NCBI RefSeq assembly: GCF_900114045.1 | Contig: NZ_FORQ01000001.1 | Coordinates: 434,001 to 498,000 of the forward strand | DNA length: 64,000 nucleotides | DNA from: Kaistella treverensis | GTDB lineage: Bacteria; Bacteroidota; Bacteroidia; Flavobacteriales; Weeksellaceae | Direction of reading: 5' to 3' | The notes under the pieces: model-generated | The model's database searches: none | The model's input: the letters and a program-made list of their open reading frames with translations, nothing else | What the model was told of the DNA's origin: nothing | Shown here: positions 1 through 64,000 of the stretch, piece by piece | Layout: every line of letters begins with the position of its first letter | Numbering within the stretch: the first letter of the stretch is position 1 | Translations under genes and position numbers: made by a program

Positions 1-26
1 TAAATAATGATAAAATAACTTCTACT

Positions 27-914
27 TTAATTCACCTGCGGAATCGGGTTGTACTGAGAATTAACGATTGTAAGGTCTTTGGTCTTCAAATCATAAAAAT
101 CGTTTTGTGAGAGAACGTGAACCACAAGATTGTCTATTGAAATCGGTTGGCCAAGCTCAACGTTAGTCAAATTAGTATCTTTAATAAAACGGCCATCCAC
201 CAAAATTACCAGCCCGGAACCAATCGCGGTCATATTGTCTTTATAAATGTACAAACCGGTGTCTTCACCGAGACCAATCCCCAAAGTCCGCGGATTGTTT
301 ACCACAGCCTGGAACAAACGTCCAATTCTGCCGCGCTGAACAAAATGCGTATCGACAATTACATTTTCTATAAAACCCAAACCTTGCGTGGTTTTTATTT
401 CACCTTTTAGCAAAGCTTCACCGCTGGAGCCCTGATAAATCATATTTTCGGAAGCTGCTGCGGCACCTGCAGAAGTTCCGGCATAAATGAAATCTTCCTT
501 TAGATATTTCATTAAAATAATATCGTGAAAACGGCTGCCACCTAAAATAGAAGTGAGGCGCAGCTGATCTCCACCGGTAAACATTACGACGTCCGCTGCA
601 GTTGCCCGTTCTGTAATGACGTCGCTGTTTGCCTGCTCACGTGTTGTAATGTCTAAAATATTTACGTTTTTAGCGCCCAGAAATTCAAAAGCTTTTTTGT
701 ATTCCGGTCCCACGATTTGCGGAATCTGTGAAGCGGTGGTAATAATCTCGATGACGGAATCTTCTTTCAACCGCGATTCGTTGATGATTTTACGGAGGAT
801 TCCGCGTTCGAAGAAATTAAGGTTTTTTTCTATATTTTGATCATAATCGGTTTCCGAAAAGCTGCCTTTATTTACTGCGCCACCGATAATCATTAATTTT
901 CCAACTGCTTCCAT
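27..914 (-). CDS. cphB: Cyanophycinase
   Basis: Peptidase family S51 enzyme that cuts the storage polymer cyanophycin (poly-aspartate with arginine side chains) into beta-Asp-Arg dipeptides. The protein opens with a Rossmann-like strand (KLMIIGGAVNKG), has the serine nucleophile in GTSAGAAA near residue 148 and a conserved block DTHFVQRGRIGRL near residue 188. Length of 295 residues fits the family. I start at the ATG at 914 rather than 27 bases upstream because MEAVGKLMIIGG matches the usual family start and a TAnnTTTG box (TACATTTG, 920-927) lies between the two. No signal peptide, so it acts in the cytoplasm. It is divergent from cphA, the polymer-making enzyme, which makes the assignment secure. 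The isoaspartyl dipeptidase needed to finish degradation is not in this window. Confidence 0.93.
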   Translation of the reverse strand: MEAVGKLMIIGGAVNKGSFSETDYDQNIEKNLNFFERGILRKIINESRLKEDSVIEIITTASQIPQIVGPEYKKAFEFLGAKNVNILDITTREQANSDVITERATAADVVMFTGGDQLRLTSILGGSRFHDIILMKYLKEDFIYAGTSAGAAAASENMIYQGSSGEALLKGEIKTTQGLGFIENVIVDTHFVQRGRIGRLFQAVVNNPRTLGIGLGEDTGLYIYKDNMTAIGSGLVILVDGRFIKDTNLTNVELGQPISIDNLVVHVLSQNDFYDLKTKDLTIVNSQYNPIPQVN

Positions 915-1057
915 ATTTGCAAATGTAGAAAAAAATACCATTTCTGCCGTTAATTTTTCGGAGTTGGTTCCGTCTGAAAATGAGCCTTTTTAGCTCCGAA
1001 AAAAGGTTTTCAACCAGCGCTGAAAATAATTTTTCACCATTTATTATGCTTTTCTAT

Positions 1058-1065
1058 TATCTTTG
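1058..1065 (+). promoter_or_regulatory. cphA promoter -7 box
   Basis: TATCTTTG matches the Bacteroidota -7 consensus TAnnTTTG, 47 bases before the cphA ATG. I see no clear TTTG box about 20 bases upstream, so support rests on one box and position. Confidence 0.5.
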
Positions 1066-1112
1066 ATTGTAGAAAAAACATAAAAGCATTAAAAAAAAGA
1101 CAGTTATTCTCT

Positions 1113-3734
1113 ATGAAAATTGAAAAAATACAAGTTTTACGCGGTCCGAATATTTGGAGCATCAGGCGTCCAAATCTTATTCAGATGCGTTTGGATTTAG
1201 AAGAAATAGAACATTTACCAACCAATAAAATACCGGGTTTTCGTGAACGACTGGAACGTTTGATTCCGTCCTTAATTACGCATCGCTGTTCCGAAGGTGT
1301 GGAAGGTGGATTTTTTCAGCGCGTAGAAATGGGAACCTGGATGGGCCACGTGATTGAACATATAGCGCTCGAAATTCAGACCGTTGCCGGCATGGACACT
1401 GGTTTTGGGCGAACCAGAGAAACAAAAACGCCGGGCGTTTATAATGTGGTTTTCAGTTATCTCGAAGAAAATTCCGGCGTGTACGCGGCAGAGCAATCCG
1501 TAGAAATTGCAAGATGTCTTATTGAAAATATTGATTATGACATTGATGCGTGCATCCAGAATTTAAGAGAAATCCGTGAAAGACACCGTTTGGGACCATC
1601 AACCGGAAGTATTGTGGAAGAAGCGGTGAGCAGAAGAATTCCATGGATTCGTTTGGGTAGGAATTCTCTTGTTCAGCTCGGATATGGCGTAAATCAGCAA
1701 AGATTTCAAGCTACAATTACCGGAAATACCAGCTCCATTGCGGTGGAAATTGCCTGCAATAAAGAACTGACGAAAAGAATGCTGGACCAGGCTGCAATAC
1801 CGGTTCCGTCGGGAGATTTGGTTTCCGACGAAGAAGGTTTACGGACCGTTATTGAAAAAATAGGTTATCCGATTGTTTTAAAGCCGCTGGATGGAAACCA
1901 TGGCAAAGGTTCATCAATTAACGTTAATGACTTCGAAACTGCTTTAATTGGTCTCCAGCATGCGCAGAATTTTTCACAAAATGTAATTGTAGAACGTTAT
2001 ATCACGGGTTATGATTTCCGTATTTTAGTCATCAACCATAAAATGGTTGCTGCGGCGCGTCGCGTACCGGCACATGTTATAGGCGATGGAAAACTCGACA
2101 TCCAGGAATTGATCGACAAGGAAAATCTGAATCCGCTTCGCGGCTACGGTCACGAAAAAGTCTTAACTGAAATTACCGTCGATAAAGACACCAACGAACT
2201 GCTGGAAAAACTGCATTATACTTTGAAATCTGTTCCAAAAAACGGTGAAATTGTTTATCTGAAATCTACAGCAAATCTTTCCACCGGCGGAACTTCAATA
2301 GATGTTACGGACATGGTTCACCCTGAAAATGTCACCATGGCAGAACGCGTTTCGCGAATAATCGGTCTTGATGTTTGCGGAATTGATATCATGGCAGAAA
2401 ATCTTACGCAACCGCTGAAAGAAAGTGGCGGAGCTATTTTGGAAGTGAATGCTGCACCAGGATTTAGAATGCATTTGGCGCCAAGCGAAGGTTTACCACG
2501 AAATGTCGCTGCGCCTGTTGTTGACATGCTTTATCCACCAGGAAAACCCGCTAAAATCCCAATTATTGCCGTTACCGGAACCAACGGAAAAACAACGACC
2601 ACCAGATTAATTGCGCACATTGTAAAAAATAATGGTTATCGCGTTGGCTTCACGACATCTGACGGAATTTATATCCAGAATGTGATGCTTACGAAAGGCG
2701 ATACGACCGGACCGATTTCTGCAGAATTCGTGCTGAAAGATCCAACCGTTGAATTTGCAGTTTTAGAAACTGCTAGAGGCGGAATTTTACGTTCCGGTCT
2801 GGGTTTTAAGTCTTGTGATATCGGCGTTTTGACCAATATTAAAGAAGATCATTTAGGAATGAATGATATTCACAATCTGCGAGATTTGACCAAAGTTAAA
2901 CAGGTGGTGATGGATTCCGTGAAAAAAGATGGTTGGAGCGTAATGAATGCCGACGACGAATATTCAATGCGTTTGATGCCGGAACTGGAATCCCGAGTGG
3001 CACTTTTCAGTTTGGACGAAGAAAATCCGCACATGAAAAAATACGCCAAAGAAGGCAAAATTTCCTGTGTTTATGAAGAAGGTTTTATCACCATTAAAAA
3101 AGGCGACTGGAAAATCCGTATTATTAAAGCGACACACGTTCCGATTACGATGGAAGCTAAAGCAAAATTTATGATTGCTAATGTGCTTGCCGCCAGTTTA
3201 TCCGCGTATCTACACGGTTTTGCTATCGATGATATCGCGAATTCACTTCGGACATTTATACCAAGTCCCGCGCTTACTCCAGGAAGGCTGAATATATTTA
3301 AATTTAAAAAATTCCAGGTGCTTATTGATTTCGCGCACAATCCAGCGGGGTACGAAGCAATTGAAGAATATCTGAAAAACGTAGAAGCCACGAAAAAAAT
3401 CGGAATTATTTCCGGTGTTGGCGATCGACGAGACGAAGACATCCGCCAGTGCGGAAAAATTGCCGGTAGAATGTTCGATTATATCATCATCCGCAACGAA
3501 AAACATTTGCGCGGCCGCACTGAAGATGAAATAAACGAACTCATCATCACCGGAATGCAGCAAGCCGGAAAAAATGTGAGTTATGAAATCATTCCGAAAG
3601 AAATAGAAGCACTGAAACATGCAATGAGCATGGCGGAAGAAGGAACTTTCATCACCGCATTAAGCGATGTAGTGACCAATGCGATTGATTTGGTTCAGGA
3701 ATATCAAAACCGCGAACTTCTTGAAGAAGGGTAG
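1113..3734 (+). CDS. cphA: Cyanophycin synthetase
   Basis: ATP-dependent ligase that builds cyanophycin by adding Asp to the backbone and then Arg to each side chain. 873 residues, the normal CphA length. Three parts are visible: an N-terminal domain beginning MKIEKIQVLRGPNIWS; an ATP-grasp module (about 215-480, with VLKPLDGNHGKGSSINV); and a Mur-ligase-like module with P-loop TGTNGKTTTT (about 488-497), LETARGGILRSGLGF (about 550) and DFAHNPAGYEAI (about 739). It is divergent from cphB and ends at a strong terminator, so it is probably transcribed alone. A heterotrophic flavobacterium with a complete make-and-break cyanophycin pair probably uses it as a nitrogen and carbon store. Confidence 0.96.
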   Translation: MKIEKIQVLRGPNIWSIRRPNLIQMRLDLEEIEHLPTNKIPGFRERLERLIPSLITHRCSEGVEGGFFQRVEMGTWMGHVIEHIALEIQTVAGMDTGFGRTRETKTPGVYNVVFSYLEENSGVYAAEQSVEIARCLIENIDYDIDACIQNLREIRERHRLGPSTGSIVEEAVSRRIPWIRLGRNSLVQLGYGVNQQRFQATITGNTSSIAVEIACNKELTKRMLDQAAIPVPSGDLVSDEEGLRTVIEKIGYPIVLKPLDGNHGKGSSINVNDFETALIGLQHAQNFSQNVIVERYITGYDFRILVINHKMVAAARRVPAHVIGDGKLDIQELIDKENLNPLRGYGHEKVLTEITVDKDTNELLEKLHYTLKSVPKNGEIVYLKSTANLSTGGTSIDVTDMVHPENVTMAERVSRIIGLDVCGIDIMAENLTQPLKESGGAILEVNAAPGFRMHLAPSEGLPRNVAAPVVDMLYPPGKPAKIPIIAVTGTNGKTTTTRLIAHIVKNNGYRVGFTTSDGIYIQNVMLTKGDTTGPISAEFVLKDPTVEFAVLETARGGILRSGLGFKSCDIGVLTNIKEDHLGMNDIHNLRDLTKVKQVVMDSVKKDGWSVMNADDEYSMRLMPELESRVALFSLDEENPHMKKYAKEGKISCVYEEGFITIKKGDWKIRIIKATHVPITMEAKAKFMIANVLAASLSAYLHGFAIDDIANSLRTFIPSPALTPGRLNIFKFKKFQVLIDFAHNPAGYEAIEEYLKNVEATKKIGIISGVGDRRDEDIRQCGKIAGRMFDYIIIRNEKHLRGRTEDEINELIITGMQQAGKNVSYEIIPKEIEALKHAMSMAEEGTFITALSDVVTNAIDLVQEYQNRELLEEG

Positions 3735-3754
3735 GAATTTCAGAAAAAAATGCC

Positions 3755-3785
3755 AAAACTCCCGGGAATTTTTTCGGGAGTTTTT
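3755..3785 (+). terminator. cphA terminator
   Basis: Perfect 10-bp inverted repeat (AAAACTCCCG / CGGGAGTTTT) around a 10-base loop, followed by T residues, 20 bases after the cphA stop. Confidence 0.85.
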
Positions 3786-3877
3786 CTTGGAATTTATTTG
3801 CCGCTATTTTGATGTTTTTTCTCCTTTTTGCTGCTTAATAATTAGCAGTACAATTTTTTATTTCTCATTTATTTGTC

Positions 3878-3885
3878 TATTTTTG
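3878..3885 (+). promoter_or_regulatory. dnaX promoter -7 box
   Basis: TATTTTTG matches TAnnTTTG and ends 5 bases before the dnaX ATG at 3891. Transcription would begin almost at the start codon, so the TTG-started extension to 3873 cannot be translated from this promoter and a near-leaderless mRNA is implied. Confidence 0.55.
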
Positions 3886-3890
3886 ACCCC

Positions 3891-4976
3891 ATGGAAAATT
3901 TCGTAGTTTCTGCCCGCAAATACCGTCCGCAAGAGTTTGATACTGTTGTGGGGCAGGTGCATATAACAGAAACTTTAGAACATGCCATCGCTTCGAACCA
4001 TTTGGCGCAGGCCTTACTTTTCTGCGGTCCACGCGGCGTTGGAAAAACCACCTGCGCACGAATTTTAGCAAGAAAAATAAATGAGCGCGACGGTTCAACT
4101 TCCGAAGATGGTTTTGCTTACAATATTTTTGAATTAGACGCGGCTTCCAACAACTCGGTAGACAATATCCGCGAACTTACCGATCAGGTGCGTTTCGGTC
4201 CGCAGGTCGGGAAATATAAAATTTATATTATCGATGAGGTTCACATGCTTTCATCAGCCGCTTTCAATGCGTTTTTGAAAACATTAGAAGAACCGCCGGC
4301 GCACGCCATTTTCATTTTAGCGACCACCGAAAAACATAAAATTATTCCAACGATTTTATCGCGGTGTCAGATTTTTGATTTCAAAAGAATTACCATTGAA
4401 GACATTCAGCTACATTTAAAAAAAATAGCCGAAGAAGAGGGAATAAATTACGAAGACGACGCGCTGTATCTGATTGCGCAAAAAGCTGACGGTGCACTGC
4501 GCGACGCACTTTCAATTTTCGACCGGCTTTCAACTTTTTCCCAGAAAAATATCACTTTAGCAAAAGCTGCAGAGGTTTTAAATGTTCTTGATTACGAACA
4601 ATATTTAAATATTGTAGATCTTGCGCACGAAAACAAAATTGCGGAATCTTTGCTGGCGTTAAATGAAATCATTAAAAAAGGTTTTAATCCGCATATTTTT
4701 ATTGCCGGTCTCGGAAATCATTTCCGCGATTTAATGATGTCGCAACAGCCGCAAACTGTGGATTTAATTGAAGTTGGCGAAAAAACCAAACAGAGGTTCA
4801 CCGAGCAAAGCAGAAAATGGTCTTCGCAACAGTTGGTGGATGCGGTGGAAATCTGTAATCACGCCGACATCAATTATAAAAACTCAAAAAACCCTCGTTT
4901 AACAGTAGAAATTGCTTTAATGCAATTATGCTCACTCACTGCAAATCAGCAAGATTCCAAAAAAAAAAATTCCTGA
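3891..4976 (+). CDS. dnaX: DNA polymerase III gamma/tau subunit, zero-frame part
   Basis: AAA+ clamp-loader ATPase of the replicative polymerase. Start MENFVVSARKYRPQEF is typical. Walker A GPRGVGKTT lies at about 46-54 and Walker B IIDEVH at about 113-118; LDAASNNSVDNIR and FLKTLEEPPAH are clamp-loader signatures. The four-cysteine zinc module that usually follows Walker A is absent. The frame stops after 361 residues, two codons past a run of 11 A (4959-4969); the remaining C-terminal part of tau continues in the -1 frame to 5569. So the zero frame encodes a gamma-like short form and slippage would give tau of about 559 residues. An assembly error in the homopolymer is the main alternative. 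Confidence 0.9.
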   Translation: MENFVVSARKYRPQEFDTVVGQVHITETLEHAIASNHLAQALLFCGPRGVGKTTCARILARKINERDGSTSEDGFAYNIFELDAASNNSVDNIRELTDQVRFGPQVGKYKIYIIDEVHMLSSAAFNAFLKTLEEPPAHAIFILATTEKHKIIPTILSRCQIFDFKRITIEDIQLHLKKIAEEEGINYEDDALYLIAQKADGALRDALSIFDRLSTFSQKNITLAKAAEVLNVLDYEQYLNIVDLAHENKIAESLLALNEIIKKGFNPHIFIAGLGNHFRDLMMSQQPQTVDLIEVGEKTKQRFTEQSRKWSSQQLVDAVEICNHADINYKNSKNPRLTVEIALMQLCSLTANQQDSKKKNS

Positions 4977-5569
4977 TTTTAGCACCTTTTCTTAAATATG
5001 TTCAAACAGAAATTGAGCAAGAAATAGCAGAAAATCCGATAAAAAGTGCAACAGAAAGTCAAGTTGAAGTTCCGAAAACTTTCGAAAAAACTTCTGCTCC
5101 AACTGGAATTCAAAAAAAAGCTTCGAAATTCAGCATCAGCGCAGCGCTGGAAAAAACCGACGAACAGCCGGAAATTTTTAACGCCGAAGCGAAAAAAGTT
5201 TTACCTAGCCAACATTTCAGCGAAACAGATCTGCAAACCGAATGGCAAAAGTTTCTGGAAGAATTACAACAGCGCGACATCATTATTTTTAATGCCATCA
5301 ACTCCTTTTCATTTCATAAAAAAAGTGAAGATATTGTGCTGATTACGTATCCTTCAGAATCTGCAAAAAGCGAGTTTGAAAAAATCCGTACGGAGTTTTT
5401 TAACCATTTTATGCGGAAAGTAAACCACTTCAATATTTCAATTGAGTATCAGTTGGACGTTACGATGAAAAAAGAAATCATCACGAAACGAAAGATTTTC
5501 AATAAATTTGCGGAGATTAACCCGGTTTTAAAAGATTTAGACGATCTTTTTAAACTGGATTTTAATTAA
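4928..5569 (+). CDS. dnaX: DNA polymerase III tau C-terminal part, -1 frame
   Basis: Continuation of DnaX in the -1 frame relative to the upstream AAA+ part. Translation is expected to enter through the A11 run at 4959-4969, so the bases from 4928 to about 4959 are probably not used as an independent start. After the run it reads KFLILAPFLKYVQTEI, then a charged low-complexity linker and a folded C-terminal segment (about WQKFLEELQQRDIIIFNAIN to the end DDLFKLDFN) of the kind that ends tau in Flavobacteriia, where tau contacts the polymerase. It has no promoter or start of its own and the next gene, DAHP synthase, begins 18 bases after its stop. Without slippage this domain would be lost. Confidence 0.75.
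   Translation: MLTHCKSARFQKKKFLILAPFLKYVQTEIEQEIAENPIKSATESQVEVPKTFEKTSAPTGIQKKASKFSISAALEKTDEQPEIFNAEAKKVLPSQHFSETDLQTEWQKFLEELQQRDIIIFNAINSFSFHKKSEDIVLITYPSESAKSEFEKIRTEFFNHFMRKVNHFNISIEYQLDVTMKKEIITKRKIFNKFAEINPVLKDLDDLFKLDFN
4959..4969 (+). other. A11 slippery run in dnaX
   Basis: Eleven consecutive A between TCC and TTCCTGA. Reading straight through gives Ser-Lys-Lys-Lys-Asn-Ser-stop. Slipping back one base, or adding one A to the mRNA, opens the frame that runs to 5569. Thermus dnaX uses transcriptional slippage on A9 and E. coli dnaX uses -1 ribosomal frameshifting; either could apply here. I see no convincing stem-loop directly downstream, which favours transcriptional slippage if the signal is real. 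Confidence 0.65.
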
Positions 5570-5587
5570 AGCACCCCAATTTCAAAA

Positions 5588-6655
5588 ATGAATTTACAAG
5601 ATTTAAAAAATACCTGGGTGGATGAATTTCCGAAACCCTTGATTATAGCTGGCCCGTGTAGTGCCGAAAGCGAAATACAAATGCTGGAAACGGCGAAAAG
5701 AATTAAAGAATCCGGCGCGCCGGTTCCTGTTTTTCGTGCTGGAATCTGGAAACCACGTACGAAACCAAACGGTTTTGAAGGGGTAGGCGTAATTGGTTTA
5801 AACTGGCTAAAAAAAGTAAAGCAGGAATACGGTTTTAAAACGGCAACCGAAGTTGCGAATGCGCATCACGTTGCTGCGGCTTTGGAAGCTGATGTGGATA
5901 TTCTTTGGATTGGCGCGCGTTCCACAGTAAATCCATTCACAGTTCAGGAAATTGCTGAAGCTTTAAAAGGTACCAACAAACCGGTTTTGGTTAAAAATCC
6001 CGTAAATCCGGATTTAGCTTTGTGGGTGGGCGCACTGGAGAGATTATTAGGTCAGAATATCACCAATTTAGGAGTAATTCACCGCGGTTTTTCTACGTAT
6101 CAGAAAACGAAATACCGTAACGTCCCGAACTGGCAAATTGCATTAGACTTTAAAAACCAATTTCCGAATATTCCAGTGATCGTTGATCCATCGCATATTT
6201 GTGGCAACCGCACAGGTTTAGCTGGTGTTGCGCAGGAAGCGCTGAATGTGGGTTATGAAGGAATGATGATTGAAACGCACCGCAATCCTGATGAAGCATG
6301 GAGCGACGCTTCGCAGCAGATTACGCCGGAAGTTTTAGCAGAATTGGTAGGAAATTTACAACTCCGAACTTCCGATATATCTGCTTTTGAAGGCGAAATG
6401 GGCCGTCACCGTACTTTGATTTCAGATTTGGATTTTCAGCTGATTGAACTTTTGGGTCAAAGAATGAAGATTTCCGAAAAAATCGGAAATTTGAAAAAAG
6501 AGAATAATATTGCCATTTTCCAGCCAGAAAGATGGAAAGTGATTACTGAATACGCAAACCAGAAAGCTGACGAATCCGGCATGTCCGCAGAATTCATTGA
6601 AAAGGTTTTTAAGGCAATTCACGAAGAATCCATCGAGGTTCAAAACAGTATTTAA
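5588..6655 (+). CDS. DAHP synthase (type I beta) fused to chorismate mutase
   Basis: Bifunctional shikimate-pathway enzyme of 355 residues. The first about 260 residues are 3-deoxy-7-phosphoheptulonate synthase, condensing PEP and erythrose 4-phosphate: IIAGPCSAESEI at 19-30, GIWKPRTKP, and DPSHICGNRTGLAGVAQ near 199. The last about 85 residues are an AroQ-type all-helical chorismate mutase (GEMGRHRTLISDLDFQLIEL, then KISEKIGNLKKENN), converting chorismate to prephenate. Fusion of the two lets the mutase domain mediate feedback by prephenate-branch products in characterised relatives; here that is inference. It follows dnaX by 18 bases and precedes rsgA by 15, so the three may share a transcript. 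No leader peptide is visible. Confidence 0.93.
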   Translation: MNLQDLKNTWVDEFPKPLIIAGPCSAESEIQMLETAKRIKESGAPVPVFRAGIWKPRTKPNGFEGVGVIGLNWLKKVKQEYGFKTATEVANAHHVAAALEADVDILWIGARSTVNPFTVQEIAEALKGTNKPVLVKNPVNPDLALWVGALERLLGQNITNLGVIHRGFSTYQKTKYRNVPNWQIALDFKNQFPNIPVIVDPSHICGNRTGLAGVAQEALNVGYEGMMIETHRNPDEAWSDASQQITPEVLAELVGNLQLRTSDISAFEGEMGRHRTLISDLDFQLIELLGQRMKISEKIGNLKKENNIAIFQPERWKVITEYANQKADESGMSAEFIEKVFKAIHEESIEVQNSI

Positions 6656-6670
6656 AAATAAAAATTCGCA

Positions 6671-7597
6671 TTGAAGGGACTCATCACAAAATCCACCGGA
6701 AGCTGGTACCAGGTTTTAGAAGCAGAATCGGGGAAATTTTTTGAAGCCCGAATCCGTGGGAAATTTAAGCTGATAAAAACGCGGTTGACCAATCCTTTGG
6801 CTGTGGGTGATCATGTGGAATTTTCTTTGGAGCAGGACGAAGTCGCCTGGATAACTAAAATTGATGCGCGGAAAAATTACCTCATCCGGAAATCCGTAAA
6901 CCTTTCGAAAGAAGCGCATATCATTGCTTCAAATATCGACTTGGCGTGCTTTATTTTCACCTTAAAACATCCCGAAACTTCACTTGGTTTTCTCGACCGT
7001 TTTTTGGTTTGCTGTGAAGCGTACAACATCACACCGCTGATTTTGTTCAATAAAATGGATGTTCTTTCCGACGAGGAAAAAGAATTAACACGTTTTATCG
7101 CTGAAATTTATAACGAAATTGGTTACGATTCTCTGGAAATTTCCTCTTATTCGCAACTGAATTTAGAAGTTTTAAAACAAACAATTAAAGATAAAGTATC
7201 GGTTTTTTTCGGTCATTCCGGAAGTGGAAAATCAACTTTGGTGAATGCTTTACAGCCGGATTTAAATCTGAAAACATCCGAAATTTCCGAAACTCATTTA
7301 AAAGGAAAACACACCACGACTTTTGCGCAGATGCATTTCTGGACTTTCGGCGGAAGTGTTATCGATACGCCGGGCGTGCGTGAATTTGCGATGATCGATG
7401 TGGAAAAGGAAGAAATTCAGCATTATTTTCCTGAAATTTTTGCAATTGGCAGAGAGTGTAAATTCCACAATTGCATGCATTTGAATGAACCGAAATGCGC
7501 AGTTTTATCTGCAGTAGAAGAGGAAAAAATTCAGGAGAGTCGTTACCTTACGTATGTGAAAATTATGGAAGAAGCCGACGAAAATAACGTGATATAA
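6671..7597 (+). CDS. rsgA: Ribosome small subunit-dependent GTPase A
   Basis: Circularly permuted GTPase that helps 30S ribosomal subunit maturation. N-terminal OB fold (about 1-65), then GTPase motifs in permuted order: G4 NKMD near 127-130, G1 GHSGSGKST near 181-189, G3 DTPG near 232. A C-terminal zinc knuckle C-x5-H... is present as CKFHNCMHLNEPKC (about 263-276), so unlike several other proteins in this window it keeps its zinc site. 308 residues, normal for the family. The start is TTG at 6671; the next ATG is far inside the protein, after the OB fold, and the reading frame aligns from MKGLITKSTGSWY. It lies 15 bases after the DAHP synthase gene. Confidence 0.93.
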   Translation: MKGLITKSTGSWYQVLEAESGKFFEARIRGKFKLIKTRLTNPLAVGDHVEFSLEQDEVAWITKIDARKNYLIRKSVNLSKEAHIIASNIDLACFIFTLKHPETSLGFLDRFLVCCEAYNITPLILFNKMDVLSDEEKELTRFIAEIYNEIGYDSLEISSYSQLNLEVLKQTIKDKVSVFFGHSGSGKSTLVNALQPDLNLKTSEISETHLKGKHTTTFAQMHFWTFGGSVIDTPGVREFAMIDVEKEEIQHYFPEIFAIGRECKFHNCMHLNEPKCAVLSAVEEEKIQESRYLTYVKIMEEADENNVI

Positions 7598-7600
7598 AAA

Positions 7601-7618
7601 ACCCAGCCGAAGCTGGGT
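7601..7618. terminator. Hairpin after rsgA
   Basis: Perfect 7-bp stem ACCCAGC / GCTGGGT with loop CGAA (TTCG on the minus strand). The T-run follows the stem only when read on the minus strand; on the plus strand A residues follow. It may still end rsgA transcripts or stabilise the 3 prime end. Confidence 0.5.
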
Positions 7619-7770
7619 AAAAACTAATAACCATGAAAACTCAAATTAAACATGAGAATCGTGGTAAAATTTACAAGTTTCGTGCCAAAGGATTTTCCCA
7701 GTATTGATGAGATTTACCGCGCAGAATTCTAAAAGTTTTTGTATTTTCGCAGCCAATTAAAACAAGAGAT

Positions 7771-8190
7771 ATGTCACATAAAATTACATTCACCATGATT
7801 AAGCCAGATGCGGTTGCAGATGGTCACATTGGTGCTATTTTAGGGAAAATTGCTGAAGCAGGTTTCAAAATCAAAGCTTTAAAATTAACCCAACTTACCG
7901 TTGCCGATGCGAAAAAATTCTACGAAGTTCACGCTGAAAGACCGTTTTACGGAGAATTGGTCGAATTCATGAGTTCAGGACCGATCGTTGCAGCTGTTTT
8001 GGAAAAAGATAACGCTGTTGAAGATTTCAGAACTTTAATTGGTGCTACAAATCCTGCGGAAGCTGCAGAAGGTACAATCCGTAAAATGTTTGCAAGAAGC
8101 ATTGGTGAAAACGCTGTTCACGGTTCTGATTCCGATGAAAATGCTTTAATCGAAGCAAGTTTCCATTTTGCTGGAAAAGAAATTTTCTAA
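7771..8190 (+). CDS. ndk: Nucleoside diphosphate kinase
   Basis: Transfers the terminal phosphate of ATP to other nucleoside diphosphates through a phosphohistidine. 139 residues, standard length. [13 protein letters not shown] at the N-terminus is the family opening; [15 protein letters not shown] and NAVHGSDS carry the conserved Arg and the active-site His117. Cytoplasmic. It stands alone between the rsgA hairpin and a bidirectional terminator. A TATTTTCG sequence about 20 bases before the ATG resembles the -7 box with C in place of one T, a variant also seen before several other genes in this window. Confidence 0.96.
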
Positions 8191-8235
8191 AAATATCGCC
8201 TTTTAACGGCAAATTTTTGCTGTTTAGCTATTTAT

Positions 8236-8267
8236 AAAAAAAAGCCCCTAATAAGGGCTTTTTTTTT
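8236..8267. terminator. Bidirectional terminator between ndk and rpe
   Basis: A-tract plus AGCCC, 7-base loop, GGGCT plus T-tract; U-runs on both strands. It serves the convergent ndk (+) and rpe (-). Confidence 0.88.
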
Positions 8268-8285
8268 GTTTAAGATTGTTTGGTA

Positions 8286-8936
8286 TTAAAACTTAAGCAG
8301 CTCGATGATTTTTTCCGGGTTGTCTGAGGAAAAAACTGCATTTCCCGCCACCAGAACATCGGCGCCGGCCGCAAAAAGTTTCGAAGCATTGTCCAGATTA
8401 ACGCCGCCATCCACTTCAATCAGCGCGGTGGAATTATTCGATAAAATCAAATCTTTGGTTTCTGCGATTTTTTTGTAGGTATTCTCAATAAATTTCTGGC
8501 CACCGAAACCGGGATTTACGCTCATTAATAAAACCAAATCCACATCTGCAATAATATCTTCCAAAAGCAAAACAGGACTTGAAGGATTTAAAACCACGCC
8601 CGCTTTTGCGCCTTTTTGCTGAATTAAATTAATCGTGCGGTGCAGGTGAACGCTGGCTTCATAATGTACAGATACGAGATCAGCTCCGAGGTCGATAAAT
8701 TCCTCCACGTATCTTTCCGGTTCTACGATCATCAAATGTACATCGATAAATTTGGTGGAATGTTCTTTAACCGTTTTCATCACCGGAAAACCAAAGGAAA
8801 TATTCGGCACAAAAAGGCCGTCCATCACATCGACGTGCAGCCAGTCCGCTTGCGAACGGTTCAGCATATCGATATCTCTCTGTAAATTCCCGAAATCTGC
8901 GGAAAGCAGGGAAGGAGCAATTAATCTTGTTTTCAT
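8286..8936 (-). CDS. rpe: Ribulose-phosphate 3-epimerase
   Basis: Pentose phosphate pathway epimerase interconverting ribulose 5-phosphate and xylulose 5-phosphate. TIM barrel of 216 residues. Metal and catalytic motifs are visible in order: IAPSLLSADFG (6-16), HVDVMDG (34-40), DVHLMI (65-70), MSVNPGFGGQKFI (about 138-150) and EVDGGVN (about 174), which together bring the metal-binding His and the two catalytic Asp. It starts 15 bases after the stop of the M42 peptidase gene on the same strand, so the two are probably cotranscribed, with rpe second. The shared terminator with ndk lies just downstream. Confidence 0.95.
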   Translation of the reverse strand: MKTRLIAPSLLSADFGNLQRDIDMLNRSQADWLHVDVMDGLFVPNISFGFPVMKTVKEHSTKFIDVHLMIVEPERYVEEFIDLGADLVSVHYEASVHLHRTINLIQQKGAKAGVVLNPSSPVLLLEDIIADVDLVLLMSVNPGFGGQKFIENTYKKIAETKDLILSNNSTALIEVDGGVNLDNASKLFAAGADVLVAGNAVFSSDNPEKIIELLKF

Positions 8937-8951
8937 GCAATTTTTTCTGTT

Positions 8952-10046
8952 TTAATTTGTTTCCGCTAACTGGTGATATTTCAGATTCATTTTCGGCTCG
9001 ATTTTGAGCAAAGATTCATAAATCAGGTCGATTACGTGGGCTACATCTTCTTTTGAAACCATTTCCACCGTTGTGTGCATATAGCGCAGTGGCAAAGAAA
9101 TCAGTGCGGACGGCGTTCCACCGTTGGAATGTGCAAAAGCATCGGTATCGGTTCCGGTTGCACGGCTTGCAGCGGCTCTTTGGAACGGAATATTTTTTTC
9201 TTTAGCGGTCTGTACAATCAGTTCACGAATATTGTGGTGAACGCTCGGTGCAAAAGTAATCACCGGACCGCTGCCGCATTTTTGGTCGCCTTCTTTCTTT
9301 TTTTCGATCATCGGCGTTGAAGTGTCGTGTGTAACGTCGGTGATAATCGCGATATTTGGTTTTATGGTGTCCGCAATCATATCCGCACCGTACAAACCTA
9401 CTTCCTCCTGTACAGAATTGGTGATATAAAGACCGAAAGGCAACGTATTTTTATTTTCGCTTAAAAGTCTGGCGACTTCAGCAATCATAAAACCTCCGAT
9501 CCGGTTATCAAGCGCGCGGGAAACGAAATATTTGTCATTAAGCTGGAAAAATTCATCTGGGTAAGTGATCATCGTTCCGACAAAAACGCCCAATTCTTCC
9601 ACTTCTTTTTTATTTGAACAACCAAGATCGATAAATATATTTTCGAGTTTCGGTACCGGCTCGTCGGAATTTACACCGCGAGTATGAATCGCGGGCCAGC
9701 CGAACACCCCTTTTACAATGCCTTTTTCACCATGTAAATTCACGACTTTCGACGGCGCAATCATTTGGTCAGAACCACCGTTCCGGATGACGTATATCAA
9801 ACCTTCATCGGTAATATAATTCACATACCAGGAAATTTCGTCCGCGTGCGCTTCAATTACAACTTTAAATTTCGCTTCTGGATTTATGATTCCGTAGCAG
9901 GTTCCGTAATGGTCAACCTCAATTTTATCAACGTAAGGTTTAAGATAATCCATCCAGATTTTCTGGCCGTTGTGCTCGTAACCTGTTGGCGATGCGACGT
10001 TTAAATATTCTTCTAAAAACTTTAGAGATTTATTTGCAAATTTCAT
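8952..10046 (-). CDS. M42 family metallopeptidase (glutamyl aminopeptidase-like)
   Basis: Cytoplasmic dinuclear-metal aminopeptidase that trims short peptides; family M42 members form large tetrahedral dodecamers. 364 residues. Visible metal and catalytic motifs: EAHADEI with His67 and Asp69, ALDNRIGG with the bridging Asp180, SVQEEVGLYGA with Glu214/215, ITDVTHD with Asp237, and a late MHTTVE with the last His ligand. No signal peptide. It precedes rpe by 15 bases and is divergent from the secreted DUF4294 gene. Substrate preference cannot be read from the sequence. Confidence 0.9.
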   Translation of the reverse strand: MKFANKSLKFLEEYLNVASPTGYEHNGQKIWMDYLKPYVDKIEVDHYGTCYGIINPEAKFKVVIEAHADEISWYVNYITDEGLIYVIRNGGSDQMIAPSKVVNLHGEKGIVKGVFGWPAIHTRGVNSDEPVPKLENIFIDLGCSNKKEVEELGVFVGTMITYPDEFFQLNDKYFVSRALDNRIGGFMIAEVARLLSENKNTLPFGLYITNSVQEEVGLYGADMIADTIKPNIAIITDVTHDTSTPMIEKKKEGDQKCGSGPVITFAPSVHHNIRELIVQTAKEKNIPFQRAAASRATGTDTDAFAHSNGGTPSALISLPLRYMHTTVEMVSKEDVAHVIDLIYESLLKIEPKMNLKYHQLAETN

Positions 10047-10100
10047 AGAAAGGAATGACTTTTGTTTGACTAAATTTTGTTTTAAAAGAAGGTAAAAATA

Positions 10101-10802
10101 ATGAATTTTAACAAGATAGTCTTACTCTTTGTCCTGTTTTTCGGACTTTGTCTAAACGCACAGGTCATAGAAAGAGTAAAACCCATCAGCGAGTATCCTC
10201 CAGAACTTCTGAAAACCGACCAGTTCGGCAATAAATATTACTACGACGCGAGCCAAAAAGCCAGAATCTACGAAATTGACGGTGAAAATGTAGTTGTTAT
10301 GGACGAATTAATTCTGCTGAATAAGCCGAAATTTAATAATCAGCTTGACCAGAATTATTACTTTTTTCTCAATAAAAAATTAAACAGAGTTTATCCACTT
10401 TTTTTAACAGCTTTAGAACAATACGAAGATATCCAGACGGAACTAAACCAAATGGATAAAAATGCACAAAAAAAATACGTCAATGAGCGCCAACAAAAAT
10501 TAGCTGACGAATATGAAATGCAGCTCCGCGACCTTACTACAACGGAAGGCCGCGTTTTTGCGAAGCTGATGAACCGCGCTACCGGCAAAACTGTTTATGA
10601 CATCATCAGAGAACTTCGCGGCGGCTGGAGTGCTTTCTGGTGGAATGTAAAAGGTAATATTGCCGATGTAAGTATTAAACAACCTTATGATCCGCACAAA
10701 GACCGAAGTGACGAATTTATTGAATCGCTCTTGCAACATAATTGGAATAGTGGTTACTTGCAGCCTTATCCCGGGTATTTAAGTTTTAAAGTAAAAAAAT
10801 AG
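10101..10802 (+). CDS. DUF4294 family secreted protein
   Basis: Protein of unknown function found mainly in Bacteroidota. 233 residues with an N-terminal signal peptide (hydrophobic stretch about 5-17, likely cut after LCLNA). The DUF4294 region runs from about residue 60 (MDELILLNKPKF) to about 215 and includes LTTTEGRVFAKLM, ATGKTVYDIIRELRGGWSAF and PYDPHKDRSDEFIESLL, blocks strongly kept in the family. The family signature is confident but no activity is known to me. It is followed after one base by an S1/P1-type nuclease that also has a signal peptide, so the two are an operon acting outside the cytoplasm. Confidence 0.85.
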   Translation: MNFNKIVLLFVLFFGLCLNAQVIERVKPISEYPPELLKTDQFGNKYYYDASQKARIYEIDGENVVVMDELILLNKPKFNNQLDQNYYFFLNKKLNRVYPLFLTALEQYEDIQTELNQMDKNAQKKYVNERQQKLADEYEMQLRDLTTTEGRVFAKLMNRATGKTVYDIIRELRGGWSAFWWNVKGNIADVSIKQPYDPHKDRSDEFIESLLQHNWNSGYLQPYPGYLSFKVKK

Positions 10803-10803
10803 T

Positions 10804-11595
10804 ATGAACAGATCAATAAAGAGCACTTTCGTTCTTTTAGCACTTTTAAGTTTTAACCTCGCATATTGTTGGGGAACCACAGGCCACCGTGTTGTTGCAG
10901 AAATTGCAGAGCATCATTTATCAGCAAAAGCCAAACGTAATCTGAAAAAAATTATCGGGGACCAAAAACTGGCGTATTGGGCAAACTGGCCGGATCAGAT
11001 AAAATCTGATACAACAGGCGTCTGGAAACCTACCGAAGTGTGGCATTATGTAAATATCAGCCCACAATCTAATCTCAAGCAGTTTAAAGATTCCTTGGAA
11101 AGTCAGACCGGACCGAATATGTACACGCAAATTAAAACTTTGGCAAACCAGATAAAAGACAAAAAAACAGCTCCGAAGGACCGAGAAATTGCGTTGCGCT
11201 TTCTGATCCATTTGATGGGCGACGCTGCGCAGCCGATGCATGTAGGGCGCGCTGAAGATTTAGGCGGAAATAGAGTAAAACTGAAATTTTTTGGCGATAA
11301 CACGAATCTTCACTCCTTATGGGATACCAAACTTGTAGAATTCCAAAATTACAGCTACACCGAATTTGCGGAAGTTTTAGATAAAAAATCTAAACAGGAA
11401 GTAAAAACAATTCAATACGGAACATTGGAAGACTGGCTTTATGACAGCCACAAAGCTGCGAACCGCATTTATGCCAATACAAAACCGGATGCCGCTTATT
11501 CTTACGATTATAATTATAAATTTGAGCCGCTTTTGGAAAGACAGCTTCTGTATGGAGGTTTGCGTCTTGCGAAAATGCTGAACGAAATTTTATAG
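10804..11595 (+). CDS. S1/P1-type nuclease, secreted
   Basis: Trinuclear zinc nuclease that degrades single-stranded nucleic acids outside the cytoplasm and may have 3 prime nucleotidase activity. 263 residues with a signal peptide; cleavage before Trp23 would leave the family's required N-terminal Trp. All expected zinc ligands are in place: Trp23, His28, Asp64, His81, His136, Asp140, His146, His170 and Asp174. It starts one base after the DUF4294 gene. Its stop codon overlaps the stop region of the convergent Nudix gene by 6 bases, so no terminator separates them. A role in phosphate or nucleoside scavenging is likely from the family. Confidence 0.92.
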   Translation: MNRSIKSTFVLLALLSFNLAYCWGTTGHRVVAEIAEHHLSAKAKRNLKKIIGDQKLAYWANWPDQIKSDTTGVWKPTEVWHYVNISPQSNLKQFKDSLESQTGPNMYTQIKTLANQIKDKKTAPKDREIALRFLIHLMGDAAQPMHVGRAEDLGGNRVKLKFFGDNTNLHSLWDTKLVEFQNYSYTEFAEVLDKKSKQEVKTIQYGTLEDWLYDSHKAANRIYANTKPDAAYSYDYNYKFEPLLERQLLYGGLRLAKMLNEIL

Positions 11596-12003
11596 ATATT
11601 TTTTTTTAAGCAGTTCAAAAACTACTTTATCGACAGGTAATAAAAATGGATTTTCTTCGCTGAGGGAAATCCATTCTAATTTTTCAATGCACGGGTCCAT
11701 AATCAGCAGCTCTTTTTCATCCGCGATTTCTGCTTCATAATAGATGCTTAAAAGCTGCTCGTTGTCCCGGAATTTTGATACGATGAAATTTTCTTGCGTA
11801 TAAAGATGCGTGATGTTTTTAGCTTTGATGTTCAGCTCTTCTTCAAGCTCGCGCTGCAGACATTCCAGAACGCTTTCGCCGAATTCCAAACCGCCGCCGG
11901 GAAATTTCAGCAGCTGTTGGCCTACATATTCTTCGTGTAAACCCAGTACTTTTTTATCTTTCAGCAGCGCCACATAAACGCGCACATTTATTTTGTCGAT
12001 CAT
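11590..12003 (-). CDS. Nudix hydrolase
   Basis: Small pyrophosphohydrolase of 137 residues. The Nudix box is GGLEFGESVLECLQRELEEE followed by LNI: Gly, first Glu, and RE-x-EE are all present, but the usual Gly near the end of the box is Asn. The catalytic glutamates are intact, so it should be active. Substrate is not evident; the N-terminal KVLGLHEEYVGQQLLKFPGG resembles housecleaning or sugar-nucleotide type members. Convergent with the S1/P1 nuclease gene, overlapping it by 6 bases. Confidence 0.85.
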   Translation of the reverse strand: MIDKINVRVYVALLKDKKVLGLHEEYVGQQLLKFPGGGLEFGESVLECLQRELEEELNIKAKNITHLYTQENFIVSKFRDNEQLLSIYYEAEIADEKELLIMDPCIEKLEWISLSEENPFLLPVDKVVFELLKKKYL

Positions 12004-12044
12004 GAAATCATCTTTGAATTAAACAAAGTTAGCTAATTTAGAAA

Positions 12045-12731
12045 TTATTTGTTTTCGGAAAATTTTATCGCATTGATCATCTCTCTTTTTCCGGGCGGAC
12101 CGGCTTTTTTTTCAACTTTAAAATTTAAATCCTGCAAAATTCTGCGCACGCTTCCTTTCGATGAATAGGTGGTGAGCACCGCACCGTCTGCCATTTTATC
12201 TGCGACTATTTCGAAAAGTGGTTTTTCCCACAAATCCGGCTGTACACGGGCACCGAAACAGTCGAAATACACCAAATCTATTTTGGGAAAATTCAGCTCT
12301 GGAAGGGCGAAAAAATCGCTTTTGAATTTGGTCAGGAAAAAATTCGGCAGAATTTCGGTTTCAACATTCCACTCCGCTTCGTGGATTTTCGCATAAGATT
12401 TTTTAACGGCTAAATCGGCAAAAAATTCGCTGTAATCCAGCAGTTTTAGTTCCTCCGCATTTACGGGATATTTTTCCAGGGTAAAATAGTGGATTTTTTG
12501 GATTTGCGTATTTTGCAAAAAATCATTTATTGTGACTAAAACATTCAGTCCTGTTCCGAAACCAAGTTCTAAAATATTTATTTCACAATTATTTACCAAT
12601 TTTAATCCATTTTCAATAAAGACGTGTTTGGCTTCCTGGAGCGCGCCGTGGTGTGAGTGGTAGCTTTCATTTAAATCATTGATATATAAAGTATTACTGC
12701 CGTCGGAAGTGGTTTTTATTTCCCTTTTCAT
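12045..12731 (-). CDS. mnmD: tRNA 5-methylaminomethyl-2-thiouridine methyltransferase MnmD
   Basis: SAM-dependent methyltransferase (DUF752) that finishes the mnm5s2U34 wobble base of certain tRNAs; in gammaproteobacteria it is half of MnmC, here a stand-alone form. Family signatures: DGSNTLYINDLNESYHSHHG, ILELGFGTGLNVL (SAM site) and DLVYFDCFGARVQPDLW, then TYSSKGSVRRILQD. 228 residues from the ATG at 12731; a longer frame would begin at a TTG at 12746, but the -7 box at 12744-12751 covers that codon. No FAD-dependent oxidase domain is attached or adjacent, as expected for this form. Divergent from ilvE with overlapping promoters. Confidence 0.88.
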   Translation of the reverse strand: MKREIKTTSDGSNTLYINDLNESYHSHHGALQEAKHVFIENGLKLVNNCEINILELGFGTGLNVLVTINDFLQNTQIQKIHYFTLEKYPVNAEELKLLDYSEFFADLAVKKSYAKIHEAEWNVETEILPNFFLTKFKSDFFALPELNFPKIDLVYFDCFGARVQPDLWEKPLFEIVADKMADGAVLTTYSSKGSVRRILQDLNFKVEKKAGPPGKREMINAIKFSENK

Positions 12732-12743
12732 GCCAAATTTTTC

Positions 12744-12751
12744 CAAAATTA
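12744..12751 (-). promoter_or_regulatory. mnmD promoter -7 box
   Basis: TAATTTTG on the minus strand, 12 bases before the chosen ATG. It rules out the upstream TTG start. It lies just upstream of the ilvE -33 box, so the two promoters are back to back. Confidence 0.5.
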
Positions 12752-12760
12752 ATTTAAAAT

Positions 12761-12790
12761 TTTGAAATGTAAAAAATTATATTAAATTTG
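12761..12790 (+). promoter_or_regulatory. ilvE promoter
   Basis: TTTG (12761-12764), 18-base spacer, TAAATTTG (12783-12790), 25 bases before the ilvE ATG. Both boxes match the Bacteroidota consensus. Confidence 0.68.
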
Positions 12791-12815
12791 TAGAACATCA
12801 AAAATAATTTTAATA

Positions 12816-13877
12816 ATGATAATTCAAAAATCTACTAATCCACGGATTTCTTCTTTTGATCCAAATAATTTTTCGTTCGGAAATACATTTATAGATCACA
12901 TGATTATCTGTGAGTACGAAAACGGGAAGTGGGGTGATGTGAAATTGGTTCCTTACGGGCCGCTGCCTTTTTCACCAGCTATGATGGGTGTAAATTATGG
13001 TCAGGCATGTTTTGAAGGAATGAAGGCTTATAAAGATAAGGATGGCGACATTTTCCTTTTCCGTCCGGAGAAGAATTTTGCGCGTATCAATAAATCCGCA
13101 AGCCGTTTGGCAATGCCGGAAGTTACTGAGGAAATGTTTTTGGAAGGTTTGAAGGCGTTAGTAGATGTAGACCGCGACTGGATTCCGTATGGTGAAGGAA
13201 ATTCATTATATATCAGACCGCTTATTTTCGCTACTGAAGAAGCTTTGAAAGCAAGAATTGCTAATAAATATATGTTTGCAATTGTTGCAACACCAGCAAA
13301 AAGCTATTATTCTGAGCCTGTAGCTGTGAAAATTTCAGATTATTATTCCAGAGCTGCAAATGGTGGAGTAGGATTTGCAAAGGCTGCCGGTAATTACGCC
13401 GCTGCTTTTTATCCAACTCAATTGGCGAATGAAGAAGGTTATGAGCAAATTATCTGGACCGATGATTCCACCCACGAATATTTCGAAGAAAGTGGAACGA
13501 TGAATGTTTTCGTGAGAATTAACGACACTATTTATACACCTCCAACTTCAGAAAAAATCCTGGACGGTATTACACGCGACAGTTTCATTAAACTTGCAGA
13601 AAAGAAAGGAATTGATTTAAGAGTTGAACCTGTATCTGTAAAAACTGTTGTTGAAGCTCATAAAAACGGAACTTTGAAAGAAATCTGGGGCGTTGGTACT
13701 GCGGTAGTAACTTCTGCTTTCAAAGCAATTGGTTATAAAGGTGAAAAACTGGAATTACCAAAACTAACTTTGGAAGAGAGCTTCGCTTTGCAGCTGCAGA
13801 AAGATTTGGTTGATATCCAAACCAATAATGCTGAAGATACTTTCGGTTGGAGAGTAAAAGTAGAGCCTAAATTCTAA
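12816..13877 (+). CDS. ilvE: Branched-chain amino acid aminotransferase
   Basis: PLP enzyme (fold type IV) for the last step of Leu, Ile and Val synthesis and the first of their breakdown. 353 residues, the class II branched-chain aminotransferase size. The PLP lysine is Lys189 in GVGFAKAAGNYAA; other family blocks are GVNYGQACFEGMKA (58-71), SLYIRPLIFAT (130-140), and EESGTMNVF with GITRDS (around 225-250). It stands alone with its own two-box promoter and a strong terminator. Divergent from mnmD. Confidence 0.94.
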   Translation: MIIQKSTNPRISSFDPNNFSFGNTFIDHMIICEYENGKWGDVKLVPYGPLPFSPAMMGVNYGQACFEGMKAYKDKDGDIFLFRPEKNFARINKSASRLAMPEVTEEMFLEGLKALVDVDRDWIPYGEGNSLYIRPLIFATEEALKARIANKYMFAIVATPAKSYYSEPVAVKISDYYSRAANGGVGFAKAAGNYAAAFYPTQLANEEGYEQIIWTDDSTHEYFEESGTMNVFVRINDTIYTPPTSEKILDGITRDSFIKLAEKKGIDLRVEPVSVKTVVEAHKNGTLKEIWGVGTAVVTSAFKAIGYKGEKLELPKLTLEESFALQLQKDLVDIQTNNAEDTFGWRVKVEPKF

Positions 13878-13903
13878 GATTTTTCAGAAATTTTAAATAA
13901 AAT

Positions 13904-13933
13904 AAAAGCCGGGAATTGAGGTTCCCGGCTTTT
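13904..13933 (+). terminator. ilvE terminator
   Basis: Perfect 12-bp stem AAAAGCCGGGAA / TTCCCGGCTTTT with a 6-base loop, 26 bases after the stop. Confidence 0.9.
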
Positions 13934-13977
13934 GATTTTAACATTTGCGCTGAAATGCGTAATTTCGCAAAAGCTTT

Positions 13978-14487
13978 ATGAAGTATTTCCCTCTTTTTGT
14001 CCTCTTTTTTTTAGCAAGCTGCGTACAGCACCAGCCGGAATATTCGCCTGCGAGCCGATCGCTGAGCGAACAGGAAATGCAGGTTTCTAAAAACCGTACA
14101 AAAGTGCTGAATAACCTGGAAAAAAGTCAGATTGAAGACTGGATAAAATCACAGCCGGAAAAATATTACAGCACCAGCTTGAACTATTGGGTAAATATGG
14201 AAAATTTGCAGTCCCGGCCGCGAAAAAATAATGGTGATCTGATTTCTTACCAATATGAAATTTACGATTTCGGCTGGGTGAAACTTTATGACAAACCCGT
14301 TGAAAATTTAAATGTAAATTTTGGCCGTTTTGAGGAATTAAAACCTATTGAAGACGCGCTTCGTTATATGAATGAAGGTGAAGAAGTAACGCTGTTGATT
14401 CCGTCCGCGCTTGCGTACGGCGCTGTTGGCGATGGAGACAAAATTTCCAACGATATGCCGCTCATTGTAAAACTTAAAGTTTTGTAG
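13978..14487 (+). CDS. gldI: GldI-like FKBP-type peptidyl-prolyl isomerase lipoprotein
   Basis: 169-residue lipoprotein: hydrophobic signal MKYFPLFVLFFLASC with lipobox LASC and Cys15 as the lipidated residue. The C-terminal part (about 60-169) is FKBP-like: LISYQYEIYDF, then EDALRYMNEGEEVTLLIPSALAYGAVGD. GldI is required for type IX secretion and gliding in Flavobacterium johnsoniae, probably by folding periplasmic parts. No other gld or spr gene is in this window, so a motility role here is only by homology; non-gliding relatives also carry it. Three bases separate it from a second, larger isomerase lipoprotein, so they form an operon. Confidence 0.82.
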   Translation: MKYFPLFVLFFLASCVQHQPEYSPASRSLSEQEMQVSKNRTKVLNNLEKSQIEDWIKSQPEKYYSTSLNYWVNMENLQSRPRKNNGDLISYQYEIYDFGWVKLYDKPVENLNVNFGRFEELKPIEDALRYMNEGEEVTLLIPSALAYGAVGDGDKISNDMPLIVKLKVL

Positions 14488-14490
14488 AAA

Positions 14491-15606
14491 ATGATAAAAA
14501 AATTATTCATCGCTTTTGCAGCGATATCACTCACAAGTTGCACCCCAATTTATAAAAAAATGAATGTAGACAAAGAAACTTACGAAGGCTTAAAAGATGG
14601 CCTGTACGCCAATTTCCAAACTTCTAAAGGAAATATGATCGTACAATTTGAAGACAAAAAAGCACCCGTTACAGTGGCGAATTTTGTAGGATTAGCTGAA
14701 GGAAAAATTGATAATAAAGCGAAAGGCAAAGGTGTCCCGTTTTACGACGGTACTATTTTTCACCGTGTTATCAAGGATTTCATGATTCAGGGAGGTGATC
14801 CGAAAGGAACCGGAATGGGTGATCCAGGTTATAAATTTGATGACGAAAAAAATGATCTTAAACATACCGGAAAAGGTATTTTATCAATGGCGAATTCCGG
14901 TCCGAACACGAGCGGTTCTCAGTTTTTCATTACTGAAATTGCTACGCCTTGGTTAGACGGAAAACACACCGTTTTCGGAAAAGTGATCAATGGTATTGAA
15001 GTTATTGATTCCATCGCGAACGTAGAAAAAGGTGCGCAGGATAAACCAAAAACCGATGTGGTTTTAGAAAAAGTCTCTGTTTTCACTAAAGGTGATGAGT
15101 ACAAAAACTATGATCCTGCAAAAATTTTCAGCGAAGGAAAAGGCAAAATCAAAGAAAATAATAAAGCCATTCTTGAAAAATTAGAAGCTGAAAAAAAGAA
15201 AAAAGAGGAAGAATTTGCTGCAAATCAGCAGAAAATGGTTGATGATTTAAAAGCCGGAATGCAGGTTACACCATCCGGATTGTATTATAAAATTACAGAA
15301 TCTACGGACGGTGCCAAACCAAATGTTGGTGATGAAGTAGCTGTGCATTACGCCGGTAAACTGATTGACGGGACTGAATTCGATTCTTCATTTAAAAGAA
15401 ACGAACCGATCGTTATACCAATTGGTGTTGGTCAGGTAATTAAAGGTTGGGACGAAGGTATTCTTTTGATGAAAGAAGGAGAATCTGCGACTTTGTTGAT
15501 TCCATCTGAATTAGGTTACGGAGCACGCGGTGCCGGTGGTGTAATTCCACCAAATGCCTGGTTGATATTCGATGTTCAGTTGGTGGACATTAAATCAGCA
15601 AAATAA
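14491..15606 (+). CDS. Cyclophilin-FKBP fused peptidyl-prolyl isomerase lipoprotein
   Basis: 371-residue lipoprotein (signal MIKKLFIAFAAISLTSC, lipidated Cys17) with two different isomerase folds. Residues about 38-195 are cyclophilin-type (FHRVIKDFMIQGGDPKGTG, ANSGPNTSGSQFFIT, WLDGKHTVFGKV). A charged lysine- and glutamate-rich helix (about 215-250) links to an FKBP domain at about 262-371 (SGLYYKITES, VAVHYAGKLIDGTEFDSSF, IPSELGYGARGAGGVIPPN). Both active sites look complete. It probably assists folding of exported proteins in the periplasm together with GldI, encoded 3 bases upstream. Confidence 0.92.
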   Translation: MIKKLFIAFAAISLTSCTPIYKKMNVDKETYEGLKDGLYANFQTSKGNMIVQFEDKKAPVTVANFVGLAEGKIDNKAKGKGVPFYDGTIFHRVIKDFMIQGGDPKGTGMGDPGYKFDDEKNDLKHTGKGILSMANSGPNTSGSQFFITEIATPWLDGKHTVFGKVINGIEVIDSIANVEKGAQDKPKTDVVLEKVSVFTKGDEYKNYDPAKIFSEGKGKIKENNKAILEKLEAEKKKKEEEFAANQQKMVDDLKAGMQVTPSGLYYKITESTDGAKPNVGDEVAVHYAGKLIDGTEFDSSFKRNEPIVIPIGVGQVIKGWDEGILLMKEGESATLLIPSELGYGARGAGGVIPPNAWLIFDVQLVDIKSAK

Positions 15607-15635
15607 TTTTACCGGTTATTTAACCGAATTTTTAT

Positions 15636-15668
15636 AAAAACACTTCAAATTACTTGGAGTGTTTTTTT
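15636..15668 (+). terminator. Terminator after the isomerase operon
   Basis: 11-bp stem AAAAACACTTC / GGAGTGTTTTT with one G-T pair and a 9-base loop, followed by T residues. Confidence 0.82.
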
Positions 15669-15886
15669 ATTTGTGATTTGTTTAAAAATATTTTCCGTTG
15701 GTGATTTATTTTCACCGGCTTTTAATTTTTAAAGTTTGCTTTGTTTAAAGTCTTATAATAATTGGAGCACACCGAAAGTTTTAAAAAAAAGGTGTTTTGA
15801 GCGGCAAAATTTTTCATAATTGGGTGTTTATACTGTAATACATTGGGGTTCCTTGGCCTTAACTTCGTAAAACAAAACACACAAAG

Positions 15887-16744
15887 ATGAAAAAGAAATT
15901 TACTATTGCAGTATTAACTGCGATGAGCATTTTCAGCTATGCTCAGGTCGGCATTAATACTACCACACCGAATGGCGCTACGGTTTTAGACATCCATTCC
16001 AACGAAAAAGGGATCTTAATCCCGAAACTAACAGACGTTCAGCGAGACACCAACCTCGCCGACAACAATCCGGCAACCGTACCGCCCGCCGGTGTTGCAA
16101 ATGCTGCTTTAACTGAAGGAACTTTAATTTTTAATACCACTTCAAATGCTTTCCAATACTGGGATGGTACACTGTGGAGACAGTTTTTTGTAGCCACCTC
16201 TTCCGTAGCTGGCAATGATGGAGTAGTTAAAATTCTATCTGGTGGTACAGGACAGGTTAAACCTGTTCTCAATCTGCAGGCGGCGCACGGAACTTATGGC
16301 CCTGAACAACAGGTTCTTTATCAGATACCTTTAAATTTTGCGCCTTCACCAACAACGAGCTGGCCAGAAACTACCCCTGACGTTGCAGATAAAACACCTT
16401 ATATCTACTTGAATTCGCCTAGTGGACGATTTAGAGAAAATGAAATTGGAGGGCAGGTTCATATTTGGCGACTGGTCGTATTTGCGAATGCAGGCAGCGG
16501 TGCAACTGGGTCAATTAATGCGAAATTCCAGAATACGGTTTCAGGTTTTATCGTAAATTCAATTGGAATGGTACCAGCGGCGTCTAATTTTTCACCGGGA
16601 AATGTGGTTACCTTTTATTTTTATACCATCGCCGATCCTGATAGTCTGGCGCCCGGTCAGGGTTATCAGCTGACACTGTCCGCAGATATTAACGTTAACG
16701 TCACTATTGATTCCTTTACAAGAGTCTCACTTTTTAAAGACTAA
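15887..16744 (+). CDS. Secreted protein of unknown function
   Basis: 285 residues with a clear signal peptide (MKKKFTIAVLTAMSIFSYAQ, cut after SYA). The mature start, VGINTTTPNGATVLDIHSN followed by KGILIPKLTDVQRD, is a recurrent opening of exported Bacteroidota surface proteins that resemble phage tail-fibre and adhesin stalks. The middle has NAFQYWDGTLWRQF, another common piece of that class. The remainder (about 110-285) looks like an all-beta domain rich in Gly, Ser, Thr and Asn. I see no type IX sorting signal at the C-terminus. It is monocistronic with its own terminator. Function cannot be assigned; adhesion or surface display is a guess. Confidence 0.8.
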   Translation: MKKKFTIAVLTAMSIFSYAQVGINTTTPNGATVLDIHSNEKGILIPKLTDVQRDTNLADNNPATVPPAGVANAALTEGTLIFNTTSNAFQYWDGTLWRQFFVATSSVAGNDGVVKILSGGTGQVKPVLNLQAAHGTYGPEQQVLYQIPLNFAPSPTTSWPETTPDVADKTPYIYLNSPSGRFRENEIGGQVHIWRLVVFANAGSGATGSINAKFQNTVSGFIVNSIGMVPAASNFSPGNVVTFYFYTIADPDSLAPGQGYQLTLSADINVNVTIDSFTRVSLFKD

Positions 16745-16767
16745 ATATTTCTAAAAACACAAATGAG

Positions 16768-16796
16768 AAAGTGCATCAAACGATGCACTTTTTTAT
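16768..16796 (+). terminator. Terminator after the secreted protein gene
   Basis: 10-bp stem AAAGTGCATC / GATGCACTTT, 4-base loop, then T residues. Confidence 0.88.
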
Positions 16797-16863
16797 ATTT
16801 AATTATCCGGGATTTTAAAAATTGAAAGAAATGCCCGAAAAGCAGCTAAAAAAGTTTTAGATT

Positions 16864-17712
16864 TTATTCCGGAGTGATATCTTTCACGACTTTTTCGCCG
16901 CAGATTTTGCAGTAGCGTGCGTCGTCGTCAATATCATCATTACCGCAACGGTGGCAAACTTTCTCAAGGTTTTGGCGCTTGTTCCGCATTTCAGCGGTGA
17001 CAATTCCGGTAGGCACTGCGATAATGGAATAACCGGCTAACATTAATAATATCGAAAGAAATTTTCCCAGTGGAGTTCCGGGCGAAACATCGCCGTAACC
17101 AACGGTAGTTACCGTTACTACCGCCCAGTAAATACTTTGCGGAATACTTTCAAAACCATCACGGTGACCTTCAACCATAAACATCATCGAACCGATAATT
17201 ACAGAAAAAATCATTAAAAAGAGCAGAAAAATATAAATCTTCCGCGAACTGTGCTTCAAGGCACGAATGATGAAATAACCATCGTTCATAAAATCCAACA
17301 GGTTGAGAATGCGGAAAATCCTTAGCATGCGCAACATCCGAAGGATAAGGAAATACTTCGTGATCGGGAAAAAGAGGCTTAAATAAAAAGGTAAAATCGC
17401 AAGAAAATCAATAATCCCGAAAAAGCTGAAAATGTAGGCTTTTTTGTTCTTCAAAGTGATAATGCGGAGAATATATTCCACCGTGAAAAACGCGGTGATG
17501 ATGATTTCTAAAATTACGAAGAGATTATGGAGTTTTGCATCGTAAATATCCACGCTTTCCATCATCACAATGAAAGTGCTGAGGAAAATCAATACAAGCA
17601 AACATAGGTCGAACAGCTTTCCGAGCCGGGTGTCCGATTTGAAAATAATACGGAAAAGCTGGCGCTTCCACTTTTTTCTTTCGGGAATAAAATCGTGTTC
17701 TCTTTCCATCAC
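16864..17712 (-). CDS. Voltage-gated type potassium channel with C-terminal zinc ribbon
   Basis: 282-residue six-helix cation channel of the inner membrane. Six membrane segments are visible: about 34-51, 64-84, 93-113, 118-138 (S4, with repeated Arg in RMLRMLRIFRILNLL), 158-180 and 217-239. The pore helix and filter TVTTVGYGD at 200-208 specify K+ selectivity. After S6, instead of an RCK domain, there is a short tail with CHRCGN and YCKICGEK (Cys253, 256, 268, 271), a C4 zinc ribbon. Starts at 17712 or 17709 (two adjacent ATG). Divergent from the Nif3 gene. The zinc ribbon is unusual; it could aid tetramer assembly or sense metal or redox state, but that is inference. Confidence 0.88.
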   Translation of the reverse strand: MMEREHDFIPERKKWKRQLFRIIFKSDTRLGKLFDLCLLVLIFLSTFIVMMESVDIYDAKLHNLFVILEIIITAFFTVEYILRIITLKNKKAYIFSFFGIIDFLAILPFYLSLFFPITKYFLILRMLRMLRIFRILNLLDFMNDGYFIIRALKHSSRKIYIFLLFLMIFSVIIGSMMFMVEGHRDGFESIPQSIYWAVVTVTTVGYGDVSPGTPLGKFLSILLMLAGYSIIAVPTGIVTAEMRNKRQNLEKVCHRCGNDDIDDDARYCKICGEKVVKDITPE

Positions 17713-17765
17713 TCGTATCGGTAGAATTTAAAATTAATCGCTAAATTCGCTACAAACATAATAAA

Positions 17766-18863
17766 ATGACAGTTAATGAAGTAATTGAAGGCTTGCAAAA
17801 CCTCATTCCTTTAGCGCAAGCTGAAGATTTTGACAATGTTGGGCTGCTTTGTGGTAATCCTTCACGCGAAGTTACGGGAATTTTGGTTTGCCATGATGTT
17901 TTGGAAAATGTTGTTGATGAAGCTATTACAAAGAATTTAAATGTAATTGTCACATTTCATCCGATTATTTTTTCAGGGTTAAAAAGCATTACCGGCAAAA
18001 ATTATGTTGAAAAAACGGTGCTGAAAGCGATTGAAAATAAAATTGCAATCTATGCGATTCATACCGCTTTTGATAATGATTATTTTGGTGTCAATTACAA
18101 AATTTGTGAAAAATTAGGTCTTTTAAGCCAGAAAATTTTGATTCCTTCTGCGCATAAACTTCAGATCTTAGAAGTTTATGTTCCTCCAGAGAATGCAGGC
18201 GAAGTGAAGAATGCCTTGTTTAAAGCCGGCGCGGGAAATATCGGATTCTACGAAGAATGCAGCTTTACCATTCCGGGGAAAGGAAGTTTTAAGCCAAAAC
18301 CGGGTGCCGATCCGTATGAAGGTGAAATCAACAAATGTGAGCATACAGATGAGGTCGTTATTTCGGTGGTTTTTGAAGAGTATAAGAAAAACAGCATCGT
18401 TAAAGCCATGAAAAATGCGCATCCGTACGAGGAAGTTGCTTATCAGCTTATTAAAATCGAAAATGAAAACCAGTATTTAGGTTTAGGCAGATTTGGCGAA
18501 TTAAATGCGGAAATGGATGAAAAAACTTTTCTGGAATTCGTTAAAAAAACTTTTAATTTAAAAATCATTCGACATTCAAATTTTACCGGTAAAAAAATTA
18601 AGCGCGTCGGAGTTTTGGGTGGAAGTGGTGCAAGCGGTTTATCAGTCGCACTTTCCGCAGGTTGCGATGCCTATTTAACCGGAGATTTAAAATATCATGA
18701 TTTTTTTCGCAGTGAAAGCAAAATATTGCTGTGCGACATCGGACATTTTGAATCTGAACAATTTGTAACTGAGCATTTAGTTGAAATTTTATCACAAAAA
18801 TTCACTACCTTTGCGATCTCAAAATCTACCGAGAAAACCAACCCTGTAAACTATTTTTTATAA
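17766..18863 (+). CDS. Nif3-like dinuclear metal center protein
   Basis: NIF3/YbgI/YqfO family protein of 365 residues, a hexameric toroid with a dinuclear metal site. N-terminal half: AQAEDFDNVGLLCG, VCHDV, VTFHPIIFSGLKSI with His, and YAIHTAFDND; C-terminal half: VLGGSGASGL, DAYLTGDLKYHDFF and CDIGHFESE. The middle (about 125-230) is the YqfO-type insert, with NAHPYEEVAYQLI typical of it. Molecular function is disputed: GTP cyclohydrolase-like activity has been reported for a homologue. The next gene, a coiled-coil protein, starts after 4 bases; this pairing is common in Bacteroidota and suggests a joint role. Confidence 0.9.
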   Translation: MTVNEVIEGLQNLIPLAQAEDFDNVGLLCGNPSREVTGILVCHDVLENVVDEAITKNLNVIVTFHPIIFSGLKSITGKNYVEKTVLKAIENKIAIYAIHTAFDNDYFGVNYKICEKLGLLSQKILIPSAHKLQILEVYVPPENAGEVKNALFKAGAGNIGFYEECSFTIPGKGSFKPKPGADPYEGEINKCEHTDEVVISVVFEEYKKNSIVKAMKNAHPYEEVAYQLIKIENENQYLGLGRFGELNAEMDEKTFLEFVKKTFNLKIIRHSNFTGKKIKRVGVLGGSGASGLSVALSAGCDAYLTGDLKYHDFFRSESKILLCDIGHFESEQFVTEHLVEILSQKFTTFAISKSTEKTNPVNYFL

Positions 18864-18867
18864 AAAT

Positions 18868-19647
18868 ATGGCAAAAAAAACTGTAGAAATATCCGTTGAA
18901 GATAAACTTAGAGCATTATATGATCTTCAAATTATTGATTCCCGTTTGGATGAAATCCGCAGTACACGCGGTGAATTGCCGATTGAAGTAGAAGATCTGG
19001 AAATTGAAATTGAAGGTCTGGAAAAAAGAGCTGAAAAGTTTCAAAGCGAGATCAAACTTCAAAATGAGGAAATCAATGCCAAAAATGAAGTGATCAATCA
19101 TGCAAAATCTTTGATTGAAAAATACAAGACGCAGCAAGATAACGTTCGCAACAATAAAGAATTTGAATCTTTGGAAAAAGAAATTGAATTCCAGGATTTA
19201 GAAATTCAGTTGGCGGAGAAAAGAATTGGTGAATTTGGTGCAAAAATCAGCCATAAAAATGAAACTTTGGAGGAGTTGACCAACAAAATCGAAGAATTAA
19301 AAAACCACTTGAAATACAAAAAAGAGGAGCTTGAAAATTTGGTTTCGGAAACTCAGAAAGAAGAAGATTTTTTACTTGCAAAATCACAGGAATTTGCGAA
19401 AAATATCGATGAGCGTTTGTTGGCGTCTTACCAAAGAATCAGAACCAGCTCGCCAACCGGTTTAGCAGTTGTAGGTTTGGAAAGAGGTGCGCCAAAAGGT
19501 TCGTTCTTTACGCTTCCCCCGCAAAAGCAAATGGAAATCGCACAACGTAAAAAAATTATTATCGATGAACATTCCGGTAAAATTTTGGTTGACGATGATA
19601 TGGTAAACGAGGAAAACGAAAAAATGAAAGACATTATCAAGTTTTAA
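18868..19647 (+). CDS. zf-RING_7-type coiled-coil protein without zinc cysteines
   Basis: 259 residues. About 15-185 is a long, highly charged antiparallel coiled coil. The C-terminal segment GLAVVGLERGAPKGSF ... KKIIIDEHSGKILVDDD aligns with the C4-type zinc-ribbon family (zf-RING_7), but the four cysteine positions are Pro209, Ser212, Asp233 and Ser236, and the whole protein has no cysteine. So the fold is probably kept without zinc. Members elsewhere have been proposed to bind nucleic acid or ribosomes. It follows the Nif3 gene by 4 bases, a widespread pair, and ends at a bidirectional terminator. Confidence 0.85.
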   Translation: MAKKTVEISVEDKLRALYDLQIIDSRLDEIRSTRGELPIEVEDLEIEIEGLEKRAEKFQSEIKLQNEEINAKNEVINHAKSLIEKYKTQQDNVRNNKEFESLEKEIEFQDLEIQLAEKRIGEFGAKISHKNETLEELTNKIEELKNHLKYKKEELENLVSETQKEEDFLLAKSQEFAKNIDERLLASYQRIRTSSPTGLAVVGLERGAPKGSFFTLPPQKQMEIAQRKKIIIDEHSGKILVDDDMVNEENEKMKDIIKF

Positions 19648-19664
19648 TTTCTTCAAAAAAATAT

Positions 19665-19700
19665 AAAAAAACCGGCTTAAATTTTAAACCGGTTTTTTTT
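19665..19700. terminator. Bidirectional terminator
   Basis: A-rich AACCGG and CCGGTT arms with flanking A and T tracts around a 13-base loop. Serves the plus-strand coiled-coil gene and the minus-strand aminotransferase gene. Confidence 0.85.
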
Positions 19701-19711
19701 GTGCAAATAGC

Positions 19712-20911
19712 TCAGAAAATTTCTGCATTTTCCAGAAAATGTTTGATGCGCCGCATTGCTTCCATCAAATCAACTTCGGACGCCGCATACGAGAAACGGA
19801 TACAATTCGAATTTCCGAATGAAACGCCACCAACAGCACCAACGTGAGCGTTTTCAAGCAAAATCATCGCGAAATCATCAGCGTTTTGTACAAGTTTTCC
19901 GTTAATGGTTTTACCGATATAAAAGGAAATGTCCGGAAAGAAGTAGAAGGCTGATTTTGGGTAATTCACCTTAAAACCCGGAATTCCTTTCATTAAAGAA
20001 TACACGATTTCGCGTCTTTTTTTGAATTCTTTAATCATATAATCGTAGTTCGACGGATCGGTTTGAAGCGCGGTTATCGAAGCTTTTTGCGCCATTGTAT
20101 TTGCACCGCTCGTCATCTGTCCCTGGATTTTTTCACAAGCCTGCGCCAGCCATTTCGGGCACGCCGAATATCCAATCCGCCAACCGGTCATCGCAAAAGC
20201 TTTTGACATGCCGTTAATTACTGCAGTTTGTTCATAAACCTGCGGAAATTCTGCTATTGAAGTATGTTTTCCGTCGTAATTGATGTATTCGTAAATCTCA
20301 TCCGAAATCACTGTAATCTGAGGATGTTTTGCGATCACAGTTGCGAGCGCTTCAAGCTCTTCGTAGGTATAATAACTTCCGGATGGATTACAAGGCGAAC
20401 TGTAGAGCAGGGCTTTTGTTCGAGGTGTAATGGCTTTTTCTAGCTGCAGTGCCGTAATTTTAAACTCAGTTTCTATGCTGGTATTCACGATAATTCCCGT
20501 GCCGCCCATCATTTTCACCATTTCTTCGTAGCTTACCCAGAAGGGCGCCGGCAAAATAACTTCATCACCATCATTAATTATCGCTGCTAGAACATTTAAT
20601 ATAGATTGTTTTGCACCATTTGAAACGCAAATCTGCGACGGTTCATACTGTAAATTATTATCGCGCTGCAATTTTTCGCAAATAGCCTGGCGCAAATCCA
20701 TAAAACCGGGAACCGGCGAGTAGTGGCTGAAATTTTGGTCAATTGCGGCAAAAGCTGCTGTTTTAATATCATCCGGAACGTCAAAGTCCGGTTCGCCCAA
20801 AGTAAGGCTGATCACATCAATTCCGGCGGCTTTCATTTCGCGGACCTTATTGCTCATTACAAAAGTCTGCGAAAAACTGAGCCTTTGCAGTCGGTCAGAA
20901 TATTTATTCAT
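19712..20911 (-). CDS. PLP-dependent aspartate aminotransferase, class I
   Basis: Fold type I aminotransferase of 399 residues, of the prokaryotic aspartate/prephenate aminotransferase group (I-gamma like). Blocks: VISLTLGEPDFDVP near the N-terminus, VSNGAKQSILNVL, SSPCNPSGSYYT, VISDEIYEYINYDGKH, and the PLP lysine in GMSKAFAMTGWRIGY (about 230-245). The longest frame starts 48 bases further upstream, but the two-box promoter at 20930-20960 overlaps that extension, so the ATG at 20911 (MNKYSDRLQRLSFSQ) is the start. Probably makes Asp or Glu family amino acids, possibly arogenate; exact substrate is not decided by sequence. Confidence 0.9.
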   Translation of the reverse strand: MNKYSDRLQRLSFSQTFVMSNKVREMKAAGIDVISLTLGEPDFDVPDDIKTAAFAAIDQNFSHYSPVPGFMDLRQAICEKLQRDNNLQYEPSQICVSNGAKQSILNVLAAIINDGDEVILPAPFWVSYEEMVKMMGGTGIIVNTSIETEFKITALQLEKAITPRTKALLYSSPCNPSGSYYTYEELEALATVIAKHPQITVISDEIYEYINYDGKHTSIAEFPQVYEQTAVINGMSKAFAMTGWRIGYSACPKWLAQACEKIQGQMTSGANTMAQKASITALQTDPSNYDYMIKEFKKRREIVYSLMKGIPGFKVNYPKSAFYFFPDISFYIGKTINGKLVQNADDFAMILLENAHVGAVGGVSFGNSNCIRFSYAASEVDLMEAMRRIKHFLENAEIF

Positions 20912-20929
20912 AATTATTTTAAAGTATTT

Positions 20930-20960
20930 CAAAGTTAAATTTTTACTTCGACGCCGCAAA
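20930..20960 (-). promoter_or_regulatory. Aminotransferase promoter
   Basis: Minus strand TTTG (20957-20960), 19-base spacer, TAACTTTG (20930-20937), 18 bases before the ATG. Excellent match to the Bacteroidota consensus; decides the start. Confidence 0.75.
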
Positions 20961-20985
20961 AAGAAACTTTTCTAAAAAGCTTTCA

Positions 20986-20993
20986 TACTTTTG
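20986..20993 (+). promoter_or_regulatory. rsmG promoter -7 box
   Basis: TACTTTTG matches TAnnTTTG, 14 bases before the rsmG ATG. No clear -33 box. Confidence 0.5.
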
Positions 20994-21007
20994 TAAAAAA
21001 TTGCTAA

Positions 21008-21643
21008 ATGCCGGTAGAATTAATAGAAAAGTATTTTCCAGATCTTTCAGAAAAACAAAAAAATCAGTTCGCGCAGCTCGAAGAATTGTATGCGGAATGG
21101 AATGAAAAAATTAACGTGATTTCCCGAAAAGATATGGATTCGCTGTACGAAAAACATATTCTGCATTCTTTAGGCATCGCAAAAGTGATGGAATTCGTTC
21201 CCGGTACAAGAGTTTTAGATATTGGTACTGGCGGCGGTTTTCCAGGAATTCCGCTCGCGATTCTTTTTCCGGAAGTGCAGTTTACTTTGGTGGATTCTAT
21301 CGGTAAAAAAATTACGGTGGTGAAAGAAGTTTCCGAGGGAATAGGTTTGCAAAATGTGACTGCAATTCATACAAGAGCTGAAGAACTGAAAGAAAAATTT
21401 CATTTTGTGGTAAGCCGCGCGGTGACGCAGATGCCCGTTTTTTTAACCTGGTTAAAGGGAAAATTCGAAAAACAAAACCTGAATGCAAAACCCAACGGCG
21501 TTTTATACCTGAAAGGTGGCGACCTTTCCGAAGAACTTGCCGGTCTGAAAACCGAAATTTTTCCACTTGAAAATTATTTCGAAAGTGAATTTTTTGAAAC
21601 TAAAAAAGTAGTATATTTATCAAAGGAAAATTTTCTTTCCTAA
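21008..21643 (+). CDS. rsmG: 16S rRNA (guanine527-N7)-methyltransferase
   Basis: SAM-dependent enzyme that methylates G527 of 16S rRNA; its loss can give low-level streptomycin resistance. 211 residues, normal length. SAM-binding motif VLDIGTGGGFPGIPLAI is near residue 66, VDSIGKKITVV near 96, and FHFVVSRAVTQMPVFL, with the RAV signature, near 133. N-terminal helical part (KYFPDLSEKQKNQFAQLEEL, IEWNEKINVISRKD-like) also fits. Divergent from the aminotransferase gene and separated by 96 bases holding both promoters. Confidence 0.95.
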   Translation: MPVELIEKYFPDLSEKQKNQFAQLEELYAEWNEKINVISRKDMDSLYEKHILHSLGIAKVMEFVPGTRVLDIGTGGGFPGIPLAILFPEVQFTLVDSIGKKITVVKEVSEGIGLQNVTAIHTRAEELKEKFHFVVSRAVTQMPVFLTWLKGKFEKQNLNAKPNGVLYLKGGDLSEELAGLKTEIFPLENYFESEFFETKKVVYLSKENFLS

Positions 21644-21692
21644 CTTCCTGTCTTTGTTCGTTTTGTAACTGACCTTTCCAAAATGCCAGCTT

Positions 21693-22109
21693 ATGAAAAA
21701 TTCTTTACGCTATGTTGCAATTTTTCTGTTGCTGTTATGCGTGCTTCGCTGTAACGACCGTAATGAGCGCGCGTATGTGAACAGCTCGGGTGCGGTGCAG
21801 ATAGACAGTGTGAGAATTGAGCACGACACGATGGCACTTTTCAGCATTCAGGCAATTCAGACTTTTTCTACATTTAATTCCAGCTGCGAAGGATTTTACG
21901 GCTACGATTATATTTATGCCGATGAATTCAACCGCGATGTAACTTCATACAAATTCACGACGGAAGCTGCGTGCGGTGAAAAAAAAGTACATTTTTCTCA
22001 GATAAATTTTCGGCCACAAAAGCGCGGAACTTATTTCTTTAAATTTTTTAATGGTTTAAATTCCTCCGGAAAAGCAATTTGGATTGAGAAGAAAATTACC
22101 GTTCTATAA
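21693..22109 (+). CDS. Putative lipoprotein of unknown function
   Basis: 138 residues. The N-terminus MKNSLRYVAIFLLLLCVLRC is a lipoprotein-type signal; Cys20 in VLRC could be lipidated, although Arg before Cys is unusual. The mature part has two cysteines (in NSSCEGFYGYDY and EAACGEKK) that could pair and is rich in aromatic residues. I do not recognise a family. It starts 49 bases after rsmG on the same strand, so it may be cotranscribed, and it is followed by a hairpin at 22210. Probably an outer-membrane or periplasmic small protein. Confidence 0.7.
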   Translation: MKNSLRYVAIFLLLLCVLRCNDRNERAYVNSSGAVQIDSVRIEHDTMALFSIQAIQTFSTFNSSCEGFYGYDYIYADEFNRDVTSYKFTTEAACGEKKVHFSQINFRPQKRGTYFFKFFNGLNSSGKAIWIEKKITVL

Positions 22110-22209
22110 GCATTTTTTGGCTGCTATAAAGGCTTTTTTTTGCAAAACTTCTTTCTTATAAAAATGCTTACTTATTGAGAAAATCCTTATTTTTAGGTTT
22201 TTAGAAAAG

Positions 22210-22241
22210 CAATTCTGCGGCAAAGCAGAATTGAAATTTTT
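22210..22241 (+). terminator. Probable terminator before the AddB-like gene
   Basis: Perfect 9-bp stem CAATTCTGC / GCAGAATTG around GGCAAA, then AAATTTTTT. About 100 bases after the lipoprotein stop and 25 before the next ATG. Confidence 0.65.
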
Positions 22242-22265
22242 TGCCCAAATACCCCCGAAATTTTT

Positions 22266-24992
22266 ATGCAATTTTTAAATAAAATTATAACCGAACTGCT
22301 GGATCAAAGTACAGATCTTTCACAATATTCCATTGTGTTGCCGGGAAAAAGACCCATTGTTTTCATTAAAAGAATTCTGCAGGAAAGACAATATTCAGGT
22401 TTGCTGCCCAATTTTTATACGATTGAAGATTTAATTGTGCAGATTTCTGAGAAGCAGCCGGTGAAAGGGATTGCCTTATGGCTTTTTGCTTTTGATGTTT
22501 ATCGCGAAATTTATCCCGGTGAAGATTTCGCCGGCTTCTTAAAATGGTTTCCGACTCTTTTAAAAGATTGGGATGATATTCTGAAGTTTTCGGATTCCGA
22601 CAAAGCCGTTCTGGAATATATGTTCGATGAAGAACGCATTAAAAACTGGTCTGAAAACCTTGGTGATACTACGGATTTGCCGCGGCATAAATATTTGAAT
22701 TTTTGGCAGAAAATGAACCATTTTTTACCGATCTTAAAACAGAAATTGGCGGAGAAAAACTGGGCAACTTCCGGAATGATTCATGAAACCGTGAAAGGTA
22801 AAACCGAAAAATTTGCCCAAACAACGGCAAATAAATTTGTTTTCTGCGGGTTTAATGCCTTCACCAAAGTTGAGGAAAAACTCGTGCGGAACCTTTTGCA
22901 ATGGGATAAAGCGCAATGTTTTTTCCATACCGACGAATATTATATGAACGATTTGCGCCAGGAAGCAGGAAAATTTCTGCGCGACATTAAAAATTGGAAA
23001 GAATTTAATGACAGCCGCGAATTCCGCTGGATAGATGATGATTTTGCACAACCGAAAAACATCAAAGTTTATGAAGTTTCCGGCAATATCACCCAAGCGA
23101 AAGTTTTGCCCGATATTTTTAAAGAAATCAACGATCCAAATCTTTCGAAAACCGCGGTAGTTCTTCTGGATGAAAATTTATTGCCAACTTGCCTCGATGC
23201 GCTGAGCAGCGTAAATTATCTGAACATTACAATGGGTTTTCCGCTTAAAAACCTGAATTTCAGCAACGCGGTAAAACAGCTTTTTTACCTTCAAAAGCAG
23301 CTGGAAAAAAAAGATTCATCGTATTATTATAATGATGTGCTTTCGGTTTTGGAAGAACTGCCGAACGGCGAAGTTGACCAACGGATTATCCTGAATTTTA
23401 AAGCAAATATCGAAGAAAGAAACATCGTTTACATTGGAAAAAACCAGTTTAGAGAACTGTTAAACGAGCTTTCCTATTTCAATTTATTCGAAAAACCTTC
23501 TGGCATTATTTCGTTTTTGAACCAGCTGATTTCGTTCTGTTACGAACTGAAATTCCGCGAAATAGACGATATTTTGTACGAAAGTATTTCACACTTTGAA
23601 AAGAGTTTTAAAATCATTAAAAACCAGCTTTCACCGTACACTTTTGCGATGGGAATGGACACCCTGGAAGTGCTCATCAACCAGCTTGTAAATTCCGAAG
23701 CCATAGATTTTGAAGGCGAACCGCTGCAAGGTTTACAGGTGATGGGTTTGCTGGAAACGCGTTTGCTGTGCTTTGAAAATGTTATTTTGCTGTCAGCTAA
23801 TGAAGGGAAACTTCCGTTAGGCAACTCGCAAAATACGTATCTGCCTTTCGACGTTCGGCGCCAATTTAATCTTCATACTTTCCTAGAAAATGACAGCATT
23901 TATGCCTACCATTTTTACCGGCTTATCCAATGTTCACCGAATGTTCACCTGCTTTTCAATGCTTTAAGTTCCGGTGTAAATACCGGCGAAAAAAGTCGCT
24001 TTATAACGCAACTGGAAATTGAAGACCAACACCACCAAATTGAAAATATTATCATCGAAAATTCGTCGGAACCGATTAATAAAGAAACCATAGAAATAGA
24101 AAAGACACCTTCGGTTTTGGAAAAGCTGGAAGATTGGAAAAACCGCGTTTCAGCTTCGCATCTTACCTCGTACATTTACAATCCGATTGATTTTTATTTG
24201 ACAAAAATCCTGGGAACGCGCGAAACCAGTGAAATAGAAGAAGAGCTTTCGCAGAGAAGTTACGGGAATCTGGTGCATTATTCTCTGCAGATTATTTATG
24301 AAAAATTAGTTGGTAAACAACTGGTTTCAGGCGATTTGGAATTTTCTGCTTCCCAAATCAGCGACATCGTTAATACGTCGATTATTAAAATGAATCATCA
24401 GCTGGATTTTTACGAAAAAGGTATGAATTTCATCCACAAATCGATAGCTGAAAGGGTAGTGCGCACCATCGTAGAATATGACCTCAATCTGGTTAAAAAC
24501 GGAAATTCATTGGAAATCATCGGCATAGAGGAACAGTTTGAAAATATCCCGTTTTATTTGAACGAAGAAAAAACAGATCAGGTTTCGTTTTACGGATTTA
24601 TCGACAGAATCGACCGCTTAAACGGAGAGCTCCGCATCATCGATTATAAAACAGCAAAAATGAAAAATCTGGCTATTTCACAGCCAAAAAAAGTGGAAGA
24701 CGAAGAAAAGCTTGAAAAGATATTTTTTAAAGATGACCGCAAACAGGCGCTTCAGCTTTGTATTTACGCATACGCTGCAATTCATTCGCCGACAATTGTC
24801 GATAAACGCGTTCAGTGTGGAATCTGGAGTTTTGCTGAAGCTGATCAGGGTGTGCAGGTTTTAAGCATTTTCGATGAAACGGAAATTTCCGAAAATCTGC
24901 TGGAACAGCCGATGAAATCTGTCCGAAATTTAATTCAGGAAATTCTTGACCCGGAAAAATATTTTAAAGAAACGGAAAAAGCAACATGGTAA
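22266..24992 (+). CDS. AddB-like PD-(D/E)XK nuclease family protein
   Basis: 908-residue protein related to the AddB subunit of AddAB recombinational exonuclease-helicases. The C-terminal nuclease domain (about 640-900) is recognisable by SYGNLVHYSLQIIYEKL (motif I His), GFIDRIDRLNGELRIIDYKT at about 776-795 (catalytic Asp and D-x-K), and RKQALQLCIYAYA (QxxxY motif). The N-terminal helicase-like part has no Walker A: the expected place reads VLPGKRPIVFIKRIL. The iron-sulfur cysteines of firmicute AddB are also missing (SHLTSYIYNPIDFYL where a Cys is usual). No addA lies beside it. Likely partner of an AddA elsewhere in DNA double-strand break repair. Confidence 0.82.
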   Translation: MQFLNKIITELLDQSTDLSQYSIVLPGKRPIVFIKRILQERQYSGLLPNFYTIEDLIVQISEKQPVKGIALWLFAFDVYREIYPGEDFAGFLKWFPTLLKDWDDILKFSDSDKAVLEYMFDEERIKNWSENLGDTTDLPRHKYLNFWQKMNHFLPILKQKLAEKNWATSGMIHETVKGKTEKFAQTTANKFVFCGFNAFTKVEEKLVRNLLQWDKAQCFFHTDEYYMNDLRQEAGKFLRDIKNWKEFNDSREFRWIDDDFAQPKNIKVYEVSGNITQAKVLPDIFKEINDPNLSKTAVVLLDENLLPTCLDALSSVNYLNITMGFPLKNLNFSNAVKQLFYLQKQLEKKDSSYYYNDVLSVLEELPNGEVDQRIILNFKANIEERNIVYIGKNQFRELLNELSYFNLFEKPSGIISFLNQLISFCYELKFREIDDILYESISHFEKSFKIIKNQLSPYTFAMGMDTLEVLINQLVNSEAIDFEGEPLQGLQVMGLLETRLLCFENVILLSANEGKLPLGNSQNTYLPFDVRRQFNLHTFLENDSIYAYHFYRLIQCSPNVHLLFNALSSGVNTGEKSRFITQLEIEDQHHQIENIIIENSSEPINKETIEIEKTPSVLEKLEDWKNRVSASHLTSYIYNPIDFYLTKILGTRETSEIEEELSQRSYGNLVHYSLQIIYEKLVGKQLVSGDLEFSASQISDIVNTSIIKMNHQLDFYEKGMNFIHKSIAERVVRTIVEYDLNLVKNGNSLEIIGIEEQFENIPFYLNEEKTDQVSFYGFIDRIDRLNGELRIIDYKTAKMKNLAISQPKKVEDEEKLEKIFFKDDRKQALQLCIYAYAAIHSPTIVDKRVQCGIWSFAEADQGVQVLSIFDETEISENLLEQPMKSVRNLIQEILDPEKYFKETEKATW

Positions 24993-24994
24993 AA

Positions 24995-25022
24995 AAAACC
25001 TTCAACAATTGTTGAAGGTTTT
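24995..25022. terminator. Bidirectional terminator
   Basis: 28-base perfect palindrome (AAAACCTTCAACAA and its complement) between the convergent AddB-like and acyl-CoA dehydrogenase genes. Confidence 0.85.
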
Positions 25023-25027
25023 CAGTT

Positions 25028-26206
25028 TTAAAAAGCGTTGATCCCCGTGATATCCATGCCGGTGATGAGCAAATGGATGTCGTGCGTGCCTTCATAAGTG
25101 ATGACCGACTCCAGATTTGCGGCATGGCGCATCATAGGGAATTCGCCCATAATTCCCATTCCGCCCAAAATTTGCCGCGATTCGCGCGCAATTTCTATCG
25201 CCATTTTTACATTATTTCTTTTGGCCATGGAAATTTGTGCTGGCGTTGCCTTGTGGGCATTTTTTAAGTTTCCAAGCTGCAGACACAGCAACTGTGCTTT
25301 TGTAATTTCGGTCAGAAATTCAGCTAATTTTTTCTGCTGCAACTGGTAAGAAGCGATTGGTTTTCCGAACTGTTTTCGTTCTTTAGCATATTGCAAAGCC
25401 GTGCAATAGCAGTCGATTGCTGCACCGATCACGCCCCAGGAAATGCCGTAACGGGCGGAATTTAAGCAGGAGAGTGGACCTTTCAAACCGATAACATTCG
25501 GTAAAAGATTTTCTTTTGGAACCTTTACATTATTAAAAACCAATTCACCGGTTTTGGAAGCACGAAGCGACCATTTATTTTGAGTTTCCGGCGTTGAAAA
25601 TCCTTCAAAACCACGTTCAACGATTAAACCCTGAACTTTTCCGTCTTCATTTTTGCCCCAAACCACCGCAATATCGCAAAGCGGAGCATTTGTAATCCAC
25701 ATTTTGGCGCCATTCAATAAATAATGGTCGCCATTATCGACGAAATAAGTTTCCATCGAACCCGGATCGGAGCCGTGGTTTGGTTCCGTAAGCCCGAAAG
25801 CACCTATCATTTCACCAGAAGCAAGTTGCGGAAGATATTTCTTCTTTTGCTCTTCAGAACCGAACTCATTGATCGGAAACATCACCAGAGAACTCTGCAC
25901 GGAAGCTGCGGAACGTACGGCAGAATCGCCGCGCTCCAATTCCTGCATGATAATTCCGTAGGAAATTTGGTCAAGTCCGGAACCGCCGTATTCTTCAGGA
26001 ATATATGGCCCTAAAGCACCGATTTTTCCCAATTCTTTCATTAAATCCGGAATGTCAGTATGATGTTGCGCCGCGTCATCAATTTTCGGCATTACAAAAC
26101 TTTCAATCCAGTCGCGAACCGACTGCCGTATAAGCAGGTGTTCCTCAGTCAATAAGCTGTCAATTCCGTAGTAATCGGGGATGGAAGTCAAAGGGTAGTA
26201 AGACAT
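25028..26206 (-). CDS. Acyl-CoA dehydrogenase, glutaryl-CoA dehydrogenase-like
   Basis: FAD enzyme of 392 residues. Family blocks: EEYGGSGLDQISYG, MIGAFGLTEPNHGSDPGSM, YLLNGAKMWITNAP, RYGISWGVIGAA, ERKQFGKPIASYQL and ITYEGTHDIHLLI with catalytic Glu372. The sequence RSAASVQSSLVMFPI and the Glu position are those of glutaryl-CoA dehydrogenases, which oxidise and decarboxylate glutaryl-CoA in lysine and tryptophan breakdown. No other genes of that pathway are near, so general acyl-CoA dehydrogenase is the safe name. Monocistronic, convergent with the AddB-like gene. Confidence 0.88.
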   Translation of the reverse strand: MSYYPLTSIPDYYGIDSLLTEEHLLIRQSVRDWIESFVMPKIDDAAQHHTDIPDLMKELGKIGALGPYIPEEYGGSGLDQISYGIIMQELERGDSAVRSAASVQSSLVMFPINEFGSEEQKKKYLPQLASGEMIGAFGLTEPNHGSDPGSMETYFVDNGDHYLLNGAKMWITNAPLCDIAVVWGKNEDGKVQGLIVERGFEGFSTPETQNKWSLRASKTGELVFNNVKVPKENLLPNVIGLKGPLSCLNSARYGISWGVIGAAIDCYCTALQYAKERKQFGKPIASYQLQQKKLAEFLTEITKAQLLCLQLGNLKNAHKATPAQISMAKRNNVKMAIEIARESRQILGGMGIMGEFPMMRHAANLESVITYEGTHDIHLLITGMDITGINAF

Positions 26207-26297
26207 AGATGTTGTTTTGCCTAATTTAAGATAATTTAAAATGCTGGAAAAATATTGTGAATAATTTCCAGGAAACCGATAAAATGAAAAATTTTGG

Positions 26298-26810
26298 CTA
26301 TTTAAGCACGAAATTTTTGTCGAAATCGGTACAGTCGGTTTGCTTTAAAACGTGACCATCGTATTTCAGATCTTTCGTATTTGCGTAAACGGATTTGATG
26401 CCGTCAACATCGTATAAACCGGTGGCTTCGAGGAGTGAACCGTCTTTTTTAAGGAAATAAATTTCGCGTTCAGAAGTTGTTCCTTCCGCCTGAAAAGTAT
26501 ACACAATTTTTAGCGTGTCGCCATTTTGGCTTCCCATTATATCGCCGTGAGAGCTGTCTTTTTCGAAGTTTTTATAGCGCATTTTTCCGATGAAAGTTCC
26601 GAGATTATCTTCCAGCGAAAGGAAAACGGTATCTTTTCCAATAGCTTCCATATAACAGGTTTGAAGCGTGGAGGATTCCACCGCTTCGTTGGACTCCGGA
26701 ATCACCATAGAATCCTGGTTGGACTGGTTTGTAACCACCGTTTCATCTGCTTTTTTCTCACAAGCGAGTGCAAACAGAATAATTGCTGATGCCGCTATAA
26801 AGTTTTTCAT
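26298..26810 (-). CDS. Putative lipoprotein of unknown function
   Basis: 170 residues from the ATG at 26810: MKNFIAASAIILFALAC is a clear lipoprotein signal with lipobox ALAC and Cys17. A longer frame of 38 more residues exists but lacks sense as protein (Lys- and Asn-rich) and would bury the signal, so I reject it. After the Cys there is a Glu- and Ser-rich linker, then a compact domain with CYMEAIGKDTVFLSLEDNL, MRYKNFEKDSSHGDIMG and TSEREIYFLKKDGSLLEATG, which looks like a small all-beta fold. I do not recognise a named family. It stands alone with a long AT-rich upstream gap. Confidence 0.78.
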   Translation of the reverse strand: MKNFIAASAIILFALACEKKADETVVTNQSNQDSMVIPESNEAVESSTLQTCYMEAIGKDTVFLSLEDNLGTFIGKMRYKNFEKDSSHGDIMGSQNGDTLKIVYTFQAEGTTSEREIYFLKKDGSLLEATGLYDVDGIKSVYANTKDLKYDGHVLKQTDCTDFDKNFVLK

Positions 26811-27217
26811 AAGTTTATTGTTGTAGTTTTTTTTGAGATTTAAATTTAAGTAAATTTTTTGAAGTGCTGATTTGGCTTTACTTAAAAACCGAAAAAAATG
26901 CCCGAATAAAGCGGAATTTTTCAAATTTTGATTTTTAATTCTTTGTGGTAAATTTAAAATTGAAAAATTTGCTCAAAGAGGTGGGAATTTTTCGCTGCAA
27001 GCTTTAGCAGTATAATGGTAAATCAAAAAAATATGCTGAAATAAGCGGCAATAAATTATATTCTAAAAACGCCTATAATTTATATTATGTTAAATTGAAT
27101 TTGTTTCTGATTTTTAAATATAGTTTTTTAGTACATAATTTCCATTCCTTGCTTCATTTAAATTAATCAAGCTAGAGAATTAAAAAAGCCTTCCAGTCCG
27201 GAAGGCTTTTTTAGCTG
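26811..27217. other. 407-base AT-rich gap
   Basis: No coding potential seen. It holds the upstream region of the lipoprotein gene, two members of the dispersed GCCG/CGGC palindrome family (about 26891-26920 and 27026-27050), a 10-bp inverted repeat ATAAATTATA / TATAATTTAT (27051-27083), and the S9 peptidase terminator (27182-27212). Confidence 0.6.
27182..27212 (-). terminator. S9 peptidase terminator
   Basis: 13-bp stem AAAAAAGCCTTCC / GGAAGGCTTTTTT with a 5-base loop, 6 bases beyond the stop of the minus-strand peptidase gene. Confidence 0.9.
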
Positions 27218-29611
27218 TTATTTTAAGCATTTTTCTAAAAACTGATCCTGTTCCCACAAAGTGTGCAAAACATTTTCCTTAGCAGCGTAGCCGTGAGATT
27301 CTTTTGGTAAAAGAACCATTCTAACAGGTGCACCAAGATTTTTCAGCGCCTGAAAATATCTTTCAGTTTGCAAGGTAAATGTTCCCGGATTGTTATCCGC
27401 TTCACCGTGAATCAGCAACAACGGAGTTTTCATTTTGTCTGCTTGCATAAATGGCGACATTGTGTTGTAAATTTCCGGAACGTCCCAGTAATTTCTCTGC
27501 TCACTCTGGAAACCAAAAGGCGTCAACGTTCTGTTATACGCGCCACTTCGCGCAATGCCACAGGCGTAATCTTTTGAATGTGTAAGCAAGTTGGCCGTCA
27601 TAAATGCGCCGTAGGAATGTCCGCCAACAGCAACTTTAGTACGGTCGATATAACCTAATTTATCCACTGCATCAATTGCAGCTCTACCATTCGCCACCAA
27701 TTGTGTAATAAAAGTGTCATTCGGTTCGGTATTTCCTTCACCAATTATGGGGAACGAAGCATCGTCCAGCACCGCGTAACCTTTGGTTACCCAATAAATA
27801 AACGATCCATAGCTTGGGAACGTAAAATCGTTTGGATTTTGCGTGCTTTGTCCAGCGGTATTTTTGTCTTTATACTCCGTCGGATATGCCCAAATCAAAA
27901 GCGGCAATTTTTCTTTGTGGTTTTTTCTGTCGTAGTTTGCCGGTAAATAAAGCGTTCCGCTGAGCACTACTCCATCATTCCGTTTGTAGGTAATTACCTC
28001 TTTGTACACGTTTTTAATGCTTTCAAACGGATTGTCGAAGTTGGTTACGGGAACAGCTTTTCCGTTTTTTAAATTTCGGATGAAATAATTCGGATATAAA
28101 GTCGCGGACTGCTCCACAACCAAAACATTATTTTTATCTAAAATATCAACAATACTTTCTTTAGAATTTTTAAGTTTTGAAGTATAAATTCTTTTCTTTC
28201 CGAAGGTTTTTAAATCGAGTTCATCGATGAACGGGAATTGTCCATTTTTGGTGAAACCTGCGCCCACCAATTTTACGGTATTGTTTTGAACATCAATTAC
28301 ATTTCGGCCAAATTTGTTTTTAGTATCCGCAAAATTTCCCGGATCGCTGTAAACGTCCTGATAATTTCGGTCATCAATTTTTGCTGAACTTCCGTCTGTG
28401 AGGTTAATCAAATAGGTTTTTGTGTTTCTGGTATCGTACCAATCATCGGAAACAACGGCATAATTCCCGTTCGACCACTCAATACCGTTAAAACGCTGCT
28501 TGGTTTTAAAGAAAGATTTTGGTGCCGCGGTAAATGGCGCTTCCCAAAGGAAAATTTCATCACGGAATTCAACATCTTTCGACTGATCACCGCCGTCTAA
28601 AGCTTCAGCGTAAACCAATGTTGCCGGTTGGTCATCTCGCCACGACATATTTCTTTTACCTTTTCTTACCGAGGAAAAACCTTTCGGCATAATTTCATTT
28701 AAAGGCGTTTCGTTGACGGTTTTTACCAATTTTCCGTCCTTATCGTAAATGGTAGAAGTCATCGGGAAACGGTTGAGCGGCACGATGTAGGAATACGGTT
28801 TTTGAATCGTCGTCAGCATCAGATAATTACCATCCGGTGAAAAACTCATCGAGGAATAAATTTCCGCAGGCTTAAATTTTTCCTGGGTTCCATCAATACC
28901 GATTTTCACCAGTTCAGCTTTTGCTAAAGTCTCAAAGTTTGCTTCGTCCTGCGGATTTTTCAGCAAATCCTGGTACGTTCTGTTTTGGGAAACTTTACCG
29001 TCGGAGTTTGAAACTGTTGGTCCGGTCGGCAAGTTTTTTTTATCATCAATTAATTCCGGTCTGTTGGCAGGAATTTGTTTTACAATCAGATGCTGAGAAT
29101 CTGCCATCCAAGTGAACGGCATTCCTAAATTCGCGTTTAGCGGCTGCGTAGAAATTTTTTTCGCGGTGTTTGTAGCTAAATCTAAAATCCACAGTTCTAC
29201 CGCAGTTGCGCTGGTATTTGTAAACGCCACTTTTTTCTCGTCCGGAGAAAAATTCATGTATGCAATTTTAGCGTTTGCAGGTAAACCTTTAACCTGAGTT
29301 TCGGTTTTATCTTTTAACCTTTTGGTTTTCAGATTGTTTACATAAGTTATAGAACTTGAAATATTGGTAACAGGATTCACGCGCAAACCCGCAAGTTTCA
29401 TTTCATCCTGGTTTAAATCGTCTAAAGATTTATAGGTTGGACGGTAGGAAAAAATCATATAGTCGCGCTTGCTGTCCATCATTACAGATGGTGCACGCTC
29501 GTAATCTGCAAGTTTAAGAATTTCTGCCGAAGGTTTCTGGTATGAAATGTTTTCCTGGGCGCTCGCAAAACCTATGAAAAGGAGCGCTACCGTGATTAAG
29601 GTTTTTCTCAT
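27218..29611 (-). CDS. Prolyl oligopeptidase family serine peptidase (S9), secreted
   Basis: 797 residues with a signal peptide (MRKTLITVALLFIGFASAQ). Residues about 40-530 form a beta-propeller (repeats such as MNFSPDEKKVAFTN, MSFSPDGNYLMLT). The C-terminal alpha/beta hydrolase carries the triad Ser666 (VGGHSYGAFM), Asp739 (HGEADNNPG) and His773 (KESHGYAAK). The propeller sequence (SYRPTYKSLDDL, KNMSWRDDQPATLVYAEALDGGD-like) resembles plant and bacterial glutamyl endopeptidases (S9D), so cleavage after Glu is possible but unproven. Periplasmic peptide degradation is likely. It has a two-box promoter and its own terminator. Confidence 0.9.
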   Translation of the reverse strand: MRKTLITVALLFIGFASAQENISYQKPSAEILKLADYERAPSVMMDSKRDYMIFSYRPTYKSLDDLNQDEMKLAGLRVNPVTNISSSITYVNNLKTKRLKDKTETQVKGLPANAKIAYMNFSPDEKKVAFTNTSATAVELWILDLATNTAKKISTQPLNANLGMPFTWMADSQHLIVKQIPANRPELIDDKKNLPTGPTVSNSDGKVSQNRTYQDLLKNPQDEANFETLAKAELVKIGIDGTQEKFKPAEIYSSMSFSPDGNYLMLTTIQKPYSYIVPLNRFPMTSTIYDKDGKLVKTVNETPLNEIMPKGFSSVRKGKRNMSWRDDQPATLVYAEALDGGDQSKDVEFRDEIFLWEAPFTAAPKSFFKTKQRFNGIEWSNGNYAVVSDDWYDTRNTKTYLINLTDGSSAKIDDRNYQDVYSDPGNFADTKNKFGRNVIDVQNNTVKLVGAGFTKNGQFPFIDELDLKTFGKKRIYTSKLKNSKESIVDILDKNNVLVVEQSATLYPNYFIRNLKNGKAVPVTNFDNPFESIKNVYKEVITYKRNDGVVLSGTLYLPANYDRKNHKEKLPLLIWAYPTEYKDKNTAGQSTQNPNDFTFPSYGSFIYWVTKGYAVLDDASFPIIGEGNTEPNDTFITQLVANGRAAIDAVDKLGYIDRTKVAVGGHSYGAFMTANLLTHSKDYACGIARSGAYNRTLTPFGFQSEQRNYWDVPEIYNTMSPFMQADKMKTPLLLIHGEADNNPGTFTLQTERYFQALKNLGAPVRMVLLPKESHGYAAKENVLHTLWEQDQFLEKCLK

Positions 29612-29625
29612 GAATACTTTTTTAT

Positions 29626-29656
29626 CAAAACTATTAAAAATTAGTCTTATTTACAA
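29626..29656 (-). promoter_or_regulatory. S9 peptidase promoter
   Basis: Minus strand TTG (29654-29656), 20-base spacer, TAGTTTTG (29626-29633), 14 bases before the ATG. Confidence 0.6.
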
Positions 29657-29671
29657 CATATAAAACAGCAT

Positions 29672-29698
29672 AAAAAAACCAACAATAAAAGTTGGTTT
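29672..29698 (-). terminator. DoxX gene terminator
   Basis: 8-bp stem AAACCAAC / GTTGGTTT with a 7-base loop; read on the minus strand it is followed by seven T. It sits between the DoxX stop and the S9 promoter. Confidence 0.75.
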
Positions 29699-29727
29699 AA
29701 ATATCTAAAAGCAAAAAAAATAGCCTT

Positions 29728-30159
29728 TTACCAGGAAGAATCTCTGCGGCTTGAAATCATTCGGTCCACCGAAAAATATCTTGGACCAAATGTAAAAATG
29801 AGCGCAAAAATGGTTAAATAAAGTAAACTGGTTTCGCGTACGCTGAACGGATCCGAAAAGTGAACCACGAAAGCTGCGATAAACATGATGGCAGCTAAAA
29901 CCAACGCCGCACCGCGTGTAAAAAGACCAATAATCAGTAAAAAAGAGCAAATAAGCTCGATAATTATCGCCAAAATCAAAGTCGCCTTCATCCCGATTCC
30001 AAGAAAATTAAAAAACTGAATTTCTTTATCACCTAAAAGCAACATCAGTTTCGGTAAACCGTGAAGCATGATCATGGAAACGCCAGCAAAAATACGGGCA
30101 AATAGCATGATGATATTATTAATTTCCGGATTGTCCTTAACAGAAGTAAAGTAACTCAT
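29728..30159 (-). CDS. DoxX family membrane protein
   Basis: 143 residues with four predicted membrane helices (about 16-36, 55-77, 83-100, 108-126). FARIFAGVSMIMLHGLPKL and ELICSFLLIIGLFTRGAALVLAAIMF are DoxX-family blocks. DoxX proteins are small inner-membrane proteins linked to quinone or thiol redox reactions in some bacteria; no activity can be assigned here. It lies 64 bases upstream of nothing but the era stop on the same strand (era is upstream), so it may be read through from era or from its own promoter. Confidence 0.85.
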   Translation of the reverse strand: MSYFTSVKDNPEINNIIMLFARIFAGVSMIMLHGLPKLMLLLGDKEIQFFNFLGIGMKATLILAIIIELICSFLLIIGLFTRGAALVLAAIMFIAAFVVHFSDPFSVRETSLLYLTIFALIFTFGPRYFSVDRMISSRRDSSW

Positions 30160-30223
30160 TGAAGTATTTTTAGTGATAAAAATTTTAAAAAGAGACTAAA
30201 GTAAGAAATATTTCCTACAACTG

Positions 30224-31105
30224 CTATCTATAGCCAAAATTCTTTAAGTCACGGTCGTTTTTGCGCCAGTCTTTTTTCACCTTTACAAAAAGGTTCAGGT
30301 GAATTTTTTTATCAAAGAATTTTTCAAGGTCGAGTCGTGCTTCTGTACCCACTTTTTTTATTGCATCACCTTTGTGACCGATAATAATTCCCTTCTGTGT
30401 GTCTCTTTCCACAAAAATTACCGCATCAATGAAGATAATTCCCTCTTTTTCCTTGAACATTTCTGTTACGACTTCTACGGAGTACGGGATTTCTTTTTCA
30501 TAATTCAATAATATTTTTTCGCGTATTGCTTCGTTCACAAAAAAGCGTTCAGGCTTGTCGGTGTATTGCGTTTTATCGTAATAAGGCGGATTTTCCGGCA
30601 ACAACGATTTTAATTTTGGTAAAATAACTTCGGTATTAAAACCAGTAATTGCGGAAATTGGTAAAATTTCAGCTTTCGGAATGCGTTCATGCCACTCCTC
30701 CATCACTTTTTCCAAATCGGTTTGGTTAGATGCATCAATTTTATTGACTAAAATTAAAACCGGCACCGGAATTTTATTGAGTTTTTCAATTAAAAACTCG
30801 CTTGGCGGCGTGCGGTCGGTAATATCAACAATGAACAAAAAAACATCCGCGTCCTGTAAAGAATCCTTTACAAAATCCATCATTTTTTCCTGTAGTCCGT
30901 ATTTTGGATCTAAAACACCAGGAGTATCCGAAAAAACAATCTGCAGATCATCTTCATTATAAATCCCGAAAATACGGTGTCTGGTGGTTTGTGCTTTTTG
31001 GGTGACAATCGCGAGTTTCTCGCCCATTAAATGATTGAGAAGTGTAGATTTTCCTGCGTTTGGTTTCCCGACTATATTTACAAATCCTGCTTTATGTGCG
31101 CTCAA
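30224..31105 (-). CDS. era: GTPase Era
   Basis: Essential GTPase that binds the 3 prime end of 16S rRNA and checks 30S assembly. 293 residues from the TTG at 31105 (MSAHKAGFVNIVGKPNAGKS). G1 GKPNAGKS, G3 DTPGVLD, G4 NKID are present, and the C-terminal KH domain has IIIGHKGDAIKKVG. The open frame continues upstream to 31444 without stops, but a TAnnTTTG box at 31129-31136 places transcription start near 31122, and the extension shows no family similarity. TTG is the only suitable start before the P-loop. Divergent from the NHEJ operon. Confidence 0.93.
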   Translation of the reverse strand: MSAHKAGFVNIVGKPNAGKSTLLNHLMGEKLAIVTQKAQTTRHRIFGIYNEDDLQIVFSDTPGVLDPKYGLQEKMMDFVKDSLQDADVFLFIVDITDRTPPSEFLIEKLNKIPVPVLILVNKIDASNQTDLEKVMEEWHERIPKAEILPISAITGFNTEVILPKLKSLLPENPPYYDKTQYTDKPERFFVNEAIREKILLNYEKEIPYSVEVVTEMFKEKEGIIFIDAVIFVERDTQKGIIIGHKGDAIKKVGTEARLDLEKFFDKKIHLNLFVKVKKDWRKNDRDLKNFGYR

Positions 31106-31128
31106 AATTTTCAGTTTTTTAAAGTGAA

Positions 31129-31136
31129 CAAAGTTA
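31129..31136 (-). promoter_or_regulatory. era promoter -7 box
   Basis: TAACTTTG on the minus strand, 23 bases before the TTG start at 31105. It lies inside the longest reading frame and so decides the start. No good -33 box seen. Confidence 0.55.
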
Positions 31137-31286
31137 AGGAATTTTAGCCGGTCCAGCTTCGATCCAAGCTTTAAAAAATACCGGCTTAAAACGATAAATT
31201 TTTCCGTTTTGAAAAATCGTAAGCGTATGAGCGGCAAGCAGAAAGGCATAATTATTTCATTACGGCAAATCATTAAAAATGTAATT

Positions 31287-32075
31287 ATGAAGGCGATTTG
31301 GAACGGCGCAATCGGTTTTGGTCTCGTAAACATTCCCGTAAAAATGTATTCTGCAGTGCAGGATTCCAACTTAGATTTGGATATGTTGGATAAAAGCGAC
31401 CACGCAAATATCAAATTTAAAAGGGTGAACGAGAAATCCGGCAAGGAAGTTAAGTATGCGGATATTGTGAAAGGCTATATGATCGACGGCAATTATGTGA
31501 TTCTGGAACCTGAAGATTACGCCGCCGTCGCACCAGAAAAAACCAAGGTTTTTTCCATTGAACAGTTTGTTCAGGAAGAGGAAATCGATTCGGTTTATTT
31601 TGAAGTTCCCTATTTTTTGGAGCCCCAAAAAAATGCTGAAAACGCCTATAACTTATTGCTCAAGGCTTTAAGCGAAACTAAAAAAGCCGGTATCGGAACC
31701 TTTATTATGCGGGATAAAGAAATTTTCGGCATGATTCGCCCGTATAATGACGAAATTTTAATTGTAAACCGTTTGCGTTTCGCGCAGGAAATACGTGATT
31801 ACAAAGATTTAAAATTGCCCGCGGCAAAAGATCCAAAAGCCGGTGAGCTGAAAATGGCGATTTCGTTAATCGACCAAACATCAGAAAAATTCAATCCCGC
31901 CGCATACAAAGATACCTACAACGATGATTTGCTGAAAATTATCGAAAGCAAGGCCAAGGGTAAAAAAGTGAAAAAAACCACCGAAGAGCCGGAAGAAACC
32001 GGAAAAGTGGTGGATTTGATGGCGCAGCTTAAAGCAAGTTTGGAAAGTTCTAAAAAAACCAAAAAAGTCTCCTGA
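31287..32075 (+). CDS. ku: Ku protein for non-homologous end joining
   Basis: Bacterial Ku homodimer subunit that rings broken DNA ends and recruits LigD. 262 residues from the ATG at 31287: MKAIWNGAIGFGLVNIPVKMY is the standard Ku start; a longer frame from 31209 is rejected. Core blocks: VKYADIVKGYMIDGNYVILEPEDY, IEQFVQEEEIDSVYFEVPYFL, and KAGIGTFIMRDKE. The C-terminal tail is lysine-rich (KGKKVKKTTEEPEE), typical of tails that help DNA threading and LigD contact. ligD starts one base after its stop, forming a two-gene NHEJ operon that matters in non-dividing or desiccated cells. Confidence 0.95.
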   Translation: MKAIWNGAIGFGLVNIPVKMYSAVQDSNLDLDMLDKSDHANIKFKRVNEKSGKEVKYADIVKGYMIDGNYVILEPEDYAAVAPEKTKVFSIEQFVQEEEIDSVYFEVPYFLEPQKNAENAYNLLLKALSETKKAGIGTFIMRDKEIFGMIRPYNDEILIVNRLRFAQEIRDYKDLKLPAAKDPKAGELKMAISLIDQTSEKFNPAAYKDTYNDDLLKIIESKAKGKKVKKTTEEPEETGKVVDLMAQLKASLESSKKTKKVS

Positions 32076-32076
32076 T

Positions 32077-34683
32077 ATGCCACTGGAAGAATACAATAAA
32101 AAACGGAATTTCGAGGAAACATCGGAACCGGAAGGGAAAACGAAAAAAAGTGAAGGCGAACTTATTTTTGTGATTCAGCGGCATTCTGCAACGCGCTTGC
32201 ATTACGATTTCAGGCTTGAAATGGACGGCGTGCTGAAAAGTTGGGCGGTGCCGAAAGGTCCTTCATTAAACCCAAAAGATAAGCGCCTGGCGATGATGAC
32301 CGAAGATCACCCCTACTCTTACCGCGATTTTGAAGGCAGTATTCCCGAAGGAAATTATGGTGGCGGCGAGGTTGAAGTTTGGGATTCCGGCACTTATGAA
32401 CCTTTAGAAAAAGCGGAAGGAAAAGCTGATGATTTGGTTATGCGCAGCGAGCTGCATAAAGGATCGTTGAAATTTATTCTTCATGGTAAAAAATTAAAAG
32501 GTGAATTTGCCCTTGTAAAAATTAAAAATCCAAAAGATGATAATGCGTGGTTGCTGATTAAGCATAAAGATAAATTTGCTTTAGATGAGTATGATTCTGA
32601 AGATCACGTTCCGAAAAAATCCAAAGTTACTGAGCGGGAGGAAAACCGGCCTTCGAAAAAAAAAACGGTAAAAACCACTGAAAATTTCACAAAATCTTTC
32701 CAAAATTACACATCTGCACTTACCGGTGAAAAAAAGCTGAAAGATTTCATGAAACCAATGTTGGCAAAGGTTGGGGAAGAAGCTTTCGACAGCAAAGACT
32801 GGGTTTTCGAAATAAAATGGGACGGTTATCGTGCTATTGCGGACTTGCGAAAAAACACCAAATTTTTATATTCCAGAAACGGACTTTCATTTTCTGAGAA
32901 ATTTTACAAAATCAGCGAAGCTTTAGAAGATCAAAAATTTCCAATGGTTTTGGATGGAGAGATTGTGGCTTTTAATTCCAAAGGTCAGCCGGATTTTCAA
33001 GCTTTACAGCAAATTGGTGATCACCCTAATATGGCGATGACTTACCAGGTTTTCGATTTACTTTGGCTGAACGGAAAATCTACCGAAAATTTAACCTTAA
33101 TTGAACGAAAAGAATTGCTGAAAGACGCATTAGTTGAAAATGATGTCGTAAAATATTGTGAGCACATTCCCGAAAAGGGTAAAAACTTCTTCAATCAAAT
33201 TGAAAAGATGAATCTGGAAGGAATGATTGCTAAAAAAATTACGAGTATATATACCGAAGGCGCGCGCAGTGCAGACTGGCTTAAAATTAAATTTCAGCAA
33301 ACCGAAGATGTGCTGATTTGTGGTTTTACCGAACCGAAAGGTTCCCGCAAACAGTTTGGCGCTATAATTCTGGGCACTTATGTAAATGGTGAACTGCAAT
33401 ATTGCGGCCATGCGGGCACGGGTTTCAGCAATAAAAAACTTGAAGAACTGTACGAACTATTTGAACCTTTAATTACATCTGAAGCACCTTTCAAAGATGT
33501 TCCGAAAACCAACACCAAAGCAACCTGGGTAAAACCTGAAATTGTCTGCGAAATAAAATTTACCGAAAAAACCGGCGACGGTATTTTCCGTCATCCCGTT
33601 TTCCTTGGAATCCGAACAGACAAAGAAAAGGTAGACATAAAAAAAACGTCTTTAGGTGAAGATCTAAAACCGGAAAAAAGTGCCAAAAAAGCACCGAAAA
33701 AAGAGGAAGAAGTAGAAAATGCAGAAACCAAAGTTTCATCCTCAAAAACAAAAACTATGAAAAAAACACGCGAGAATGAACAGGAGAAAAAAATAGGGAA
33801 ACAAACGGTAAAATTAACAAACCAAAACAAAGTTTACTTTCCGGAAAGCGGTATTACCAAAGGAGATTTGGTTGAATACTACCAATCTGTTGCAAAATAT
33901 ATTTTACCACATTTAAAAAACCGCCCACAATCGTTAAACCGCTTTCCGAACGGTATCGGAGGTTTAAGTTTTTACCACAAGGATGCTGGTGACAGCGCGC
34001 CGGACTGGATTGAAAAAGCGACTATTTTTTCGGAATCAAACGAAAAAGACATTCAGTATTTGGTCTGCAATACCGCGGCGGATATGGCGTATTTGAATAA
34101 TCTCGGCTGTATTGACTTAAATCCATGGAATTCCAAAATTGATAATTTGGAATTTCCAGACTGGCTGGCGCTGGATTTGGACCCTTCGGAAGGCAATACT
34201 TTTGAAGATGTTATAGAAGTTGCGCTGGCAACAAAAGAAGTTCTGGATCAGGTAAAAATTGAAGGTTACTGCAAAACTTCCGGAAGTTCCGGCATCCATA
34301 TTTTTATTCCGATGGGCGGAAAATATGACTATGAGCAGGTAAAAAACTTTGCGCACCTGCTGATGCAGAAAGTACAGCAACTGGTTCCGGAAATTACCAC
34401 ACTTGAAAGAAGTTTAAAGAAAAGAGAAAAAAACGAAATCTATCTGGATTATTTGCAAAATCGTGGCGGCCAGACTTTAGCAAGTGTGTACAGCGTTCGG
34501 CCAAAACCTGGTGCGCCGGTTTCCATGCCGCTAAACTGGGAGGAAGTAAAATCAGGTTTAAAACCGACAGATTTCAATATTTATAATGCTTTGGATCGAA
34601 TTAAGAAAAACGGAGATTTATTTAAACCGGCGCTCGGAAAAGGAATTGATATGCTGAACGCCTTGAAAAATCTGGAAAAGTAG
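32077..34683 (+). CDS. ligD: ATP-dependent DNA ligase D
   Basis: 868-residue end-joining enzyme with domains in the order phosphoesterase, ligase, polymerase. PE domain about 10-160 (FVIQRHSATRLHYDFRLEMD, IPEGNYGGGEVEVWDSG). Ligase about 225-530 with nucleophile Lys247 in FEIKWDGYRA and DGEIVAFNSKGQPDF. A long Lys/Glu linker (about 530-575) then the primase-like polymerase about 580-868, with catalytic LDLDPSEG (Asp700, Asp702) and KTSGSSGIHIFIPM. All three active sites look intact. Operon with Ku. Its stop abuts, without gap, the stop of the convergent methyltransferase gene. Confidence 0.95.
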   Translation: MPLEEYNKKRNFEETSEPEGKTKKSEGELIFVIQRHSATRLHYDFRLEMDGVLKSWAVPKGPSLNPKDKRLAMMTEDHPYSYRDFEGSIPEGNYGGGEVEVWDSGTYEPLEKAEGKADDLVMRSELHKGSLKFILHGKKLKGEFALVKIKNPKDDNAWLLIKHKDKFALDEYDSEDHVPKKSKVTEREENRPSKKKTVKTTENFTKSFQNYTSALTGEKKLKDFMKPMLAKVGEEAFDSKDWVFEIKWDGYRAIADLRKNTKFLYSRNGLSFSEKFYKISEALEDQKFPMVLDGEIVAFNSKGQPDFQALQQIGDHPNMAMTYQVFDLLWLNGKSTENLTLIERKELLKDALVENDVVKYCEHIPEKGKNFFNQIEKMNLEGMIAKKITSIYTEGARSADWLKIKFQQTEDVLICGFTEPKGSRKQFGAIILGTYVNGELQYCGHAGTGFSNKKLEELYELFEPLITSEAPFKDVPKTNTKATWVKPEIVCEIKFTEKTGDGIFRHPVFLGIRTDKEKVDIKKTSLGEDLKPEKSAKKAPKKEEEVENAETKVSSSKTKTMKKTRENEQEKKIGKQTVKLTNQNKVYFPESGITKGDLVEYYQSVAKYILPHLKNRPQSLNRFPNGIGGLSFYHKDAGDSAPDWIEKATIFSESNEKDIQYLVCNTAADMAYLNNLGCIDLNPWNSKIDNLEFPDWLALDLDPSEGNTFEDVIEVALATKEVLDQVKIEGYCKTSGSSGIHIFIPMGGKYDYEQVKNFAHLLMQKVQQLVPEITTLERSLKKREKNEIYLDYLQNRGGQTLASVYSVRPKPGAPVSMPLNWEEVKSGLKPTDFNIYNALDRIKKNGDLFKPALGKGIDMLNALKNLEK

Positions 34684-35451
34684 CTAGCCTTTTCGAACTA
34701 TTGGAAGAATTTCGTTTTCTAAAAGACCGAATTTTTTCCGGTCATTTGGGCTGAATTTTTTGGAATAGTAATTTACATCTACAGAAAATCCGGTGTTTTC
34801 CAATCGCTGAAAATAGTCCATTCCGTACCAGCGTACGTGGTCGTACTGGCCAAAATGTTTCTGTCTTTCAGCTTTGTCGGTAATCGAAAAATCTTCGTAA
34901 GTTTTTTCTAAAGAGTTTTTTAACGGAACCTGAAAAATTCCCCAACCGCCTTTTTTCATCACCCGAAAAAGTTCGCTCATCGCCTGCGCATCTTTTTCGA
35001 TATGTTCCAAAACGTGGTTGCAAAAAATGACATCAAAACTCTCGTCTTCAAAAGGTAAATCTAAAATATCCGCTTTTACATCTACGATTGGTGAGAATAA
35101 ATCAGCGGAAATATAATCGAGATTTTTCAGTTTTTTAAATCTTCTTAGAAATTCCTGTTCCGGCGCAATGTGTAAAACTTTGTAATTTTTGGTGAAAAAC
35201 TCGGTTTCATTTTGTAGGTAAAGCCACATTTGCCGGTGTCGTTCCAGGCTTAAAGTTCCGGGTGAAAGCGCATTTTCACGCTGCTTTCCGTAACCGTAAG
35301 GCAAAAATTTCCGGTAAGATTTACCGTCGATTGGGTCCGTAAACCGGTCACCTTTAAAAATAAAATAAATGAAAGGGCGCAGCAAAATACTCAAATTGAT
35401 TAAAAGCGGTCTTGGAACTGTGTTGAGTAGAAATTTTGCTATTTTTTTCAT
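34684..35451 (-). CDS. Class I SAM-dependent methyltransferase
   Basis: 255 residues. SAM-binding region: KVLHIAPEQEFLRRF (a non-standard motif I), DYISADLFSP, and DLPFEDESFDVIFCNHVLEH (motif II to post II), then MKKGGWGIFQVPL. The family name is safe but the substrate is unknown; the N-terminal about 45 residues are hydrophobic and basic (LLINLSILLRPFIYFIF), suggesting membrane attachment and perhaps a lipid or quinone substrate. Its start overlaps the map stop (TAATG), so it is translationally coupled to map. Confidence 0.83.
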   Translation of the reverse strand: MKKIAKFLLNTVPRPLLINLSILLRPFIYFIFKGDRFTDPIDGKSYRKFLPYGYGKQRENALSPGTLSLERHRQMWLYLQNETEFFTKNYKVLHIAPEQEFLRRFKKLKNLDYISADLFSPIVDVKADILDLPFEDESFDVIFCNHVLEHIEKDAQAMSELFRVMKKGGWGIFQVPLKNSLEKTYEDFSITDKAERQKHFGQYDHVRWYGMDYFQRLENTGFSVDVNYYSKKFSPNDRKKFGLLENEILPIVRKG

Positions 35452-36260
35452 TAAAAATCCATTGTAAATGGTTTTTCCTCATCGCTTACTATTCCCAGCG
35501 CTTCGTAGATATATCGGTAAGTTGAAAGTAAAACGGGTTTCCCGGCAATGATGCAAACGTCGTGTTCGAAATGTGCTGATGGTGAATTATCCTTTGAAGT
35601 TACCGTCCAGCCGTCGCTGTGAAATTTCACCTTTTCTGTACCTAAATTTACCATCGGTTCAATCGCGAGTACGATACCGTCTTTCAAAACTTTACCGCTG
35701 CCTTTTCGTCCGTAATTTGGCACTTGCGGATCTTCGTGCATTTTTCTACCAAGTCCGTGACCAACCAGTTCGCGCACGACACCGTAACCGTGAGCTTCAC
35801 AGTAGGTTTGAATGGCGTTTGAAATGTCTCCAACTCTTTTACCACGAACGCATTGTTCGATTCCCTTGTACAGAGATTCTTTGGTAACTTTCAGTAATTT
35901 TTCGGTTTCCGGCGCAATATTTCCCACTCCAAATGAATAAGCGTGGTCGCCGTAAAAACCATTCATATAAACACCACAATCTACCGACAAAATATCGCCT
36001 TCTTCTAGCGGTTTTTCGTTTGGTATGCCGTGAACAACTTCGGCATTTGGTGATATACAAAGGTTTTTCGGGAAACCGTACATTCCTAAAAATGCCGGTT
36101 CGCCGCCGTGGTCGCGGATAAATTCGCCTCCTAAATTATCGAGGTGTAAAGTGGAAACTCCGGGCTTGATTTCTTTTGCAAGCATACCCAAAGTTTTGGA
36201 AACCAATTGCGCGCTTTCGCGCATCAAGCGGAGTTCTTCTATGGTTTTTAATTGTATCAA
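35451..36260 (-). CDS. map: Type I methionine aminopeptidase
   Basis: Removes the initiator Met from nascent proteins. 269 residues. All five metal ligands are present: Asp94 and Asp105 (SVDCGVYMNGFYGDHA), His168 (VGHGLGRKMHEDP), Glu201 (AIEPMV) and Glu232 (HFEHDV). The start is TTG at 36260; the N-terminus MIQLKTIEELRLMRESA matches relatives, and an ATG start would cut 12 conserved residues. The stop overlaps the start of the methyltransferase gene by one base. Located 34 bases from the HAD phosphatase gene on the same strand. Confidence 0.94.
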   Translation of the reverse strand: MIQLKTIEELRLMRESAQLVSKTLGMLAKEIKPGVSTLHLDNLGGEFIRDHGGEPAFLGMYGFPKNLCISPNAEVVHGIPNEKPLEEGDILSVDCGVYMNGFYGDHAYSFGVGNIAPETEKLLKVTKESLYKGIEQCVRGKRVGDISNAIQTYCEAHGYGVVRELVGHGLGRKMHEDPQVPNYGRKGSGKVLKDGIVLAIEPMVNLGTEKVKFHSDGWTVTSKDNSPSAHFEHDVCIIAGKPVLLSTYRYIYEALGIVSDEEKPFTMDF

Positions 36261-36294
36261 AGCGTAAAAATATGTGAAAAAAGCAGGATATTTT

Positions 36295-36726
36295 TTACCA
36301 GAATAATCCTTTCTTTTTTTCTTTTTTAATTTTAGAATAAGGCAAAACTTCTCTGCCTTCTACCCGAAATTCAATTCTTTCGGTGATGATGTTGTAGATT
36401 TCGCCCCAACCCGGAAAACCACCAAGATTTCGGTCATCGATAAACAAATCAGCATCAATTTTTCGTGAAGCCTGACTGTTATCAAAAATTTCACCTTCAA
36501 AGCTGGAATTTACCGCATAAAATTCAACACCATTTTTTTTGCAAAATTCTACCGCTTCATCGAGCGTTTTTCCGTGGCGAAAAGTCCACAAAATTAAGCG
36601 GTGACCGTCCGACTGCAATTTTTTCAGCGTTTCAAAAGCAAATATTTTCGGTTTTCCAATTCCGGGATATGCATCATCGACAATGGTTCCGTCAAAATCA
36701 ATCGCTAATTTCTTGCTGTTGGTCAT
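36295..36726 (-). CDS. BT0820-type HAD phosphatase
   Basis: 143-residue haloacid dehalogenase-fold protein of the BT0820 type. Motif I is AIDFDGTIVDD (Asp10 nucleophile, Asp12), motif II ILWTFRHG with Thr, motif IV ADLFIDDRNLGG with the metal-binding Asp pair. No cap domain is present, so it may act on large substrates such as phosphoproteins or sugar polymers; this is inference. It has its own -7 box and is followed by map and the methyltransferase on the same strand, possibly one operon. Confidence 0.85.
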   Translation of the reverse strand: MTNSKKLAIDFDGTIVDDAYPGIGKPKIFAFETLKKLQSDGHRLILWTFRHGKTLDEAVEFCKKNGVEFYAVNSSFEGEIFDNSQASRKIDADLFIDDRNLGGFPGWGEIYNIITERIEFRVEGREVLPYSKIKKEKKKGLFW

Positions 36727-36747
36727 TATATTTAAATTTCAGAATTG

Positions 36748-36755
36748 CAAAGGTA
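36748..36755 (-). promoter_or_regulatory. HAD phosphatase promoter -7 box
   Basis: TACCTTTG on the minus strand, 21 bases before the ATG at 36726. Confidence 0.5.
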
Positions 36756-36786
36756 CTAAATTTCGGTTCTTTATGAAAAAGTAAAA

Positions 36787-36818
36787 AAATAATGCAGGAT
36801 TTAATTCCTGCATTATTT
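36787..36818 (-). terminator. Desaturase gene terminator
   Basis: Perfect 13-bp stem AAATAATGCAGGA / TCCTGCATTATTT with a 6-base loop; on the minus strand T residues follow. Confidence 0.85.
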
Positions 36819-36835
36819 AGTAAAAACGAAAAATC

Positions 36836-37813
36836 TTACGATTTAACCCACTTAAATTGATATTCTAAATCCGGTGTTGCAATTCTGTCGGTAATTCTTT
36901 GAAGTCTTGAAGGTAATTTCACCAAATATTCCTGCGCTTTTTGGGCTTTTTCTGTCAGGTTTGAAAGGTGCTCGATTTTCCATTCGTCCAAAAGGTCACT
37001 TAAAATATTGATGTAATCCTGACCGGTATAAACCATTGCTCGCTGTGCTGCATCTGAGAAATGATCCCAAAGCTCACCTGCCGTCTGGCCCGATTCGCGC
37101 ATCAAATGTGCAGGCATAACAATTTTTTTGCGCATCATATCTTCAAAAGCCAGCATCATTTCGGAAGGATCGAGTTCGAAAATTTTGGTAACAAAATGTT
37201 TGTAGGCTTTCGCGTGTCGAGCTTCGTCAGCAGCGATTACACCACACATCCGTGAAAGTTTGGTGTTTCCGGACTGTTTTGCTAAGGAACCTACTCTACG
37301 GTGAGAAATATTTGTAGCAGTTTCCTGAAAGCTTGTATAAACAAAATTTCTGTAAGGATCCATGGTTGTGCCAATGTCAAAACCATCCTGAATTAAATAT
37401 TGGGTGGTGATTTCCACCTCGCGCATATTTACGCGGCCGCAGAGGTAAAGATATTTGTTTAAAAGGTCGCCGTGGCGGTTTTCTTCTGCGGTCCAGCTGC
37501 GCACCCATTGCGCCCAGCCACTTCTTTCCTCCACACCAACGCCATCTACACCCATTAACCAGGATTCGTAGCTTGGCAGCGCTTCTTCGGTAATACAGTC
37601 ACCAATTAAAGTAACGAAAAGATCGTAACCCATTTCCCGCGCGTAGGTTTGCAGTTCTTCCACATCATATTTAAAACTGTCTGCACTTGGATCTGGCAGA
37701 AAATCGGTAGGTTGCCAAATTTTTTCTACGGGAGTCAGGTAAGAGGAAATAAAATTGTCCACATCTTTCCCTAAAGTTCTCATTACCTCGATTCTCACTA
37801 ATTTATCGTACAT
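36836..37813 (-). CDS. Acyl-ACP desaturase
   Basis: Soluble di-iron fatty acid desaturase related to plant stearoyl-ACP delta-9 desaturase; adds a double bond to acyl-ACP to control membrane fluidity. 325 residues. Iron ligands: EENRHG (Glu111, His114) and DEARH (Glu197, His200), with FQETAT (Glu164) between. No transit peptide or membrane helix. It is monocistronic with a promoter box and a 21-base palindrome upstream (37901-37921) that could be an operator, as expected for a temperature- or lipid-regulated gene; the operator idea is inference. Confidence 0.93.
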   Translation of the reverse strand: MYDKLVRIEVMRTLGKDVDNFISSYLTPVEKIWQPTDFLPDPSADSFKYDVEELQTYAREMGYDLFVTLIGDCITEEALPSYESWLMGVDGVGVEERSGWAQWVRSWTAEENRHGDLLNKYLYLCGRVNMREVEITTQYLIQDGFDIGTTMDPYRNFVYTSFQETATNISHRRVGSLAKQSGNTKLSRMCGVIAADEARHAKAYKHFVTKIFELDPSEMMLAFEDMMRKKIVMPAHLMRESGQTAGELWDHFSDAAQRAMVYTGQDYINILSDLLDEWKIEHLSNLTEKAQKAQEYLVKLPSRLQRITDRIATPDLEYQFKWVKS

Positions 37814-37837
37814 TTTCTGCCTATTTTTTATAATTTA

Positions 37838-37845
37838 CAAATATA
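37838..37845 (-). promoter_or_regulatory. Desaturase promoter -7 box
   Basis: TATATTTG on the minus strand, 24 bases before the desaturase ATG. No clear -33 box. Confidence 0.5.
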
Positions 37846-37900
37846 AATTAAAATTATTATTTACTGCATAACGCATTTAATAATTAAAAATTATCCGAAT

Positions 37901-37921
37901 TAATTGATTAATAATCAATTA
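37901..37921. promoter_or_regulatory. Possible operator palindrome upstream of the desaturase
   Basis: TAATTGATT, 3 bases, AATCAATTA: a perfect 9-bp inverted repeat about 55-75 bases upstream of the desaturase -7 box. No G-C rich stem or U-run, so it looks more like a protein-binding site than a terminator. Confidence 0.4.
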
Positions 37922-37967
37922 TAATTCTTTTTTGCTAGCAATTACCTCTCCAAAATTTAGATTTAGT

Positions 37968-39497
37968 TTATTCCACCAAAATATCGCCAGTCATCACCTC
38001 GGGAATTGGTACACCCATTACTTTTAAAATACTCGGTGCTATATCGCCTAATTTTCCGGGTTTTAATTGCCACGTTTTGTCTTTGTCCATTACAATTAGC
38101 GGAACTAAATTCGTCGAATGCTGCGTGTTTGGTGAACCGTCATCATTCATCATTACATCGGAGTTCCCGTGATCAGCCAGAATAAAAACCGCGTAACCAT
38201 GTTCATAAGCTGCAGTCGCTACTTTTTGGATGCATTGGTCAACGGTTTCAGCAGCTTTTACTGCCGCATCAAAAACGCCGGTGTGGCCGACCATATCCGC
38301 ATTTGCAAAATTTAAGCAAATAAAATCGGCAGTTTCGTTTTCAATTTCAGGCAATATTTTTTCGGTGATGTCAAAAGCAGACATTTCAGGTTTAAAATCG
38401 TAAGTCGGAACTTCCTTCGGACTTGGACAAAGCAAACGTCTTTCACCATCAAAAACATCTTCGCGTCCTCCGGAAAAAAAGAAGGTTACATGCGGATATT
38501 TTTCAGTTTCAGCTACACGTATTTGCGTGCGGCCGTTTTTTGCCAAAACCTCGCCCATGGTTTCCTGCAAAACATCTTCGTTGAAAACTACTTTTACATT
38601 TTTAAAATCTTTATCATAATTCGTCATTGTTACGTAATAAAGATTCAGCGGGTGCATTCCGTACTCTGAAAATTCCTCCTGGGAAAGCGCCTGCGTAATT
38701 TCGCGTCCGCGGTCTGTACGGAAATTGAAGCAGAAAACCACGTCGTCCTGCCCTATTTTTGTCATTGGCAAATTTCCGTCGCGCAAAGCGATAATCGGTT
38801 TCAAAAATTCATCGGTGATTCCATTTTGGTAAGAGGTTTCTATGGTTTGCAGCACATCTAAACTTGGTTCGCCAATGCATTTCACCATCGCGTCGTAGGC
38901 TAATTTTACGCGTTCCCATCTTTTATCACGGTCCATCGCGTAATATCTGCCGATAACGGTCGCAAGTTTACCGGTCGTCAGGTTCATGTGATGTATTAAA
39001 TCTTCCAGAAAACCTTTGCCCGAATGAGGATCGCAGTCGCGGCCGTCGGTAAAAGCATGTACGTAAACATTGTTATCCAAGCCAAATTCATGCGCTGCGG
39101 TTAATAATCCTTTTAAATGATTGATGTGCGAATGCACGCCACCATCAGAAACAAGGCCGATAAAATGTACCTGCTTTTTGTGTTCAGCCGCGTATTCAAA
39201 AGCGCGGGTGATTACATTTTCTTTTCCAAGTGTGGCGTTTTCCACCGCCATATTCAGCTTCACAAGATTTTGGTAAACTACGCGTCCTGCGCCAAGATTC
39301 ATGTGACCAACTTCCGAATTTCCCATCTGTCCGAACGGCAGACCCACCGCAATACCACTGGCTTCAAGCGTCGTGTGCGGAAAATTTTCGTAGCACGAAT
39401 CGATAAATGGTGTGTTTGCTTGTGCGATGGCGGAAATTTTGGGATCGGTGCCTAAACCCCAACCGTCTAAAATTGCTAAAATTGCTTTTTTTGACAT
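37968..39497 (-). CDS. gpmI: 2,3-bisphosphoglycerate-independent phosphoglycerate mutase
   Basis: Dimanganese glycolytic enzyme interconverting 3- and 2-phosphoglycerate. 509 residues, normal length. Opening AILDGWGLG carries the first metal Asp; the phosphoserine is Ser61 in GQMGNSEVGHMNLGAGR. HAFTDGRDCDPHSG, IGRYYAMDRDKRW and ADHGNSDVM with the late metal His are all present. Monocistronic, with a -7 box TAAATTTG (39521-39528). Confidence 0.96.
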   Translation of the reverse strand: MSKKAILAILDGWGLGTDPKISAIAQANTPFIDSCYENFPHTTLEASGIAVGLPFGQMGNSEVGHMNLGAGRVVYQNLVKLNMAVENATLGKENVITRAFEYAAEHKKQVHFIGLVSDGGVHSHINHLKGLLTAAHEFGLDNNVYVHAFTDGRDCDPHSGKGFLEDLIHHMNLTTGKLATVIGRYYAMDRDKRWERVKLAYDAMVKCIGEPSLDVLQTIETSYQNGITDEFLKPIIALRDGNLPMTKIGQDDVVFCFNFRTDRGREITQALSQEEFSEYGMHPLNLYYVTMTNYDKDFKNVKVVFNEDVLQETMGEVLAKNGRTQIRVAETEKYPHVTFFFSGGREDVFDGERRLLCPSPKEVPTYDFKPEMSAFDITEKILPEIENETADFICLNFANADMVGHTGVFDAAVKAAETVDQCIQKVATAAYEHGYAVFILADHGNSDVMMNDDGSPNTQHSTNLVPLIVMDKDKTWQLKPGKLGDIAPSILKVMGVPIPEVMTGDILVE

Positions 39498-39520
39498 GGA
39501 AATAAATTATTGTTGAATTA

Positions 39521-39528
39521 CAAATTTA
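39521..39528 (-). promoter_or_regulatory. gpmI promoter -7 box
   Basis: TAAATTTG on the minus strand, 23 bases before the ATG; a TTTTTC 20 bases further upstream is close to the -33 consensus. Confidence 0.55.
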
Positions 39529-39592
39529 GTGATTTGAGCTGCGTTACCGAAAAATTCAGTGCTATTTTGGCAAATTTTTCAGATTTAGCTTT

Positions 39593-40108
39593 TTACAGTT
39601 TTTTTTCAAAAGCTTTTCTCGCCGAACCGCGGAAATAAACTTCACCGCGATACCTGTAATTAAGTTTTTCGAAAACCCGAAGCATTCCTATGTTATCGAA
39701 AATGGTATCAACGCGGATGCTTTCAATTCCTTTTTCAATAACCAGTTTTTCTATCAGCCGGAAAATTTCCGTCGCAATGCCTTTTTTTAAAAAATCTGAA
39801 CCTACTGCTACACGATGAATTACGGCATAAGGCGGCGTGTTTTCCCAGGTTTTGAGTACTTCGTATTCTGGTTCAAGATCGAAAAATAGGGCTGCATAAC
39901 CGGCAATTTTTTCATTTAAAATAAAAACATAACCATGGTTTTCGGCAACGTCTTTGCGCACGATTTCCTCGTTGGGATAACCGTCCTGCCATTGTGGGCT
40001 TCCATCTTCCCGTCGCCGGGCAATAGCCTGTTGTAATATTTTCCAGATTTCCGGAATATCGTTTGTTAGTGCGGGTCGAATTTTTAAATTTTTTTTGTTT
40101 TGAATCAT
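39593..40108 (-). CDS. GNAT family N-acetyltransferase
   Basis: 171-residue acetyl-CoA dependent acetyltransferase. Starts IRPALTNDIPEIWKILQQA; acetyl-CoA binding region VIHRVAVGSDFLKKGIATEIF (motif A) and a C-terminal FEKLNYRYRGEVYF are typical of the RimI-like group. Substrate not evident. A GTG at 40126 would add 6 residues, but it lies inside the -7 box, so the ATG at 40108 is the start. Divergent from the sirtuin gene, 78 bases apart; an acetyltransferase facing a deacylase is suggestive but not proof of a functional pair. Confidence 0.88.
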   Translation of the reverse strand: MIQNKKNLKIRPALTNDIPEIWKILQQAIARRREDGSPQWQDGYPNEEIVRKDVAENHGYVFILNEKIAGYAALFFDLEPEYEVLKTWENTPPYAVIHRVAVGSDFLKKGIATEIFRLIEKLVIEKGIESIRVDTIFDNIGMLRVFEKLNYRYRGEVYFRGSARKAFEKKL

Positions 40109-40125
40109 GGTTTGCAGAAGTACCA

Positions 40126-40133
40126 CAAAGTTA
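40126..40133 (-). promoter_or_regulatory. GNAT gene promoter -7 box
   Basis: TAACTTTG on the minus strand, 17 bases before the ATG at 40108; covers the rejected GTG start. Confidence 0.55.
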
Positions 40134-40186
40134 AAAAAGATTTTTTTGCCGTTAAACAGGCATTTTTTTATAATTTCGATTTTTAA

Positions 40187-40879
40187 ATGAAAAAGGTGAA
40201 AAGAAAATTAGTGGTCTTATCGGGTGCCGGGATTTCAGCAGAAAGTGGCGTTAAAACTTTTCGCGATTCCAATGGTTTATGGGAAGAACACCGCGTGGAA
40301 GATGTTGCGAGCCCCGAAGGTTTCGCGCGAAATCCGCAATTGGTCCTGGATTTTTACAATGCGAGGCGCCGGCAACTTTTGGAAGTGAAGCCAAACAGAG
40401 CACATGAAATTTTAGCAGAATTAGAAAAGGATTTTGAGGTAAATATCATCACTCAAAATGTTGATGATCTCCATGAACGCGCGGGTTCAACTCATGTTTT
40501 GCACCTTCACGGTGAACTGAAAAAAGCGCGGCCCGTAAATTCCTATTCGGGAATAATTCCGTGGGAAAAAGATTTGAATGTCGGAGATTTAAGCGAAAAC
40601 GGACAACAATTACGGCCGCATATCGTGTGGTTTGGTGAAATGGTGCCCGAAATGGAAAAAGCAGAAAAACTGGTCCAGCAGGCGGAAATTTTTCTGGTAA
40701 TCGGCACGTCGTTAAATGTTTATCCGGCCGCGGGATTGCTTTATGACGTTTCACCAGACTGCGGAATTTACGTCATTGATCCGGAAATTCCGAGGAGTTT
40801 GGGTGGAAATTTTCATTTTTACCAAACGACCGCAACGGAAGGAATGGCGCTGTTGCAAAAAAAACTTTTAGAATTATAA
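40187..40879 (+). CDS. Sirtuin NAD-dependent deacylase without zinc cysteines
   Basis: 230 residues, Sir2 class III (CobB/SIRT5-like). NAD-binding motifs LSGAGISAESGVKTFRD (11-27), ITQNVDDLHERAG and the catalytic His in HLHGEL are present, as is LRPHIVWFGEMVPEM. Tyr57-x-x-Arg60 (FYNARRR) is the pair that favours succinyl and malonyl lysine in SIRT5 and CobB. The small zinc domain is reduced: between HGEL and LRPH there is no cysteine where four are usual. Related Bacteroidota sirtuins also seem to lack them. Start at 40187 has a TAATTTCG box 8 bases upstream. Confidence 0.9.
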   Translation: MKKVKRKLVVLSGAGISAESGVKTFRDSNGLWEEHRVEDVASPEGFARNPQLVLDFYNARRRQLLEVKPNRAHEILAELEKDFEVNIITQNVDDLHERAGSTHVLHLHGELKKARPVNSYSGIIPWEKDLNVGDLSENGQQLRPHIVWFGEMVPEMEKAEKLVQQAEIFLVIGTSLNVYPAAGLLYDVSPDCGIYVIDPEIPRSLGGNFHFYQTTATEGMALLQKKLLEL

Positions 40880-40909
40880 AATTTTTTTCAAAAGGTTTTA
40901 AAGAAATAA

Positions 40910-40930
40910 GAGCCGGCTAAAAACCGGCTC
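40910..40930. terminator. Hairpin after the sirtuin gene
   Basis: GAGCCGG / CCGGCTC stem with a 7-base loop, 30 bases after the stop. The U-tract is weak on both strands, so termination strength is uncertain. Confidence 0.5.
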
Positions 40931-41017
40931 CTACTCATTTTTCATTATTTGTGTTCATATAATTAGGACAATAGTACAGCATTAAACAAGGCAAAAAAAG
41001 AGTGAAAACACCCATTT

Positions 41018-41662
41018 TTAATTTAGCTTGTGTTTAATAGCAAATAAAACAATTCCTACGCGCGACTTCACATTTAATTTCGCAAAGACGGAATCCCGGT
41101 AGCCGTCAACTGTTCTTGGGCTTACGCACATCTGTTCACCAATCTCCTTATAGGTTAACTCGGAACATGCATTTTTTATAAATTCAATTTCGCGTTCCTT
41201 AAGCGTTTCGCTTATTTCCTGCATCACTTTTTCTTCGGTCCGAATTTTCAGCAGGCTCTGTGTAACGATGTCGGTGTAAAAAATACCTTTTTCGTGCACA
41301 ATGTTAATAGCGTTGAAAAGAATATCCGGCGACATATCTTTCAGGAGATAACCTTTGGCACCTGCTTTCAGCATATTGATAATGGTGCTTTCGTTATCTT
41401 CCATCGTCAGCGCGATGACTTTAACCTGTGGATAATTTGCGGTAACTTCTGCCGTGGTTTCAACGCCGTTTTTTTTGGGCATATTAATGTCCATTAAAAC
41501 GACTTCGGGCATGTCATTCTGGTCTTTCAGCTTATTCAGGAAATCTTCACCATTGTAGCAGTTCATCACTACTTTAAAATCCGGACTAAGCGAAATCATG
41601 TTTTCCAATGCTTTGGAAACAAGCTGATGGTCATCAACAATAGCGACTTTAATCCGATCCAT
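41018..41662 (-). CDS. NarL/LuxR family response regulator
   Basis: 214 residues: receiver domain 1-125 with acidic pair Asp10/Asp11, phosphoacceptor Asp58 (VLMDINMPKKNG) and Lys in YLLKDM; then a LuxR-type HTH about 148-210 (LKEREIEFIKNACSELTYKEIGEQMCVSPRTVDGYRDSVFAKL, broken here for length). A complete, phosphorylatable regulator. No histidine kinase gene is adjacent, so it is an orphan. Divergent from yggS, with a TATATTTG box (41698-41705) 35 bases upstream. Confidence 0.9.
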   Translation of the reverse strand: MDRIKVAIVDDHQLVSKALENMISLSPDFKVVMNCYNGEDFLNKLKDQNDMPEVVLMDINMPKKNGVETTAEVTANYPQVKVIALTMEDNESTIINMLKAGAKGYLLKDMSPDILFNAINIVHEKGIFYTDIVTQSLLKIRTEEKVMQEISETLKEREIEFIKNACSELTYKEIGEQMCVSPRTVDGYRDSVFAKLNVKSRVGIVLFAIKHKLN

Positions 41663-41697
41663 GGATGTATTTTTTTAACAGGAAATCCTCTTTAAAA

Positions 41698-41705
41698 CAA
41701 ATATA
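41698..41705 (-). promoter_or_regulatory. Response regulator promoter -7 box
   Basis: TATATTTG on the minus strand, 35 bases before the ATG at 41662. Confidence 0.5.
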
Positions 41706-41780
41706 TCATTAATAATTATATAGAAATAGGTGAAATCACCCAAATTGCAAAAACTGTTAAATCTCATATATAGCTGTTGC

Positions 41781-41812
41781 TTTGCAATTCCGGGGGAAAA
41801 AGGGTAAATTTG
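41781..41812 (+). promoter_or_regulatory. yggS promoter
   Basis: TTTG (41781-41784), 20-base spacer, TAAATTTG (41805-41812), 40 bases before the ATG. Both boxes match the Bacteroidota consensus. Confidence 0.72.
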
Positions 41813-41852
41813 AAGAATTATTTAACGCATTCTTTAAAGTAATTTTACCAAA

Positions 41853-42527
41853 ATGACGGAGCAACCAGCCGGTATCGAAACTAATTATTCCAATATCGTA
41901 AAAGATTTGCCACAAAAGGTACAACTGGTCGCAGTTTCCAAAACCTATGATGCAGTAACGATTGAGCGCGTTTATAACTTAGGACACCGCGTTTTCGGGG
42001 AAAATAAAGTGCAGGAACTTGTACAGAAATATAATGAGTTACCAAAAGATATTCACTGGCATCTGATCGGGCATTTGCAGACGAATAAGGTAAAATATAT
42101 TGCGGAATTTATCGACACCATTCAAAGTGTAGATTCGCGAAAAATTCTGAAAGAAATTGATAAACAGGCTGAAAAGTATAACCGAAAAATAAAGGTCTTA
42201 TTGCAGGTAAAAATTGCTGAGGAAGACACGAAATATGGTCTTGAACCTTTCGAAGCTAAAGAAATTTTCTCTGAATATCTGAACGGAAATTATCCTAATA
42301 TCGAAATAAACGGTCTCATGGGAATGGCAACTTTTACGGATAATGAAGCTCAGGTTCGAAATGAGTTTGCGCTGTTGAAAAAACTTTTCGATGAACTGTA
42401 CGCGCAAAAACCACTTTCTATACTGTCGATGGGAATGAGCAATGATTATAAACTCGCGATTGAATGTGGCGCAACATCGGTGCGCATCGGTTCTGCAATT
42501 TTTGGCAGCCGAAACCCAGAAAATTAG
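41853..42527 (+). CDS. YggS family PLP homeostasis protein
   Basis: 224-residue PLP-binding protein (PLPBP/YggS) that buffers pyridoxal phosphate and affects amino and keto acid balance; no catalytic reaction is established. PLP lysine in VQLVAVSKTYDA (about Lys29), then FGENKVQEL, HWHLIGHLQTNKVKYI, IQSVDS, LLQVKIAEEDTKYGL, GLMGMATF and LSMGMSNDYKLAIECG, RIGSAIFG: every block of the family. The N-terminus could start slightly further in, but the ATG at 41853 is well placed behind the promoter. It is followed after 74 bases by the sigma54-type regulator. Confidence 0.93.
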   Translation: MTEQPAGIETNYSNIVKDLPQKVQLVAVSKTYDAVTIERVYNLGHRVFGENKVQELVQKYNELPKDIHWHLIGHLQTNKVKYIAEFIDTIQSVDSRKILKEIDKQAEKYNRKIKVLLQVKIAEEDTKYGLEPFEAKEIFSEYLNGNYPNIEINGLMGMATFTDNEAQVRNEFALLKKLFDELYAQKPLSILSMGMSNDYKLAIECGATSVRIGSAIFGSRNPEN

Positions 42528-42601
42528 CTGTTTCGGGGTACGATTTTTGCTTGTAACCCAGCTACTATAATAACTTAAAAAAAATCCATAAAATTTTACT
42601 G

Positions 42602-43786
42602 ATGCAGAAAATCTTAATTGTTGAAGATGAAAAAGCTATTTCCGGCGTGCTGCAAAGCATACTTTCCGAAGAATTGCCCGATTACGAGTTCGTGATTGCT
42701 GATGACGGTTTAGAAGGTTTAAAACAAATTGAAAAAGAGGATTTCGCGCTGGTGGTTTCCGATATAAAAATGCCTAAAGTTTCCGGAACCGAGCTACTTA
42801 AACAAAGTCTTCAGCTAAAACCCGACACCACTTTTGTGATGATTTCCGGGCACGCTGATATTGATACTGCTGTGGATTGTTTGAAAGACGGCGCTTACGA
42901 TTTTATTTCGAAACCTATCGATATCAACCGTTTGATAACGAGCGTTCGCAATGCATTAGATAAAAGAAATTTACAGAAAACCAATCAGCATTTAAAAACC
43001 GAAAATTCAACTCTGAAAAAGAAGGTAAATAAAAAATACCAGATGATTGGTGAATCGCCTGCTTTGAAGAAAATTCAGAGCATGATTGAAAAAGTAGCTG
43101 CTTCGGACGCGCGCGTTTTGATCACCGGGCCGAACGGCGCCGGGAAAGAATTGGTAGCTCACGCAATTCACGCACAAAGCGACCGCAGCAAAGGTCCGAT
43201 GATTGAAGTAAACTGTGCTGCAATTCCATCAGAACTTATTGAATCAGAATTATTTGGGCACGTTAAAGGAAGCTTTACTGGAGCTATAAAAGACAAGCAG
43301 GGAAAATTTGAATTAGCAAATAACGGAACGATTTTCCTTGATGAAATTGGTGATATGTCGCTGATTGCACAAGCGAAAGTTTTGCGTGCGTTGCAGGAAA
43401 GTAAAGTTTCACCTGTCGGAAGTGACAAAGAAATTAAGGTTGATGTTCGCGTTTTAGCGGCAACCAACAAGAATATGCAAAAGGAAATCTCTGAAGGAAA
43501 ATTCCGGGAAGATCTTTACCACAGGCTTTCGGTGATCGAAATTTATGTTCCGTCGCTTGACGAAAGAAAAGATGATATTCCGCTTTTGGTGAAACATTTT
43601 GCTAAAATTATTTCCGATGAACACGGCACTGCGCTAAAAACTTTCGATGACAATGCCATCGACGCATTAAAAAACTTCAACTGGACCGGAAATATCCGTG
43701 AACTCCGAAACGTGATCGAGCGTTTAATTATCTTAGGTTCAAGTCCTGTAACAGCAAGCGATGTAGAAAGTTTCGTCAGAAAATAA
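42602..43786 (+). CDS. Sigma54-type response regulator lacking a DNA-binding domain
   Basis: 394 residues. Receiver domain 1-120 with acidic residues in VEDE, phospho-Asp54 (VVSDIKMPKVSG) and Lys in ISKPID. AAA+ domain about 145-385: Walker A is TGPNGAGKE (about 175-183), the sigma54-contact loop is GSFTGA (223-228) instead of GAFTGA, Walker B is GTIFLDEIGD, and FREDLYHRL carries arginine fingers. The protein ends 7 residues after the AAA+ lid (VESFVRK), so the Fis-type helix-turn-helix of NtrC is absent. It may act from solution with RpoN, or interact with another DNA-binding protein. No kinase is adjacent. Confidence 0.88.
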   Translation: MQKILIVEDEKAISGVLQSILSEELPDYEFVIADDGLEGLKQIEKEDFALVVSDIKMPKVSGTELLKQSLQLKPDTTFVMISGHADIDTAVDCLKDGAYDFISKPIDINRLITSVRNALDKRNLQKTNQHLKTENSTLKKKVNKKYQMIGESPALKKIQSMIEKVAASDARVLITGPNGAGKELVAHAIHAQSDRSKGPMIEVNCAAIPSELIESELFGHVKGSFTGAIKDKQGKFELANNGTIFLDEIGDMSLIAQAKVLRALQESKVSPVGSDKEIKVDVRVLAATNKNMQKEISEGKFREDLYHRLSVIEIYVPSLDERKDDIPLLVKHFAKIISDEHGTALKTFDDNAIDALKNFNWTGNIRELRNVIERLIILGSSPVTASDVESFVRK

Positions 43787-43823
43787 TTTCCCGCTTTTCA
43801 GCCTTTTTCTTAATTAAACTAAG

Positions 43824-43850
43824 TCCGGTATTTTACAATACCGGATTTTT
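43824..43850 (+). terminator. Terminator after the sigma54-type regulator
   Basis: Perfect 9-bp stem TCCGGTATT / AATACCGGA, loop TTAC, then T residues. Confidence 0.88.
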
Positions 43851-44027
43851 TATTTTGAAAAAATTAGCCGTTGACGCAGGTAATTTTTTAGTTTTAAATT
43901 TTGCGTTAATCGCTCATCAACAATATTTTGGCATACAAGATGCTTCTAAAAAACAGGTTCACGGATTTCCTTCCGCGCACTTTTCATTAAAAATTTTAAA
44001 AACACATTAACATTATAAAATATTATT

Positions 44028-44561
44028 ATGGCAACGAAAACGACATCCAAAGGAAAAATTGCACCGAAAGCAGACGCGGCTGAAAAATTGAGAGATTTTA
44101 TGGTTGACGGAATGAAAGATATGTACTGGGCTGAAAAAGCGCTTGTTAAAAACCTGCCTAAAATGGCCAAAAATTCCACATCGCCACTTTTAAAAGCCGC
44201 TGTAAATGAACATTTAAGCGAAACTGAAATGCAGGTGAAAAGATTGGAAGGCGCTTTCAAAGCTTTAAAACTAAAACCAGAAGCTGTAAAATGCGACGCC
44301 ATGGACGGTTTACTGAAAGAAGCAAAAGGCATCATGGAAGAAACCGAGCCTGGCGCTGTACGCGATGCTGCAATCATTGCCGCAGCGCAAAAAGTAGAAC
44401 ATTACGAGATTGCTTCTTACGGAACGCTAGCAACTTACGCGAAACTTTTGGGTGAAAAAGAGGTTTTAAAATTGCTTTTAGAAACCTTGAACGAAGAAAA
44501 AACCTGCGATAAAGATTTAACGAAGCTGGCGAAAACCGAAATTAATCTGAAAGCAAAATAA
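44028..44561 (+). CDS. DUF892 (YciE-like) ferritin-like protein
   Basis: 177-residue four-helix protein of the YciE/DUF892 family. FMVDGMKDMYWAEKALVKNLPKMAKN, HLSETEMQVKRLEGAF and AAQKVEHYEIASYGTL carry the glutamates and histidines that would form a ferritin-like metal site. Family members are stress induced (osmotic, stationary phase). The N-terminal 15 residues are Lys- and Thr-rich and disordered. First gene of a same-strand run with a PfpI protease-like protein, an unknown protein and DUF72; a hairpin separates it from the second, so it may be only partly cotranscribed. Confidence 0.88.
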   Translation: MATKTTSKGKIAPKADAAEKLRDFMVDGMKDMYWAEKALVKNLPKMAKNSTSPLLKAAVNEHLSETEMQVKRLEGAFKALKLKPEAVKCDAMDGLLKEAKGIMEETEPGAVRDAAIIAAAQKVEHYEIASYGTLATYAKLLGEKEVLKLLLETLNEEKTCDKDLTKLAKTEINLKAK

Positions 44562-44567
44562 AAAAAC

Positions 44568-44590
44568 AAGCGGCTTTTGCCGCTTTTATT
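44568..44590 (+). terminator. Terminator after the DUF892 gene
   Basis: 7-bp stem AAGCGGC / GCCGCTT, TTTT loop, then TTATTTT, 6 bases after the stop. Confidence 0.75.
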
Positions 44591-44655
44591 TTCTGCTATT
44601 ACGGCCTTTTTTACAAAACACAAATTCAAAATATCATTTTTAAATTAAAATCAAA

Positions 44656-45192
44656 ATGTCAAATTTATCAAATAAAAAAGTCGCGGTTCTTGCGGCAGAC
44701 GGCTACGAACAATCTGAACTGGAAAGCCCTGTAAAAGCTTTGAAAGACGCCGGTGCGACCGTAGAAATTATATCCTTAAAGCCAGGAAAAATTAAATCCA
44801 TGAAAGATCACGAATGGAGTGATTCTGTTTCTGTGGATAAAACCGTTGATGAAGCAAACGCAAGTTCATTCGACGCTTTGCTCTTGCCGGGCGGCGTTAT
44901 CAATCCGGATACTGTGCGCGGAAATGAAAAAGCAGTGCAATTTGTTAAAGATTTCTTCGCTGCAGAAAAACCTGTTGCAGCAATTTGCCACGGCCCGCAG
45001 ACCTTAATTAATGCTGAAGTTGTAAACGGTAAAAAAATGACTTCTTACCATTCAGTTTCTGCCGATTTGAAAAACGCTGGCGCAAATTGGGTTGATGAAG
45101 AAGTGGTAACTGACGGTAATTTAACCACAAGCCGTTCACCCGAAGATTTACCGGCTTTTAACAAAAGAATTGTTGAAGAATTTTCTAAATAA
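44656..45192 (+). CDS. DJ-1/PfpI family protein
   Basis: 178-residue class I glutamine amidotransferase-like protein of the PfpI/YhbO group. LPGGVINPDTVRG and AAICHGPQTLI with nucleophile Cys111 and His112, plus an acidic residue in GYEQSELESP, form the expected active site. Homologues act in stress protection; glyoxalase III or deglycase activity has been claimed and contested, and protease activity is known for PfpI. 21 bases separate it from the next gene. Confidence 0.9.
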   Translation: MSNLSNKKVAVLAADGYEQSELESPVKALKDAGATVEIISLKPGKIKSMKDHEWSDSVSVDKTVDEANASSFDALLLPGGVINPDTVRGNEKAVQFVKDFFAAEKPVAAICHGPQTLINAEVVNGKKMTSYHSVSADLKNAGANWVDEEVVTDGNLTTSRSPEDLPAFNKRIVEEFSK

Positions 45193-45213
45193 TAATTTTT
45201 AAATTTTAAAGCG

Positions 45214-45816
45214 ATGGACCCAAAAATCCCTCCCCAGTATAAAGGTGCACAAACCGACGCTTATTCTGAAATTATTTTTGATGATGATGCGGCAGCAATG
45301 CAGCATTTTCAAACCGTACGCAAACGCTTCCTCGATGTAAATTCGTGGGAGTTTTTTGCAGGCGAAGAAAAAGCAGAGTTTTCACTGCGCGATGAAAATG
45401 GCGAGTTAACTTTGGAAGAACCGAAGGTGAATCATTTTATTAAAATTAAAGTTCCGCTTCTGCATAATTCTGATGATGGTTACGATTGGGTGCAGATTGA
45501 GGAAGTTCAGGAAGAAATAACGCCGGAAAAAGAATCGGTTTTTATTAAAGTCCGCCCAAGTCAAAATCCGACAAAACCGGAAAATGACACCAAACATTTT
45601 CTGGATTCCGACGCAACTTCAAACTTCATCATCAAACGCGAGGGAACAAAAATTTGTGCCGAAGTTCATGCCAGAAATGAAACGCCGAACACCGATGACC
45701 ACACGCTTCTGGAAAAAATCCGGGATAAAATTGTTGCCCTTGGCGGAATGCTGCTGGGAAGTAAAATTCAGTGGGAAGGTTTTACCAGCGGCTTGATTAA
45801 GTATGAAGAAGAGTGA
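45214..45816 (+). CDS. Conserved unknown protein in the stress cluster
   Basis: 200 residues, no signal peptide or membrane segment, acidic. I do not recognise a domain. Visible blocks: YSEIIFDDDAAAMQHFQTV, VNSWEFFAGEEKAEFSLRD, HFIKIKVPLLHNSDDGYDWVQIEEV, FIKVRPSQNPTKPENDTKHF, and TSNFIIKREGTKICAEVHAR, then LGGMLLGSKIQWEGFTSGLI. The pattern of alternating beta strands suggests a compact cytoplasmic beta-rich fold. It lies 21 bases after the PfpI gene and overlaps the DUF72 gene by 14 bases, so translation of the two is coupled and a joint role is likely. Confidence 0.75.
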   Translation: MDPKIPPQYKGAQTDAYSEIIFDDDAAAMQHFQTVRKRFLDVNSWEFFAGEEKAEFSLRDENGELTLEEPKVNHFIKIKVPLLHNSDDGYDWVQIEEVQEEITPEKESVFIKVRPSQNPTKPENDTKHFLDSDATSNFIIKREGTKICAEVHARNETPNTDDHTLLEKIRDKIVALGGMLLGSKIQWEGFTSGLIKYEEE

Positions 45817-46531
45817 TGTTCTCATCGGCTGCTCTTCCTTTTCCGTGGGTTACTGGAAAGGCATTTTTTACCCGGAAGATTTAGCGTCCCGGGATTACCT
45901 TGCGTTTTATTCTACCACGTTTAAAACGGTGGAAATCAATTCCACATTTTACCATAAACCTACGGCAAAAACTTTGGAAAGGTGGCGAGAAATCACCACC
46001 GATGATTTTAAAATCTTTATTAAAATGCCCAAAGCGATTACGCACGTCGGCAAACTTGAAAATACTTTGTCGCAAACGGTGGAATTTTGTGATCAAATTG
46101 CTGCCGGGCTTCAGCATAAGTTAGCGGGATTTCTTTTTCAGCTTCCGCCGTCATTTAAAAATACGCCGGAAAATCTTGAAAAAGTGCTGAAAACTGTCGA
46201 TAAAAAATATTTAAATGTGGTGGAATTTCGTCATGAATCCTGGTGGACTAATGAAATTCAGGAAATTTTGCACAAAAACAGCCTAATTTTTTGTGGCGTC
46301 TCAATTCCGAAAAACATTCCTGATGATTTCATCATTAATGACGAGCATTTTGCGTATTACCGATTTCATGGTGTTCCGGAAATTTTTAAATCGAGCTATT
46401 CCGATGAAGAACTTGAAAAATTGGCAAACGAGGTAAAAAAATCTAGCGGAACTTCCTACCTTTTTTTCAATAATACTTTCGGTGTCGCTGCAATTCATAA
46501 CGCGCTGAATTTGAAAAAGATGCTCGAATAG
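45803..46531 (+). CDS. DUF72 (YecE-like) protein
   Basis: 242-residue TIM-barrel-like protein of the DUF72 family. LIGCSSFSVGYWKGIFYPEDL, YLAFYSTTFKTVEINSTFYH, FKIFIKMPKAITH, FQLPPSFKNTPENL and VEFRHESWW, YYRFHG are family blocks. Biochemical function unknown. It overlaps the preceding unknown gene by 14 bases. A terminator from the dispersed palindrome family follows. Confidence 0.87.
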   Translation: MKKSDVLIGCSSFSVGYWKGIFYPEDLASRDYLAFYSTTFKTVEINSTFYHKPTAKTLERWREITTDDFKIFIKMPKAITHVGKLENTLSQTVEFCDQIAAGLQHKLAGFLFQLPPSFKNTPENLEKVLKTVDKKYLNVVEFRHESWWTNEIQEILHKNSLIFCGVSIPKNIPDDFIINDEHFAYYRFHGVPEIFKSSYSDEELEKLANEVKKSSGTSYLFFNNTFGVAAIHNALNLKKMLE

Positions 46532-46561
46532 CAGCAATTTTCACACTTTAGCAAAATCGAA

Positions 46562-46588
46562 AAAAATGCCCGAACAGCGGCATTTTTT
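46562..46588 (+). terminator. Terminator after DUF72 (palindrome family member)
   Basis: AAAAATGCC, 8-base loop CGAACAGC, GGCATTTTT. It is also one of the dispersed GCCG/CGGC palindromes discussed in the findings. Confidence 0.75.
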
Positions 46589-46662
46589 TATTTTAATTTA
46601 ATTTCCAGATTTCACCACTGAAAAGAAAACATTTAAATAGTTAAAAAGCAGAAAGATTGCAG

Positions 46663-46670
46663 TATTTTTG
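46663..46670 (+). promoter_or_regulatory. MATE gene promoter -7 box
   Basis: TATTTTTG, 18 bases before the ATG at 46689. It overlaps a possible TTG start at 46668 and excludes it. Confidence 0.55.
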
Positions 46671-46688
46671 CCGAAATTTTTCCGCGTA

Positions 46689-48053
46689 ATGGCATTTCTC
46701 AATTCCCAACATACCAAATCTTTACTTACGCTTGCGTTGCCAGTAATGCTCACGCAGGTCGGTCAGGTTTCCGTGAATTTATTCGACAATATTATTGTGG
46801 GAAAATTGCTTGGTGCACAGGCACTTGCATCAGTTTCACTAGGAAATGCGGTTTTCTTTTCGATATTTGTTTTCGCGCTCGGTTTTTCACTGGCAATTCC
46901 GCCGTTGGTTTCGGAAGCGCATTCTGTGAACGACCACGAAACGATCAATTCGGTTTTTCGCCATGGTTTTGTCATTAATTTAGGAATTGGTTTGCTGCTG
47001 TCCATCGTGCTTTTGCTCGCCTTACCACTACTCTATCACATGAATCAGCCGCCGGAAATTATTCCGGATACCATCAGCTTTTTAGCGATTATGACGATCA
47101 GTATTTTGCCGTTTATGGTGTTTCAGACTTTACGTGAAGTTTCCGAAGGTTTGTCTTTTACCATTGGAGTCACAAAAGCAACTATTTTTGCGAATATCAT
47201 TAACATCGCGCTGAATTACGTTTTTATTAAAGGAATGTTCGGTTTTCCGCCAATGGGCGTAAAAGGTTCCGCGCTGGCGAGCTTAATCGCAAGAGTTTTC
47301 ATGATGGTTTTCCTGTATTACGTTTTGCTGAAGGAAGAAACAACTCGACGTTATATCAAAGCTTTTTACCTGCGAATTGAAGGATTTTCAAAAGACATGT
47401 TCCGCAAGATGGTGAAAATTGGTTTTCCCACGGCTTTGCAGATGTTTTTCGAAGTTACAGCGTTTGCCGGCGCGGCATTTATCTGCGGACTAATTTCAGC
47501 AAAAGATATTGCGTCGCACCAGATTGCTTTATCGATGGCGTCTTTTACTTTCAATTTGTGTATTGGTTTTAGCGTTGCGTCAACGGTGATGATTGGGCGA
47601 AAATCAGGTGAGCGCGATTTTATCGGTTTAAAAAGCGTCGGCATTAATAATTTGAAAATCGTATTTCTTTTTATGGTTTTGTGCGGTCTGTTTTTTATTT
47701 TCGGCAGAAATATTTTACCTACATTTTTCACCAAAGCTGATGATGTTGAAGTAATTCTGCTTGCTTCAAAACTGCTTATAATTGCGGCTTTATTCCAGCT
47801 TTCTGATGGTGTTCAGATTGTCGCGCTTGGTTGTCTGCGCGGCATGCAGGATGTAAAAATACCGTCGATTATTACTTTTATCGCGTATTGGATTATCACT
47901 ATTCCGCTCGGATATTTTCTGTGTGTGACTTTAAAAATGGGCGCCTGGGGAATGTGGATCGCGCTCGGATTGGGACTGACGATTTCTGCGGTTCTTTTGG
48001 TCAAAAGATTTCTGACGCTCTCGCAGAAAAAAATCGAGGCGCATCAACTTTAA
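46689..48053 (+). CDS. MATE family efflux transporter
   Basis: 454-residue inner-membrane multidrug exporter with 12 predicted helices, driven by Na+ or H+. It opens MAFLNSQHTKSLLTLALPVMLTQVGQVSVNLFDN; the usual MATE blocks are visible (LVSEAHSV, NIALNYVFIKGMFGFPPMGVKGSALASLIAR, and the symmetrical second half with KIGFPTALQMFFEV and LGCLRGMQDVKIPSIITF). NorM-like subgroup. A 7-residue longer frame is rejected because of the promoter box. It is monocistronic and is followed by the tandem repeat array; the RND efflux operon converges from the other side. Confidence 0.92.
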   Translation: MAFLNSQHTKSLLTLALPVMLTQVGQVSVNLFDNIIVGKLLGAQALASVSLGNAVFFSIFVFALGFSLAIPPLVSEAHSVNDHETINSVFRHGFVINLGIGLLLSIVLLLALPLLYHMNQPPEIIPDTISFLAIMTISILPFMVFQTLREVSEGLSFTIGVTKATIFANIINIALNYVFIKGMFGFPPMGVKGSALASLIARVFMMVFLYYVLLKEETTRRYIKAFYLRIEGFSKDMFRKMVKIGFPTALQMFFEVTAFAGAAFICGLISAKDIASHQIALSMASFTFNLCIGFSVASTVMIGRKSGERDFIGLKSVGINNLKIVFLFMVLCGLFFIFGRNILPTFFTKADDVEVILLASKLLIIAALFQLSDGVQIVALGCLRGMQDVKIPSIITFIAYWIITIPLGYFLCVTLKMGAWGMWIALGLGLTISAVLLVKRFLTLSQKKIEAHQL

Positions 48054-48400
48054 AAAATCAGGCGTTAAAACGTCAAATTTTTCTTTTTTAGAAAAGCTTT
48101 TAATTCGATCTGAATTTCATTAATCCGAAAAAATATCGAGCTGAAACGGCAAATTTTTTCGTTTTAGAAAAGCTTTTAAGTTCGTTCTGGATTTCATTAA
48201 ACCAAAAAAAATTACGCGATAAAACGGCCATTTTTTATAATTTTATACAAGCCTTTGAAATCCGTTCTGAAATTCATTAAACTTAAAAAATATGCCGCTA
48301 AAACGGTAAAAAATTTCATTTTTAGAAGGACTGGAATTTAAAGCTGCCTTTCATTAAATCCAAAAAATACCTGGTTAAAATGGCAATAAATTTCATTTTT
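48052..48400. repeat. Degenerate 76-81 bp tandem array
   Basis: Four full units (48052-48127, 48128-48203, 48204-48284, 48285-48361; 76, 76, 81 and 77 bases) and a partial fifth to about 48400. Each begins with an A-tract, has a centre like TAAAACGGCAAATTTTT, then TTTAGAAAAGCTTTTAA-like sequence, and ends TTTCATTAAACC. Units 1 and 2 are most alike. There is no open frame. The first bases overlap the MATE stop codon. Confidence 0.8.
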
Positions 48401-48461
48401 TAAATAATAAAAAAAAGACGCTTCAGATAATCCGAAGCGTCTTTAAATTTAATGTTATTCG
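48054..48461. other. 408-base gap between MATE and RND genes
   Basis: Convergent gap. It is filled by the tandem array and, near its right end, by the RND operon terminator. No coding potential or promoter seen. Confidence 0.6.
48412..48444 (-). terminator. RND operon terminator
   Basis: 11-bp stem AAAGACGCTTC / GAAGCGTCTTT with a 9-base loop; the minus strand shows a T-run after the stem, 18 bases beyond the permease stop. Confidence 0.88.
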
Positions 48462-51400
48462 TTAGAATTCGATTTCGTTTTCCGGGTGAATATGTTTGTA
48501 ATCTTCCACCATCAGATTTTCGTAATTTGCTTTTTCTTTGCTTGCAAATCGATCTTCCAGTTTCACCACAATGTAGTAAACCACCGGAACGATAATTAAT
48601 GTTAAGAAAAGCGATGATAACAGTCCGCCGATAATTACGATTGCCAAACCATTGTTCATTCCGGCTGCCGCGCCCGACGCCATTGCGATCGGAAGCATAC
48701 CGAAAACCATCGCGATGGTCGTCATCAAAATCGGACGAAGTCGCGCGTGATTTGCCTGGATTAAAGCATTATTAATGGTTTCACCTTTGGCCATTCGGTG
48801 ATTCGTAAAATCAACTAGTAAAATCGCATTTTTCGCCACCAAACCAATCAGCATAATTACACCCAAAATGGTGAAAATATTCAAACTCTGGTTTGTTAAA
48901 GCTAGTGCCCAAAGCGCACCGATAAACGATAACGGAATTGAAAACAAAACGATGAACGGTTTCACAAAATCATTGTAAAGCACCACCATAATCATGTAAA
49001 CCAAGAGAATTGCGGCTAATAAACCAACTCCCAAAGTTCCGAAACCTTCACTTTGGTTTTCCATATTTCCGCCCCAAATCCAAGTGACGCCCGCAGGTTT
49101 TTTTACGTTTGCCATTTTAGCTTCCCACTCTGCCGCCAAAGTTCCTGTGGTTTTACCCACAACCTGCGAATTGATGGTTACCGAAGGCGATCTGTCGTAT
49201 CTTTCAAGCAATGCAGGACCCGAAGAATTGGTGATTTCCGCGAACTGAGAAAGCTGAATTCTTTCGCCGGCATTGTTGACGAAATTGATGTTTTTTACAT
49301 CATCAATGCTTTTACGGTACGCTTCATCTAAAATAATATTGATATCGTATTCGCTGTTTCCGGTTCGGAATTTATTGTTGTCGTTTCCGCTGAAAGCAGT
49401 TCGTAAAGTCTGACCCACCGTAGCGACATTTAAACCTAAAAGTGCCATTTTATCGCGGTCAACACTCACCATAATTTCGGGATTTCCTTCTTTTACAGAA
49501 AGATCAACACCTGACGAACCATCGATGGATTTCAGCTGTGCTTCCGCCTGTTTCGCGTAAGCCATTACCTCGTCAAGATTTGGTCCTACAACAGTCATTT
49601 GCAATGGTGCCTGTTCCGCGCCCATAAATCCGATTGGAATTGTGGTGATTTTCGCACCAACTAATTCTTTTTCCAGATCACGTTTGATTCTTGCCGCGTA
49701 CACTTTTGAACTGGCATTTCTTTCGGACTGATCAATGAGTTTCAAACTGATTTCCGACTGATAATTCGTCGCCTGCGCGCCGCCCATTCCGGTGCTGGAC
49801 TGTCCGACGGTGGTAATCATGCTTGTAATCGCAGGATCTTTCCGAAGAAAAGCTTCGGCTTTCTGAGTCATAAAGTTGGTTTCTTCAATTGAAACATCTT
49901 TGGGCATTTCTATCTGAACCAAAAATTCACCTTTGTCTGTTCCCGGGAAAAAGTCGGAACCGATGTAGCCAAATGCCATCAATAAAATACTGGAAGCAAA
50001 AAGCACAATAACAATTAAAAATGTTTTGATTTTATGTCCTAAACTCCAGGTTAAAATTCCGGTAATAAAATCGGTAAATTTTGCCAATCCGGCCTCGAAT
50101 TTATAGATGATTTTACCGAAAAGAGAATCTTTGCTGATCAAATCTAATTTTCCGTATCGGGAATAAAGCCACGGAACCACGGTAAATGAAACCAACAGCG
50201 AAAGCATGGTCGCGATAATTACCGTGACACAAAACTGGCGGATAATGTCTGAAACCAAACCGTTACTGATGGCAATCGGTAAAAATACCACCACGATAAC
50301 CAAAGTAATTGCAGTTACGGTAAAGCCGATTTCTGAAGCACCGTCGTACGCCGCGCGAACTTTGTTTTTACCCATTTCCATGTGTCTGTGAATATTTTCG
50401 ATGACGACAATCGCGTCATCGACCAAAATACCAACAACCAGTGAAAGTCCCAGTAAACTCATTAAATTCAGGGAATAACCCAGAAGATTTAAGCCGATGA
50501 AAGTTGCAATCAACGAGGTTGGAATGGCGACCATTACGATCAATGCATTCCGGAAGCTGTGAAGGAAAAAGAGCATTACAAATGCAACCAAACCTACAGC
50601 GATAAATAAATCTTTAATTACCGCGTTTGCCGCTTCCAATGTAAATAGTGAGGTGTCATTCGCGATATTCACCTCTAAATTCTGCGCTTTATACTGAACT
50701 TCCATTTCTTCCACTTTCTTGCGCACGCGCTCACTAACGTCCACTGCGTTGGCGTCGGTTTGTTTCTGAACCTGCAGTAGAATTGTGGTTTGCTGATCAA
50801 TACGTGCTATTTTGTCGGTTTCCTTCTGCGTGTCCTGAACTTCAGCAATATCAGAAAGCTTAACAGTTTGTCCGTTAACTGAAGAAATAATTAAATTTCT
50901 AAGTTCGTCCACGGTTTTAATTTTACCTGAAAGACGAATTAAAGTGCTGTTCGCACGCGTCTTTAAACTTCCCGTCGGGAAATCCAGGTTGGAAGTTGAA
51001 ATAACCTGCTGAACTTGTGGAATAGTTAAACCGTAACCTTCCAGTTTATATTGGTCCAGATTTACTCGGATTTCTCTTTCCTGGCCGCCTACAATATTTA
51101 CTTTTGCCACACCCTGGATCCGTGAAAATTCCGGTTGAATTTTCTGATCGATCAGGTCGTATAATTCACTTTGGGTAAGATTCGCAGTGATTCCCATGCT
51201 CACAATCGGCATGTCTGAGAGTGAGAATTGCGAGAGCGACGGTTCCTCAATATCATCGGGAAGATCGGAACGTATTGCGTTGATTTTCCGCTGCGCTTCA
51301 TTCAAAGCAAAATCTACGTCGGCTTCATTATTAAACTGAATGATTACCACAGACAAACTTTCGTAAGATTTCGACTGAATTTTTTTAATTCCTTCCAACG

Positions 51401-51617
51401 ACGAAATTGCGTCTTCTATTTTTCTTGAAACGGTGCTTTCCACCTCGGAAGGTGATGCGCCGGGATAAATTGTGGAAACGGTAACTACCTTAACCTCAAA
51501 CTTCGGAATCAACTCATAATTCAGTTGGCTGTAACTGAAAAGTCCTCCGATGATGAGTAAGGCAAGCATTACGATCACCAAACTGGGTCTTTTAATCGAT
51601 ACTTCTACTAATTTCAT
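48462..51617 (-). CDS. RND efflux permease (AcrB/HAE1-like)
   Basis: 1051-residue inner-membrane proton-driven exporter. Starts MKLVEVSIKRPSLVIVMLALLIIGG; the TM4 acidic pair for proton relay is in VVGILVDDAIVVIENIHRHME. Two large periplasmic loops and 12 helices fit the family; the C-terminal half has LLVDFTNHRMAKGETINNAL and RPILMTTIAMVFGMLPIAM. HAE1 type (drugs and amphiphiles) rather than metal type. Last gene of the tetR-tolC-adaptor-permease operon, 16 bases after the adaptor gene. Substrates cannot be deduced. Confidence 0.94.
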   Translation of the reverse strand: MKLVEVSIKRPSLVIVMLALLIIGGLFSYSQLNYELIPKFEVKVVTVSTIYPGASPSEVESTVSRKIEDAISSLEGIKKIQSKSYESLSVVIIQFNNEADVDFALNEAQRKINAIRSDLPDDIEEPSLSQFSLSDMPIVSMGITANLTQSELYDLIDQKIQPEFSRIQGVAKVNIVGGQEREIRVNLDQYKLEGYGLTIPQVQQVISTSNLDFPTGSLKTRANSTLIRLSGKIKTVDELRNLIISSVNGQTVKLSDIAEVQDTQKETDKIARIDQQTTILLQVQKQTDANAVDVSERVRKKVEEMEVQYKAQNLEVNIANDTSLFTLEAANAVIKDLFIAVGLVAFVMLFFLHSFRNALIVMVAIPTSLIATFIGLNLLGYSLNLMSLLGLSLVVGILVDDAIVVIENIHRHMEMGKNKVRAAYDGASEIGFTVTAITLVIVVVFLPIAISNGLVSDIIRQFCVTVIIATMLSLLVSFTVVPWLYSRYGKLDLISKDSLFGKIIYKFEAGLAKFTDFITGILTWSLGHKIKTFLIVIVLFASSILLMAFGYIGSDFFPGTDKGEFLVQIEMPKDVSIEETNFMTQKAEAFLRKDPAITSMITTVGQSSTGMGGAQATNYQSEISLKLIDQSERNASSKVYAARIKRDLEKELVGAKITTIPIGFMGAEQAPLQMTVVGPNLDEVMAYAKQAEAQLKSIDGSSGVDLSVKEGNPEIMVSVDRDKMALLGLNVATVGQTLRTAFSGNDNNKFRTGNSEYDINIILDEAYRKSIDDVKNINFVNNAGERIQLSQFAEITNSSGPALLERYDRSPSVTINSQVVGKTTGTLAAEWEAKMANVKKPAGVTWIWGGNMENQSEGFGTLGVGLLAAILLVYMIMVVLYNDFVKPFIVLFSIPLSFIGALWALALTNQSLNIFTILGVIMLIGLVAKNAILLVDFTNHRMAKGETINNALIQANHARLRPILMTTIAMVFGMLPIAMASGAAAGMNNGLAIVIIGGLLSSLFLTLIIVPVVYYIVVKLEDRFASKEKANYENLMVEDYKHIHPENEIEF

Positions 51618-51633
51618 ATTCTTCTTTAATCGA

Positions 51634-52689
51634 TTATTTTAAAATTCTGATTTTGGTTTTATCAGTAAGGTTTATTTGTCCGCTGGTTACTACCAAGTCA
51701 CCTTCCTTTAAACCGGAAAGAATCTGAACGCGGTCGCCGTAGTTCAGACCACTTTGTACTTTGGTTAAATAAGCGATGTTGTTTTTCACTACAAAAATCA
51801 AATTATCGCTTACACTGCCTACAAAAGCATCACGCGGAACCACCAAAACACTGTTTTCACCATTATTGTTGAAAATTGCGCTTCCGTACATTCCCGCTCT
51901 GAGTTTATTAAAACTGTTCGGAACTGTAATTTCCACCGGGAATTTTAAAGCTCCGGACGCAGCAGGTGCAATAAAGGTGATTCTACCGTCAATCGCTCCC
52001 TCAATTACATCCGGTTTTACTTTTACCGTATTTCCTACCGCAAGCTGGCTTACCAAAGACTGGTCAACATCAACTTTTAATTTAACCGAAGAAATATCCA
52101 CAATTTCTACAATCGGATTTCCCGGCGCTAAAACAGCACCAACTTCTACAAATTTTTGGTTCACAATACCGCCAATTTTTGAAATAATATTGGTGTCACC
52201 GGATTGTAGTTGTGCGGATTGCACCTGAGATCTTGCATTTTTTACCTGAAGTCTGGCTTGATCCAACTGCAAAGCTGTAACACCGCCGGTTTTGTACGCA
52301 GCTTCGTAGCGGCTGAGAGCAGATTGAGCCTGAGCTAAATTGGCTTTTGCGTTATCAACATTCACGTTGAGTTTTTCACCTGCAAGTCTGCCGATGCTTT
52401 GTCCTGCGCGCACGTAACTTCCTTCTTTTACGTAAAGTGCAATTAACTGTCCGTTTATTTCCGCCGAAATTTTGCTTTCTTTATTCGGTAAAAAAGTTCC
52501 GTTCAAGGAAAATTCGCCGCTAATTTCCTCTTTTTTTACAGTTGCTGTACGCACTGCAACATCAGCATTTTTTTCTGCAACAATGGCAACTTCAGCTTCG
52601 TTTTTCTTCTTGTTATTTTGAAGAATAAAGTAGAAACCCGCCGCAACCACGATAATTGCTAAAATTGTATATAAAGTTCTCTTTTTCAT
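51634..52689 (-). CDS. RND periplasmic adaptor (membrane fusion protein)
   Basis: 351 residues. N-terminal membrane anchor (about 5-23, TLYTILAIIVVAAGFYFIL) without lipobox Cys. Lipoyl halves (EINGQLIALYVKEGSYVRAGQ and GGIVNQKFVEVGAVLAPG) flank an alpha hairpin of about 100-170 (AKANLAQAQSALSRYEAAYK), then a beta-barrel and a membrane-proximal domain. It links the permease to the outer membrane channel. Both neighbours are on the same strand, with 11 and 16 bases of spacing. Confidence 0.92.
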   Translation of the reverse strand: MKKRTLYTILAIIVVAAGFYFILQNNKKKNEAEVAIVAEKNADVAVRTATVKKEEISGEFSLNGTFLPNKESKISAEINGQLIALYVKEGSYVRAGQSIGRLAGEKLNVNVDNAKANLAQAQSALSRYEAAYKTGGVTALQLDQARLQVKNARSQVQSAQLQSGDTNIISKIGGIVNQKFVEVGAVLAPGNPIVEIVDISSVKLKVDVDQSLVSQLAVGNTVKVKPDVIEGAIDGRITFIAPAASGALKFPVEITVPNSFNKLRAGMYGSAIFNNNGENSVLVVPRDAFVGSVSDNLIFVVKNNIAYLTKVQSGLNYGDRVQILSGLKEGDLVVTSGQINLTDKTKIRILK

Positions 52690-52700
52690 TTTCTGGTTTA

Positions 52701-54032
52701 TTATTTTAATGTGTTGAGTTTGCCCTGGGATTTCAGTAATTCTATTTCAGCGAGTTTGTAATCTAATTTGGCCTTTGTAAGGTTATTTTTAGCATCGGTA
52801 AGATCTCTTTCAGCGTCTAAAATGTCATTCAAAGTTGCCAAACCGTATTTATAATTAGCTCTGGTGTTTGCTAAAACTTCTTCTGCAAGTTTTAAATTTT
52901 CCTGCTGTACATTGATGCTGACCATATTATTTGTAAGCAATGTCATTGCGTTTTTGTGCGCTAAATCCAAACCTAATTTGGTTTCCTGCAAATCAGCCTG
53001 CGCTTTTTCAATATCAATTTCATTGAGTTCTACACGCGCTTTTGTTGCAAAACCATTAAAAATCGGAACATTGATCTGTAAACCGACCGATGCTAAATCT
53101 GACCAATACACGCCGTTGCTTGAACCGTTCCACAAAGGAAACTTAGCACCCTGACCTAGATAACCGTAATTCGCATTTAAACCAACTGTCGGATAATATT
53201 CGGCTTTGGTGGCTTTTTTTTGCCATTCCAACAGTTCAATTTGTTTATTTGCCAGTTTCAGTTCAGTTCGGTTTTCAAAATTTCCGGGATCGCTGTCCGG
53301 TAAAATAGCCGGATCGAAAGTTTCCTCCGGTAAAGTAATTTCCTGCGACATTGGCATTCCGATCATAAATTTCAGTGCGTTTTCGCTAAGCTGAACGGCA
53401 TTTATAAGCTGCTGCTGGGCTGAGGTCAAATTATTTTTCGCTACTGTAGTTCGATCATAATCAATTTTTCGCGCAAGTCCGGCGTCAAATAATCCTTTGA
53501 TGATTTTGCTGGTTGCGTTGGTAATTTCAACATTGCTTTCTGCGTTGCGAAGCATTTGCTCGCTTTTGTAAACATCGTAATAGGCATTTGCAACGCGTTC
53601 TACAATCTGTTCCTGAGTAAGTTCTGCATTGATAATATAAAACTCTTTCGTGCTTTTTGCTGCTTTTAAGCCGGTAAAAACTGCCTGGTTAAAAAGTACC
53701 TGCGATAGCTGAATATTGTTGCTGGAAACCCATTTCTGGCCAAAAGCAACTTTCACCTGCTGGCCCGGCTGACCGAAAATTTCACCTGGTAAAACAGATT
53801 CCTGCTGCAGCGGATTATACGTCGTATTGCTGCTGAATGAAATATTCGGGTACGCGCGCGACTTTATTTCCGCAATCTGCGCGTCGCCTTTTCTAATGTC
53901 CAGTTGTGCTTTTTTAGCAGCCGCCTTGTTTTGCAGCGCATAAGAAATGGCTTCCGAGAGTGTAAGAACTTTCACTTCCTGACCGAAAACCAAACCACCG
54001 CAAAAAAGAAGACTTAGTGCTACTTTTTTCAT
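52701..54032 (-). CDS. TolC-like outer membrane efflux protein
   Basis: 443 residues with a signal peptide (MKKVALSLLFCGGLVFGQ). Two OEP repeats of long helices and beta strands: LSEAISYALQNKAAAKKAQLD at the start and AEEVLANTRANYKYGLATLNDILDAERDL near the end are standard. Forms the trimeric channel of the efflux system. Starts 1 base after the tetR stop and precedes the adaptor gene by 11 bases. Confidence 0.93.
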   Translation of the reverse strand: MKKVALSLLFCGGLVFGQEVKVLTLSEAISYALQNKAAAKKAQLDIRKGDAQIAEIKSRAYPNISFSSNTTYNPLQQESVLPGEIFGQPGQQVKVAFGQKWVSSNNIQLSQVLFNQAVFTGLKAAKSTKEFYIINAELTQEQIVERVANAYYDVYKSEQMLRNAESNVEITNATSKIIKGLFDAGLARKIDYDRTTVAKNNLTSAQQQLINAVQLSENALKFMIGMPMSQEITLPEETFDPAILPDSDPGNFENRTELKLANKQIELLEWQKKATKAEYYPTVGLNANYGYLGQGAKFPLWNGSSNGVYWSDLASVGLQINVPIFNGFATKARVELNEIDIEKAQADLQETKLGLDLAHKNAMTLLTNNMVSINVQQENLKLAEEVLANTRANYKYGLATLNDILDAERDLTDAKNNLTKAKLDYKLAEIELLKSQGKLNTLK

Positions 54033-54033
54033 A

Positions 54034-54633
54034 CTATTTATTTAATTTTTTTAAGATTTCTTTTCCTTTTTCTGTGGTAATTGCATACATATACATATTC
54101 ATCAGCTCGTTTTTGTAGTACACTTTATCGATGACGTTCGGGTCCAGATAAATTGAGCTTTCCATCGACATGATGAGCTGGAGAAAAAATTTCGCATACA
54201 CTTCCGCATCGAAATTGGTGCGGTAGTAACCCTGAGCTCTGCCCTTTTCGATATTATGAATCATTACCTGCGAAAATTTTTCCGCAAATTCCAGCATGTG
54301 TTTATTGAAAATCGACGGGTAATATTTATGAAGCTGTTTTATGAGCAAACTGTTGTTGGAATCTGCAACTTTATCAATCTGTTCATCACGGCAAAACATC
54401 CTTTCCACCGCGTTTTCAACCTGATCGTCCAGAAACCGAAGTCTGGTGATAATTTCATCAAGTTTAAAATGAAGAACCGCTTCTATCAGCTCTTCTTTAT
54501 TCTTGTACTTTACATAAAGCGTTTTTTTAGAAATGCCGAACGCTTTGGATATGTCGTCCATTGTCAGCGTTTTAGCGCCATGTTCTAAAAATAGCTCCGA
54601 TGCTTTTACTAAAAATTCTGTATTTTCTTCCAT
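54034..54633 (-). CDS. TetR/AcrR family regulator of the RND operon
   Basis: 199 residues. N-terminal helix-turn-helix about 10-50 (KTLTMDDISKAFGISKKTLYVKYKNKEELIEA) and a C-terminal ligand-binding helical domain with no recognised ligand. It is the first gene of the efflux operon, one base before tolC, so it probably represses its own operon and is released by drug or metabolite binding. The -7 box TACCTTTG lies 11 bases before the ATG; I did not find a clear inverted-repeat operator there apart from the terminator hairpin just upstream. Confidence 0.9.
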   Translation of the reverse strand: MEENTEFLVKASELFLEHGAKTLTMDDISKAFGISKKTLYVKYKNKEELIEAVLHFKLDEIITRLRFLDDQVENAVERMFCRDEQIDKVADSNNSLLIKQLHKYYPSIFNKHMLEFAEKFSQVMIHNIEKGRAQGYYRTNFDAEVYAKFFLQLIMSMESSIYLDPNVIDKVYYKNELMNMYMYAITTEKGKEILKKLNK

Positions 54634-54644
54634 AATTTCGGCAG

Positions 54645-54652
54645 CAAAGGTA
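54645..54652 (-). promoter_or_regulatory. RND operon promoter -7 box
   Basis: TACCTTTG on the minus strand, 11 bases before the tetR-type regulator ATG. A TTTC lies about 19 bases upstream where TTTG would be expected. Confidence 0.55.
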
Positions 54653-54657
54653 CAAAA

Positions 54658-54692
54658 AAAACCAAGAAACGAAAATAGTTTCTTGGTTTTTT
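54658..54692. terminator. Terminator between the LuxR-like gene and the RND operon
   Basis: 13-bp stem AAAACCAAGAAAC / GTTTCTTGGTTTT with a 7-base loop and T-runs on both strands. It ends the minus-strand LuxR-like gene just before the efflux operon promoter. Confidence 0.82.
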
Positions 54693-54801
54693 AATCCTTT
54701 TTGTTGAATTTTTATAAAACAGTTTTAGATAATGTTTTTTTTAAAGTTTCCAAGTCATAAAAATTTGCCGCTTTTTGGCCCGAATTTTTTAAAATCTACT
54801 T

Positions 54802-55461
54802 TTATCTTTCCGTTAGATGATTTTCTCTTGCGAATTTTATGAGGTTGGCAGAATTACGGATGTTGAATTTGTGCATAATATTCCGGCGGTGACATTCCAC
54901 CGTGTGCGGGCTGATTCCTAATTGATCGGCAATTTTTTTGGTGCGGAAACCTTCACAAACCAATTTTAAAATTTCTTTTTCGCGCCTCGTAATTTCGGTG
55001 CTGAGTTTATGGATCCGGATTTCAGCATCTTCCACCTCGCATACAAAATGTACAAGCCGGTTTTTCGCCTCATCGGTCATATAAATTTTACTGGAAAGCA
55101 CTTCGGTAAAAGCTTCTTTTAATTCCGCCGAAGATGCGTTTTTGCCGACATAAGCTTTAATTCCTTTTTCGAAAAGTTTTTTGACATCGGCCATTTCCAG
55201 ATCAACAGCAAAAATTATAACTTTCAAACAGGGATTTTTCCGGACTAAATTTTGAATCAAAGGGATAAGCTCTTCCGCTGGAAAACCACTCGGATTTAAA
55301 AACAAGACGCTGCCCTCGTTCTGTGGTAAATCCGGAAGTACGGAAATATCTGAAATTTTTTCAACACCAAATTTATCATCGAGAATTGAATTCTCAAAAA
55401 AAGGCCGTATTTGCTCGAAATTTTCACCGCCGTCGCCGCAAAGAATAACTTTCGGTTTCAT
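54802..55461 (-). CDS. LuxR family regulator with degenerate receiver domain
   Basis: 219 residues. The C-terminal HTH (about 152-215) is a good LuxR domain: LSTEITRREKEILKLVCEG, LGISPHTVECHRRNIMHKF. The N-terminal about 125 residues resemble a receiver domain, but the acidic pair is reduced (VILCGDGG) and the phosphoacceptor Asp is replaced by Asn56 in VLFLNPSG; Lys107 (YVGKNA) is kept. It is therefore a pseudo-receiver, likely not controlled by phosphorylation. No kinase is adjacent. Monocistronic, with a TAATTTCG box about 15 bases before the ATG. Confidence 0.86.
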   Translation of the reverse strand: MKPKVILCGDGGENFEQIRPFFENSILDDKFGVEKISDISVLPDLPQNEGSVLFLNPSGFPAEELIPLIQNLVRKNPCLKVIIFAVDLEMADVKKLFEKGIKAYVGKNASSAELKEAFTEVLSSKIYMTDEAKNRLVHFVCEVEDAEIRIHKLSTEITRREKEILKLVCEGFRTKKIADQLGISPHTVECHRRNIMHKFNIRNSANLIKFARENHLTER

Positions 55462-55599
55462 GGATGTTTTCCGCGAAATTATAAATTTATTTAAGATTTT
55501 AAAGCAGATAACTTGAAATTAGTAATAAAAAGGGTTAAAATACGGTAAAAAATTCCGCGTTGCAAATAGGAAAATTCCGGGCTAAAAGCAGGTTTTTTT

Positions 55600-58500
55600 C
55601 TAATTTAGAAAGATCTGGTATTTCTGCATTTCATTGAAAACACCGATTAAATCGCCGTTCACCTCGATATTGGTTTGCATGCTCATGACTTCAAGCTGGC
55701 TTTCATCAGCCGGATTTTTTATGAAAAAGTTCAGCTTCTGTTCACCTTTGTGTTCACCAAACTGGTTCCGGAAAAACTCTACGTCTTCTTTGCGTAAATC
55801 ATTAACATCAACTACGACCGTCATTTTTTTTGCAAACTTTTCAAAAGCTTCTTTAAGATCGGTCACATCGGTGATATTTACGAAAACGCGGCCGTCATTG
55901 GCTTGGGAAAATTTCACTTTGAAAATTACAAAACGCTGCACATCTATTTTATCCCGGAACTTCATATAATCGCGGTCGCCCAAACGGAAAGAGTAACTTC
56001 CGCTGTAATCTTCCAGCATTAAAAAAGCCACTTTTTCACCGCTATTTTTGCCGTCTTTTATGGTGTATTCTGTAACCAAACCAGCGACCATATATTCCGG
56101 CGTGTTATTTTTCATCGCCTGTTTTTCTTTCCAGGTCAGCTTATCATTATTAAATAAATCCGGTTGATTATTCCCAAAAACCGAATTTTTATAACTTTCA
56201 ATTTCATCGAGGTTCAGGAAATTAAAGTTTCCGCGCGGTTCCACGATTTTTGTCGGTTCTTCGATGAGTTGTTCATCTTCACCTAAAATTTCGGCCGGTA
56301 AATCCAAAGCATCTTCATCGCTTTCTTCACCTTCAGAAATTTCGAGCGGTAAAACTACTTTTTCCAGTTCTACCGTTTCTTCTTTTTTACCTTCTAAAAT
56401 CGCTTTTTTGCTGAGTGCGCCCTGCAAAAACTGATACTGATATTTGTATTCGTCCAACGGATGCGCAGAGAGATAAAAACCTATAATTTCCTTTTCTTTA
56501 TTGAGTTTGTGCATGTTTTGCCATTCCGGCGCCGGATTCAGTTTCGGCTGTTCAATTTGGACTTCATCCGCAAAATCAGCAAAAAGCGAATTTTCAATTT
56601 CGTTTTTGTTATCCTGAAAACTCTGTCCGTAGCGGATTAAGCGTTCGACATTTGTTTTCCCGGAATTATCAATGTCAAAATATTGCGCGCGGTGATACCG
56701 GTCAACTTCATCGAAAGCGCCGGCGACTACAAGACTTTCAGCAACACGCTTGTTCATCTGCGAAGTCGGAATTCTCTCAAAGAAATCGTAAATATTTTTA
56801 AATCTTCCTGTTTTTCGTGCTTCAACAATGGCTTCACTTGGGCCTTCACCAATTCCTTTAATCGCGCCCAAACCAAAACGGATTTGTCCTTTTTCATTCA
56901 CCGCAAAAGCATATTGTGATTCGTTCACGTCCGGTCCCAGAACATCCACACCAATTGCTTTGCAATCCTCCATAAAAAGTGTGATTTGCTTGGTGTTGTT
57001 AATGTTATTGGACATTACGCTCGCCATGTATTCTGCCGGATAATTTGCCTTTAAATAAGCGGTTTGGTAAGCAATAAGAGCGTAACAGGTGGAGTGACTT
57101 TTATTAAAAGCGTATTCCGCAAAAGCTTCCCAATCTTTCCAGATTTTGTTGAGTTTGGTTTCATCGAGGTTATTGAGTTTTCCTCCTTCGATGAATTTCG
57201 GGTACATTTTATCTAGCACATCGCGCTGTTTTTTACCCATTGCTTTCCTCAAAGTATCGGCTTCACCTTTGGTGAAATTCGCAAGTTTTTGCGAAAGCAA
57301 CATTACCTGCTCCTGATAAACCGTAATTCCGTAGGTTTCCTTCAGAAACTCTTCGGTTTCTTCCAAGTCATAAACGGTTTCTTCAACACCATTTTTCCGG
57401 TTGATGAAAAGTGGAATATATTTTATCGGTCCTGGTCTGTACAGTGCATTCATGGCAATTAAATCCGCAAATTCGGTCGGTTTCAATTCGCGCATATATT
57501 TCTGCATTCCCGGACTTTCATACTGAAAAATTCCGATCGTTCTACCCTCCTTAAAAAGCTGATACGTTTTGGCATCATCCAACGGAATAGCATCCGGATC
57601 GATTTCGATACCATGTTTTTGCTTAATGAGCTTAACCGCGTGCTTAATAATGGTTAAAGTTCGCAAACCTAAAAAATCCATTTTAAGCAAACCGGCACTT
57701 TCCGCAACCGAGTTATCAAATTGTGACACTAAAATATCCGCATCTTTCGACGTGATGGTTATCGGAACTAAATTCGAAATATCTTCAGGTGTAATAATTA
57801 CGCCACACGCATGAATTCCGGTATTTCTAATGCAGCCTTCCATTTTCTGAGCCGCAGCAAGAACTTCGTAGCGGTCATCCCGGGGATTTGCTAAAATATC
57901 CTTCATTTCCTGCGCCAGCATTTTATCTTCGGGCGCCAGTTTTTCGAATTTCGCGAAAGCTTTTGCGATGTTCATTCCAGGTGTGGTCGGAATTAACTTT
58001 GCGATGTTATTGGTTTCAGAAATCGAAACATCTAAAACACGGCCAGCATCTTTAATCGCAGATTTTCCACCTAAAACCGAGTAAGTGATGATTTGCGCCA
58101 CGTTATTTTTACCATATTTTTCCACTACCCATTTGATGATTTTATCGCGGCCTTCATCATCAAAATCGATGTCAATATCTGGCATCGATACACGTTCCGG
58201 ATTCAAAAAGCGCTCAAAAAGCAAGTCGTATTTAATTGGATCAACATTCGTAATTCCGGTACAATAAGCCACTGCTGAACCTGCAGCAGAACCACGTCCC
58301 GGCCCGACCCAAACGCCCATTTTCCGTGCTTCATTACAGAAATCCTGAACAATCAAAAAGTAACCGGGATAGCCGGTATTTGCAATAACTTCAAGCTCGA
58401 AATCAAGCCGTTCTTTAATTTCGTAGGTGATTTCAACATATCTCGCGGCAGCACCTTCATAAGTCAAATATCTTAAGTACGCATTTTCACCTCTTTTGCC

Positions 58501-60255
58501 GCCATCAATTTCATCTTCAGCACTTTGAAATTCCGTTGGAATTTTAAACTCCGGCAGCAAAACATCTCTTTTTAATGTAAAAGGCTCGAATTTCACCAAG
58601 AATTCGTCGTACGCTTCAAAAGCATCCGGAAATTGTCGAAAACTTTGTTTGATTTGCTCGGTATTTTTAATATAAAATTCCTGGGAAGGCAAACCGCGTC
58701 TTTTCCCGAAACCTTTACCAACCGGCGAGGAAAGTTTTTCACCATCTTTGATGCAGTACAAAATATCCTGAATATGCGCTTCGGATTTTTCGGTGTAAAA
58801 AGTCTCATTTTGCGCCAAAAATTTAACTTCATATTTTTCGGCAAACCGGAGCAAAACATCATTTAAATATTCTTCTTCCTCGAGTTCATGATTTTGTAGC
58901 TGAACATAGAAATCGTCTTTAAAAGTTTCTTTCCACCACTTGAAAAGTTCTTCACCTTTCTGCTCTCCAAATTCCATAATGGTGTTCGGGATATCGCCGG
59001 CAATTCCGGAGGTTACCGCAATTAGGTTTTCCTTATACTCCGCAATCATCTGCTTTGAAATCCGCGGAACGCCAAAATAAAATCCGTTCACGAAACCTAA
59101 ACTGGAAAGTTTTGCAAGGTTTTTATATCCCTCAAAATTCTTCGCCAAAAGAACCATATTTGTGCGGCGGTCAGGATCGTCTTTTGTAAATTGTTTCTGC
59201 TCCGGCCGCTCAGAAAGATAAAATTCACAACCGATAATCGGGATTAAAGGATTTTTGCGCGGCTCAGTTTCATCAAATACAATTCCTTCGTCTTCCGCTT
59301 TCTGTTTTTTTGCATGATATTCCTCGTAATTTTTCTTAATTGCACTGTTGGCTTTTTCAACTTCAGAAATGAATTTAAAAGCGCCCATCATATTTCCCAA
59401 ATCCACGATGCCAACGGCCGGAAAATTATTTTCGAGTGCTTTGGAAATCAGTTCACCAATATTTGTTGAAGCCTGCAAAGACGAATAAATACTGTGATTG
59501 TGGAAATTGAAATAGCTGCCGATTTCAATTTCATCGGTGTCACCAAAATGAACCGTATTTTTCTTCAGTTTTGAAGCGGCAACCTGGCGGCGAATGACGA
59601 TTGGGAAAGGTTGTATTGGGCTAGGATGCGAAGTGATAAACTGCTGCAGTTCAATTTGAGAAATTTTCAGCGTTTCAGCCGGAATAATTCCGGTACGCTT
59701 CATCTCAAAGAAAACCTGCGCTGTCGCATTTACGTCAGCCGCAGCATTATGCGCTTCATCGAATTTTTCGCTGTAGAGTTTTTCGTAAAGTTCTTCGAGT
59801 TTCGGTGACTTAAATTTTCCGCTTTTTCCACCGCCGAGCTGGCAGAAATCTGTTCCAATCTGCATCGTATCAGCAAAAGATAAATTTTGTAGATTGTTCT
59901 CAATCTGCTTGCGGAAAAACTCCGCGCCCACGATATTATAATCAAAAATAATATTATGCCCGATGACGACTTTCGCTTTATTTACCGCTTCGCGAAATTC
60001 GGTTAAAACTTCGCTTAAATCACGACCTTCTTCGGTTGCTATCTTTGTAGAAATTCCGTGAATTCTCTGGGAAGAAAACGGAATATCGTAGCCTTCAGGT
60101 TTAATGATATAATCTTGATTTTCGAGCAACGCTCCGTCGTTTGCATGCAATTGCCAGGCTATCTGAACCATTCTTGGCCAGTTGTCGGAATCGGTAATCG
60201 GAGCGTTAAAATTTTTAGGTAAACCCGTAGTTTCGGTATCGAAAATCAAATACAT
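55600..60255 (-). CDS. dnaE: DNA polymerase III alpha subunit with N-terminal proofreading domain
   Basis: 1551 residues, longer than E. coli DnaE (1160) because a DnaQ-like 3 prime to 5 prime exonuclease is fused at the N-terminus (about 1-190): FDTETTGLP (Exo I), HNIIFDYNIV (Exo II) and HNAAADVNAT (Exo III) are intact. The PHP domain begins about 246 (YFNFHNHSIYSSLQAS). The C-family polymerase catalytic block is MPDIDIDFDDEGRDK (about 691-705), followed by finger and little-finger motifs, a helix-hairpin-helix region and a C-terminal OB fold near 1390-1480. So one chain holds polymerase and proofreader. Monocistronic, divergent from the E1 dehydrogenase gene. Confidence 0.95.
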   Translation of the reverse strand: MYLIFDTETTGLPKNFNAPITDSDNWPRMVQIAWQLHANDGALLENQDYIIKPEGYDIPFSSQRIHGISTKIATEEGRDLSEVLTEFREAVNKAKVVIGHNIIFDYNIVGAEFFRKQIENNLQNLSFADTMQIGTDFCQLGGGKSGKFKSPKLEELYEKLYSEKFDEAHNAAADVNATAQVFFEMKRTGIIPAETLKISQIELQQFITSHPSPIQPFPIVIRRQVAASKLKKNTVHFGDTDEIEIGSYFNFHNHSIYSSLQASTNIGELISKALENNFPAVGIVDLGNMMGAFKFISEVEKANSAIKKNYEEYHAKKQKAEDEGIVFDETEPRKNPLIPIIGCEFYLSERPEQKQFTKDDPDRRTNMVLLAKNFEGYKNLAKLSSLGFVNGFYFGVPRISKQMIAEYKENLIAVTSGIAGDIPNTIMEFGEQKGEELFKWWKETFKDDFYVQLQNHELEEEEYLNDVLLRFAEKYEVKFLAQNETFYTEKSEAHIQDILYCIKDGEKLSSPVGKGFGKRRGLPSQEFYIKNTEQIKQSFRQFPDAFEAYDEFLVKFEPFTLKRDVLLPEFKIPTEFQSAEDEIDGGKRGENAYLRYLTYEGAAARYVEITYEIKERLDFELEVIANTGYPGYFLIVQDFCNEARKMGVWVGPGRGSAAGSAVAYCTGITNVDPIKYDLLFERFLNPERVSMPDIDIDFDDEGRDKIIKWVVEKYGKNNVAQIITYSVLGGKSAIKDAGRVLDVSISETNNIAKLIPTTPGMNIAKAFAKFEKLAPEDKMLAQEMKDILANPRDDRYEVLAAAQKMEGCIRNTGIHACGVIITPEDISNLVPITITSKDADILVSQFDNSVAESAGLLKMDFLGLRTLTIIKHAVKLIKQKHGIEIDPDAIPLDDAKTYQLFKEGRTIGIFQYESPGMQKYMRELKPTEFADLIAMNALYRPGPIKYIPLFINRKNGVEETVYDLEETEEFLKETYGITVYQEQVMLLSQKLANFTKGEADTLRKAMGKKQRDVLDKMYPKFIEGGKLNNLDETKLNKIWKDWEAFAEYAFNKSHSTCYALIAYQTAYLKANYPAEYMASVMSNNINNTKQITLFMEDCKAIGVDVLGPDVNESQYAFAVNEKGQIRFGLGAIKGIGEGPSEAIVEARKTGRFKNIYDFFERIPTSQMNKRVAESLVVAGAFDEVDRYHRAQYFDIDNSGKTNVERLIRYGQSFQDNKNEIENSLFADFADEVQIEQPKLNPAPEWQNMHKLNKEKEIIGFYLSAHPLDEYKYQYQFLQGALSKKAILEGKKEETVELEKVVLPLEISEGEESDEDALDLPAEILGEDEQLIEEPTKIVEPRGNFNFLNLDEIESYKNSVFGNNQPDLFNNDKLTWKEKQAMKNNTPEYMVAGLVTEYTIKDGKNSGEKVAFLMLEDYSGSYSFRLGDRDYMKFRDKIDVQRFVIFKVKFSQANDGRVFVNITDVTDLKEAFEKFAKKMTVVVDVNDLRKEDVEFFRNQFGEHKGEQKLNFFIKNPADESQLEVMSMQTNIEVNGDLIGVFNEMQKYQIFLN

Positions 60256-60365
60256 TGAAGAGAATAATTTCGGTAAAATTACTTTAAAATAACTTCAAAA
60301 AAAAGTTGCGTTTTAGAAATGTCTCTACCCGCTTTTTATCAGGTTTTTGGTTTAAATTTCAAAAG

Positions 60366-60398
60366 TTTGACTTTCTTCTGCTAAAATTTTTATCTTTG
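60366..60398 (+). promoter_or_regulatory. E1 dehydrogenase promoter
   Basis: TTTG (60366-60369), 21-base spacer, TATCTTTG (60391-60398), 6 bases before the ATG at 60405. Near-leaderless; excludes the longer frame from 60306. Confidence 0.72.
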
Positions 60399-60404
60399 TT
60401 TTCT

Positions 60405-62477
60405 ATGGAAATTATTAAGAAAAAAAGCGTTTCTCAGGATATTTTGTTAAAAGCTTTTAAGCATATGATGGTTGCAAAAGCCACCGCTGATGTGTACGAA
60501 GAAAACCGCAATCTGTGCAAATACGTGCACTCCACTTCCCGCGGACACGAAGCCATCCAACTGGCTACAGCTTATCAACTGACGAAAGAAGATTGGGTTT
60601 CACCTTATTATCGTGATGAAAGTTTGCTGCTGGGCATAGGTTTCGAACCTTATCAGCTGATGCTTCAACTTTTGGCAAAAGCCGACGACCCGTTTTCCGG
60701 CGGGCGTTCTTATTATTCACATCCGTCAAGCCGCGCTGAAAATCTGCCTAAAATAATCCACCAAAGTTCTGCCACCGGAATGCAGGCCATTCCAACCACC
60801 GGCGTTGCGCAGGGAATAAAATATATTCAGGAATTTAAGCTGAAAGAATTTGAAAATAATCCGGTTGTTGTATGTAGTTTCGGCGACAATTCCATCACTG
60901 AAGGCGAAGTTTCCGAAGCTTTTCAGTTTGCTGCACTTCACCAATTGCCGATTATTTTTTTAGTGCAGGACAACGAATGGGGAATTTCTGTAACTAAAGA
61001 GGAAGCGCGGACTTCTGATGCTTACGATTTCGCCGCGGGTTTTGTCGGTTTAAACCGCATGAAGGTTGACGGAACAGACTTCGAAGCGAGTTTTGAAGCG
61101 ATGAAAAAAGCCGTTGATTTCGTGCGCGCTGAACGAAAACCAATGTTGGTTTGCGCCAGCACCGTTTTAATTGGGCATCACACTTCCGGCGTTCGCCGCG
61201 AATTTTACAGAGATGAGGAAAATCTGGCGAAACACCGCGAAAAAGATCCGGGTAATATTGTCAGAAAAAGATTGCTGGAAGAAGGCATCGACGAAGAAAT
61301 TTTAAAACAAATAGAAAAGAAGGCGCGCCTGGAAGTTGAGCAAGCTTTCCAAAAAGCGCTTGCAGCCGAAGATCCGCTGCCGCAATCTGTTGAAGATCAC
61401 GTTTTCGCGCCGACACCGATTACAGAAGAAGTTGGTGAAAGAGAACCACAAGGACAGGAAAAAATTGTGATGGTGGATGCTGCAATTCACGCGATTCAGG
61501 AATTGATGTGGAAACATCCGGAAGCTTTGCTTTACGGTCAGGATGTCGGCGAAAGAATCGGCGGAGTTTTCCGCGAAACCGTGACTTTAGGTAAAAAGTT
61601 CGGTAACAAACGCGTATTTAATACTCCGATTCAGGAAGCGTATATCATTGGTTCGACTGTCGGAATGAGCGCGGTTGGTTTAAAACCAATTGTTGAGGTT
61701 CAGTTCGCTGACTATATTTATCCCGGCATTAACCAGCTGATTACTGAAATTTCGAAATCCTGCTATTTAAGTAACGGAAAGTTTCCCGTGAGCAACATTA
61801 TTCGCGTTCCGATTGGCGCTTACGGAGGCGGCGGCCCGTACCACAGCGGCAGTGTGGAAAGTATTTTAGCCAATATTAAAGGAATAAAAATCGCGTATCC
61901 GAGCAACGCGGCAGATTTTAAAGGTTTGTTAAAAGCTGCTTTTTACGATCCAAATCCGGTGGTAATGTTGGAACATAAAGGCTTGTACTGGAGCAAAGTT
62001 CCGGGTACCGAAGAAGCGAAAACCATCGAGCCGGCCGAAGATTATATCTTGCCTTTTGGAAAAGGAAATATTATTTTGGAAGCCAACCCAGAAGAAACTG
62101 AAAGAGGCAGAACAATGCTGATTGTGACTTATGGAATGGGAGTTTATTGGGCGAAAGAAGCCGCAAAAAATTTCGTCGGGCAGGTTGAAATTATCGATCT
62201 GCGAACCTTAATTCCCTTAGATGAAAAACTGGTGTTCGAACGGGTAAAAATTCATGGAAAATGTTTGGTTTTAACCGAAGAACAGCTGAATAATTCATTT
62301 GCAGAAGCTTTTGCACACCGGATTTCTAAAAACTGTTTCCAGTTTTTGGATGCGCCGGTGGAAGCCATGGGTTCTTTAAATTTACCTGCCGTTCCGATCA
62401 ATTTGGTTTTGGAAAAAGAAATGCTTCCGAATGCGGAAAAACTTTCCAAAAAGATTGAAGAAATGTTGAAGAACTAA
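60405..62477 (+). CDS. 2-oxoacid dehydrogenase E1 component, alpha-beta fusion
   Basis: 690-residue thiamine diphosphate enzyme combining both E1 subunits. Alpha part about 1-340: VSPYYRDESLLLGIG and the TPP motif start CSFGDNSITEGEVSEAF (about 158-174), then DNEWGISV. Beta part about 365-690: ALLYGQDVGERIGGVFRET, FNTPIQEAYIIGSTVGMS, QFADYIYPGINQL, and GAYGGGGPYHS. It resembles branched-chain keto acid dehydrogenase E1, so leucine, valine and isoleucine breakdown or branched fatty acid precursor supply is likely; pyruvate is less likely. No E2 or E3 gene is adjacent. A longer frame from 60306 is rejected because of the promoter. Confidence 0.9.
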   Translation: MEIIKKKSVSQDILLKAFKHMMVAKATADVYEENRNLCKYVHSTSRGHEAIQLATAYQLTKEDWVSPYYRDESLLLGIGFEPYQLMLQLLAKADDPFSGGRSYYSHPSSRAENLPKIIHQSSATGMQAIPTTGVAQGIKYIQEFKLKEFENNPVVVCSFGDNSITEGEVSEAFQFAALHQLPIIFLVQDNEWGISVTKEEARTSDAYDFAAGFVGLNRMKVDGTDFEASFEAMKKAVDFVRAERKPMLVCASTVLIGHHTSGVRREFYRDEENLAKHREKDPGNIVRKRLLEEGIDEEILKQIEKKARLEVEQAFQKALAAEDPLPQSVEDHVFAPTPITEEVGEREPQGQEKIVMVDAAIHAIQELMWKHPEALLYGQDVGERIGGVFRETVTLGKKFGNKRVFNTPIQEAYIIGSTVGMSAVGLKPIVEVQFADYIYPGINQLITEISKSCYLSNGKFPVSNIIRVPIGAYGGGGPYHSGSVESILANIKGIKIAYPSNAADFKGLLKAAFYDPNPVVMLEHKGLYWSKVPGTEEAKTIEPAEDYILPFGKGNIILEANPEETERGRTMLIVTYGMGVYWAKEAAKNFVGQVEIIDLRTLIPLDEKLVFERVKIHGKCLVLTEEQLNNSFAEAFAHRISKNCFQFLDAPVEAMGSLNLPAVPINLVLEKEMLPNAEKLSKKIEEMLKN

Positions 62478-62505
62478 AACAAATTTCGTCTTAATTGAAA
62501 ATGAA

Positions 62506-62536
62506 AAATATGCTGCTTTAGCGGCATATTTTTTTA
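62506..62536 (+). terminator. E1 dehydrogenase terminator
   Basis: 11-bp stem AAATATGCTGC / GCGGCATATTT (one G-T pair), TTTA loop, then T residues, 28 bases after the stop. Also a member of the dispersed palindrome family. Confidence 0.82.
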
Positions 62537-62540
62537 ATTT

Positions 62541-62660
62541 AACCACAAAGTTGCAAAAGTTTTTATCTAACCACAAAGTGCACAAAGATTTTTTACAATG
62601 TGCACAAAGCGAAAATAATCTGCGTGAATTCTTTGTGTCCTCTGTAATTAAAATTACGTG
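62541..62660. repeat. CACAAAG/CTTTGTG motif cluster
   Basis: AACCACAAAG at 62541 and again at 62569, GTGCACAAAG twice (about 62578 and 62600) and CTTTGTGTCC on the other strand at 62631. The phrase resembles the widespread intergenic sequence family built from CTTTGTGTCCTTTGTGGTT-like units seen in many bacterial genomes. Confidence 0.5.
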
Positions 62661-62874
62661 CAATCATTTCAATTTTTCGTTGTTCAAAGAACGTCATTTT
62701 TCTTCATCATCAAAATTTTAGAAAAAGTGGAAAAAATGCCATATAAACGGCAAATTTTTAATTCCTTCGTAAAAATTTCAGCGTTAATCGGCGAAAAATT
62801 ATTACGCGACAATATTTAGACCATCAATTTAAATTTCAAAAAAAAGAAAAATCGGCCCGAAAATTTTTAAATGA

Positions 62875-64000
<1,126 letters not shown>

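Follow-up and report, generated by a model that had tools for sequence, protein, structure and literature searches.

A putative slippage run joining the gamma and tau reading frames of dnaX in Kaistella treverensis and across its phylum

The dnaX locus and its described counterparts

E. coli makes gamma and tau from one dnaX gene, as the gene described here would, by a −1 programmed ribosomal frameshift at A_AAA_AAG, an A6G motif accompanied by AGGGAG upstream and a strong hairpin. The dnaX of Thermus thermophilus likewise gives both proteins from one gene, by transcriptional slippage, and, according to passages of two papers (PMC1088944, PMC5009743), shares with our locus a poly-A run (A9) and stops in both wrong frames, although its templated product is tau, whereas here the templated product is gamma. 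A further type, whose tau depends on recoding, has been known since 2013: passages of Antonov et al. (PMC3711429) describe a GeneTack cluster of 17 such dnaX genes from 12 genera, nine of the 17 with ten As, and propose transcriptional realignment. In these genes, as in ours, gamma lies in the zero frame and tau is reached by a −1 shift, counted at the DNA level, on a run of As, and the gene described here is a further case of this type. The same main-text passages name Chloroherpeton and Chlorobium for shorter runs and leave the A10 genera unnamed, the main text has no occurrence of ‘flavobacteri’, and the repeated phase swaps and +1 genes reported below are absent from those passages. Among the titles and abstract openings listed from the open-licence literature, we found no survey of dnaX phase in this phylum.

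The locus lies in a 64,000-nucleotide stretch of the Kaistella treverensis genome, which was analysed whole and is called the window here. A/T runs at least 10 long stand at 18 separate places in the genome (2.38 Mb, 99.96% complete), or 24 hits when overlaps are counted. The features concerned are the following.

3891–4976, plus strand: dnaX zero frame (gamma), 361 residues from the ATG at 3891, matched by TIGR02397, NF011531 and the Pfam AAA+ and domain III families
4959–4969, plus strand: A11 run, proposed slippage site, read from the letters; A9 or longer in 36/36 loci of the genus
4974–4976, plus strand: TGA, zero-frame stop of gamma, read from the letters
4993–4995, plus strand: TAA closing the +1 frame, which runs on for 11 codons counted from the first A of the run, read from the letters
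4970–5569, plus strand: tau-only part in the −1 frame, 199 residues plus stop, assigned by codon-position pattern, aligned relatives and predicted fold
4928–4930, plus strand: ATG in the −1 frame, possible internal start, 31 bases before the A11 and not generally conserved
32656–32665, plus strand: in-frame A10 in the ligD linker, candidate second slippage site, behind the phosphoesterase domain of ligD (32077–34683)

At the junction the zero frame of dnaX reads TCC AAA AAA AAA AAT TCC TGA. The earlier note had placed the end of a 361-residue gamma two codons after the A11, and in the −1 frame an intact C part of about 200 residues ending DDLFKLDFN before the next gene. Every coordinate it gave is exact, and the −1 frame is indeed open from the A11 to 5569, with 199 residues, the C-terminal end as described and the next ORF from 5588. 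The arrangement had also been called the mirror of that in E. coli, the unshifted product being the short one; this is right, though not new in the light of the passages of Antonov et al. (PMC3711429). The window further differs from E. coli dnaX in lacking a strong hairpin and the A_AAA_AAG heptamer, its A11 being followed by T. The tau-only part would be reached if the mRNA carried one extra A, or an equivalent phase change. The A11 starts at dnaX codon 357, five residues past the end of the Pfam match to DNA_pol3_gamma3 (domain III, gamma residues 221–351), which is where gamma and tau would be expected to part.

The N part scores 393.9 bits against TIGR02397 dnaX_nterm (cut-off 250) and has an AAA+ Pfam match as well, indicating that the DnaX AAA+/domain III region is present. 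The gamma/tau model NF011531 (614 positions) is matched by both parts, the N part on positions 1–372 and the C part on 438–613, each alone falling below the cut-off of 685; the C-part match (E 1.9e-11) indicates that the tau-specific region is present, and a Pfam search of this region gave no match. Over 199 codons the C part differs from its two nearest relatives at codon positions 1/2/3 by 5/5/18 and 33/29/87, a third-position excess which argues that it is selected as a protein in the −1 frame, and it aligns with 45 relatives at 12–95% identity. Structure prediction gives a compact domain at high confidence in the C part, with residues 82–167 showing resemblances to KH-like folds that are headed by DnaA domain I (Foldseek E 4.2e-3; Z 7.8 and rmsd 2.7 over 79 aligned residues). 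Tau domain V is not among the matches listed in this fold search, and comparison of the C part with solved structures by sequence returned a single weak match, DnaA (E 0.26).

We consider it likely, at a probability of roughly 0.83, that this dnaX is read by way of a programmed slippage site, at which RNA polymerase would lose register on the A11 and release mRNAs of mixed A number. Transcripts with the templated number of As would give gamma, with its stop two codons behind the run, and those with one extra A, or another change to the same phase, would give tau, a protein of 559 residues by codon count. We infer slippage in transcription, the production of both proteins and their ratio from sequence.

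The junction in the genus and the phylum

dnaX was found in all 60 genomes searched. The nearest titled relatives by gamma identity, among the best 80 of at least 593 matches, are Chryseobacterium lathyri (86%) and Halpernia humi (83%). Within the genus (36 genomes, our own included) the zero frame measures 362–377 codons from stop to stop in 35 and 562 in one, and the junction runs are A9 in two, A10 in 17, A11 in 16 and A12 in one. Tau lies in the −1 frame in 34, all of them with A10–A12, in frame 0 in one (L183) and in +1 in one (L188); the nearest relative likewise has A11. L183 and L188, from the one-contig genomes G031 and G032, both have A9, and a miscounted homopolymer is possible there. 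Homopolymers are a common site of error, and some of the 32 single-tip phase changes described below may have arisen in this way. An assembly or sequencing error as the source of the frame break in the window is nevertheless the least probable reading we considered, given the identical A11 of the nearest relative and the presence of one-contig assemblies among the 34. The comparison with relatives proposed in the earlier note thus finds 34 of 36 members of the genus split at the same A-run, the other two keeping A9 in another phase, and on this comparison the frame break is not a sequencing error, because tau occupies the same −1 frame in those 34.

For the phylum we gathered 348 dnaX loci, of which 343 are distinct after five identical ones were dropped. 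The sources were a set of 30 loci (own genome included), the best 80 titled of at least 593 matches, and genome draws in which 147/149 and 146/148 genomes were matched; part of the matched genomes were taken in, and the sample is uneven, with the window’s genus over-represented. The run was called as the longest stretch of A in the roughly 110 codons that follow residue 330, only runs of A being sought, after which the three frames were measured and the one open for at least 100 codons was taken as the tau frame, with homology of the C part checked for 45 relatives. A run of A8 or longer stands near the gamma/tau junction in 295/343 distinct loci and one of A9 or longer in 294/343. Counting titled loci with the window’s class, A9 or longer is found in 33/49 loci from other classes of the phylum and 261/294 of the remainder, and in 225/258 of the same-class loci outside the genus. 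Three of the 295 were left out, their tau frame being cut by the contig end. The 292 resolved loci have A8 in one, A9 in 49, A10 in 202, A11 in 37 and A12 in three, and tau lies in frame 0 in 165 (the Thermus sort of arrangement), in −1 in 118 and in +1 in nine. One suspected frame break becomes in this way a clade-wide rule.

Counting against programmed slippage, 48/343 loci are without the run. In its favour, an out-of-frame tau part was seen in none of these 48. Nor did a run of T9 or longer stand at the junction of a tau-bearing gene among them; the zero frame extends for 500 codons or more in 42 of them (two running to the contig end). Three run-less loci (L097, L108, L300) break off where their contig ends or close to it, the frame of L108 (JADILW010000088.1) closing in what is presumably sequencing-adaptor sequence. 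In L109 (CAMZFW010000113.1), which has no A-run, an in-frame TAG stands at the gamma/tau boundary near residue 367 and tau continues in the same frame, representing either read-through or an error. L081 (JAFSPM010000015.1) has G7 where the A-run would be, near residue 370, and its wrong frames close after 3 and 8 codons. In two very small genomes dnaX is gamma-sized, with 341 residues in L207 (contig of 345 kb) and 353 in L349 (contig of 490 kb), and no frame behind it holds a tau part. The gammas of L063 and L104, two MAG contigs that bear the titles Chryseobacterium gleum and Chitinophaga pinensis, share just 59% and 56% identity with that of the window, as against 86% for Chryseobacterium lathyri, so their titles look wrong.

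Elsewhere in these dnaX genes, the N parts (313 kb) hold a single run of A9 or longer and the C parts (181 kb) nine, making 10 in 494 kb. Behind the junction run the longer wrong frame has a median length of 4 codons (mean 5.8) over the 292 loci, being closed within 10 codons in 93% and reaching 86 at the longest, against means at random control places of 23.5 codons in C parts and 25.9 in N parts; in the window the wrong-frame stops are the TGA at 4974 and the TAA at 4993. Since a slipping polymerase would give every frame, the two wrong ones need to close immediately. As a pattern in the genes, this shows the dnaX A-run to be a kept signal, present far more than chance would allow.

The same split genes bear on whether gamma and the C part might be made as two separate proteins, through internal or re-initiated translation. 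The ATG in the −1 frame of the window, and the GTG which replaces it in the two nearest relatives, would suit such a start. However, an ATG, GTG or TTG precedes the run end in the tau frame in only 15/127 split genes (the window included), the first one lying at a median of 36 codons behind the run across the 127, which argues that production of the C part usually relies on the shift; moreover, in 165/292 loci a single frame holds both gamma and the C part. We therefore regard separate translation as very unlikely.

Phase changes were counted on a FastTree phylogeny of the gamma part with 343 tips, the phase being known for 292. At least 46 changes are needed, 32 on tips and 14 on internal branches, 10 of the latter with support of 87 or more, whereas shuffled phase labels on the same tree need 99.6 on average, suggesting that phase is inherited yet labile. 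Since 34 changes are left among the 202 A10 loci alone, many would stem from indels outside the run; the run itself was gained or lost at least 23 times. The window shows one of three phases between which a single conserved run can switch, and the role reversals, which number at least 46 and also occur inside one genus, go beyond the known passages on split dnaX. In 127/292 resolved loci dnaX would be called truncated by gene prediction that relies on the frame, though both parts are kept. Repeated swapping suggests that the choice of subunit encoded in the DNA is of little consequence, a view that in turn predicts slippage near a 1:1 product ratio, the gamma:tau ratio described for E. coli and Thermus.

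Homopolymer runs of such length are in general unstable in DNA, and the drift of phase among species would also accord with replication slippage, by which the run would be a phase-variable (contingency) tract, its DNA differing between cells and tau being switched on and off. We consider this very unlikely: one phase is common to 34/36 genomes of the genus, the tau part is under steady protein selection, and early stops in both wrong frames together with a kept run make sense for simultaneous products. Sequencing error, an internal start and phase variation in the DNA are accordingly put last among the readings.

Transcriptional or ribosomal slippage

The kept run, the free phase and the closed wrong frames together fit transcriptional slippage of the Thermus type better than −1 ribosomal frameshifting of the E. 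coli type, and programmed slippage giving gamma and tau, as the earlier note had proposed, remains the best reading, with transcription favoured over translation. According to passages of Antonov et al. (PMC3711429), ribosomal cases keep the direction of the shift, whereas transcriptional ones do not. Here tau is found in frames 0, −1 and +1 among orthologues, within the genus as within the phylum, so by their criterion the unconserved direction points to transcription rather than the ribosome. Errors of transcription in A/T runs are, according to passages of PMC5574713, mostly insertions, 80% of which are of one nucleotide, and rise exponentially with run length, which would account for the excess of genes needing one extra A (118) over those needing one A fewer or two more (9).

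In the ribosomal alternative, tau would arise from a −1 frameshift, or from sliding on consecutive AAA codons, during translation of a uniform mRNA. Slippage by RNA polymerase should work on T runs as well, so the finding that all counted junction runs are of A and none of T speaks against a purely transcriptional mechanism and is in keeping with a ribosomal one; tolerance of lysine in the linker, or the ribosome, may explain the preference. The run also contains A_AAA_AAA, a possible slip heptamer, split genes with tau in −1 (118) greatly exceed in number those with tau in +1 (9), and GGAG or GAGG is slightly commoner 6–20 bases upstream than in controls (24/292 vs 72/1460, p 0.03). A larger Shine-Dalgarno excess scored at first (88/292 vs 59/1168) was rejected, consisting mostly of GGAG/GAGG abutting the run (56/292) and being small at 6–20 bases. 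Passages on ribosome sliding along AAA lysine codons (PMC4363877) report that a run of A11, the window’s own length, robustly shifts E. coli ribosomes in a cell-free system, but that A9 and A10 have little effect, and these are the commonest lengths here (A10 above all, with A9 in 49/292). A −1 shift would, moreover, not serve the nine +1 genes, nor does it sit well with a direction that is unconserved among relatives. We consider the ribosomal alternative disfavoured and rather improbable.

A search for a stimulatory structure bears on the same question, the lack of a strong downstream stem-loop having been taken by the earlier note to favour transcriptional slippage. The observation holds for the window, where folding over 45 nt downstream amounts to −4.0 kcal/mol compared with −19.7 in E. 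coli dnaX, and it counts against a ribosomal shift. As support for transcriptional slippage it is weak, since by z-score the E. coli control barely stands out in this test (−1.53 at 45 nt, against −0.96 for the window, and almost no signal from the control at 55–65 nt). Across the loci, too, no downstream hairpin was found: over all 292 the mean z at 45 nt is −0.27, −0.18 and −0.52 for tau in frames 0, −1 and +1; at 65 nt the means are −0.44 (120 of the 292 loci), −0.15 for a control 240 nt further on and −0.75 for 29 relatives in the genus.

ligD and other A-runs

Beside ku (31209–32075) the window carries ligD, whose product has phosphoesterase (TIGR02777, residues 3–166), ligase (TIGR02779, 227–521) and polymerase (TIGR02778, 578–825) domains. 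Three overlapping draws gave ligD matches in 18/37, 41/120 and 42/246 genomes, part of the matched genomes being taken in. We read 66 loci and kept 62, dropping three duplicates and one that was incomplete; 12/62 are paralogues or distant, with under 50% identity. The gene is split at the linker in 25/62 distinct loci, 24 of them continuing in the −1 frame with A9 or A10 and one in +1 with A8, while the 37 unsplit genes have A9 or longer in 21 and less in 16 (Fisher p 5e-4, kinship ignored). The longer wrong frame has a median of 9 codons behind runs of A9 or more (45 loci) and of 23 behind shorter runs (17 loci). ligD is probably a second slippage gene. Unlike that of dnaX, the ligD run is not kept throughout, so it may represent drift made harmless by slippage instead of a programmed signal. 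If slippage does occur there, the linker A-run would give a free phosphoesterase domain together with full-length LigD.

Beyond dnaX, the phylum could be using slippage on nine or more As as a form of expression indifferent to phase, in which the run is selected and the DNA-encoded product drifts freely, with ligD as a second case; we hold the odds for and against this to be even. If ligD behaves like dnaX, other apparently broken genes with runs of A9 or more in these bacteria merit rereading. A search of open-licence papers found none linking LigD with transcriptional slippage; in the passages concerned, a survey of NHEJ in bacteria (PMC7719229) describes every Bacteroidetes NHEJ it covers as conventional, and the word ‘frameshift’ is absent from its main text.

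Ten other A10/T10 places were read for their frames in our own genome alone. At one site in that genome (L172, G000:C8:464900-466900), an A11 immediately follows what is likely the start codon of a long ORF, the two wrong frames end 5 and 3 codons on, and slippage on this run would lower output.
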